DNA of 32,461 nt from Oscillospiraceae bacterium (GCA_902776845.1 CACYRM010000064.1:1-32461); one strand, 5' to 3'. Shown: positions 1-32,461, counted from the first letter of the stretch. A program made the numbers and translations. The notes: generated from the letters alone by a model not told the origin.

Positions 1-1065
1 TCGCAAAAGGGCTGGAAAGTCTCCGTGGGCGATCCGCCGTACGCGAATTATGAGTGGCTCTCGGATGTAAGCATCTATGATGACAACGACAATATCAATG
101 CTTATAACATGTACGGCGTCATGACTAAAGGCAATCCGGTCCTTGCTGAACTTGGAGAGGAATACGAACTCCGTCTTAACAGGAACCTGTTCTGCTACGG
201 ATTTATGAAGACCATGCCCTATCTTTTACAGCCGCTGTTCTATTCGCGCGGAACATATAATGACATGAATCTCTTTACTGACGGAAGCGGAAACGTCGGT
301 GCTCTTTCCGATCCTCTCCATACACAGATAGGACTCGATGAGACATACCTGGGTTCAAGACTCGTTCTCGAATCACTGGATGACATCGTCAGCATCAATG
401 ATGATGAGGAAAACTGCTTCTTCATGTTCGCCAACAACACCACCCACGACGTCACGCTCCTTGAAGAGCCGTCTTACACTCCCGCGTATGTGGTTGATAA
501 CACCGAATATGATCTTGCCAACAGTGACCGCTTCACCGTTGACGGCAGGGATATGCATATGGAAGACTATCTGTCCTATGCGCATTATGAATGCAGCATG
601 TCCGCGTGCATCCTGCTCGGGGAGTGGTTCGATTATCTCAGGGAGAACGGTCTGTACGACAACACGAGGATAATCATAGTTGCCGACCACGGCTATTCAT
701 TTGGCCAGTTCGACGACCTGCTCCTGCCGGAACTCGGTTACGACGGCGAGCAGCTCAATCCGGTCCTTCTCGTCAAAGACTTTGACAGCACGGGATTTAC
801 CGTATCTGACGAGTTTATGACCAATGCCGACACGCCTTATCTGGCACTCAAGGGCATTGTTGATTCGCCGGTCAATCCCTTCACTGGCAATCCTATCCTG
901 AAGGAATCGGATTCAGGCGACCAGCTCATATACATTTCGGGAAGCGGCAACGTTCTGACCAATAACGGAACAAGACTTGAGGAAGCCGACCGCCGCTGGT
1001 TCACCGTACATGACAACATCTTTGACAACAGCAACTGGGCTCTTTATCCCGGAGATCCCACATGA
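1..1065 (+). CDS. Sulfatase/LtaS-superfamily protein, C-terminal part
   Basis: The reading frame is open from the first base, so the true start lies upstream. About 354 residues are visible. Seen: IIIVADHGYSFG near the middle, which fits the metal-binding Asp-His-Gly segment of the alkaline-phosphatase/sulfatase fold, and an earlier FFMFANNTTHD stretch like the strand and His region of LtaS/YejM-type enzymes. Family knowledge: these membrane-anchored ectoenzymes move or remove phosphoglycerol, phosphoethanolamine or sulfate groups on surface glycans. Neighbour: the next gene, 18 bases on and on the same strand, is a CDP-glycerol glycerophosphotransferase, so I infer joint work on a cell-surface polymer. 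The N-terminal membrane domain and catalytic Thr/Ser are outside the window, so the exact reaction cannot be stated. Confidence 0.75.
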   Translation, partial: SQKGWKVSVGDPPYANYEWLSDVSIYDDNDNINAYNMYGVMTKGNPVLAELGEEYELRLNRNLFCYGFMKTMPYLLQPLFYSRGTYNDMNLFTDGSGNVGALSDPLHTQIGLDETYLGSRLVLESLDDIVSINDDEENCFFMFANNTTHDVTLLEEPSYTPAYVVDNTEYDLANSDRFTVDGRDMHMEDYLSYAHYECSMSACILLGEWFDYLRENGLYDNTRIIIVADHGYSFGQFDDLLLPELGYDGEQLNPVLLVKDFDSTGFTVSDEFMTNADTPYLALKGIVDSPVNPFTGNPILKESDSGDQLIYISGSGNVLTNNGTRLEEADRRWFTVHDNIFDNSNWALYPGDPT

Positions 1066-1083
1066 GCAGCGGAGGTCTGACAT

Positions 1084-2439
1084 ATGATCGGTAAATTGTT
1101 ATATATAGACCCCGGTACGGGAAGCATGCTCTTCTCGATAATAATCGGTATAGCCGGCGTGCTCATCTTCGCAGGACATGCGCTTCTGATCAGGCTCAAG
1201 TTCTTCTTCCTCGGCGGCAGATCCAAAGATACTGACGGCAGCCGTATGCCTGTATGCGTTTTCTCCGAGGGCAAAAGGTATTGGAACATTTTCAAACCCG
1301 TCCTGGATGAATTCGAGAAACGCGGAAAGGACATTTACTATCTCACCGCAAGTCCCGATGATCCGGCCCTGAAGGCTGACTATAAATATGTCCATGCGGA
1401 ATTCATCGGCGAGGGCAATAAAGCCATCTCGAAAATGAATCTTATAAAAGCGGATCTTGTCTTATCCACCACACCGAGTCTTGACGTGTTCCAATGGAAA
1501 AGATCTAAAGGCGTTTCCTGCTACGTTCATATTCCACACATGCCGAACGACATAACCACATATAAGATGTTCGGTCTGGATTTTTATGACGCGGTCCTCG
1601 TATCCGGCAATTATCAGAAAGAACAGATCCGAAGGATCGAGAAGATACGTTCCATTCCCGGAAAGGAGATCGTTCTTACCGGTATCCCCTATCTTGATAC
1701 GATGAAGGAACGCCTGGACCGGCTGCCTCATGAAGATCATTCCGGCAGGGATAAAACCATTCTCCTTGCACCATCCTGGGGCAATAATGGCATCCTTACG
1801 CGCTACGGAGCCTCTTTCATCGAAAGCCTCATAAAGACCTCTTACAAGGTCATAATCAGGCCTCACCCGCAGTCCTTCACATCCGAGAAAGAACTGATCG
1901 ATAAGCTCATGGCACAGTTCCCCGAATCGGATAAGCTCAAATGGAACAGGGACCCGGATAACTTTAACGTGCTTAATGAAGCGGATATCCTTATCTCCGA
2001 CTTCTCGGGTGTCATCTTCGATTTTGCGCTGGTCTTCAACAAGCCCGTGATCTACACGGAGCCGAGCAATGACTGGTCACAGTACGACTGCTGCTGGGAT
2101 ACCGAAGAACTCTGGACTTATAAGATCCTGCCCAAGATAGGAAGAAAGCTTACATCCGAAAATTTCGGCAATATAGGTGCTTTAATCGATGACTGCATCA
2201 GCGGCTCCGGCGCTTCCGAGCTTGCCAAAGGCCGTGACCTTGCCCGTGAACAGACCTGGTGCAATATGGGTAAAGGAGCCGAAAAGACGGCGGATTACCT
2301 GATCAGAAAACACGGCGAGATCGCAAGTAAGAATGCAGCCGTTTCCGCAGAAACCAAGGGCTCAAAGGGTACTAAGGGATCCAAAGGCACTGAAGATCAG
2401 CCGCCCCGGAGAAAGAGCAAAAAGAGTCTTTTCGCGTAA
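1084..2439 (+). CDS. CDP-glycerol glycerophosphotransferase family protein
   Basis: 451 residues. The start is the ATG a few bases after GCGGAGGTCTGACAT, a good ribosome site. Residues 1-40 hold a YIDPGTGS motif and one hydrophobic segment. The rest has the TagB/TagF-type glycosyltransferase-B fold: the IIRPHPQS strand near residue 260, with its characteristic His, and ISDFSGVIFDFALVFNKP near residues 303-322. Family role: transfer of glycerol phosphate from CDP-glycerol to a teichoic-acid-like polymer or surface glycan at the inner face of the membrane. The C-terminal tail repeats Lys-Gly-Ser/Thr units (about residues 424-436) and ends strongly basic, which may help membrane contact. The gene follows the sulfatase-like gene closely and probably shares its transcript. 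It ends 7 bases from the convergent ABC gene. Confidence 0.85.
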   Translation: MIGKLLYIDPGTGSMLFSIIIGIAGVLIFAGHALLIRLKFFFLGGRSKDTDGSRMPVCVFSEGKRYWNIFKPVLDEFEKRGKDIYYLTASPDDPALKADYKYVHAEFIGEGNKAISKMNLIKADLVLSTTPSLDVFQWKRSKGVSCYVHIPHMPNDITTYKMFGLDFYDAVLVSGNYQKEQIRRIEKIRSIPGKEIVLTGIPYLDTMKERLDRLPHEDHSGRDKTILLAPSWGNNGILTRYGASFIESLIKTSYKVIIRPHPQSFTSEKELIDKLMAQFPESDKLKWNRDPDNFNVLNEADILISDFSGVIFDFALVFNKPVIYTEPSNDWSQYDCCWDTEELWTYKILPKIGRKLTSENFGNIGALIDDCISGSGASELAKGRDLAREQTWCNMGKGAEKTADYLIRKHGEIASKNAAVSAETKGSKGTKGSKGTEDQPPRRKSKKSLFA

Positions 2440-2446
2440 AGCCCTC

Positions 2447-5400
2447 TTATTCGGTCCTCAGCGCGGTTACAGGATCCTGTCTCGAAGCGGACTTCGACGG
2501 GATCAGACCTCCTATGAGCGTCAGGAAGATACTGAGGATAACGAGAACTATCGCTGCCTCCCACGGCAATATAGCGCTGACATCCGTGGAATCCGCGATC
2601 TTATGGATGATCGCGTTGATCGGGATAAGCAGGATAAGAGATATTCCCACACCGAAAAGACCTGCGAGGAATCCCGTGATCATGGTCTCGGCATTGAATA
2701 CCTGTGCAACGTTGTGCTTGGAAGCGCCCATGGCGCGGAGGATACCGATCTCTTTCCGGCGCTCGAGAACGCTGATATAAGTGATGACTCCGATCATGAT
2801 GGAAGATACGACCAAAGATATCGCAACGAACGCGATGAGAACGTAAGAGATCGTGTTGATGATCTTTGTCACCGACTTCATAAGCGCGCCGACAATATCG
2901 GTATATGTAATGCTCTTATCATCCTCGCCTGCGTCTTCGACCATCTTGTTGTAGTCTTTCAGGATCGTGGTGATCTGGTCCTTGGATTCGAAATCCTTGG
3001 GGTATATCGTGATCGACTGGAGATCTTCCTTATCGCAATATCCGAAGGATAATAGATTGCCCTCAGCCGAAGAGACACTGCCGCCCATCAGCTCGTTCAT
3101 GAATGACTGGAGCTCATTCTCGCCCATATTGAACTGGAACGCCTTTGCGAAAGCATCCTGATCGATAGTCAGAGCGCTTCCGAAATCCTCGAACGTGCTC
3201 GTTAATGCCTTGGTCATGTTAGAGGCTATCTTTTCGATGACCATGGTAAGAGCGCTCTCGATGCCTGACGCAAGCTGGCCCGTTATCTGCGCGGTCATAT
3301 CACCGACATTAGACATAACGGCGGAAGTTATCTCATCGGCATTGATCGCGGTCGTTACTGTGTATGTGATAAGCTGCTTGGCTCTGTCTGTGCCGAGATA
3401 ATCGATAAGCGAATCCTTGATGAGCTTCGGATCGGGCAGATTGTTCTCTGTCGCATATTTACTGTATCCGTCAAGGATGGCTTCTGCGATCTTCTGTGAC
3501 TGCTCAAGGGAGATCTCGATTTTGTTCGATATCTCTTCAGTTATAACTTTGGTCTGCTCATCCAGAAGCTTCTGACCCTCCTCGCTTTCAAGGAATTCCC
3601 TGAAATACTGTGAATAGGTCTCCTGATCAATATCCGTTATCGCGTCGATGCCGTAGTTTTCGATCACATACTTAACAAATCCGTCTGAGATCGCCTGCGT
3701 CGCGTCAGCTATCACACTCCTGTCGATATTGGCGGCACCGCTCTCCCTGATCGCCTCGGCGAGCTGATCTCTTAAGAGGGCAGTTCCTTCAGGAGACGTG
3801 ATATACTGCGTTACCGCATCAGGAAGCTTTGCGAAATCCGTTGAAGGATCGGATGAGGAATAATCCATATAATCCGTGAAAAGGCTCGACATGCCCTGTC
3901 CCAGAGCATCAAAATCGATCTTCAGTTCCACGCCGTCAAGAAGACCTGACAGCTGGTCTGCGGAAAGACTCGGCATTGCGCTTCCGAACGCTCCGGAAAG
4001 ATCCATGCCGCTCATGTCACCGAAAGCATCCTCGTCGATAGTCAGCTTGGTCTCATCGAACTTGAAAGCATTCTGGATAGCATCCTCGTCGATCGAGAAC
4101 ATATCACCCATATCAAAATCCGATTCCTCCTCATCGAACCGCTTTCCGGTCAGAACATTGACTTCGCGGTCCGCAAGCTGTGCCTTTACAATAGCGGAAT
4201 CCTCGGCAGCGTCTCTCAGTTCTTCAACAAGATCCTTGCCGTAGTATATTCCGGCATCGAGCATCCAGATATCCTCACCCGCTTTAGGCTGGACAATGCC
4301 GACTATCTTAAGATCCTGTGCTTCCTTCAGAAGGCCGCGCATGTAATCATCGCTGTTCCTCATATCAGAATAGATCTTGTTGACATCATCATATTTGTAG
4401 AACTTAAATGCGGGGATAACCTTGAATGTCATGCCCATAAAATCTTCGTAATGCCAGGTGTAATATTCCTGATCGGTTACGACTTCGAGACCGTTGCTGA
4501 AATCTCTGATCATCTTGTCCAGTTCTTCGGTATCACGGAGTCCGAAAGCATAGATTATATAATCGGATACGGCTCCGTTCTGGGTGAGAACGAGTACCGC
4601 TTCCTGAGAATTCTCGGGCCATCTTCCCGCTTTTATGTCGTACTGGCTGATGTAAAGCGACTCATTTTCCGGCATCTCGAAAAAGACATTCATGCTGTAC
4701 GCGGATGTGAAAACGCTGGATGATGTAAGTCCCATGGACGCAAAGTCATTATTGGGGTTTACCTGTCTGTATTCACCCGTTCCCCTGTTGTAACGGAAGA
4801 TCTGGGGATCGAGTCCGTATGAATATTCGACACCGTTGGTAAGCTCATAGATATTGGTCTTGCCGCTGTCAAAATATTCTTTGAGCGAGATAAGATCGTT
4901 CGTCTGTACCGTGGAAAGAAGCTGACTCACAGAAGGCACCTCGGTAATCTCTCCTTCTGCTGCAGGTTCCCAGGTATCAGTCGATACCATCATCATCGAT
5001 ACGAAAGATATTGATGAACGCTCTATGGAGAGCGGATACTGTGAAAGTGTCTGCGCCTCTATCCTGTCGATGTATGTATTGACGCCGTTCGACATCGACA
5101 ATATCAAAGCGATTCCGATTATTCCGATCGACCCGGCGAAAGCGACAAGTATGGTCCTTGCCTTCTTGGTCCAGAGATTATTGAAGCTCAGGGCAAGAGC
5201 CGTAAAGAAGCTCATGGAGGCCTTTCCGAGATTCTTATGGACAGGACTTATGCCGGCCTGATCCTTTTCCGGTTCAAGCGGATCGCTGTCATTGATTATC
5301 CTGCCGTCCTTAAGCTTAACGATCCTCGTCGCGTATTCTTCCGCAAGCTCGGGGTTGTGCGTGACCATGACAACAAGACGGTCCTTTGCGACCTCTTTGA

Positions 5401-5950
5401 GCAGGTCCATAACCTGGATGCTGGTCTCGGTATCAAGCGCGCCCGTAGGCTCGTCAGCGAGAAGGATATCCGGATCGTTTACAAGAGCTCTCGCGATCGC
5501 GACTCTCTGCATCTGGCCGCCGGACATCTGATTCGGCTTCTTATGCGCCTGTTCGCGGAGTCCGACCTTTTCGAGAGCATCGAGAGCCTTCTGCCTGCGT
5601 TCTCTTTTGGAAATGCCTGAGATCGTAAGTGCCAGCTCGACATTGGATAAGACTGTCTGGTGGGGGATCAGGTTATAGCTCTGGAAAACGAATCCTATCG
5701 TATGGTTTCTGTATGAATCCCAGTCCCGGTCCTTATAGCGCTTGGTGGATATGCCGTTAATGATAAGGTCTCCGGAATCATAGCGGTCGAGACCTCCGAT
5801 AATATTGAGCAGCGTTGTCTTGCCTGAACCCGACGGACCCAGGATCGCGACAAACTCATTATCCCTGAGATTCAGAGACACGCCGTCCAGAGCCTTCTGG
5901 ACGAGGCTTCCGGTTTTATATTGCTTATGTATATCCCTTATTTGAAGCAT
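2447..5950 (-). CDS. ABC transporter, fused ATPase and FtsX/MacB-type permease with giant ectodomain
   Basis: 1167 residues. ATPase domain: Walker A GPSGSGKTT (38-46), Q-loop Gln90, signature MSGGQ (142-146), Walker B DILLADE (161-167), H-loop His198. One membrane helix follows at about 264-286. Then comes an extracytoplasmic region of roughly 700 residues, far larger than the about 200-residue MacB periplasmic domain. The FtsX-like C-terminus has three helices with ERRKEIGILRAMGAS after the first and a PVTALR ending. Family knowledge: type VII ABC proteins are mechanotransmitters rather than classic pores, moving lipoproteins or peptides, sensing antibiotics or activating cell-wall hydrolases. 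The ectodomain repeats an I-D-x-D-A-F/I motif three times (near residues 620, 637 and 927). The ribosome site before the ATG is weak (CGGAAG). A separate SseB-like gene lies 86 bases upstream on the same strand. Confidence 0.85.
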   Translation of the reverse strand: MLQIRDIHKQYKTGSLVQKALDGVSLNLRDNEFVAILGPSGSGKTTLLNIIGGLDRYDSGDLIINGISTKRYKDRDWDSYRNHTIGFVFQSYNLIPHQTVLSNVELALTISGISKRERRQKALDALEKVGLREQAHKKPNQMSGGQMQRVAIARALVNDPDILLADEPTGALDTETSIQVMDLLKEVAKDRLVVMVTHNPELAEEYATRIVKLKDGRIINDSDPLEPEKDQAGISPVHKNLGKASMSFFTALALSFNNLWTKKARTILVAFAGSIGIIGIALILSMSNGVNTYIDRIEAQTLSQYPLSIERSSISFVSMMMVSTDTWEPAAEGEITEVPSVSQLLSTVQTNDLISLKEYFDSGKTNIYELTNGVEYSYGLDPQIFRYNRGTGEYRQVNPNNDFASMGLTSSSVFTSAYSMNVFFEMPENESLYISQYDIKAGRWPENSQEAVLVLTQNGAVSDYIIYAFGLRDTEELDKMIRDFSNGLEVVTDQEYYTWHYEDFMGMTFKVIPAFKFYKYDDVNKIYSDMRNSDDYMRGLLKEAQDLKIVGIVQPKAGEDIWMLDAGIYYGKDLVEELRDAAEDSAIVKAQLADREVNVLTGKRFDEEESDFDMGDMFSIDEDAIQNAFKFDETKLTIDEDAFGDMSGMDLSGAFGSAMPSLSADQLSGLLDGVELKIDFDALGQGMSSLFTDYMDYSSSDPSTDFAKLPDAVTQYITSPEGTALLRDQLAEAIRESGAANIDRSVIADATQAISDGFVKYVIENYGIDAITDIDQETYSQYFREFLESEEGQKLLDEQTKVITEEISNKIEISLEQSQKIAEAILDGYSKYATENNLPDPKLIKDSLIDYLGTDRAKQLITYTVTTAINADEITSAVMSNVGDMTAQITGQLASGIESALTMVIEKIASNMTKALTSTFEDFGSALTIDQDAFAKAFQFNMGENELQSFMNELMGGSVSSAEGNLLSFGYCDKEDLQSITIYPKDFESKDQITTILKDYNKMVEDAGEDDKSITYTDIVGALMKSVTKIINTISYVLIAFVAISLVVSSIMIGVITYISVLERRKEIGILRAMGASKHNVAQVFNAETMITGFLAGLFGVGISLILLIPINAIIHKIADSTDVSAILPWEAAIVLVILSIFLTLIGGLIPSKSASRQDPVTALRTE

Positions 5951-6036
5951 AACTTCCGAGATTGTAGCATGCGCCCTGTGAACATTCTTTATTATCTGTG
6001 TGAATTATTGGAAAAATCCCATATATTCAGCGGGTT

Positions 6037-7500
6037 TCATTGAGGGAGCTTGGAATAGAGCCAGGTGACCTTATCGGGGAATTTAACTGATTTCATCCTG
6101 GAGAACAGCTGGAACTGGATCTTCTTAATGCCCCTGAGGTAAGGCTTTATGGCTTCTGCCAGCCCCTGACACTCCTCTTTAAATGAATCCTCTGAACAGT
6201 CCATGATGCAGAGATAGGACTTATCCTGGCGGTTTTCGGCAGGAGTTGTTATGAGGATCAGCACTCTTGAGATATCGGGACGGGAGCCGCAGTACTTCTT
6301 AACGGCATTTCCGACAGCCGCGAACTCCGGAGTCTCGGCGGGATTGCTGATAAGCATCTTCTGCACGGCCGGAGTGCCCTGCTTGGCAAGAAGACGGTCA
6401 AGATCGTTGTTGCCCGTACCGCCTAAAGAGATCGATACGTTATCAGCTGCACCGGCACCGAATCTTTCTATGAAGGTCTCAGACTCAACCATCTTATCGA
6501 TAAGATCCCTGGGGATCGTAATTGACACGGGGCCGCCCGGATTAACGAGGAAACCCTGATGATGGGGATCGCGCGCGATCGCGGCAACCTGGGCAAAGCC
6601 GAGCATCAGATTACGGAAAGGTCCGTTCTGCTTGGCAAATCCGCCCTTTGCGGCTTTTACGGCAAGTCTCTGATCCGTGAAAACGGGCATGAAAGGAACG
6701 CCGGGGTTGTTCTTGGTGCTTATTCCCATAAATGACACGGTGCTCTTGCCGCTTCCCGCAGCCGAGATCTTGGCAAGAGTAACGAACTCGCTCGTCATAA
6801 GGCAGTCCATGACAGTAGCGAAGAACAGAGGCTCTTTACCGTACTTGCCGTACTCGCAGAGCATCGCTGTCGTCCTGGGGTTGCCGGCGATGGCCATGCC
6901 CCTGCATCCCGCATCTTCCATATCTTCGATACCGATGGCATCGGTAATTACCGCAAATCTCTGAACGGGTCTGGAAGCATCCTCATCGGGATTCTCGGGA
7001 ACCGGCAGATCGCCATGGGTTATCTCAAGTTCGGCTCTCCCGTAAGATAGCTCATCGACAAATTCCCTGCTGTCATTTCTGATCTTCTCGATCGTGACCT
7101 TGTACTTGTTGCCTCTTCCCTGATAAAGATATACATCACTGCCGGCTTTGACCGTTCCTCTTATATTGCCGCGGACAATGATATTGCCTTCCTTCTCGGG
7201 AGCGGCGCTGAGCGGGATCTCATCGCAGACAACGAAAAAGTTCATGCCTGTCGGAATGGTATCACCTTCAAGGATCTTCCCGGCAGCCTGTCTGGCCTGC
7301 TCTTCCATGAAGATCTCTTTTTTACTGGCTTCTTCCTGGGCCTGCTGTCTTTCCTCGGCTTTTGCCTGTCTCTCCTGCTGTTCCTCCTCGCGTGCCTCGA
7401 GGATGATCTTCATCTCCTCTGTAACACTGTTACTCTCTTTATTTTCAGCGGTCTCGCCGTTCTGTTCCTCGATCTTCTTTTTCTTTCCGAAAAGTGCCAT
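6037..7500 (-). CDS. SseB-family protein with translation-factor-like beta barrel
   Basis: 487 residues, soluble. Residues 1-75 are highly charged and predicted coiled coil (runs of Glu, Gln, Lys). Residues about 85-170 resemble domain 2 of EF-Tu-type GTPases: an IIVRGNIRGTVKAGSDVYLY strand pair followed by a closing strand after SYGRAELEITHG, but no GTPase domain is present. Residues about 225-345 match an SseB N-terminal domain (PFMPVFTDQRLAVKA, then GFLVNPGGPVSITIPRDLI). Residues about 375-485 match an SseB C-terminal domain. SseB proteins were named for serine-sensitivity effects and are common next to secretion or stress genes; their biochemistry is not settled. The start is chosen for GGGGAG about 11 bases upstream. 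The gene is divergent from the TerB-like gene and upstream of the large ABC gene. Confidence 0.7.
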   Translation of the reverse strand: MALFGKKKKIEEQNGETAENKESNSVTEEMKIILEAREEEQQERQAKAEERQQAQEEASKKEIFMEEQARQAAGKILEGDTIPTGMNFFVVCDEIPLSAAPEKEGNIIVRGNIRGTVKAGSDVYLYQGRGNKYKVTIEKIRNDSREFVDELSYGRAELEITHGDLPVPENPDEDASRPVQRFAVITDAIGIEDMEDAGCRGMAIAGNPRTTAMLCEYGKYGKEPLFFATVMDCLMTSEFVTLAKISAAGSGKSTVSFMGISTKNNPGVPFMPVFTDQRLAVKAAKGGFAKQNGPFRNLMLGFAQVAAIARDPHHQGFLVNPGGPVSITIPRDLIDKMVESETFIERFGAGAADNVSISLGGTGNNDLDRLLAKQGTPAVQKMLISNPAETPEFAAVGNAVKKYCGSRPDISRVLILITTPAENRQDKSYLCIMDCSEDSFKEECQGLAEAIKPYLRGIKKIQFQLFSRMKSVKFPDKVTWLYSKLPQ

Positions 7501-7616
7501 ATTGATTCTGACTCCCCTTTTTTATTATTTCCAAAAAAGAATTATATCACATTGGAGCCATGCTTTTCCTTATCTGAAGAACATTCCTCACAAGTCGGAC
7601 AGTGTGTAATGTGTTG

Positions 7617-7625
7617 TGATAAAAT
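7617..7625 (+). promoter_or_regulatory. Extended -10 promoter candidate for the TerB-like gene
   Basis: TGATAAAAT sits 28 bases before the ATG at 7653. That leaves a leader of about 20 bases holding AAAGAGGA as ribosome site. No good -35 is seen (GGACAG at the right distance). Confidence 0.4.
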
Positions 7626-7652
7626 ATCTGCAAAACAAAAAGAGGAAATCCT

Positions 7653-8294
7653 ATGGAATACGACAGACAGGAAATACTGGATAAGGCGGCAATGGCCTAT
7701 TCGCATGCCGAGACAACCATAAGGGCAATGGACGGTGTTTACCAGAATGTGACCGGGAGCACTTATGAAGCCGAGCTCACCCTTGCCCAGTTTGACATGA
7801 TCCTTCAGGGAGTCCTTCTGAGCGTTGCCTGCGCGGACGGGGTTTTCGATCCCGTGGAACAGGATTTCATAAAGCTTTTCGCCATGCACGGAGATCTTCT
7901 CGATTACATTAAAAGGACCTCCGATATCAAGGTGGAGCTTACATGGGATATCATTGCCTCTCTTCCCGCGGATGTGGCAGAAGCCCTCATAGAGGTGCTG
8001 CCGCAAGTATTGGATGAGCAGTGCTCAAGCTTCATCTATCCCCTCGCTGCCGTTGATTTCTCATACAGCCAGTACGGCGGGGTAATTACATCACCCGGTG
8101 ATTTCTTAAGATCGATAGAATCTGACATGATACAGATAGCCGGACTTCTGGCGTTTGTGGATTCCGAAGGCACCGACGACGAGATGTGCGCCGCAGTCTC
8201 AATGATCTATGAACTCGAAGGAAAGCACTGGAGGGATCTTCTGTCCGGAAGGTCCTTAGGACCGGGTCAGTATCCGAATTCCTCTATCCAGTAA
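7653..8294 (+). CDS. TerB-like protein (tentative), function unknown
   Basis: 213 residues, acidic, with no signal peptide or membrane helix. The start ATG follows AAAGAGGAAATCCT, a good ribosome site. The stretch LLSVACADGVFDPVEQDF (about residues 53-70) has the form of the TerB fold, in which a helix ends in an Asp-Gly turn with further acidic residues that can bind metal. The rest is helical and I recognise no other motif. TerB-fold proteins occur near stress and membrane-associated genes, but a tellurite role should not be assumed. The last 28 bases overlap, tail to tail, the end of the CAP-domain gene on the other strand. An alternative is a clostridial protein of unknown function that only shares the Asp-Gly helix by chance. 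Confidence 0.6.
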   Translation: MEYDRQEILDKAAMAYSHAETTIRAMDGVYQNVTGSTYEAELTLAQFDMILQGVLLSVACADGVFDPVEQDFIKLFAMHGDLLDYIKRTSDIKVELTWDIIASLPADVAEALIEVLPQVLDEQCSSFIYPLAAVDFSYSQYGGVITSPGDFLRSIESDMIQIAGLLAFVDSEGTDDEMCAAVSMIYELEGKHWRDLLSGRSLGPGQYPNSSIQ

Positions 8295-9652
8295 TACCCG
8301 TATCCGATATCCGTCTGGTAAAGAGCGACTGCAAACGTCCTGTAGTCAGGATCGATCATGTGCTCGTAATGACCTGATGTTGAATGGAGCCAGTCTTCGA
8401 AAACTTCCTCAACCGATTTCTGTCCGTATGCGATATTCTCGGCATACATAATCGCTTCGTTGACCGTATACCATTCGGAACCGTCAGGTCTTAAGTGATT
8501 CCTGTTCTGCTCCAGAGTAAGTTGCGGAAGCTCCGCGGCTCTTATAGCGGCGCAATAAGCCAGATTCTCATCCCATACCAGCGGAGGCACGCCGACTCTT
8601 CTGCGTTCCGCATTAGTCAGCGCAAGAAGTTCTCTTGCATAACCCTCAGGCGCTGTCTGATTGGCTTCTTCATAAGGATCGTTGAAATGTACCGGGTCCG
8701 TAGGAGTGGTCTGATCCGTGGATTCGGTCTCCCCTCCGGTAGTGATCCCGGCTGAATTTGCCGAATCGCCGGCTCCGGCAGCCGTCGCGCTCAATACTGC
8801 CTCCGGGGTTCCTGCCTCGGGGTATCCTGTGTGATCATCAACCTCTGCTTCAGGGTTGTCCTTAATGTAATCAAGCCTGGACTGCAGATAACCGAGCATA
8901 TAATATTCGGCATTCATATAGATGATCTTGAACCAGTTGCCGCCTGTAGCTACGACTATTACTCTCTCTCCCCTTTGAAGATCGATCGAATTGCCGCTGC
9001 TCATGACATCAGGAAGGCTGAATGCCTTTGTGTTCATGGTAGCCACGTACTCGATATCACCCGAGTTCGGAATGAAAAATCTTATGCCCTGTGAATCCTG
9101 GGGATCCTTATGCTTTTCAATGGCATTCTCAGGAGCTTCCGTCTGAACGATATCGGCACTCTTTACATAGTATCTCTGTCCGCCATACTCGACAGCGGCC
9201 CAACCGTCCCTGCTGAAGCCCAGAACTTCAAAAGCCGCCTCCTCTATAAGCGAAGGTCTTTCCAGATTCGTCTCCTTGGGTTCGGCATAAAGATCAAGCC
9301 TGCCGGCTTTAGATTTGTAGTAATTCTCACCAGTCTTGGTAACGGTGAATATATGGATATCATCATGTTCGCTTAAGACAGTCAGGGCAGCGTCGCCGTC
9401 CGGACTGCTCTCCCCGGTCTGTTCAGAAGTCTCTTCGGTAGCCGTGGTCTCTCTTATCTCGACTTCGATGAGCACGGTTCCGTCGTTTGTTGCAATATCG
9501 GTCTCTGTAACAGCCGCATCACGTGCCCCGCTCAGATAACTGGTTATCCTGAACGTCGCAAATGCAACTATGCACAAAACTAAGACAACGATTCCCGCAA
9601 TAAGGAATTCGTACCTTGTCCTGATATCTGTCTCTTTTTTATTTCCGGTCAT
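8267..9652 (-). CDS. Membrane-anchored SH3/CAP-domain protein
   Basis: 461 residues. A short basic N-terminus is followed by one membrane helix (about 15-35), then a Thr/Glu-rich linker. Two bacterial SH3-like repeats follow: one near residues 95-175, ending in GGQRYYVKSADI, the other near 190-270, ending in AEYYMLGYLQSRLDYI. After a Thr/Gly/Ala-rich spacer comes a CAP (SCP/PR-1) domain from about 335 to the end: LTNAERRRVGVPPLVWDENL, a NHLRPDGSEW His segment, AENIAYGQ and SGHYEHMIDPDY with the second conserved His. Family knowledge: CAP proteins are secreted and bind lipids, or act as or inhibit proteases; SH3 repeats bind cell wall. I infer a surface protein held at the membrane and reaching the wall. 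The start has only a weak ribosome site. The gene overlaps the TerB-like gene end by 28 bases. Confidence 0.85.
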   Translation of the reverse strand: MTGNKKETDIRTRYEFLIAGIVVLVLCIVAFATFRITSYLSGARDAAVTETDIATNDGTVLIEVEIRETTATEETSEQTGESSPDGDAALTVLSEHDDIHIFTVTKTGENYYKSKAGRLDLYAEPKETNLERPSLIEEAAFEVLGFSRDGWAAVEYGGQRYYVKSADIVQTEAPENAIEKHKDPQDSQGIRFFIPNSGDIEYVATMNTKAFSLPDVMSSGNSIDLQRGERVIVVATGGNWFKIIYMNAEYYMLGYLQSRLDYIKDNPEAEVDDHTGYPEAGTPEAVLSATAAGAGDSANSAGITTGGETESTDQTTPTDPVHFNDPYEEANQTAPEGYARELLALTNAERRRVGVPPLVWDENLAYCAAIRAAELPQLTLEQNRNHLRPDGSEWYTVNEAIMYAENIAYGQKSVEEVFEDWLHSTSGHYEHMIDPDYRTFAVALYQTDIGYGYYWIEEFGY

Positions 9653-9680
9653 AACAACCCGCTTCCTACAGGCCTCCCCT

Positions 9681-9698
9681 AAGCTTTAAATAAAGCTT
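9681..9698. repeat. 18-base palindrome in the leader of the CAP gene
   Basis: AAGCTTTAAATAAAGCTT is an inverted repeat lying 29 bases upstream of the CAP gene start and flanked on both sides by CCCCT. No T tract follows in either direction, so it is more likely an operator or leader hairpin than a terminator. The function is unknown. Confidence 0.5.
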
Positions 9699-9833
9699 CC
9701 CCTGCCGGAGAATGCCCTTTATCCTATAATAAAATAATAATATCGGCAACAGGCGTTTTCAAGTTACAGCCTCTTGACATCTGTCATAACAGTAAGCTTC
9801 AAAAACACTCGCAGTTTCGTCAACGAGCAAATA

Positions 9834-9842
9834 TGTTATAAT
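9834..9842 (+). promoter_or_regulatory. Extended -10 promoter candidate
   Basis: TGTTATAAT is followed by a short leader and GAGGAGG before the ATG at 9884. The -35 at the expected spacing is poor (TTTCGT). A TTGACA at 9774-9779 lies too far upstream to pair with it. Confidence 0.5.
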
Positions 9843-9883
9843 TTTTTTACAGTTTCTGCAATTGAATAAGAGGAGGAATCCAT

Positions 9884-11398
9884 ATGGACAAGAAGAAGAG
9901 AACTCTTGTCATCGGCGGCTCAATTGGAGCAACCGCTCTTGCCGCATTGGTAATTGTTTCTGTCGCTCTTGCAAACAGACCGAGCGCTTTGATAGTAAGA
10001 GGCTTCGTCAACACTATTTCGGACGCGAAAAGGATCGAGCTGTTCGATGTTGCTGACGATGTGGCAAACGGCGGTTCAATAGCCGTATCCGCCAATCTCG
10101 ACAGGCTCGCAAGCGACGATGTTACTGTCCAGGCCAAGCTCTACACGGACTTAAAGGATCTTAAGGGTGCTTTCGAGATGACTGTTGCAGAAGACGATGA
10201 GGCAGTCCTCCAGACAAGGGTCATCGGAACCCAGGATAAATTAGCTTTCAAGTGTCCCGAGCTGGTTGACGGGGCATACGGCGTAAATATCAAGAATCTC
10301 GCAAAAAATCTTCCCGGTTCGATCTTTGATCCTGACGAAGAGACAGATTACTCTCTCACGGATGAACAGTTCGAATATTTCATGAATCTCAAGGATACAG
10401 CCAGGAACAACGCCAACCTTGAGCGTGATCTTACCAACATGAACACAAAATACAGACAGCTCCTCATAGAGAAGCTCGTTAAATATTCCGAAGTAGGGAG
10501 ATCATCCAAGACTCTTACTATCGGAGGCGAGAAGATCCGCTGCACCCTGATCTCGCTCTCAGTCGATCAGGAGGCTCTTGCGCTTGCAGTACAGGATGTT
10601 ATCGATTACGCAAACAACGACAAGGAACTTGAGAAGATGCTCTTCCGTCTCGCATCCAACAGTTCATTCTATGAAGATGCCGATGACTTTGTTGATGAAT
10701 TCTACGATGCTCTCGACGACATAGAAGACAACCTTGATGAACTTAAGGATGAGGACATTGAGCTGACTGTTGATTTCTATATCACAAGCTCCGGCAGAAG
10801 GATCGCGCAGATAGATATGGAAATTGAGACAGATGACGATGATATCGAAATATCGCTCGTCCTCGGCAAGAATGTCGCCACCTCCAAAGAAATGAGCCTT
10901 ACAGCAAAGGATAAGAGCACCAAGGAATCCTACTCTGTCACCTATACCGTAAACGAGGACAGTTCACGTCTCTATGATGCCGAGATCGAGATCGAAGAGG
11001 TCTCCGCAATAACTTATTCCGGATGGGATAACAGCAAAAACAAGGAATTGGATTCCGAGAAGCAGACCATCCAGATCGAATGGGACAAAAAGAGCGGTGA
11101 TTTCAAGCTCGAATACGAAGACGAGTGGGAAGATGAATACGCGATCAAGGGCAATCTCCTCAAGAAAGGCGACAAGTATATCTTCGTCCTGACGAACATC
11201 AAAGAGGAAGGCGAGAACGTACCGTATGTCAAATCACTTGAGCTCACGGTAACTATAGACAGACACGATCCGGTACCGAACGTCGGAGGAAGGTTCACAG
11301 AGGTCACCCGTATGGACAGCCGTGAATTCAAGCATCTGGTCGAGGATATTGAAGACGGTGTCGAAGATCTCTGGGATGAGTATTTCGACAGGTGGTAA
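9884..11398 (+). CDS. Signal-anchored extracellular protein, function unknown
   Basis: 504 residues. A short Lys-rich start and one helix (about residues 8-30) suggest a signal anchor with the rest outside the cell. There is no lipobox Cys. The outside part is rich in Asp, Glu and Lys, alternates predicted strands and helices, and contains an acidic run (ETDDDDIEIS) near residue 320. I do not recognise the family with certainty; the layout resembles clostridial lipoproteins and anchored proteins that are annotated only by DUF numbers. The start ATG has GAGGAGGAATCCAT upstream, an excellent ribosome site, and TGTTATAAT stands about 42 bases before the start. A perfect terminator follows 27 bases after the stop, so the gene is probably a single transcription unit. 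Confidence 0.8.
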   Translation: MDKKKRTLVIGGSIGATALAALVIVSVALANRPSALIVRGFVNTISDAKRIELFDVADDVANGGSIAVSANLDRLASDDVTVQAKLYTDLKDLKGAFEMTVAEDDEAVLQTRVIGTQDKLAFKCPELVDGAYGVNIKNLAKNLPGSIFDPDEETDYSLTDEQFEYFMNLKDTARNNANLERDLTNMNTKYRQLLIEKLVKYSEVGRSSKTLTIGGEKIRCTLISLSVDQEALALAVQDVIDYANNDKELEKMLFRLASNSSFYEDADDFVDEFYDALDDIEDNLDELKDEDIELTVDFYITSSGRRIAQIDMEIETDDDDIEISLVLGKNVATSKEMSLTAKDKSTKESYSVTYTVNEDSSRLYDAEIEIEEVSAITYSGWDNSKNKELDSEKQTIQIEWDKKSGDFKLEYEDEWEDEYAIKGNLLKKGDKYIFVLTNIKEEGENVPYVKSLELTVTIDRHDPVPNVGGRFTEVTRMDSREFKHLVEDIEDGVEDLWDEYFDRW

Positions 11399-11425
11399 GC
11401 CATAATTTAGATAATTAAAAATATT

Positions 11426-11456
11426 AAAGCCCCGCACTTTAAATCGGCGGGGCTTT
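11426..11456 (+). terminator. Intrinsic terminator
   Basis: Perfect 10-base-pair stem AAAGCCCCGC / GCGGGGCTTT with an 11-base loop, followed by GTTTTATA. It ends the unit at 9884-11398. The AAA on the left arm would also allow some function in the reverse direction. Confidence 0.9.
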
Positions 11457-11463
11457 GTTTTAT

Positions 11464-11481
11464 ACTTTAATAGCTTAAAGT
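11464..11481. promoter_or_regulatory. Inverted repeat upstream of the pnt operon, possible operator
   Basis: ACTTTAATAGCTTAAAGT is a perfect 7-4-7 inverted repeat 46 bases upstream of the first pnt start codon. The spacing and the inner TTTAA...TTAAA recall the Rex redox operator (TTGTTAA, four bases, TTAACAA), but the outer bases differ. No clear -35/-10 pair could be placed with confidence. Confidence 0.4.
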
Positions 11482-11526
11482 GTAGATTTTTATCTCAACA
11501 CAATCCAAGTCAGAAGAGGTGTGCAA

Positions 11527-12511
11527 ATGAAGAAAGTTCTGGTATGCAAAGAAAACCTGCCTGCCGAGACACGCGTTGCCCTTATCCCCGATGACATCAA
11601 GAAGCTCACAGGTATGGGCTTTGAATTCACGGTAGTAAGCGGTGCAGGTAAGAAGAGCGGCTTTGAAGATGCGGATTACGAACAGGCCGGTGCAAAGATT
11701 GTAAAGAAAGAGAAAGACGCTCTTTCGGATGCCGAGATCGTAGTCAGGATCCTTAAGCCTGAATCAGCCGACGGAATGAACCCCGATACGGTTCACATCA
11801 GCTTCCTTGATCCCTTCAATGAGAAGGATCTTCTTAACGGGTTTGCCGAAAACAACATTCAGGCAGTCTCCCTCGAGATGATCCCCAGAACGACTCTTGC
11901 ACAGAAGATGGACGTTCAGTCTTCACAGACATCTCTTGCGGGATATGTTGCAGTACTTAATGCCGCAGCCCGCATGCCCAAGATCCTTCCGATGATGGTT
12001 ACTCCTGCAGGAACCATAAATCCTGCCAGAGTATTCGTTATCGGCGTAGGCGTTGCAGGAGACCGGTCGTTGAAGAGCAGGTCAAATCCCTCGGCGCAAA
12101 CTTCGTAAAGATCGATCTGGGCGAGATGGGCCAGACAGCCCAGGGCTACGCCAAAGAACTCACTCCCGAGCAGATCGCCAAGCAGCAGGAAGCCCAGGCC
12201 AAGGTCTGCGAAAAGGCTAATATCGTTATCACGACCGCAAAGGTATTCGGCCGCAAGGCTCCTGTCCTCATCAAGAAGGACGTTATTGACCGTATGCAGC
12301 CCGGCGCGGTTATCGTTCCGGTGACGAACTCCAGCGCCAGGTTCCCTGGGATGCTTCAAAGATGCTCTCAGGCAACATCTCAGCATTCCTTACACATTTC
12401 TACAACAAGGAATCCAAGGAATTCGAAGTCAACCTGTCTGATGAGATCATGAAGGGATGCCTCCTCACACAGGGCGGTGCCATCATCCATGAGAGATTTA
12501 AGGAGGCCTGA
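11527..12511 (+). pseudogene. pntAA: NAD(P) transhydrogenase alpha subunit 1, two frameshifting internal deletions
   Basis: Start ATG 11527 is chosen over GTG 11521 because AGAGG is about 6 bases from the ATG but almost touches the GTG. The first frame runs to about 12060, ending in FVIGVGVAG, the start of the NAD-binding Rossmann loop. It then jumps to the second frame at PVVEEQVKSLGANF and continues to about 12317 (QPGAVIV). A second jump leads to the third frame (ELQRQVPWDASKM), which ends in the stop at 12509-12511. By family comparison about 20 residues are missing at the first break and about 30 at the second. The pieces plus the missing parts total near 380 residues, the normal length. 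The first loss removes the Rossmann loop and second strand, so an NAD(H)-binding domain I could not form. Sequence outside the breaks is well conserved, so the damage is recent or an assembly artefact. Confidence 0.85.
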
Positions 12512-12514
12512 TAT

Positions 12515-12829
12515 ATGGAAATTTCAACAGATGTAATTATGCTCTTGATCTTCGTTTTCATCATCGCCGCTTATTTGGGCGTTGAGCTCATTTCGAAGGT
12601 TCCTTCACAGCTTCACACCCCTCTCATGAGCGGTACGAATGCTATCTCCGGCATCACGATCGTCGGAGCCATCGCGGCTACGGCTATCAATGCATCCGGC
12701 AATCACGTTTTCGGCATCATCCTCGGCGCTATCGCGATCTTCTTCGCAACGGTAAACGTTATCGGCGGTTATTTCGTAACCGACAGAATGCTCTCAATGT
12801 TCAAGAAAAAGGAGACACCTAAGAAATGA
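12515..12829 (+). CDS. pntAB: NAD(P) transhydrogenase alpha subunit 2 (membrane)
   Basis: 104 residues with three hydrophobic helices, including the conserved IPSQLHTPLMSGTNAISGI-type segment (here VPSQLHTPLMSGTNAISGI, about residues 29-47). Family knowledge: this is the small membrane part of the three-subunit proton-translocating transhydrogenase, which together with PntB forms domain II, the proton path. The start ATG lies 3 bases after the pntAA stop, with AAGGAGG upstream. The stop overlaps the pntB start by 4 bases (ATGA), showing translational coupling. The sequence is intact and full length for the three-subunit type found in Rhodospirillum and several Clostridia. Confidence 0.95.
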   Translation: MEISTDVIMLLIFVFIIAAYLGVELISKVPSQLHTPLMSGTNAISGITIVGAIAATAINASGNHVFGIILGAIAIFFATVNVIGGYFVTDRMLSMFKKKETPKK

Positions 12830-14220
12830 GTGATTATATTTGCATAGTACTTTACATGGTGTCCTGTGTCCTTTTCATCATGGGCATCAAGAAGCTCGGA
12901 AAAGCTGATACCGCGCGTAAGGGTAACCTTTATTCCTCAATCGGTATGCTCATCGCCGTTGTCTCCGTCCTTATCTCTCAGGACGTTATCGACGGCGGTC
13001 TTGTAAGTTATATTCTCATCATCCTCGCGATTGGCGGCGGAAGCGTAGTAGGCTTCATATGGTCCAAGAAGGTTGAGATGACCGGAATGCCCCAGCTCGT
13101 TGCTCTCTTTAACGGCTTCGGCGGTCTTTCCTCCATGCTCGTTGCCATCTCACAGTACACCGCAGGCGTTACAGAGGATGCATTCACGGCTCTCACATTA
13201 GGTCTTACGATCCTCATCGGTGCCGTAGCTTTCACAGGCTCACTTATCGCTTGGGGCAAGCTTGCAGGACTTGCTATGTTCAAGAAGAACATCTTGATCC
13301 CCGGCAAGAATTTCATCAATGCCGGTATCCTTGCCGTAGCTGCAATGGGCATTATCTTCATCTGCATCTCACCTGACGGCGGTCTCGGTGTTGCAGGTGT
13401 TATCATCACAACTCTCGCATCTCTGGTACTGGGCGTTACGCTGGTCATCACGATCGGCGGCGGCGACATGCCGGTAATCATTTCATTCCTCAATGCGCTC
13501 TCCGGTCTTGCTGCCGCATTTGCAGGCTTCCCTATCGGCAACACGGTACTCATCGTATCCGGATGCCTCGTAGGCGCTTCCGGCGTCATCCTTACACTCA
13601 TCATGTGCAAGGCCATGAACAAGACTTTCGTATCTCTCCTTTTCAAGACTACTAAGAAGAAGTCTTCTGCTGTTGAGGGTGAGCACAAGGAACCCAAGTC
13701 CATGTCCGTCGAGGATGCATTCCTTATCCTTGAGGCTGCAAAGAGCGTTGTATTCGTTCCCGGTTACGGTATGGCTGTAGCACAGGCCCAGCATGCCGTT
13801 AAGGAGCTCTGCGATGTGCTCGAAGAGAACGGATGTGAAGTCAACTTCGCAATCCACCCTGTTGCCGGCCGTATGCCCGGTCACATGAACGTTCTCCTCG
13901 CTGAGGCAAACGTTCCTTATGAACAGCTCAAGACAGCTGACGAGATGAACCCCCAGATGCCCAACACGGACATCGCCATCGTCATCGGCGCAAACGACGT
14001 TGTCAACCCCGCTGCCATCAACGACGAGTCATCACCTATCTACGGCATGCCTATCGTAAATGCCTTCGAGGCACGCACGGTATTCGTCCTCAAGCGTGGT
14101 CAGGGTACAGGCTTCTCCGGCATCGAGAACCCGCTCTTCACGATGGATAACACAGTCATGATCTACGGCGATGCAAAGCAGACCGTATCCCAGCTCGTTG
14201 TCGAGTTCGAGAACGACTGA
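12826..14220 (+). CDS. pntB: NAD(P) transhydrogenase beta subunit
   Basis: 464 residues. Residues 1 to about 270 hold about eight or nine membrane helices of domain II, with SWGKLAG-like (IAWGKLAGLAMFKKN) and GGGDMPV loops typical of the family. From about 300 on is domain III, the NADP(H)-binding part: PGYGMAVAQAQHAVKEL (dinucleotide-binding loop), HPVAGRMPGHMNVLLAEA, then VIGANDVVNPAA and the GTGFSG loop. Role: hydride exchange between NADH and NADP+ driven by the proton gradient, supplying NADPH. All motifs are present and the length is normal, so this subunit seems functional even though its partner pntAA is broken. It overlaps pntAB by 4 bases and is followed by a terminator. Confidence 0.97.
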   Translation: MSDYICIVLYMVSCVLFIMGIKKLGKADTARKGNLYSSIGMLIAVVSVLISQDVIDGGLVSYILIILAIGGGSVVGFIWSKKVEMTGMPQLVALFNGFGGLSSMLVAISQYTAGVTEDAFTALTLGLTILIGAVAFTGSLIAWGKLAGLAMFKKNILIPGKNFINAGILAVAAMGIIFICISPDGGLGVAGVIITTLASLVLGVTLVITIGGGDMPVIISFLNALSGLAAAFAGFPIGNTVLIVSGCLVGASGVILTLIMCKAMNKTFVSLLFKTTKKKSSAVEGEHKEPKSMSVEDAFLILEAAKSVVFVPGYGMAVAQAQHAVKELCDVLEENGCEVNFAIHPVAGRMPGHMNVLLAEANVPYEQLKTADEMNPQMPNTDIAIVIGANDVVNPAAINDESSPIYGMPIVNAFEARTVFVLKRGQGTGFSGIENPLFTMDNTVMIYGDAKQTVSQLVVEFEND

Positions 14221-14248
14221 TCCGTCAATACAGTTTGTATCAGCTAGG

Positions 14249-14278
14249 AAAGGCTGTCTCAGATATGAGGCAGCCTTT
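14249..14278 (+). terminator. Intrinsic terminator of the pnt operon, shared-stem family copy A
   Basis: Stem AAAGGCTGTCTCA / TGAGGCAGCCTTT (13 positions, one T-G wobble), GATA loop, followed by GTTTTTATA. The stem is nearly identical to those at 20494-20521 and 31127-31158. Confidence 0.9.
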
Positions 14279-14344
14279 GTTTTTATAATGGTATAATGCT
14301 CTTATTGTTTGTGGATTATGAGTTGCATTTCAAACAGAGGGTGT

Positions 14345-15091
14345 ATGAACAACAGGAGCGGTCATATCAGAAACGCTATTCTGATCATAGGAGAAGCTTT
14401 TACCGTTATATCGGTGATCTGGTTTGCAGTTACCGGAGACTGGTCAAGAGCTGTCCTGGCTGCAGCCACAATAGGTCTTGTTGCGCTTCCGAGGATAGTT
14501 GAGCTTCTTTTCAAAAGGGATATGAACATTCCGCTATATCTTATCTGCACTCTTTATTCCGCTGGCCACATGGCAGGTCACGTCTATTATCTCTACTATC
14601 TTCTTCCCTGGTGGGATGATCTTCTGCACTTTGCGGGCGGTGTGATCTTTGCGCTGCTCGGAATCGAGTTCTCAAGAGCCCTGTGCCGCGGAAAATCTTC
14701 AGAAGTAAGTTACTTTCTGATAGCGATCTTCGGGTTCTGCTTTTCAGTAACGCTTTCGGTATTGTGGGAATTCGCGGAATATCTGATGGATGTGCTTTTC
14801 GCTCTCGATATGCAGAGCGACAGGATAGTCCATTCGCTGTCGTCCTTTAATCTGGGCACTGAACCCGGTATCAGGGGCACGGTCGGGAACATAAACGAGG
14901 TAATGATCAACGGCAAGCCTTTGGGAGTCGGCGGTTATATCGATATCGGTCTTATCGACACCATGTCAGACCTGCTTCTGGAAGCGCTCGGCGCGTTTAT
15001 CGTATCGCTGATACTGGTCTTCAGAAAAGGACAGCTTGATTCATTCCGCAAAGACGGAAAAGCAGCAGACACTGCTAAAAACAGGAAATGA
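14345..15091 (+). CDS. Integral membrane protein (possible YjdF/DUF2238-like)
   Basis: 248 residues from ATG 14345. This start is chosen because AGAGGG stands 5 bases before it; an upstream TTG at 14309 in frame has no ribosome site. About six membrane helices are visible. A central WWDDLLHFAGGVIFALLGIE segment and a later LSVLWEFAEYLMD segment carry conserved-looking Asp, His and Glu within the membrane, the pattern of the YjdF (DUF2238) family of unknown function. A polar loop with GxxGNINEVM and GYIDIGLIDTMSDLLLEALG precedes the last helix. The C-terminus is basic and cytoplasmic-like. A TATAAT at 14292-14297, just after the pnt terminator, could serve as -10. The stop abuts the stop of the convergent PAP2 gene with no spacer. 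Confidence 0.7.
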   Translation: MNNRSGHIRNAILIIGEAFTVISVIWFAVTGDWSRAVLAAATIGLVALPRIVELLFKRDMNIPLYLICTLYSAGHMAGHVYYLYYLLPWWDDLLHFAGGVIFALLGIEFSRALCRGKSSEVSYFLIAIFGFCFSVTLSVLWEFAEYLMDVLFALDMQSDRIVHSLSSFNLGTEPGIRGTVGNINEVMINGKPLGVGGYIDIGLIDTMSDLLLEALGAFIVSLILVFRKGQLDSFRKDGKAADTAKNRK

Positions 15092-15757
15092 TTATTTCTG
15101 TTCCTTATTCACCGGTCTGATAACAAAGCAGATGATTATGAATACGGGGATGAACATCACGATAGCGCCGATAACATCGATTATCGAATGCTGTTTGATG
15201 AACATGGTCGAAAGAACGATGAGCACTGTCAGAATATCGCTTAAGACCAGCATTATCTTCTTATCCTTAAAGGTCAGGTGCAGACCCGCTGCCACCACGA
15301 CAGCATCGTACACGTGAAGGCTCGGCAGAACATCGGTCGGCGTATCGATCGAATGCAGATAATTGATCATGTCCATAAAGATATTCTCACGGTCAGGGAT
15401 AGCAGCGCGGAGCTCGAGCATATTGGGATATACCAGAGAGATTATTACAAATAATGTCATGCCCGCCATGAGCATATAAGATGTCTTGCGCGAAAGAGTC
15501 CTGCTCCTTATGGCGATGGCGATCATGCCGATGACGAGGTAAGGAAGCCAGAGCGCATAAGGGATGATGAAGATCTCGACAACCGGGATCATGTCATCTA
15601 TGGCTGTGTGGATGATATGGAAATTGCCGCCGTGGTCAAGACTCTCGACCCAGAAAAATGTCGGCATATAGATGACCATGTATATGGCCATCGGGAGAAG
15701 CGTCACTACGACGTACAGGATCTTTTTCAAAAGACTTTTGTTCTCAGCAGTTTCCAA
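15092..15757 (-). CDS. PAP2-family membrane phosphatase
   Basis: 221 residues from a TTG start at 15757, chosen because CGAGGTG stands about 6 bases upstream. An in-frame ATG at 15889 would add 44 residues that look like translated leader, with no ribosome site. Six membrane helices. The PAP2 signature is visible as VLPSLHVYDA and STMFIKQHSIIDVIGA, which carry the catalytic His pair and the Asp. The spacing is that of the AUR1/inositol-phosphotransferase-like branch rather than the classic KxxxxxxRP form; the first Lys/Arg motif is less clear. Probable role: removal or transfer of lipid phosphate groups (phosphatidate, prenyl pyrophosphate or a phosphoinositol head group) at the outer face of the membrane. 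A -10 and a leader hairpin lie upstream. Confidence 0.8.
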   Translation of the reverse strand: METAENKSLLKKILYVVVTLLPMAIYMVIYMPTFFWVESLDHGGNFHIIHTAIDDMIPVVEIFIIPYALWLPYLVIGMIAIAIRSRTLSRKTSYMLMAGMTLFVIISLVYPNMLELRAAIPDRENIFMDMINYLHSIDTPTDVLPSLHVYDAVVVAAGLHLTFKDKKIMLVLSDILTVLIVLSTMFIKQHSIIDVIGAIVMFIPVFIIICFVIRPVNKEQK

Positions 15758-15777
15758 AATACACCTCGAAAATAATA

Positions 15778-15822
15778 GCGGAGAGTCAGGGACAACGGGA
15801 GAGAGACCCCTTGACACTCCGC
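15778..15822 (-). promoter_or_regulatory. Leader hairpin of the PAP2 gene
   Basis: On the minus strand, GCGGAG pairs with CTCCGC, with further paired blocks inside (about 13 pairs with two mismatches). It starts just downstream of the -10 (TATAAT, plus-strand 15825-15830) and ends about 20 bases before the TTG start, so it would form the 5-prime end of the message. Confidence 0.45.
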
Positions 15823-15824
15823 AT

Positions 15825-15830
15825 ATTATA
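15825..15830 (-). promoter_or_regulatory. -10 element of the PAP2 gene
   Basis: TATAAT on the minus strand gives a leader of about 60 bases. The -35 is weak (TCAAAA at 17-base spacing). Confidence 0.45.
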
Positions 15831-15910
15831 ACCCGTGGCAGGCTGATTTTTGATTGACTTTTACTACATTTTTTTGCAGATGCCGCCACCTGTGTGCTAT
15901 GACTTTTGCC

Positions 15911-17209
15911 TTAAACGGCATTTACTGTTCCGATAAAGACCGGCGACATCGTCTCCGTATCAACAATGGCATATACGAAGGGTCTGTTGCATTCAACGGT
16001 GCGGAATTCGGACATATCCACCGCAGCTTCAAACTTCCTCATCTCCACCACGGTGGCTGCCGAAGCGCGCGTACCCTTGGCATCCACTTCGATATAAGTC
16101 TTGTGGATTACCCTGGACACATAGATATCACCCGGTTTTCCCGAGATGCCGGACAGATCTGCTTTGCCGGGATCAAACATATCAGAAGCGCCGAGGTTCA
16201 TGAGTGTCTCATTCATCAGCATCTCAAATTCCGATTCGAATTCAGGCATGCTTGAATAAACCTTATATTCATCAGTTCTGCTGTTTATGAATTTCTCATA
16301 GTCTTTTGCCGAGAAATCCTTAATAAACTCATTGGCACTGATCTTTCCGTCCTTCGGCAGGATCGCAAGGAAGGCATATTCTCCGCCCTTGTATTCCTTC
16401 ATGAATCCCGTGGCTTTATTTGTCTCAAAATAATCAGAAACCGTATCTTTTAAAAACGTCACCGTCTGAATATTTCCGTCAGCATTCCTGAACTCACCGT
16501 CCAGGACCTTATCCTCCTCATAAGGATCCTCCCACTCCCCGTCAAAAGAGATTGCGTTTACCAGGACCATGACCGTTGACGGATCCAGTTCATCTATGAC
16601 CTCCCTTATCATGTGGTCGGTATGCTCATATATCCAGTCATTGATCTCACCGACTGTATCGGGATTAAAATCCGTAACAGTATATTCGGCAAGAAAGGTC
16701 TCCTGAATGTAGCCGACATAATCCGTGTTTATTTCGCTGCCAAGGAGAAGCCCGTTGTTCCAGACTGAATTCGCGCAGGAGAACTTCACCTGCTTTGCGC
16801 CGTTGATCTTATCCATCATCGAGGCCGCATAAGCCTGTTGTGTAAGAGGTCCCTGCCCCGCAGCGAAAAGATCCGTAAGCTGCTGCAAAGTATCTTCCTT
16901 TGCGCCTGCCGCAACCATATCGAGAGCCATCATTACGGATGCCGGAGAGATCATCACATTCCCGTCTCCGCCGTAATCCCTGACAGTCTGACTCAACAGA
17001 TCAAAGCAATATCTCCTGTACTGCTCATCCATTGCCTTTCCGTCATATTCAGTATCTTTTACCTTATCGAAGTCGATCCCCGCCTTGAGCGCAGGATCAT
17101 CCTTCAAAAGTTTTCCGGAATCATTCTTTCCGGCGCAGCCTCCGAGGAGCATTGCCGCGGCAAGAACACCCGAGACCAGTTTAATGTCTTTAGCCGAACA
17201 GATCTTCAT
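15911..17209 (-). CDS. Lipoprotein serpin 1
   Basis: 432 residues from ATG 17209; GGAGA lies about 8 bases upstream. In-frame codons further upstream run into the neighbouring serpin. The signal peptide ends in lipobox LLGGC with Cys25, so the protein is tethered outside the membrane. Serpin body: the NVMISPASVMMALDMVAAGA start, DHMIREVIDELDPSTVMVLV and NAISFDGEWEDPYEED, the breach/shutter regions. Reactive-loop hinge GTRASAATVV lies near the C-terminus, with small residues as needed for loop insertion, so inhibitory action is likely. Counting 15 residues from the hinge Gly puts P1 near Phe, with Arg-Lys just before it (EMRKFEAAV). The conserved CNRPFVYAI and end strand follow. It lies 25 bases downstream of a second serpin and is probably cotranscribed with it. 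Confidence 0.93.
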   Translation of the reverse strand: MKICSAKDIKLVSGVLAAAMLLGGCAGKNDSGKLLKDDPALKAGIDFDKVKDTEYDGKAMDEQYRRYCFDLLSQTVRDYGGDGNVMISPASVMMALDMVAAGAKEDTLQQLTDLFAAGQGPLTQQAYAASMMDKINGAKQVKFSCANSVWNNGLLLGSEINTDYVGYIQETFLAEYTVTDFNPDTVGEINDWIYEHTDHMIREVIDELDPSTVMVLVNAISFDGEWEDPYEEDKVLDGEFRNADGNIQTVTFLKDTVSDYFETNKATGFMKEYKGGEYAFLAILPKDGKISANEFIKDFSAKDYEKFINSRTDEYKVYSSMPEFESEFEMLMNETLMNLGASDMFDPGKADLSGISGKPGDIYVSRVIHKTYIEVDAKGTRASAATVVEMRKFEAAVDMSEFRTVECNRPFVYAIVDTETMSPVFIGTVNAV

Positions 17210-17234
17210 TTCCGTTTCTCCGTTATGTTCAGGA

Positions 17235-18539
17235 TCAGATCTCATTAACGGTTCCGATAAATATAGGAGCCATTGTCTCATTGTCGATGATCGCATAAAC
17301 GAACGGTCTGTCGCACATTACGGTGCGGTATTCCTTCGGGTTAGCAATGGCGCCCGCGCCGTCAACTCTTACCACCGTAACAGCTGCTGCCTTCGTACCG
17401 TTTGCGTCGACTTCAATATGAGTCTTGTGTATGACCTTTGCGATATAAAGATCGCCGGGCTTGCCTGCAATGCCGGAAAGGTCTGCCGTCTCGGGATCAA
17501 ATGCATTCTTGGCGCCGAGATTTTTGAGAGTGTCATTCAGCGTGATATCAAAATCAGACTTGAATACCGGCATGCCCGTATAAACGTCATACTCATAGGT
17601 AAGGCTGCCTATAAACTTCTCATAGTCGGCAGAAGTGAAATTCTTTGCAAACTCATTGGCACTGACGGATTCATCAGAAGGAAGGATGGCCAGGAAGGAA
17701 TACTGTCCGCCTTCATAAGCCTTCATGAAGCCTGTGGCCTTTTCGCTCTCGAAATAAGCAGTCTCGGCACCGTAGAGGAAATCCCCTTTCTGCGTGGTGC
17801 CGTCCCACTTCGTAAACTCGGCTTCATGTACCTGGTTATCTTCATAAGGCTCTTCCCATTTGCCGTCAAAAGATATTGCATTCACAAGTACCATAACAGT
17901 CATGGGATCCAGGCTGCTGATGACCTTTTCGATCATATGGTCTGTATGCTCATAGACCCAGGAGTTGATCTCATCGGGAGTCTTGCTGTCAAAATCCCTT
18001 ATCCTGTATTCGGCGTCAAAGGTTTCCTTTATATAATCGATGTATTCGAGATTGACAGCGTCACCCAGGAGTTTTCTGTTGCTCCAGACAGCGTTCGCGC
18101 ATGAGAAATCGACCTTCTGGGCACCATTGATCTTATCCATTATAGAAGCTGCATAAGCCTGCTGGTTAAGAGGTCCCTCCCCGACTGCGAAAAGATCAGT
18201 AAGCTGTCTTAACGATTCATCCTTCGCGCCTGCAGCAACCATATCGAGCGCCAGCATTATTGAAGCGGGTGAGATCATTACATTTCCCTCACCGCCGTAA
18301 TCCTTTACCGTCTGGCTCAGAAGATCAAAACAGTATCTCCTGTACTGCTCATCCATTACCTCCCGGTCATACCCGGCATTCTTGACCTCGTTGAAATTGA
18401 TATCGGCCTTGATCTCCGGATCGTTCTTCAGAGCCTGAGTCGCTGCGGGCTTTGAAGTTGCGGTGCAGCCCCCGAGAAGTATCGAGGAGGCCATAACTGC
18501 GGCCATTATCTTTATATCTTTATTTGAACAGATCTTCAT
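17235..18539 (-). CDS. Lipoprotein serpin 2
   Basis: 434 residues. The start ATG has GGAGGGA 8 bases upstream. The signal peptide ends in LLGGC with Cys25, at the same position as in the downstream serpin. The proteins align end to end and share long identical blocks such as DEQYRRYCFDLLSQTV, so they arose by tandem duplication. Hinge GTKAAAVTVV again favours an inhibitory serpin, but the rest of the loop differs fully (RVDGAGAIANPKEY): by counting, P1 is near Ala, suggesting an elastase- or subtilisin-like target rather than a trypsin- or chymotrypsin-like one. Role by family: suicide inhibition of serine or cysteine proteases at the cell surface, for example host or competitor enzymes. A strong promoter with TTGACC and extended TATAAA lies just upstream. 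Confidence 0.93.
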   Translation of the reverse strand: MKICSNKDIKIMAAVMASSILLGGCTATSKPAATQALKNDPEIKADINFNEVKNAGYDREVMDEQYRRYCFDLLSQTVKDYGGEGNVMISPASIMLALDMVAAGAKDESLRQLTDLFAVGEGPLNQQAYAASIMDKINGAQKVDFSCANAVWSNRKLLGDAVNLEYIDYIKETFDAEYRIRDFDSKTPDEINSWVYEHTDHMIEKVISSLDPMTVMVLVNAISFDGKWEEPYEDNQVHEAEFTKWDGTTQKGDFLYGAETAYFESEKATGFMKAYEGGQYSFLAILPSDESVSANEFAKNFTSADYEKFIGSLTYEYDVYTGMPVFKSDFDITLNDTLKNLGAKNAFDPETADLSGIAGKPGDLYIAKVIHKTHIEVDANGTKAAAVTVVRVDGAGAIANPKEYRTVMCDRPFVYAIIDNETMAPIFIGTVNEI

Positions 18540-18571
18540 TTCAGATTCCCTCCGGAATATTCTTTATTTGG

Positions 18572-18599
18572 TTTATACCATACATACAGACACGGTCAA
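18572..18599 (-). promoter_or_regulatory. Promoter of the serpin operon
   Basis: Minus strand: TTGACC, 16 bases, TATAAA, with TGG just before the -10 (extended). The start would lie about 25 bases upstream of the serpin 2 ATG. This is the best promoter match in the window. Confidence 0.7.
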
Positions 18600-18625
18600 C
18601 AAAATGTTGCACCAGTTATACCGTG

Positions 18626-18650
18626 CCCCGGGAACACATATTTCCCGGGG
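18626..18650. promoter_or_regulatory. 25-base perfect inverted repeat in the tlpA-like promoter, candidate operator
   Basis: CCCCGGGAA, 7 bases, TTCCCGGGG. It lies directly upstream of an extended -10, so it fills the -35/spacer region. No T tract follows on either strand, which speaks against a terminator. Confidence 0.55.
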
Positions 18651-18659
18651 TGATATAAT
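18651..18659 (+). promoter_or_regulatory. Extended -10 of the thioredoxin-like lipoprotein gene
   Basis: TGATATAAT directly follows the inverted repeat, 31 bases before the ATG. No recognisable -35 is present, since that region is taken up by the palindrome. A regulated promoter is likely. Confidence 0.55.
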
Positions 18660-18689
18660 TGGCATTAACACACATATGGGGAGACAGTC

Positions 18690-19301
18690 ATGAAAAAGAT
18701 CTTATCAGCATTACTCTGCGCAGCCTTGATGCTGGCAGCCGCATCCTGCAGTTCTTCCAAGGATACGAGGAAGAACCGTCATGAACGTGAGAGCCGGACA
18801 GAATTGAAAAAAGACGCGGACGATCCGGCAACCGCCGCGGAATCATCCTCTTTGAGCCTTGATCCCGGAACGGACTTTCAACCGGATTTCACTTTCTCCA
18901 CTACTGACAGGGACGGAAACATCTGGAACGAGACCACATTCAGCCAGTATGAGCTGACCATGATCAATTTCTGGGAACCCTGGTGCGGTCCCTGTGTCAG
19001 CGAGATCGGTGATCTGGAGCGTCTTTACGAGGACTACAGGGACAAAGGGTTCCAGATAATAGGCGTATATTCAGAGCAGACCATGGAAAGCGAAGTCGAC
19101 GGGATATTGAGGGACAACAACGTTTCCTATCCTATCCTTCACTATACTTCTGAATTCGACCGGTTCCAGAGCGGCTATGTTCCCACGACGGTCTTTGTCG
19201 ACAGACAGGGCAAAGTACTGGCAATGTCTGACGGTACAGGCAGCATCATCGGTTCAAATACATATTCCGACTGGGCAGCCATAATCGAGAATCTCATATA
19301 A
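18690..19301 (+). CDS. TlpA/ResA-like thioredoxin lipoprotein
   Basis: 203 residues. Signal peptide with lipobox LAAASC, lipid Cys20, then a charged and Ser-rich linker to about residue 60. The thioredoxin fold carries active site EPWCGPC (Cys99, Cys102) and the cis-Pro loop GYVPTT (Pro165), with FVDRQGKV after it. Family role: extracytoplasmic thiol-disulfide exchange, either reducing proteins or helping cytochrome c maturation; the redox partner (a CcdA-like membrane protein) is not in this window. The ribosome site is GGGAGA. The gene is divergent from the serpin pair with a 150-base shared control region rich in inverted repeats. The length and order of parts are normal for the family. 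Confidence 0.9.
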   Translation: MKKILSALLCAALMLAAASCSSSKDTRKNRHERESRTELKKDADDPATAAESSSLSLDPGTDFQPDFTFSTTDRDGNIWNETTFSQYELTMINFWEPWCGPCVSEIGDLERLYEDYRDKGFQIIGVYSEQTMESEVDGILRDNNVSYPILHYTSEFDRFQSGYVPTTVFVDRQGKVLAMSDGTGSIIGSNTYSDWAAIIENLI

Positions 19302-19325
19302 ACCTGCACAGAAATATCATCTCAT

Positions 19326-19350
19326 AAAAAGCGGATGAGTTATCTCATCC
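19326..19350 (-). terminator. Intrinsic terminator after the TPM gene
   Basis: Minus strand: GGATGAG, ATAA loop, CTCATCC, then GCTTTTT. It lies 81 bases beyond the TPM gene stop and 24 bases from the end of the convergent thioredoxin gene. Confidence 0.7.
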
Positions 19351-19430
19351 TATGAGATCTGCAGTCAGAAGAAAAATACCGATGAACTGGTTTTTGTATA
19401 TATGAGGAAGCACAACGGATAACGGACTTT

Positions 19431-20294
19431 TCAGGCCAGTCTTGCATCAGTGCGTGCCTTGTCCTCTTTCCAGGCGTTCTTCTCTTTTCTGTATTTCCTG
19501 ATTACGATAATAAAGATTACCGCAAAAACTACCAGTACGATAACTAACGGCAGGAAATCAACAATACAGTACTTGATCTTTCCTCCGAGTGACGTAATAA
19601 TCCTGCCTTGAGCATCTTCAACCGCAACCTGGAATGCGTCATTTATAGCTACACCACAGCTCTGCCCCTTGACTCTGTCAGTCTCTACCGTGTTTACGAA
19701 CTGGTAGATCATGTGCGAAGTAAAGAAACCATTAGTGGATTTACCCTTGATGGAAGCCCATGTGTATTCAAGATTATCTAAATTTCCCTGTCTGAACTGT
19801 TCAGCTTCATCCTTTTTAACAGAGAAGACAACTACAAAATGCTTTCCGTCTTTGAAGTTGTCCAGATAAGTCTGGTTGGTAAACGTTTTTACATCATAAT
19901 AATCGTTTTCCCAGTCTTCATCATAAACAGTGTAGATTACAGGGCATATACCGGTAAGATCATAAAACTCATTAAGAGTTTCTGTAAGCGGTTCCATGTT
20001 GCTTATCAGGCCGGCATTATCATAAACGGCCGGTGTGTAATTGCCTGAAAGCTTAAAAGGAGCATTTACGAATGTACCGCGCCAGATTGGAACGATTATC
20101 ACCAGCGCCAGAATTGTTAATGCTGCTAACGTTATCAGGGTTATCTTTAAAGGCTTGGATTGTTCCTTGATATAACCGTCTGTTCCGTCATTGGTCTTCT
20201 CATCCAGCTGGCGGCCTGCAACAGCGTAATAACGCTCCGGTCCACGCCAATGGAATTTTGTCTTGTTCTGATCATTGTTGTATGTGTTTGACAT
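19431..20294 (-). CDS. TPM-domain membrane protein (YdjH-like)
   Basis: 287 residues from ATG 20294, which has AAGGGGG about 9 bases upstream; an in-frame upstream Met pair (20318) lacks a site. Layout: a polar cytoplasmic start of about 45 residues, helix at about 48-70, an outside domain beginning AVYDNAGLISNMEPLTETLN, then helix at about 240-265 and a basic tail. The V-Y-D-x-A-G-L-I-S opening and alternating strand/helix pattern match the TPM fold (TPM_phosphatase). TPM proteins occur with rhodopsin-like, PspA and SPFH partners; in B. subtilis a TPM protein (YdjH) works with YdjG at the membrane as part of the PspA system (from memory). The gene has its own promoter (TTGAAA, 17 bases, TAAAAT) and terminator. 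Confidence 0.75.
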   Translation of the reverse strand: MSNTYNNDQNKTKFHWRGPERYYAVAGRQLDEKTNDGTDGYIKEQSKPLKITLITLAALTILALVIIVPIWRGTFVNAPFKLSGNYTPAVYDNAGLISNMEPLTETLNEFYDLTGICPVIYTVYDEDWENDYYDVKTFTNQTYLDNFKDGKHFVVVFSVKKDEAEQFRQGNLDNLEYTWASIKGKSTNGFFTSHMIYQFVNTVETDRVKGQSCGVAINDAFQVAVEDAQGRIITSLGGKIKYCIVDFLPLVIVLVVFAVIFIIVIRKYRKEKNAWKEDKARTDARLA

Positions 20295-20360
20295 ATTATC
20301 TACCCCCTTGATCATCACAGGGACCAGCCCTTAACTGCCCTGCGAATTACCTTTTCCTGA

Positions 20361-20381
20361 AATTCCGTTCTTACCGGAATT
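20361..20381. repeat. Leader inverted repeat of the TPM gene
   Basis: AATTCCG, 7 bases, CGGAATT, inside the roughly 100-base leader between the promoter and the TPM start. It could form a 7-pair hairpin; no riboswitch class was recognised. Confidence 0.4.
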
Positions 20382-20401
20382 CCTGTTCTTATTCCAAAAA
20401 A

Positions 20402-20430
20402 ATTTTAGAATTTTCCCGTGCGGTTTTCAA
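20402..20430 (-). promoter_or_regulatory. Promoter of the TPM gene
   Basis: Minus strand TTGAAA, 17 bases, TAAAAT. It gives a leader of about 100 bases with an inverted repeat. Confidence 0.65.
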
Positions 20431-20493
20431 TATAAATCGTACCGGGAAGCGCGGAAACACGCGTGTAAGACGCCTGTCTTGGCTAAAAAGAAA

Positions 20494-20521
20494 GGCTGCC
20501 TCAGTTTTTTTTGAGACAGCC
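20494..20521 (-). terminator. Intrinsic terminator after the SPFH gene, shared-stem family copy B
   Basis: Minus strand GGCTGTCTCA, 8-base A-rich loop, TGAGGCAGCC, then TTTCTTTTT. It has the same 10-base arms, with the same wobble position, as the pnt terminator. Confidence 0.9.
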
Positions 20522-20548
20522 GCTATATTTTAAATCTAAATTTGCGTT

Positions 20549-21859
20549 TTACTGAACAGGTCTTGCTATGCCGCAGTCAGGGCAGAATCTGGAATTTAAG
20601 GTCTTGCCGCATGACGGACAATTCCATACGTCCTCAGCGGGTGCGGGAGCAGCAGGTGCAGCGGGTGCAGCAGGAGCTGCAGGCGCGCCGGTCTGTGTTC
20701 CGCCGGCAACAACATTGCCGAAGCCTTCACCGACCTTCTGTGACTCGCCCATGATCGGAGCCATAGCGTCTCTTGTCATGTTTATAACGCCGCCCATAGC
20801 GCCCAATGTAACGCCGAGGCTTGCAACATCACCGATTCCGCCGGCAGCACCGCCACCGCTGCCTCCTCCGGTGATACCGTTCTGCATTGCTTCGAGACCG
20901 ACCTGACGTGCTGTCTCGTCGCGGTATGTGTAACCCTTCATCTGCATCTCGGCAGCCTCTGCCTCAGCCTTCATCTTATATGCTTCAGCTTCTGCCTGGG
21001 CCTTGATACGTATAGCTTCAGCGTCTCCCTGTGCGTTTACGGCCTTGAGCTGTGCTTCGGTCTGGGCCTCGACGATCTTTCTCTGCTGTGCGGCTTCAGC
21101 CTCAGCCTTTCTGACTTCCTCTTCACGGACCTTCAGAGTTTTATCGGCAAACTGCTGCTTGAGACGCATGAAATTCGGATCGTCATCAGGAGTTACGATG
21201 GAAGTTACATAGAACTCGGGCATCGTAAGACCGTATTCTTCAAGGGTTGTATTGATGTCTGTCATCAGGTTCGCGGACAATACATCAAGATATGCATCGA
21301 TCTCAAGAATGTTGAGATTCTGTTCCTTGATTATGCGCGCGAGATTTGCCTTGACCTTGTTAATGATCAAAGCCCTGAACATGCCTGTGCCGTAGGATTT
21401 TCCCTCGCCTGTGACATCGCTCTGGACAAGACCTTCGGTCGTTCCGACGAGCTTTAAGACCAACTTGCTTGCATCGGTAACTCTCATATTGAAGTTGCCG
21501 GATGCCCCGATCTCAACGTGAAGTCCTGATGCGGGGTCGAAAAGCCTTACCTTGCTGTCAGTACCCCATCTGATACCCATCTGGGTGATCATGTTGATGA
21601 AGTAGACTTCGCAGTGGAAAACATTTACGCCGCCGGTTCCGAGCTTCATGTAGTCACGGACCTTCGGAATGTTATTCGTAACGAGCGTGTGCCTGCCTGC
21701 CTTGAACTGATCGAAAACCTTACCGTCACGGAAGAAAAGCGCTTCCTGTGTCTCATGGACGATCAGCTGCGAGCCGATGGTAAAATCTTCTTTCTCGTGC
21801 TTGTGAGCCAGTACGTCATTACTGCCTTCGTACTTGATTACACTAATAGCTTCAACCAT
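20549..21859 (-). CDS. SPFH-domain protein with C-terminal zinc ribbon (YdjI-like)
   Basis: 436 residues. It has no signal peptide or membrane helix. Residues about 30-230 form an SPFH/band-7 domain of the type often annotated as virion core protein (YdjI family). Residues about 235-310 are a heptad-rich Ala/Glu/Lys coiled coil, then a Gly-rich patch, an Ala-Pro repeat linker (about 390-412) and a zinc ribbon, NCPSCGKTLNSRFCPDCG, at the end. Family role: scaffold oligomers on the inner membrane face in envelope-stress responses. Neighbours fit: the next upstream gene, 17 bases away on the same strand, is a zinc-ribbon membrane protein (YdjG-like), and a TPM protein lies downstream. No PspA gene is visible, though the Bacillus operon has one. 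Confidence 0.85.
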   Translation of the reverse strand: MVEAISVIKYEGSNDVLAHKHEKEDFTIGSQLIVHETQEALFFRDGKVFDQFKAGRHTLVTNNIPKVRDYMKLGTGGVNVFHCEVYFINMITQMGIRWGTDSKVRLFDPASGLHVEIGASGNFNMRVTDASKLVLKLVGTTEGLVQSDVTGEGKSYGTGMFRALIINKVKANLARIIKEQNLNILEIDAYLDVLSANLMTDINTTLEEYGLTMPEFYVTSIVTPDDDPNFMRLKQQFADKTLKVREEEVRKAEAEAAQQRKIVEAQTEAQLKAVNAQGDAEAIRIKAQAEAEAYKMKAEAEAAEMQMKGYTYRDETARQVGLEAMQNGITGGGSGGGAAGGIGDVASLGVTLGAMGGVINMTRDAMAPIMGESQKVGEGFGNVVAGGTQTGAPAAPAAPAAPAAPAPAEDVWNCPSCGKTLNSRFCPDCGIARPVQ

Positions 21860-21876
21860 TTCCTAATCTTTCCTTT

Positions 21877-22608
21877 CTATTTATTCTTCTTAGTTATCTG
21901 TTCCGTAAATGACGCGAAAAGGATAAACATTACTATCGGACCTACTATCGCGATCACGACCGCAAGGGAACTCTTCATATGGAAACCATATGCCAGGATC
22001 GAATAAATGATAAGCGGTGTTGCCGCAAGAAACGATATGATCTTGATGATGACCGATATCACTCCGCCCCTGTAAAGGACATATCCCAGTCCCGCCGAAC
22101 CTAAAAGGAACAGTATGATGCATACTGCCCAGGGGCATCCGAACTGCTCTCTTAAGAACAATATCTCCACGATCACATCAGCATCCCTGTAACCGGGGAC
22201 CTTTGCCAGCTCGCGCACAGCGCTGCTGTAGGATCTTTTCTCATAATATGTCTTACCCTTGATGTAACAGCCAAGCAGTTCGGTCTGCTTGACACCTTCC
22301 TCGCAGACATTGATCAGATCCGCAGAGACATGATCGTTAAATCTGTTGCATTCCATAATGGCGGTCTTGAACAGGAGCTTCGCCTCATTAGCCGAAGTCG
22401 CCTTTGTCCCTGTCTCGACAATGCTGTTCGCATTGTTGATGTTTGCAATTATCTTGGAATACTTTGCATAATCGGGAATGATGTCCGCTAATGACCATCT
22501 GTTCCCGCAGTTCATGCATGCGCATGTACCGGCGAGATAATCGTTCCTGATATCTCCTCCGCATACTTTGCACTTTAAGGATACCGGTGTAGCTTTTACA
22601 TCTGGCAT
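21877..22608 (-). CDS. Zinc-ribbon membrane protein (YdjG-like)
   Basis: 243 residues. The N-terminus holds a ribbon with CKVCGG (Cys13, Cys16) and CMNCGNRWS about 15 residues later. Then follows a helical region of about 100 residues with a tetratricopeptide-like stretch (YYEKRSYSSAVRELAKVPGY), and three hydrophobic helices from about residue 155 to the end, closing with Lys-Lys-Asn-Lys. The start ATG follows GGGTAGGGATAGAGA; an extended -10 (TGATATAAT, minus strand) stands about 55 bases upstream. It leads the SPFH gene by 17 bases and is surely in the same operon. In B. subtilis, a TFIIB-type zinc-ribbon membrane protein (YdjG) next to TPM and SPFH genes helps bring PspA to the membrane (from memory); a similar anchoring task is an inference here. 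Confidence 0.75.
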   Translation of the reverse strand: MPDVKATPVSLKCKVCGGDIRNDYLAGTCACMNCGNRWSLADIIPDYAKYSKIIANINNANSIVETGTKATSANEAKLLFKTAIMECNRFNDHVSADLINVCEEGVKQTELLGCYIKGKTYYEKRSYSSAVRELAKVPGYRDADVIVEILFLREQFGCPWAVCIILFLLGSAGLGYVLYRGGVISVIIKIISFLAATPLIIYSILAYGFHMKSSLAVVIAIVGPIVMFILFASFTEQITKKNK

Positions 22609-22659
22609 TCTCTATCCCTACCCTCATTCAAACGTGCGCCTTGAGCGCGCCCGGATGTA

Positions 22660-22668
22660 ATTATATCA
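22660..22668 (-). promoter_or_regulatory. Extended -10 of the YdjG/YdjI-like operon
   Basis: Minus strand TGATATAAT; the -35 is weak. It lies between the terminator of the upstream gene and the zinc-ribbon gene. Confidence 0.5.
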
Positions 22669-22727
22669 AATATTTTTTCCGTCTGCGATGTATTGGGCTG
22701 TATCATTTTCGGGTTGTACGAAAAAGA

Positions 22728-22754
22728 GGTGTCTCATTCAAATAATGAGACACC
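22728..22754 (-). terminator. Intrinsic terminator, shared-stem family copy C (diverged)
   Basis: Perfect 11-pair stem GGTGTCTCATT / AATGAGACACC with a 5-base loop. On the minus strand TCTTTTT follows. It ends the zinc-ribbon/Yip1-like gene at 22783. The core GTCTCA/TGAGAC is shared with the other three. Confidence 0.9.
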
Positions 22755-22782
22755 CCGTAATTATCTTTTATCAGAAATCTGT

Positions 22783-23646
22783 TTAGAAATAGTTTGCTAT
22801 AAATCCCGTGATTGCCACACAGATCACAAGCACAAATCCTTTCTTGTTTCCGGTAAGCTTTGTCTCCGCACTCATGCCCTCAAACAGCATCAGGAGATAA
22901 TATGCGTAAGCTGCGATCGTAAAGACAGATCCGAACCTGATGTAAGGGATAAGACCCATATATGATCCGAGGAAATCAGAAACGATAAAAGCAGGAGCCG
23001 TAGCCATAGCCGAGATGGCAAGGAGTCTGGCGAAAGACCACTTCTGCTTGAGGATCAGGCCTGCAAGCATGAAGACTCCGGCACATCCGAATACGCGGAC
23101 CGCATAGTAGATCATCGGGAAGAAGAAATCCTTAACGATCTCTGCGCCAAGACTGTTGAAATAATACTTGCCGTACTGTGCGTAATGGATAAGGTCGATT
23201 GACATTGATGAGATAAAACCGACCATCCAGCAGACAACTACAACGATGCCCGCAAGGAAAATGGCATTCCCGACCCTGTCATACTGAGGGGCGATCTCTG
23301 CAGGACCTGTAACAGGATGTATGGCTGCATGGAAAAGATTTTTGAAATGCTGGCCGAAAGAAACAGATGAAGATGCCTGTTCCGGTGATCCCGCTCCGTT
23401 ATTTGGCGCGGACCTCTGCGCCGGCTGAGGCGGCGGTACTATGGGAGCTGCAACAGGCTGGGGCTGAGGTATTGGTTGAGGTGCAGGCTCGGGAACCGGA
23501 GCCGTCTGATAAACGGGCTGTGGAGCCGGTTGTGGAGCTGTTGGTTGGGGAGCAGTTTGTCTGCCGGCTGATCCGAATGCCATTCCGCATCCGCTGCAGA
23601 AAGCAACGCCATCCGGGTTTCCTTTTCCGCAATTAGGACAAAACAT
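22783..23646 (-). CDS. Zinc-ribbon, proline-rich linker, Yip1-like membrane protein
   Basis: 287 residues from ATG 23646, which follows AAAGGATATTGAT; codons upstream are in frame but lack a site. Residues 1-22 are a compact zinc ribbon, MFCPNCGKGNPDGVAFCSGC. Residues about 30-85 are a Pro/Gln/Ala/Val linker with repeated P-x-P units. The rest has five to six membrane helices with the low-motif look of the Yip1/YIF1 superfamily. Family knowledge: such ribbon plus Yip1 proteins are common in Clostridia and unstudied. The ribbon is presumably cytoplasmic, making it a membrane-bound protein- or nucleic-acid-binding head. It is transcribed toward the YdjG/YdjI-like operon but separated from it by a terminator and a promoter. 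Confidence 0.75.
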   Translation of the reverse strand: MFCPNCGKGNPDGVAFCSGCGMAFGSAGRQTAPQPTAPQPAPQPVYQTAPVPEPAPQPIPQPQPVAAPIVPPPQPAQRSAPNNGAGSPEQASSSVSFGQHFKNLFHAAIHPVTGPAEIAPQYDRVGNAIFLAGIVVVVCWMVGFISSMSIDLIHYAQYGKYYFNSLGAEIVKDFFFPMIYYAVRVFGCAGVFMLAGLILKQKWSFARLLAISAMATAPAFIVSDFLGSYMGLIPYIRFGSVFTIAAYAYYLLMLFEGMSAETKLTGNKKGFVLVICVAITGFIANYF

Positions 23647-23695
23647 ATCAATATCCTTTCTCCGGGCATAAACACCCGATAAACATGATAAGTCC

Positions 23696-23704
23696 ATTGT
23701 AGCA
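23696..23704 (-). promoter_or_regulatory. Extended -10 of the Yip1-like gene
   Basis: Minus strand TGCTACAAT, about 50 bases upstream of the ATG at 23646. Confidence 0.4.
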
Positions 23705-23714
23705 CACACTGTTT

Positions 23715-23742
23715 TTGAAAATGAGCATTTTGCATTTATAAT
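23715..23742 (+). promoter_or_regulatory. Promoter of the SGNH hydrolase gene
   Basis: TTGAAA, 16 bases, TATAAT, with the -10 ending 29 bases before the ATG at 23772. Confidence 0.55.
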
Positions 23743-23771
23743 CTTTATATTGGCATTAACGGGAGCGCGGT

Positions 23772-24623
23772 ATGAAAAACAACAGTCAGACAGCCATAGT
23801 GGCTATACTCATAATAGCGGCATTTGTTATCGGTATCTTTTGCGGATATAAACTTAACGAATATGGCAATGAGTCCGGCAGCAGCACATCAGTTTCGCAG
23901 ATCTCAACATCCGTTTCTTCATCCGGAATGTCATCTTCTGCTTCAGTCACAACGTCCGTGGAGACTTCCGTTTCCGAATCCGAAGAGAGCCTGCCTGAAG
24001 AGAGCTTCAATTATCTTGCCATCGGAAACAGCATCACGCGTCACGGGATCACGGATTTCTGGTGGAACTATATCGGAATGGCCGCTTCTGACGCAGATCA
24101 CGATTATTATCATATAGTTCTCAAGTATCTTGAGGATAAGTACGGGAACGTCACAGGCGAGATCTGTAATTTCTCCGTATGGGAATCGCAGGCTGAAGAC
24201 AGAGACGGGGCCCTGACGGAATACCTTGAGCCTTTCCTGAATCCTGACCTTGATCTCATTACGGTACAGCTGGGCGAGAACGTGGACGATCTGGAGACAT
24301 ATCAGGAGGATTATGTTTCCATGCTGCAGTTTATCCGTTCAAAGGCGCCCAATGCGAGGATCCTTGTAATTGAGGATTTCTGGACCGTCGATGAGCGCTA
24401 TGATATGGAATTTGCCGCCTGCGCGCTTACAGATGCCGAATTTGTTTCGCTGGATGATATAGCAAGCAACGATGAATACTATTGCGGAACCGGAACGACG
24501 GTCTATGACAAATACGGAAATGAATATACCGTTGAACATGACGGAGTCGCAATGCATCCGGGCGATGAAGGCATGGCCGCTATCGCGGAAAGAATAATCT
24601 CAGCACTCGAAAACGGAAATTAA
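23772..24623 (+). CDS. Membrane-anchored SGNH/GDSL-like hydrolase
   Basis: 283 residues. A signal anchor (about 8-27) is followed by a linker of about 50 residues that is mostly Ser, Thr, Val and Glu, then the SGNH domain. Block I is LAIGNSITRHG with the catalytic Ser. Block III reads QLGENVDD: the Gly and Asn are kept, but the usual Asp after Asn is Val. Block V is HDGVAMHPGDEGM with the His. Family role: removal of acyl groups from glycans or lipids; outside the cell such enzymes often deacetylate polysaccharides. The Ser-rich linker suggests the domain stands away from the membrane within the wall. The ribosome site GGGAG is moderate. The gene ends 8 bases from the convergent anti-sigma gene. 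Confidence 0.85.
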   Translation: MKNNSQTAIVAILIIAAFVIGIFCGYKLNEYGNESGSSTSVSQISTSVSSSGMSSSASVTTSVETSVSESEESLPEESFNYLAIGNSITRHGITDFWWNYIGMAASDADHDYYHIVLKYLEDKYGNVTGEICNFSVWESQAEDRDGALTEYLEPFLNPDLDLITVQLGENVDDLETYQEDYVSMLQFIRSKAPNARILVIEDFWTVDERYDMEFAACALTDAEFVSLDDIASNDEYYCGTGTTVYDKYGNEYTVEHDGVAMHPGDEGMAAIAERIISALENGN

Positions 24624-24631
24624 ATCCCCTG

Positions 24632-25603
24632 TTATACTGCGTCTGCCACCCTGCCGATAACCTCTTCAGGCTGGATGTCGGAGAATATGATCAGGTATGT
24701 GCTGCCGTTCTTGGTGAATACGGCTGCGTTCACATCGGCAGAAGTCTCGCCTTCCGCAAGGTCAGCGACATTGACGAATCCACAACGGCAGTATCTGATC
24801 GCATATCCGTCAGGAGTCGTTCCTTCGGAGAGGATGACGATGTCTTCACGTATAACCGTCTTATAGATATCCGTTCCTTCGGGCGCGGTATAGAGAAGGA
24901 CCTTCTCGCCGTCGTTGCCGGTGAATACCTCTTCAATGATATTATCCGCGAACCGGCCTGATCCGGTTCCCTTGAGATCGAAAGGAAGTGCTTTCGCTAT
25001 AGCATCGATGCGGGCATCGCCCATGCCTTCGCTTCCATCAACACTTGACACTGTCGTGGCTTCTGACGCATATGCAGTCTCTGCGGTCAGTGTCCTTCTG
25101 GAACCGTCGGTATCGTCCGCGTTAAAAATTATATCGTTCTTATACTTTTCATCCTCGGTATCTTCCATTTCACCGGCAGCTGCAGGTGACTCCACATAAT
25201 TATCCTGTATACCGGCTGCTGTTGTCTCTGCCGCAGCCTTGTTTATCCATTCATTATGTACATGAACTTCTGACGCGCTCTTCGTGGAAGCGCCAATGTA
25301 ACGGGTTACAAACAGAACACCCATAAGGATGAGAATGACAGCCGCGATCGAAGATATAACTATGACAGGTGTCTTCTTTGCTTTCTTTCTGACCGGAGCT
25401 ACGGGCTGTTCTTCTCTCTGTTCCTTCGGAATACCGGAGACTCTTGCAGACTCCGGTGCCTTTCTGACTTCCGGCCTGTTAACGGATCCCGTACTGCTTC
25501 CCTGTTCCCTGATGGCGGCGGACACGGAACTCATGATCCTTTTCTTCATCTCAGGATCAACAGTTACACTGTTCATGATCTCGTTGTATTTATTCAAAAT
25601 CAT
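24632..25603 (-). CDS. Probable membrane anti-sigma factor
   Basis: 323 residues from ATG 25603, which overlaps the sigma gene stop by 14 bases. GGAGG is only about 3 bases from this ATG, so the in-frame TTG two codons on is also possible. N-terminus YNEIMNSVTVDPEMKKRIMS is of the kind seen in clostridial anti-sigma proteins. A basic patch and one helix (about 78-100) follow, then an outside part rich in Ala, Thr and Glu, and a compact C-terminal domain (about 205-323) with GYAIRYCRC and FTKNGSTYLIIFSD strands, possibly DUF4367-like. No zinc-finger anti-sigma motif (HxxxCxxC) is seen. Role inferred from position and layout: holding the cotranscribed ECF sigma at the membrane until an outside signal is sensed. 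Confidence 0.75.
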   Translation of the reverse strand: MILNKYNEIMNSVTVDPEMKKRIMSSVSAAIREQGSSTGSVNRPEVRKAPESARVSGIPKEQREEQPVAPVRKKAKKTPVIVISSIAAVILILMGVLFVTRYIGASTKSASEVHVHNEWINKAAAETTAAGIQDNYVESPAAAGEMEDTEDEKYKNDIIFNADDTDGSRRTLTAETAYASEATTVSSVDGSEGMGDARIDAIAKALPFDLKGTGSGRFADNIIEEVFTGNDGEKVLLYTAPEGTDIYKTVIREDIVILSEGTTPDGYAIRYCRCGFVNVADLAEGETSADVNAAVFTKNGSTYLIIFSDIQPEEVIGRVADAV

Positions 25604-26246
25604 CCACCTCCTTCAGCATTTCTCTCAGTTTGTCACGGGCGCGCTTAAGATCGGAACGCACCGTTGCCTCGCGTCGCCCTGTAAGCATGGCGATCTCAGA
25701 GGTCTGATAACCTTCCTGATAGAAAAGGTGGATTGCTTCACGCTGGTGAACGGGCAGGGCTCTTACGGCATCCCAGATGGCCTTGTATTCGTCACCGTTA
25801 TTGAGGTCTTCCTGAACTTCGCCTGCGATCTCTTCGTTGAGCTCCATCGTATCGCGGACTTTGTTGTAGTCGATACGGTTTTTCGCAAGATTCGAAGCAA
25901 CACGCATGAGCCATGCTTTTCTGTGTGCCTCACTCTCGAAATCCGGCCTGACGGTAACGAATTTGATCATCGTCTCCTGTAAGATATCCTCCGCGTCCTC
26001 CTTGTTGTGAAGGTAAGAGAGTGCAAGACGCAGGATGGAATCACCATGACGGTCAAGTATCTCTTCCGCTTCCTTTTCTATCTGCCCGTCAGACTTGCGA
26101 TGTGCCCCTGAGGAAGGCACTTCGTCAGATGTATCTGCTTCACTGCGGGAGAGGGTGAACGGATTGTCATCACCCTTGCCCGGCACGGCAAGCAGAATGG
26201 CGAGCTTTCGTAAAAGCGGCAGATTGGCTTCGTAAGTTAATTCCAT
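25590..26246 (-). CDS. ECF-type sigma-70 family factor
   Basis: 218 residues from ATG 26246, preferred because CCAAGGATAAT lies just before it; a GTG at 26276 would add 10 residues without a good site. The first 60 or so residues are a polar, Ser/Asp-rich extension not usual for ECF factors. Region 2 follows: LALSYLHNKEDAEDILQETM, then AWLMRVASNLAKNRI. Region 4 is LPVHQREAIHLFYQEGYQTS, EIAMLTGRREATVRSDLKRA and the closing basic helix. Role: directing RNA polymerase to a stress regulon. The downstream gene overlaps and is its probable anti-sigma. A good promoter (TTGCTT, 17 bases, TATAAT) lies upstream and looks like a housekeeping one, so no self-recognition signature was evident. Confidence 0.93.
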   Translation of the reverse strand: MELTYEANLPLLRKLAILLAVPGKGDDNPFTLSRSEADTSDEVPSSGAHRKSDGQIEKEAEEILDRHGDSILRLALSYLHNKEDAEDILQETMIKFVTVRPDFESEAHRKAWLMRVASNLAKNRIDYNKVRDTMELNEEIAGEVQEDLNNGDEYKAIWDAVRALPVHQREAIHLFYQEGYQTSEIAMLTGRREATVRSDLKRARDKLREMLKEVDDFE

Positions 26247-26314
26247 ATTATCCTTGGCGTTTCTCACCGCTTTCACCCTGAATACAGATGAACCGGTGGA
26301 TTTGTTGCACTCAG

Positions 26315-26343
26315 ATTATACTCATGCATACAAATCAAAGCAA
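26315..26343 (-). promoter_or_regulatory. Promoter of the sigma/anti-sigma operon
   Basis: Minus strand TTGCTT, 17 bases, TATAAT, about 70 bases upstream of the sigma ATG. The adjoining AT-rich stretch 26362-26395 probably serves the divergent GGDEF-EAL gene, for which no clear hexamer pair was fixed. Confidence 0.55.
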
Positions 26344-26430
26344 ATTGTTAGCATTGGCGCAATATATAATTTAATATTAAATTAATATGAGGGTAACACA
26401 ATTCATACCCGGAACGTAGATAATTAGCAT

Positions 26431-28266
26431 ATGAGAAATAATGACAGCAGACTCTTCTTTAAAAATGACGCGGTTTATGTGGCAGTCGTATTCCTGAGCG
26501 TAGTGCTCTTTATTGCGCTGCTCGCGCTTCAGGTCTTTTCCGGCGCCACGGGATTCAGATATTTCATCGGCATAGCGCTGGTGCTGCTTGCTTTCCTGAT
26601 GAACATCTTCGAAGGCAAGTTCGGATATTACATCTCGTTCGTCATGAATTTCGTCCAGTTCATGATCTACACATACGAGTATGTGATGATGCGCAGCGAG
26701 TCTGCTCCCCTTCTTATTGTCATGACGATAGTCAATATGTTCGTGGATCTCCTCGTGCAGTATTACGTTATCAAGGTTGCCGGCAAGATCCAGGGCATCG
26801 AGGACGCGAAGCGCAACGAGCGTGGCAATAAGATCCGGAAAGAACTGGAAGACGAGATGTTCTCCCGTACCTCCCTCATCGTTAACCACGAATCAATGGG
26901 AAGCCATCAGGGCTTAAGCGAAGCGATCGGCCGTAACCTCACAGGCTCCATCGATCCTCTTACGACACTTCCCGGCCGTGACATGATCACCGAGCGCGCG
27001 GATAAATATATCAGGGAAGATATCGCGAACATGCAGGCAAACGACAATCCTGATTCCGTCTGCCGTCCCTTCACGGTCATCTATCTTGCGCTCGATCATT
27101 TCGACAATATAACAAGAACGATCGGTCACAAATCCATGGACCTGTTCATCCAGAATATGGCGCACAGGATCCGCGAGGCCGCTGACCCCACGGACATGGT
27201 CGCGAGGATCGACGATGCGGATTTTGTTATCCTTTTCAAGAGAGTCCTTTCGAAGGAATCCGAGACTAAATATGCGGACAAACTCGCGAAAGAAGCTTCA
27301 AGAGCATTTGCCGCCGGTCTCGACTCGATGAATGCTGACATCCGCTACGGCTTCGCTCATTACCCCGATGATTCACGTCATGCAGGAGAACTTATAACCA
27401 AAGCCGAAGAGCGCATGAGCAGGGCAGCCTCGGCTGTTCCCGGCAGGCCATCTGAGACAGAAGATACTGCCGTACTTGAAGGCGCGGAAGTATTTAAGGA
27501 TAAGTCCAAAGATGAGATCATAGCCATTTTCGAGCGCGCGATATCAGACGGAAGCATCCACATGGTTTTCCAGCCCTGCTTTACCGCGGAACGTAAACTC
27601 ACCGGATTCGAGGCTTTCTTAAGATTCGACAGAAAAGACATGTCCATACCCCCTCAGGTATTCCTGGCAGCAGCGGAGAAAGCCGGATATATGAGAAGGA
27701 TCGGCAGTTATTCCATGGAAAACTCGTTGACTGCGCTCACATCGGTCAATAAGATCGATCCAAAGCTTACGATGAATATCAATATTTCGAATTATCAGCT
27801 GAGAGAACCCGACTTTATCCAGTCTTTCTCGAACATTGTCTCTTCGGCGAACTGCAATGTAAACAACATCATTCTGGACCTTCAGGAAGAGAGCCTTATC
27901 ACGAGCCTTTCGGATATCCGCATGACGATCGAGGAGCTCGCTACGACAGGCGTTAAGATGGCGCTCGATAATTTCGGAAGAGGCTACTCTTCTTTTAACG
28001 CGATCCCTCTTCTTCCCGTCTCGGTCTTAAAGCTCGACGGCAACTTCACATCAAGCCTTGCAACTGACGCGACTGTCCGCATCCTGACACGATCCGCGAT
28101 CAGCCTCATGCATGACATAGACATCACTGTAACGGCTACCGGAGTCGGTCAGGAAGACCAGTTTGAGATCCTCGCAGGCAGCGGCTGCGACGGATTCCAG
28201 GGTCTGTTCATGGGACCCGCCATCTCGGCCGAAGAGCTCCCGGACTATATTTCGGGCAACCAGTAA
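26431..28266 (+). CDS. Membrane GGDEF-EAL protein, both catalytic sites degenerate
   Basis: 611 residues. Four helices lie between residues 15 and 115, then a helical linker. GGDEF-like domain about 172-335: DPLTTLPGRDM is recognisable, but the active-site loop reads RIDDADF (residues 261-265 are DDADF instead of GGDEF). EAL-like domain about 362-608: EAL is EAF (394-396), NINIS keeps the metal-site Asn, DDFG is LDNFG (512-516, second Asp lost), KLD keeps the Lys, and the AEGVE motif is ATGVG (569-573, both Glu lost). Neither cyclase nor phosphodiesterase activity is expected; a c-di-GMP sensor, nucleotide binder or protein-interaction role is more likely. The ribosome site is poor (CGGAA about 16 bases away). 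The gene is divergent from the sigma gene. Confidence 0.9.
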   Translation: MRNNDSRLFFKNDAVYVAVVFLSVVLFIALLALQVFSGATGFRYFIGIALVLLAFLMNIFEGKFGYYISFVMNFVQFMIYTYEYVMMRSESAPLLIVMTIVNMFVDLLVQYYVIKVAGKIQGIEDAKRNERGNKIRKELEDEMFSRTSLIVNHESMGSHQGLSEAIGRNLTGSIDPLTTLPGRDMITERADKYIREDIANMQANDNPDSVCRPFTVIYLALDHFDNITRTIGHKSMDLFIQNMAHRIREAADPTDMVARIDDADFVILFKRVLSKESETKYADKLAKEASRAFAAGLDSMNADIRYGFAHYPDDSRHAGELITKAEERMSRAASAVPGRPSETEDTAVLEGAEVFKDKSKDEIIAIFERAISDGSIHMVFQPCFTAERKLTGFEAFLRFDRKDMSIPPQVFLAAAEKAGYMRRIGSYSMENSLTALTSVNKIDPKLTMNINISNYQLREPDFIQSFSNIVSSANCNVNNIILDLQEESLITSLSDIRMTIEELATTGVKMALDNFGRGYSSFNAIPLLPVSVLKLDGNFTSSLATDATVRILTRSAISLMHDIDITVTATGVGQEDQFEILAGSGCDGFQGLFMGPAISAEELPDYISGNQ

Positions 28267-28299
28267 AGTAATATATTATCCATAAGGTATATTCCTCTA

Positions 28300-28308
28300 T
28301 GCTATAAT
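28300..28308 (+). promoter_or_regulatory. Extended -10 of the ABC-2 exporter operon
   Basis: TGCTATAAT, 32 bases before the ATG at 28341. The exporter genes therefore need not depend on the GGDEF-EAL transcript. Confidence 0.55.
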
Positions 28309-28340
28309 CTCCCTATCGAAAAAAGGAGTACCCGGTTGCT

Positions 28341-28979
28341 ATGGCTGATTCTATCGTTGTGATCGAGAATGTCTCGTTAAAATATAAAAAGACCGTCTTA
28401 ACAGACGTCAACATAACTGCGGAAAAAGGCGAAGTCATTGGTCTTCTGGGTCTCAACGGATCGGGAAAATCCACCCTTCTTACCGCAATTGCAGGTCTCA
28501 GGAAGACAGCTTCAGGCACGATCAAAGTCAACGGCAAAGCAGGATTCGTCACCCAGGAAAACGCCCTTATCGATGAACTCACGGCCATAGACAATCTTAA
28601 GATGTGGACTCCCATGAGCAGACAGGAGATCATTAAGGAACTCACGGAAACTGAGCTCTCTATCCTCAAGGTCGCAGATTACATTGACCTCAAGGTAAAG
28701 CGCATGTCTGGCGGTATGAAGAAGCGCTTGGCGCTTGCTTCCGTCCTTCTCTCAAAGCCCGATGTCCTTCTCATGGACGAGCCTCTGGCATCCCTTGATA
28801 TCCCTGCGAAAAACGACATCATTAACTTTATAGATTCTTTCAGGAGCAAAGGCGGCACCGTCTTCGTCGCAAGCCACAACGAGGAGCTCTTCAGGCACTG
28901 CACAAGGATCTATCTCCTTAAAGACGGCGTATCGAAGCTTCTCCCTGCCGGAGCATCCCCTTCGGAGGCACTCGGATGA
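28341..28979 (+). CDS. ABC transporter ATPase subunit
   Basis: 212 residues. Walker A GLNGSGKST (37-45), Q-loop Gln72, signature MSGGM (122-126), Walker B DVLLMDE (141-147), H-loop His179. It is short for the family (usually about 230-300) but complete through the H-loop. The start ATG is chosen as the first with homology; the AAAAGGAG site is about 12 bases away, rather far. Role: energy for an ABC-2 exporter made with the next two genes, which overlap in sequence by 4 bases each (ATGA). The substrate is unknown; ABC-2 systems of this build export drugs, peptides or polymers. Confidence 0.92.
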   Translation: MADSIVVIENVSLKYKKTVLTDVNITAEKGEVIGLLGLNGSGKSTLLTAIAGLRKTASGTIKVNGKAGFVTQENALIDELTAIDNLKMWTPMSRQEIIKELTETELSILKVADYIDLKVKRMSGGMKKRLALASVLLSKPDVLLMDEPLASLDIPAKNDIINFIDSFRSKGGTVFVASHNEELFRHCTRIYLLKDGVSKLLPAGASPSEALG

Positions 28980-30067
28980 TCAAGGCATACTGCAAAAGAG
29001 TATTGCTTTTCCTTCCTTTCCTGCTGTGTTATTTTCTGGCACTCGGTCTTTGCATGCTCGCAGTCGTCGTGTATGCGTCGGAGTTCCTTTTCGAGGAAGG
29101 AAGCGAAGACAGCATACTTGAAGTCGCATGCTACGTTCCGGATGACGAAGCATATACCCGTCTGGGACTGAACTTCTTCAAGCAGATGGACAGCGTCAGA
29201 CACACCATCGACATCGAGATCGTGGACAGCAGAGAAGAGGTCGTAAGCATGGTCGAGGACAAGGACGCCGTCGCAGGCATCATCGTCCCCGAAGGCTTCA
29301 TCGAGACGATGGGGACCCCGGATGCCGTGCAGGCCTCGATAATCTACCGTGATGCGAACACCTTTGACGAATATATGGTAAATGACCTGATCTATGCGAT
29401 AAGTGACTTTTTCGGGACATCCCAGTGCGCGATAATCACGGCAGGCGAATATGCCAGACAGATGGGCATCGATGATGCCGGAGCAAACAGCATCGGCTAC
29501 ACGGTCCAGGACAAATGTTTCGAATTCTTCCTCGCGCGCAAGACTCTTTTCCGGAAGATCGACGCCGAGGACCTGGTCGCCAAATACGAAGTAAGGGAGC
29601 AGATGATCGGCTCCTATTCGCTCTACATCCTTATGATGTCGATCTTCATAATCTCGTTCTTCTTCAGGGGCAACAACGAAGTCTTCCGGGCCCGCGCGAA
29701 GCTGTCGGGCATTAAGACCTGGAAGCTATTCCTTGTCGAAGCCTGCTGCGCGGCAGTCATGATGTACTTCCTTTACGCCATAACGTTTATCGTGCTGTTT
29801 ATAATCTTTGATACCGTAAATATCGCAGGGCTTTTCACCGTTATTCCGTTCATCCTGCTCATAGCGCTTGCAGGTACTGCTCTGTGCTATCTGGTCAAGA
29901 GTCCTTCTACCGTAGCTTATATCTCGTTCGGTGCAGGAACCGCTCTGATGTATCTTGCAGGCGGCCTTCTGCCACTGGATTACATGCCGCACTTCTTCCA
30001 GCTCGCGGCCGTATATAATCCGCTATACTACCTGATCACGTTCTTTGTGAGGTCGATGTTCTTATGA
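28976..30067 (+). CDS. ABC-2 type permease, first subunit
   Basis: 363 residues. One helix near the start (about 9-33), then an outside domain of about 170 residues with the DKDAVAGIIVPEGF motif of ABC2_membrane_3-type permeases, then about five helices from residue 212 to the end. The end (YNPLYYLITFFVRSMFL) lies where related permeases usually have one more helix, so the final helix seems missing. The start overlaps the ATPase stop by 4 bases and the stop overlaps the next permease start by 4 bases, so the three are translated together. It would pair with the following subunit as a heterodimer. Confidence 0.85.
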   Translation: MIKAYCKRVLLFLPFLLCYFLALGLCMLAVVVYASEFLFEEGSEDSILEVACYVPDDEAYTRLGLNFFKQMDSVRHTIDIEIVDSREEVVSMVEDKDAVAGIIVPEGFIETMGTPDAVQASIIYRDANTFDEYMVNDLIYAISDFFGTSQCAIITAGEYARQMGIDDAGANSIGYTVQDKCFEFFLARKTLFRKIDAEDLVAKYEVREQMIGSYSLYILMMSIFIISFFFRGNNEVFRARAKLSGIKTWKLFLVEACCAAVMMYFLYAITFIVLFIIFDTVNIAGLFTVIPFILLIALAGTALCYLVKSPSTVAYISFGAGTALMYLAGGLLPLDYMPHFFQLAAVYNPLYYLITFFVRSMFL

Positions 30068-31101
30068 GATTATTCCTTAACAGATTATCGGTCCTCACCA
30101 AGCGAAGTCTCATCAATCCGGCTATGTATGTCATGATGGGCGTCATGATCATCATGGCCCTTCTCGTTGTTTTCATACCCGAGAAGGAGTCCTCGATCTA
30201 CATTCCCATCGCCCTTATCAACGAGGACAACTCCAAAGAGACGGAAGAGATCGTCGACAAACTCTGCTCAATGAATTCGATCTTCGACTTCTATGAAGTT
30301 GAAGACGAAGAAGAACTCTACAAGGACCTGGCATCCGGCAAGGCAAATACCGGCTACATCTTCCCCAAGGGATTCTCCGAGCACTTTACGAACACCGGTT
30401 CACGCTATAAGATCACGCAGGTCCAGACGCCGGGTTCAAGATTCATCCTGCTCTCCAGAGAAGAAATCTTCAGAAGCTTCTATGCTTACGGAACCCGGAA
30501 GATAATAAGCGATACATTCGCAGATTACGGCTATGAAGTCGACGCACACGATCCGGAATTAGAGCGCATCTTCGGCATCTATATAACCGACAAGACGCTG
30601 TTCGCCCTCGAAAACGTAGAAGGTATCGTCTATGACGAGCTCACAAAATCCGAGAAGATCCCGGTCCCTCTTTACAAGTTCGCAGGCTTCTTTATCCTGA
30701 CCGCCGCCCTGTTAGGCGCCCTCGCCTTCCTGAACGACCAGGACAACCGCATCTATCTGCGCTTCAGTCTTTTTGAGAGGATATATCTCGGACTGATCCA
30801 GGTCGCTGTATTTACGGTCCCTGTACTGATAATCACGATCATCTCTTTCCTTATATCGGGAACGGAATTTGACCCTCTGCATGTAATAATCTACACGTTT
30901 GCAGTAACCCTTCTCGGATTTGCAGTCGGTACGGTGATCACATTCCTCCCGCTCCGCACAGCGCGCTCAAAGATATTCTCAGCGGTCCTGCCGGTCTATC
31001 TGATCCTTTCATTCCTGTTCAGCGGCATTATCTTTAACCTCTCAAGCTTCGGCGCGGCATTGAAGGCTCTGTCGAGACTGTTCCCGCCGTCAATGTTCTA
31101 G
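30064..31101 (+). CDS. ABC-2 type permease, second subunit
   Basis: 345 residues with the same layout as the gene before: an N-terminal helix (about 18-38), an outside domain with DLASGKANTGYIFPKGFSEH, and about five C-terminal helices starting near residue 210. Sequence identity with its partner is low although the layouts match, so they are probably ancient duplicates serving as two halves of one channel. It too stops early, right after LSRLFPPSMF, with a TAG then TAA. Only 24 bases separate the stop from a terminator on the opposite strand, so no hidden extension exists. The gene is convergent with the Asp-rich lipoprotein gene. Confidence 0.85.
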   Translation: MRLFLNRLSVLTKRSLINPAMYVMMGVMIIMALLVVFIPEKESSIYIPIALINEDNSKETEEIVDKLCSMNSIFDFYEVEDEEELYKDLASGKANTGYIFPKGFSEHFTNTGSRYKITQVQTPGSRFILLSREEIFRSFYAYGTRKIISDTFADYGYEVDAHDPELERIFGIYITDKTLFALENVEGIVYDELTKSEKIPVPLYKFAGFFILTAALLGALAFLNDQDNRIYLRFSLFERIYLGLIQVAVFTVPVLIITIISFLISGTEFDPLHVIIYTFAVTLLGFAVGTVITFLPLRTARSKIFSAVLPVYLILSFLFSGIIFNLSSFGAALKALSRLFPPSMF

Positions 31102-31126
31102 TAATCGCAACTTGATGATCAAAAAA

Positions 31127-31158
31127 GGGGCCGCCTCACTTCATTGTGAGACAGCCCC
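31127..31158 (-). terminator. Intrinsic terminator, shared-stem family copy D
   Basis: Minus strand GGGGCTGTCTCAC, 6-base loop, GTGAGGCGGCCCC, then TTTTTT. Two G-U wobbles exist only in this direction, which shows it serves the lipoprotein gene at 31186. It shares its core with the copies at 14249 and 20494. Confidence 0.9.
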
Positions 31159-31185
31159 TATATATTTCAGATCAAGTTTCAGCGA

Positions 31186-32112
31186 TCAGATATCCCAGTC
31201 ATCGGAATCAAGATCGTAATCATAATCGTCCCAATCATCGTAGTCATCATATCCGCCGTAAGAGTTTGCGAGACTGCCGTAATTGTCGATAGCGTTATCA
31301 ACGAAATCCTCAACGAACTTTGTGTTCATAGGAAGCTTTACAGGGTTGGAAGCTACGCCGAAAGCGCTTGAGAATGAATTGAGTACTGAAGGCTTTGTGT
31401 TGAATGAACCGCCTGCGAGGATGAAGAGGTTGGAACCGTTAATCTCGACGGTTACAGCAACATCACCGGAGATGTTCTTGCAGATCTCTTCGATATCATC
31501 TTCATCATAAGCAGAACTTGCAAGATCCATGATGTCATCATTCTCGAGGAAGATCTTTGCGAGCTTGGAGATATCGATGTGGAATCTGATATAACCGTCG
31601 TTCTTGGAAACATAGTATTCCTTGTTTGTGAGATCCTTAACGTCAATGTCGTATGTGTCGAGCATATCCTCGAAGTAATCCATAACGTCCTTAACGTAGT
31701 TGTCATCGAGCTCGATTACAGCTGCGAAAGCGCCGTCAACCTTGAGGTCTTCGAGATCCTCGGGATCTTCGAGACTGTCAATATCATCAAGACCTGTAAG
31801 CTTCATTGCGATACCGACTGCCTTAACATCATCAGGGTCGATGATATCGCCGAGGCCATAAGCATCTGCAGCATCCTCAACGCTGGTTGAAGAGTCCTCA
31901 ATGTCGTCAGCGTCAGCGACAATATAGACTCCTTTTTCGATATCATCAGTATCCGGGCTGTCATCGTCAATATCAAACTCGGTGAGCTTTAATCTCTCGC
32001 AAGCCTTTGCAAACTTATCTACAGAGATCTTGGTTGTCTTGCTGCATCCCGCGAAAATGCCTGCAAGCATGGCTACTGCAAGAATACATGCTATAGCTTT
32101 AATCTTCTTCAT
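31186..32112 (-). CDS. Asp-rich lipoprotein, function unknown
   Basis: 308 residues. Signal peptide with lipobox FAGC, lipid Cys23. The mature part is strongly acidic, with many Asp-Asp and Asp-Ile pairs, for example FDIDDDSPDTDDIEKG near residue 46. The last 24 residues are almost only Asp, Tyr, Trp and Gly (YDDYDDWDDYDYD). No known domain was recognised; the central part alternates strands and helices (FAAVIELDDNYVKDV, DVAVTVEINGSNLFILAGG). The start ATG has AAAGGAGGG 8 bases upstream, one of the best sites here, and an extended -10 (TGGTAAAAT) nearby, so high expression is likely. The acidic tail could bind Ca2+ or other cations at the surface, but this is inference. Confidence 0.85.
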   Translation of the reverse strand: MKKIKAIACILAVAMLAGIFAGCSKTTKISVDKFAKACERLKLTEFDIDDDSPDTDDIEKGVYIVADADDIEDSSTSVEDAADAYGLGDIIDPDDVKAVGIAMKLTGLDDIDSLEDPEDLEDLKVDGAFAAVIELDDNYVKDVMDYFEDMLDTYDIDVKDLTNKEYYVSKNDGYIRFHIDISKLAKIFLENDDIMDLASSAYDEDDIEEICKNISGDVAVTVEINGSNLFILAGGSFNTKPSVLNSFSSAFGVASNPVKLPMNTKFVEDFVDNAIDNYGSLANSYGGYDDYDDWDDYDYDLDSDDWDI

Positions 32113-32141
32113 AATTTTAACCCTCCTTTAGGAATAACACG

Positions 32142-32150
32142 ATTTTACCA
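32142..32150 (-). promoter_or_regulatory. Extended -10 of the Asp-rich lipoprotein gene
   Basis: Minus strand TGGTAAAAT, about 30 bases before the ATG at 32112. Confidence 0.5.
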
Positions 32151-32203
32151 TAAATCACATTAATTTGACTATTTAGCATTATTAATCAAAAAAAATTCAG
32201 AGG

Positions 32204-32212
32204 TGATATTAT
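32204..32212 (+). promoter_or_regulatory. Extended -10 of the symporter gene
   Basis: TGATATTAT, 35 bases before the ATG at 32247. A TTGACT at 32165-32170 is too far upstream to pair well. Confidence 0.35.
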
Positions 32213-32246
32213 TGTTTGAGTAAAACGTTTTCGAGGGGGCGTACAT

Positions 32247-32461
32247 ATGCGCGAAAAATGGTCATCACGATCTGCCTTTATCCTGGCATCGATCGGTTCT
32301 GCAGTAGGTTTGGGAAATGCCTGGAGATTTCCGGGACTTGCAGCCAAATACGGCGGAGGCGCTTTCCTTTTCGTCTACCTCATAGCGATGCTCGTCATCG
32401 GCATCCCGCTCCTCATGATGGAGATCTCCATCGCGAGATACACGAGACAGGGCGCGCCCGG
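32247..32461 (+). CDS. Sodium:neurotransmitter symporter family transporter, N-terminal part
   Basis: 71 residues are visible; the gene runs off the window. The start ATG has CGAGGGGGC 7-8 bases upstream. The opening [20 protein letters not shown] followed by [20 protein letters not shown] is the family signature of the LeuT-fold SNF transporters (helix 1 with the unwound sodium and substrate site), and helix 2 follows. Bacterial members take up amino acids such as leucine, tryptophan or tyrosine with sodium. The substrate cannot be told from this part. Confidence 0.93.

Follow-up and report, generated by a model that had tools for sequence, protein, structure and literature searches.

Gene Content and Predicted Unit Borders

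The window analyzed here, a stretch of 32,461 nucleotides (contig C64), belongs to a 2.6 Mb genome in 200 contigs that is 80% complete, and its nearest named kin are Saccharofermentans-type clostridia of the rumen and gut. Positions 19431-23646 hold four open reading frames, all on the minus strand, and these encode, mostly as described in the initial annotation, a Yip1-type protein with a zinc ribbon, a second ribbon-bearing membrane protein (ZnTM), an SPFH protein with a C-terminal zinc ribbon, and a TPM-fold protein (Table 1). Zinc ribbons occur, as had been stated, in three of the four, the remaining one being the TPM-like protein. In the direction of minus-strand transcription the genes are ordered ECF sigma factor, putative anti-sigma factor, Yip1-type, ZnTM, SPFH and TPM-like, and the run is broken between the anti-sigma and Yip1-type genes by a plus-strand gene encoding a GDSL-type lipase (23772-24623). 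The ECF sigma/anti-sigma pair upstream of the cluster, whose genes overlap by 14 nt, is absent from the initial annotation, and family searches with the putative anti-sigma protein returned no meaningful match.

Table 1. Features of the locus, in coordinates of the window
Feature	Coordinates	Strand	Basis
TPM-fold protein (predicted) flanked by two TM helices; start codon likely the ATG at 20294; paralogue restricted to the genus	19431..20318	-	Predicted structure, structural matches, profile
Promoter-like site TTGAAA-17-TAAAAT, upstream of TPM-like gene	20402..20430	-	10/12 positions; such scans yield many by chance
Predicted intrinsic terminator, 10-bp stem, T-rich tail, SPFH/TPM-like gap	20494..20521	-	Terminator scan
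SPFH/Band-7 protein, 436 aa, Ala/Pro-rich linker, C-terminal zinc ribbon	20549..21859	-	PF13421 match, tree position, hydropathy
C-terminal zinc ribbon of SPFH protein (CPSC...CPDC)	20564..20623	-	Sequence; weak DZR/zinc-ribbon matches, residues 413-430
ZnTM: N-terminal ribbon, cytosolic helical region, 3 TM helices (4 in relatives)	21877..22608	-	SPFH adjacency, alignment, model
Site of an in-frame 84-bp (28-aa) deletion in ZnTM, window copy only	22161..22162	-	Alignment, hydropathy, orthologue comparison
C4 zinc ribbon of ZnTM (C13, C16, C31, C34)	22507..22572	-	Alignment
-10-like element TGaTATAAT in conserved promoter-like region before ZnTM-SPFH	22660..22665	-	Aligned upstream regions
Predicted intrinsic terminator, 13-bp stem, TTTTT run, Yip1/ZnTM gap	22726..22756	-	Terminator scan
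Yip1-type membrane protein, N-terminal ribbon, Pro/Ala-rich arm	22783..23646	-	Profile matches; found before ZnTM among close relatives only
Putative membrane anti-sigma factor, one TM	24632..25603	-	Position, anatomy, synteny
ECF sigma factor	25590..26276	-	PF04542/PF08281; synteny in most close relatives

While the four genes were initially presented as sitting together as a unit, the signals at their borders argue for a different arrangement. Specifically, a terminator scan returned 13 terminator-like sites where 6.2 were expected, and the two strongest fall at gene borders, one before ZnTM and one after the SPFH gene. A hairpin equivalent to the former is present in 11 of 16 orthologous Yip1-ZnTM gaps and almost never in shuffled sequences, and one comparable to the latter lies 3' of the SPFH gene in nine of 24 relatives. 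The gap between ZnTM and the SPFH gene measures 17 nt and contains no terminator-like break. Given these two predicted terminators, the four genes do not, as far as sequence can tell, form one operon, and the region appears to split into a Yip1-type unit, a ZnTM-SPFH unit, and a TPM-like unit.

The regions upstream of the ECF, Yip1-type and ZnTM genes each contain a conserved, sigma-A-like element of the TATAAT type. ECF-type promoters were considered for these genes and rejected, as by eye all three are TATAAT-like and no AAC/CGTC-type ECF motif is shared among them. The position of the ECF pair hints at joint regulation, to which the promoter comparison lends no support.

Conservation of the ZnTM-SPFH Pair and Its Neighbors

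Orthologous SPFH genes, at 66% identity or more, are present in 29 of 148 genomes of the order, and in all 29 loci ZnTM lies directly upstream, confirming that the SPFH protein has a ribbon-bearing membrane protein as its gene partner. The SPFH protein is, as proposed, of the YdjI-type family: it matches PF13421 (Band_7_1) well over the curated cut-off (E 1.9e-34; 119.6 bits against 24), carries its ribbon at the C-terminus and is free of TM helices by hydropathy. Two CxxC knuckles near the C-terminus are shared by 54 of 59 SPFH proteins, and a variant ribbon is present in three of the remaining five.

The partner, ZnTM, matches no family in a Pfam search. Alignment and predicted structure give it a ribbon, then approximately 100 residues of helices, then the TM helices, and all four ribbon cysteines are invariant among 22 homologues. 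In the window copy, the 84-bp loss deletes the first TM helix, which membrane-bound orthologues retain. A plain Foldseek search with the helices gave no match at E below 0.5. An MIT-like fold for these helices was considered and set aside: the MIT domains of Vps4 and spastin, along with TPR domains, match at Z 8-9, equal to designed bundles, and the fold comparison is therefore uninformative. Likewise rejected is the identification of ZnTM with YdjG. YdjG has been described as consisting of two ribbons, a YpeB-related domain of NTF2-like fold, and a single TM helix (PMC11237479), and the YdjG set of the present sample conforms to two ribbons and one TM helix; ZnTM has one ribbon and three to four TM helices, and its alignment with the YdjG profile is confined to the ribbon (approximately 50 columns). 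In 11 further genomes ZnTM stands with no SPFH gene next to it, and two of these 11 give no SPFH match at E 1e-10, suggesting that ZnTM may have an independent role; where such loci were inspected, the neighbors were unrelated in seven out of seven.

The remaining neighbors are held less firmly. The Yip1-type protein matches Zn_Ribbon_1 over the cut-off (E 6e-7), and its window copy scores 21 bits against Yip1 (PF04893), below the cut-off of 28.6; all 18 of its orthologues match the family (best E 1.2e-8). Initially regarded as an added member of the cluster, it is better described as a loosely associated neighbor in what would be its own transcription unit, given the predicted terminator, a promoter-like region of its own, and its disappearance from diverged loci.

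Conserved gene order lends some plausibility to a broader ECF-sigma regulon, in which the sigma/anti-sigma pair, the Yip1-ribbon protein, ZnTM, and the SPFH protein would act jointly in envelope stress under the upstream ECF factor, much as pspA-ydjGHI is controlled by sigma-W in Bacillus: among 17 close relatives with sufficient flanking DNA, the ECF, anti-sigma, and Yip1-type genes precede ZnTM-SPFH in 16. Yet L044 and L050-L054, all diverged, keep the ZnTM-SPFH pair while lacking all three of these genes and differing in every other neighbor, predicted terminators separate the units, and the upstream motifs, compared by eye, resemble those of sigma-A with no shared ECF motif. Such a regulon is accordingly an unlikely account of the locus.

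The product of the TPM-like gene is predicted to have the TPM alpha/beta fold. Its domain is modeled by AlphaFold at a pLDDT of approximately 90, TPM domains or proteins sharing that fold account for its 14 best structural matches (Z 8.7-14.4, the top match reaching Z 14.4 over 128 residues), and the profile of its family aligns with true TPM proteins (95%). Pfam TPM (PF04536) is matched weakly by six of 19 members of this family and not by the window protein. The gene adjoins the SPFH gene in the present genome only and in no other relative examined; its kin are found in 46 of the 148 genomes, are confined to a single genus, and are frequently present as multiple copies and at other chromosomal sites. 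What stands of the proposed TPM member is therefore its fold and its position beside the SPFH gene, while a Pfam match, membership of the unit, and the role of a linked YdjH equivalent fall away, the linkage being unique to this genome and a predicted terminator lying between the two genes. The neighborhood survey upholds the linkage of the SPFH gene to ZnTM but not to the TPM-like gene nor, in diverged loci, to the Yip1-type gene.

PspA and the Phylogeny of Ribbon-Tailed SPFH Proteins

The absence of PspA was correctly noted at the outset, there being no PF04012 match at the locus or in the genome, which is 80% complete. The accompanying suggestion that PspA may be encoded elsewhere is not borne out: PF04012 exceeds its cut-off in three of the 148 genomes of the order and in none of the family, for which 53 genomes of the genus were among those sampled, many of them more than 95% complete. 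The same search was positive in Bacillus subtilis and eight other control genomes, indicating that the method works. Across a phylum sample of 249 genomes, PspA lies alongside PF13421 in four of 32 loci examined (L146, L147, L150, L151), and the control genome of Lactococcus lactis contains PF13421 with no PspA match. PspA absence is therefore ordinary, and SPFH-ribbon loci without PspA are the rule in the phylum.

A survey of the neighbors of 40 PF13421 loci, drawn from the phylum and the order, showed that 30 of them encode a ribbon-bearing protein on the same strand and no more than two genes from the PF13421 gene. Ribbon motifs were present in 35 of 118 near same-strand ORFs versus five of 183 ORFs located four or more genes away. 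The neighbors cluster into YdjG-type proteins, a protein with four TM helices (4-TM), TPM proteins, small ribbon-tailed membrane proteins, and a large ribbon-TPR-TIR protein, the TIR domain of which belongs to TIR_2 (PF13676; E 3.4e-12).

In a maximum likelihood tree of 59 SPFH domains, B. subtilis YdjI not among them, partner type follows the phylogeny, with 11 changes of partner label versus 37.5 when labels are shuffled; a few long branches are of uncertain placement. A plasmid search for a named Bacillus YdjI gave distant matches only. The window protein lies in a clade of ZnTM-linked proteins (100/100) nested within a clade linked to the 4-TM and ribbon-TPR proteins (100/99, 100/97), PspA-linked proteins form a separate clade (100/100), and proteins accompanied by YdjG and TPM sit past a long, fully supported branch.

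This separation bears directly on the notion that the window holds a ydjGHI-type operon, with equivalents of YdjG, YdjI, and YdjH, that has lost PspA and gained the Yip1-ribbon protein. The SPFH family is common to both, a TPM fold adjoins it, and PspA-less loci with SPFH, YdjG, and TPM do occur elsewhere in the phylum (L155-L157, L159, L165, L166, and also L158 and L160); these genuine trios, however, fall on the other side of the SPFH tree, ZnTM and YdjG have the ribbon alone in common, and the TPM-like gene follows a predicted terminator and is unlinked in all relatives, making this origin highly improbable. Equally doubtful is descent by reduction from a module of SPFH, 4-TM, and ribbon-TPR-TIR proteins serving signaling or defense instead of membrane repair, to which the nesting of the window clade within the TIR-linked clade (100/99), the TIR_2 domain, and a weak alignment of the ZnTM profile with the ribbon and helical part of the ribbon-TPR-TIR protein (148 columns, 91%) would point, but against which stand the lack of any such TIR protein at the locus or in the genome, TM parts of ZnTM and the 4-TM protein that do not align, and PADLOC defense models that match none of the window proteins or their TIR-linked relatives. 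A fusion of the ribbon-TPR head with the 4-TM protein as the source of ZnTM was rejected, as the TM parts fail to align (probability 2.6%).

A Candidate PspA-Free Scaffold and Its Relation to Known Systems

The explanation favored here, and held to be probable though by no means secure, is that the working unit is a two-gene ZnTM-SPFH operon encoding a PspA-independent SPFH scaffold for which ZnTM serves as membrane anchor. The YdjI protein of B. subtilis, probably soluble, depends for its localization on two membrane proteins, YdjG and YdjH, and itself recruits PspA to the membrane (PMC8581546). As the window SPFH protein is TM-free like YdjI, ZnTM is the candidate for the corresponding anchor. 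Firstly, the soluble SPFH protein would most likely oligomerize via its SPFH domain and a coiled coil. Secondly, by analogy with the Bacillus proteins, ZnTM may tether the oligomer to the membrane's inner face, and the ribbon tail of the SPFH protein may dock on ZnTM, possibly ribbon to ribbon, and/or on client proteins. The resulting membrane scaffold would work without PspA, perhaps in envelope stress. It counts against a scaffold anchored in this way that the window ZnTM is short of one TM helix and that ZnTM occurs in 11 genomes with no SPFH gene adjacent.

A more general proposal, which is offered tentatively, is that ribbon-tailed SPFH proteins constitute a modular scaffold family whose ribbon partner has been exchanged between lineages, the sets being PspA/YdjG/TPM, YdjG/TPM, 4-TM with ribbon tail, 4-TM with ribbon-TPR-TIR, and ZnTM. 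ZnTM-SPFH would then be a minimal, PspA-free form arising from the TIR-linked branch, and ribbon docking, as opposed to PspA recruitment, would be the ancestral function. While YdjI is known for bringing PspA to the membrane, a clade that retains a ribbon-tailed SPFH protein and a ribbon membrane partner but has no PspA suggests that such recruitment is one use of a general scaffold, and ZnTM-SPFH is a gene pair in which this idea can be tested. A "missing" PspA is normal for the PF13421 family, the TPM-like and Yip1-type neighbors lie outside the unit, and it is the exchange of partners along the SPFH tree, the TIR-linked branch included, that merits further attention.

Among known systems, the pspA-ydjGHI operon of B. 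subtilis (also ydjFGHI; PMC8581546, PMC11237479) likewise places a TM-free PF13421 SPFH protein with a C-terminal ribbon beside a ribbon-bearing membrane protein. It differs in that the window locus and its genus lack PspA (over the cut-off, and with the present genome 80% complete), the window ZnTM combines a single ribbon with several TM helices and can be aligned with YdjG over the ribbon only, the TPM-like gene is unlinked in relatives and stands behind a predicted terminator, and the window SPFH protein falls outside the PspA-linked clade of a tree that does not include B. subtilis YdjI. The analogy to ydjGHI thus holds for an SPFH protein with a ribbon membrane partner but fails for membership of that system, and ZnTM-SPFH is a different, PspA-free branch. 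The PspA-less trios listed above resemble the window in combining an SPFH-ribbon protein, a ribbon membrane protein, and TPM with no PspA alongside, and differ in having genuine YdjG, a Pfam-positive TPM, and a distant position in the tree; in L158 and L160 the TPM gene lies on the opposite side. The nearest SPFH kin outside the ZnTM clade are encoded in Lachnospiraceae and in a sister genus (L061, L067, L149, L168-L170, L174). There the partner again combines a ribbon with helices, but a large TIR protein and a separate 4-TM protein take the place of the single small ZnTM. Finally, the "Meth_adaptin" loci of methanogens encode a protein that combines SPFH, coiled coil, and ribbon (PMC10936438); by description they share with the window an SPFH protein with a ribbon within a membrane-trafficking-like gene cluster, and differ in being archaeal and in having adaptin-like partners.

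Genes flanking the cluster and relatives of the TPM-like protein

In relatives, tandem pairs or triplets of serpin genes are found at the position equivalent to that of the serpin lipoprotein gene of the window, and in most of them a GDSL-type lipase gene does not lie between the anti-sigma and Yip1 genes. Two GDSL-type lipase copies do occur near the Yip1 gene of locus L039. The relatives of the TPM-like protein constitute a family of 270-500 aa (L085-L100, L177:4254-5717) that is present in several copies per genome, is confined among the sampled genomes to the window's genus, and in which many proteins start with MPHSSGGGSHGGGSHGG.

Variants of the ribbon membrane protein ZnTM

In the window's genome, ZnTM lacks 84 bp in frame (window 22161/22162), and with them the first TM helix present in membrane-bound orthologues, an apparent loss that may be an assembly error. 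At L083:664-1353, a Cro/C1-type HTH domain is fused to the soluble part of ZnTM (ribbon and helices), and the product stands alone and resembles a regulator. Many genomes of the genus contain partial matches of this kind.

Further neighbourhoods of PF13421 SPFH genes

PspA is encoded next to neither additional PF13421 gene of the window's genome.

Coordinates of cluster-flanking genes and further SPFH loci
Feature	Location	Context
Serpin lipoprotein	window 17235-18539	downstream of cluster
GDSL-type lipase	window 23772-24623	between anti-sigma and Yip1 genes
PF13421 gene	L176:3155-4258	window's genome
PF13421 gene	L175:2-487	window's genome
SPFH-ribbon/4-TM/ribbon-TPR-TIR trio	L061:7959-12699	
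Same trio	L067:7971-12523	
Same trio	L168:261-7607	
Same trio	L170:2274-6700	
Same trio	L149:1415-7055	
Same trio	L174:3357-7522	

Elsewhere, an SPFH gene adjoins genes for a small 86-aa protein and for a 1547-aa protein that combines FtsK/SpoIIIE and FHA parts, resembles EssC of type VII secretion and carries a C-terminal ribbon motif (L148:580-7487). In a genome of the window's genus, the neighbours of another SPFH gene (L179:1-7271) appear by eye to be 4-TM, ribbon, FHA-like, kinase-like and phosphatase-like.

In six loci, an SPFH-ribbon gene is followed by two genes, one for a 4-TM protein and the other for a protein of the ribbon-TPR-TIR type, a trio for which PADLOC returned zero matches and no description was found in the literature. 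The L168 ribbon-TPR-TIR protein matches TIR_2 (E 3.4e-12), and the TIR part of these proteins contains an invariant Trp-x3-Glu (W235, E239; alignment A5), the position of which resembles that of the NADase glutamate.
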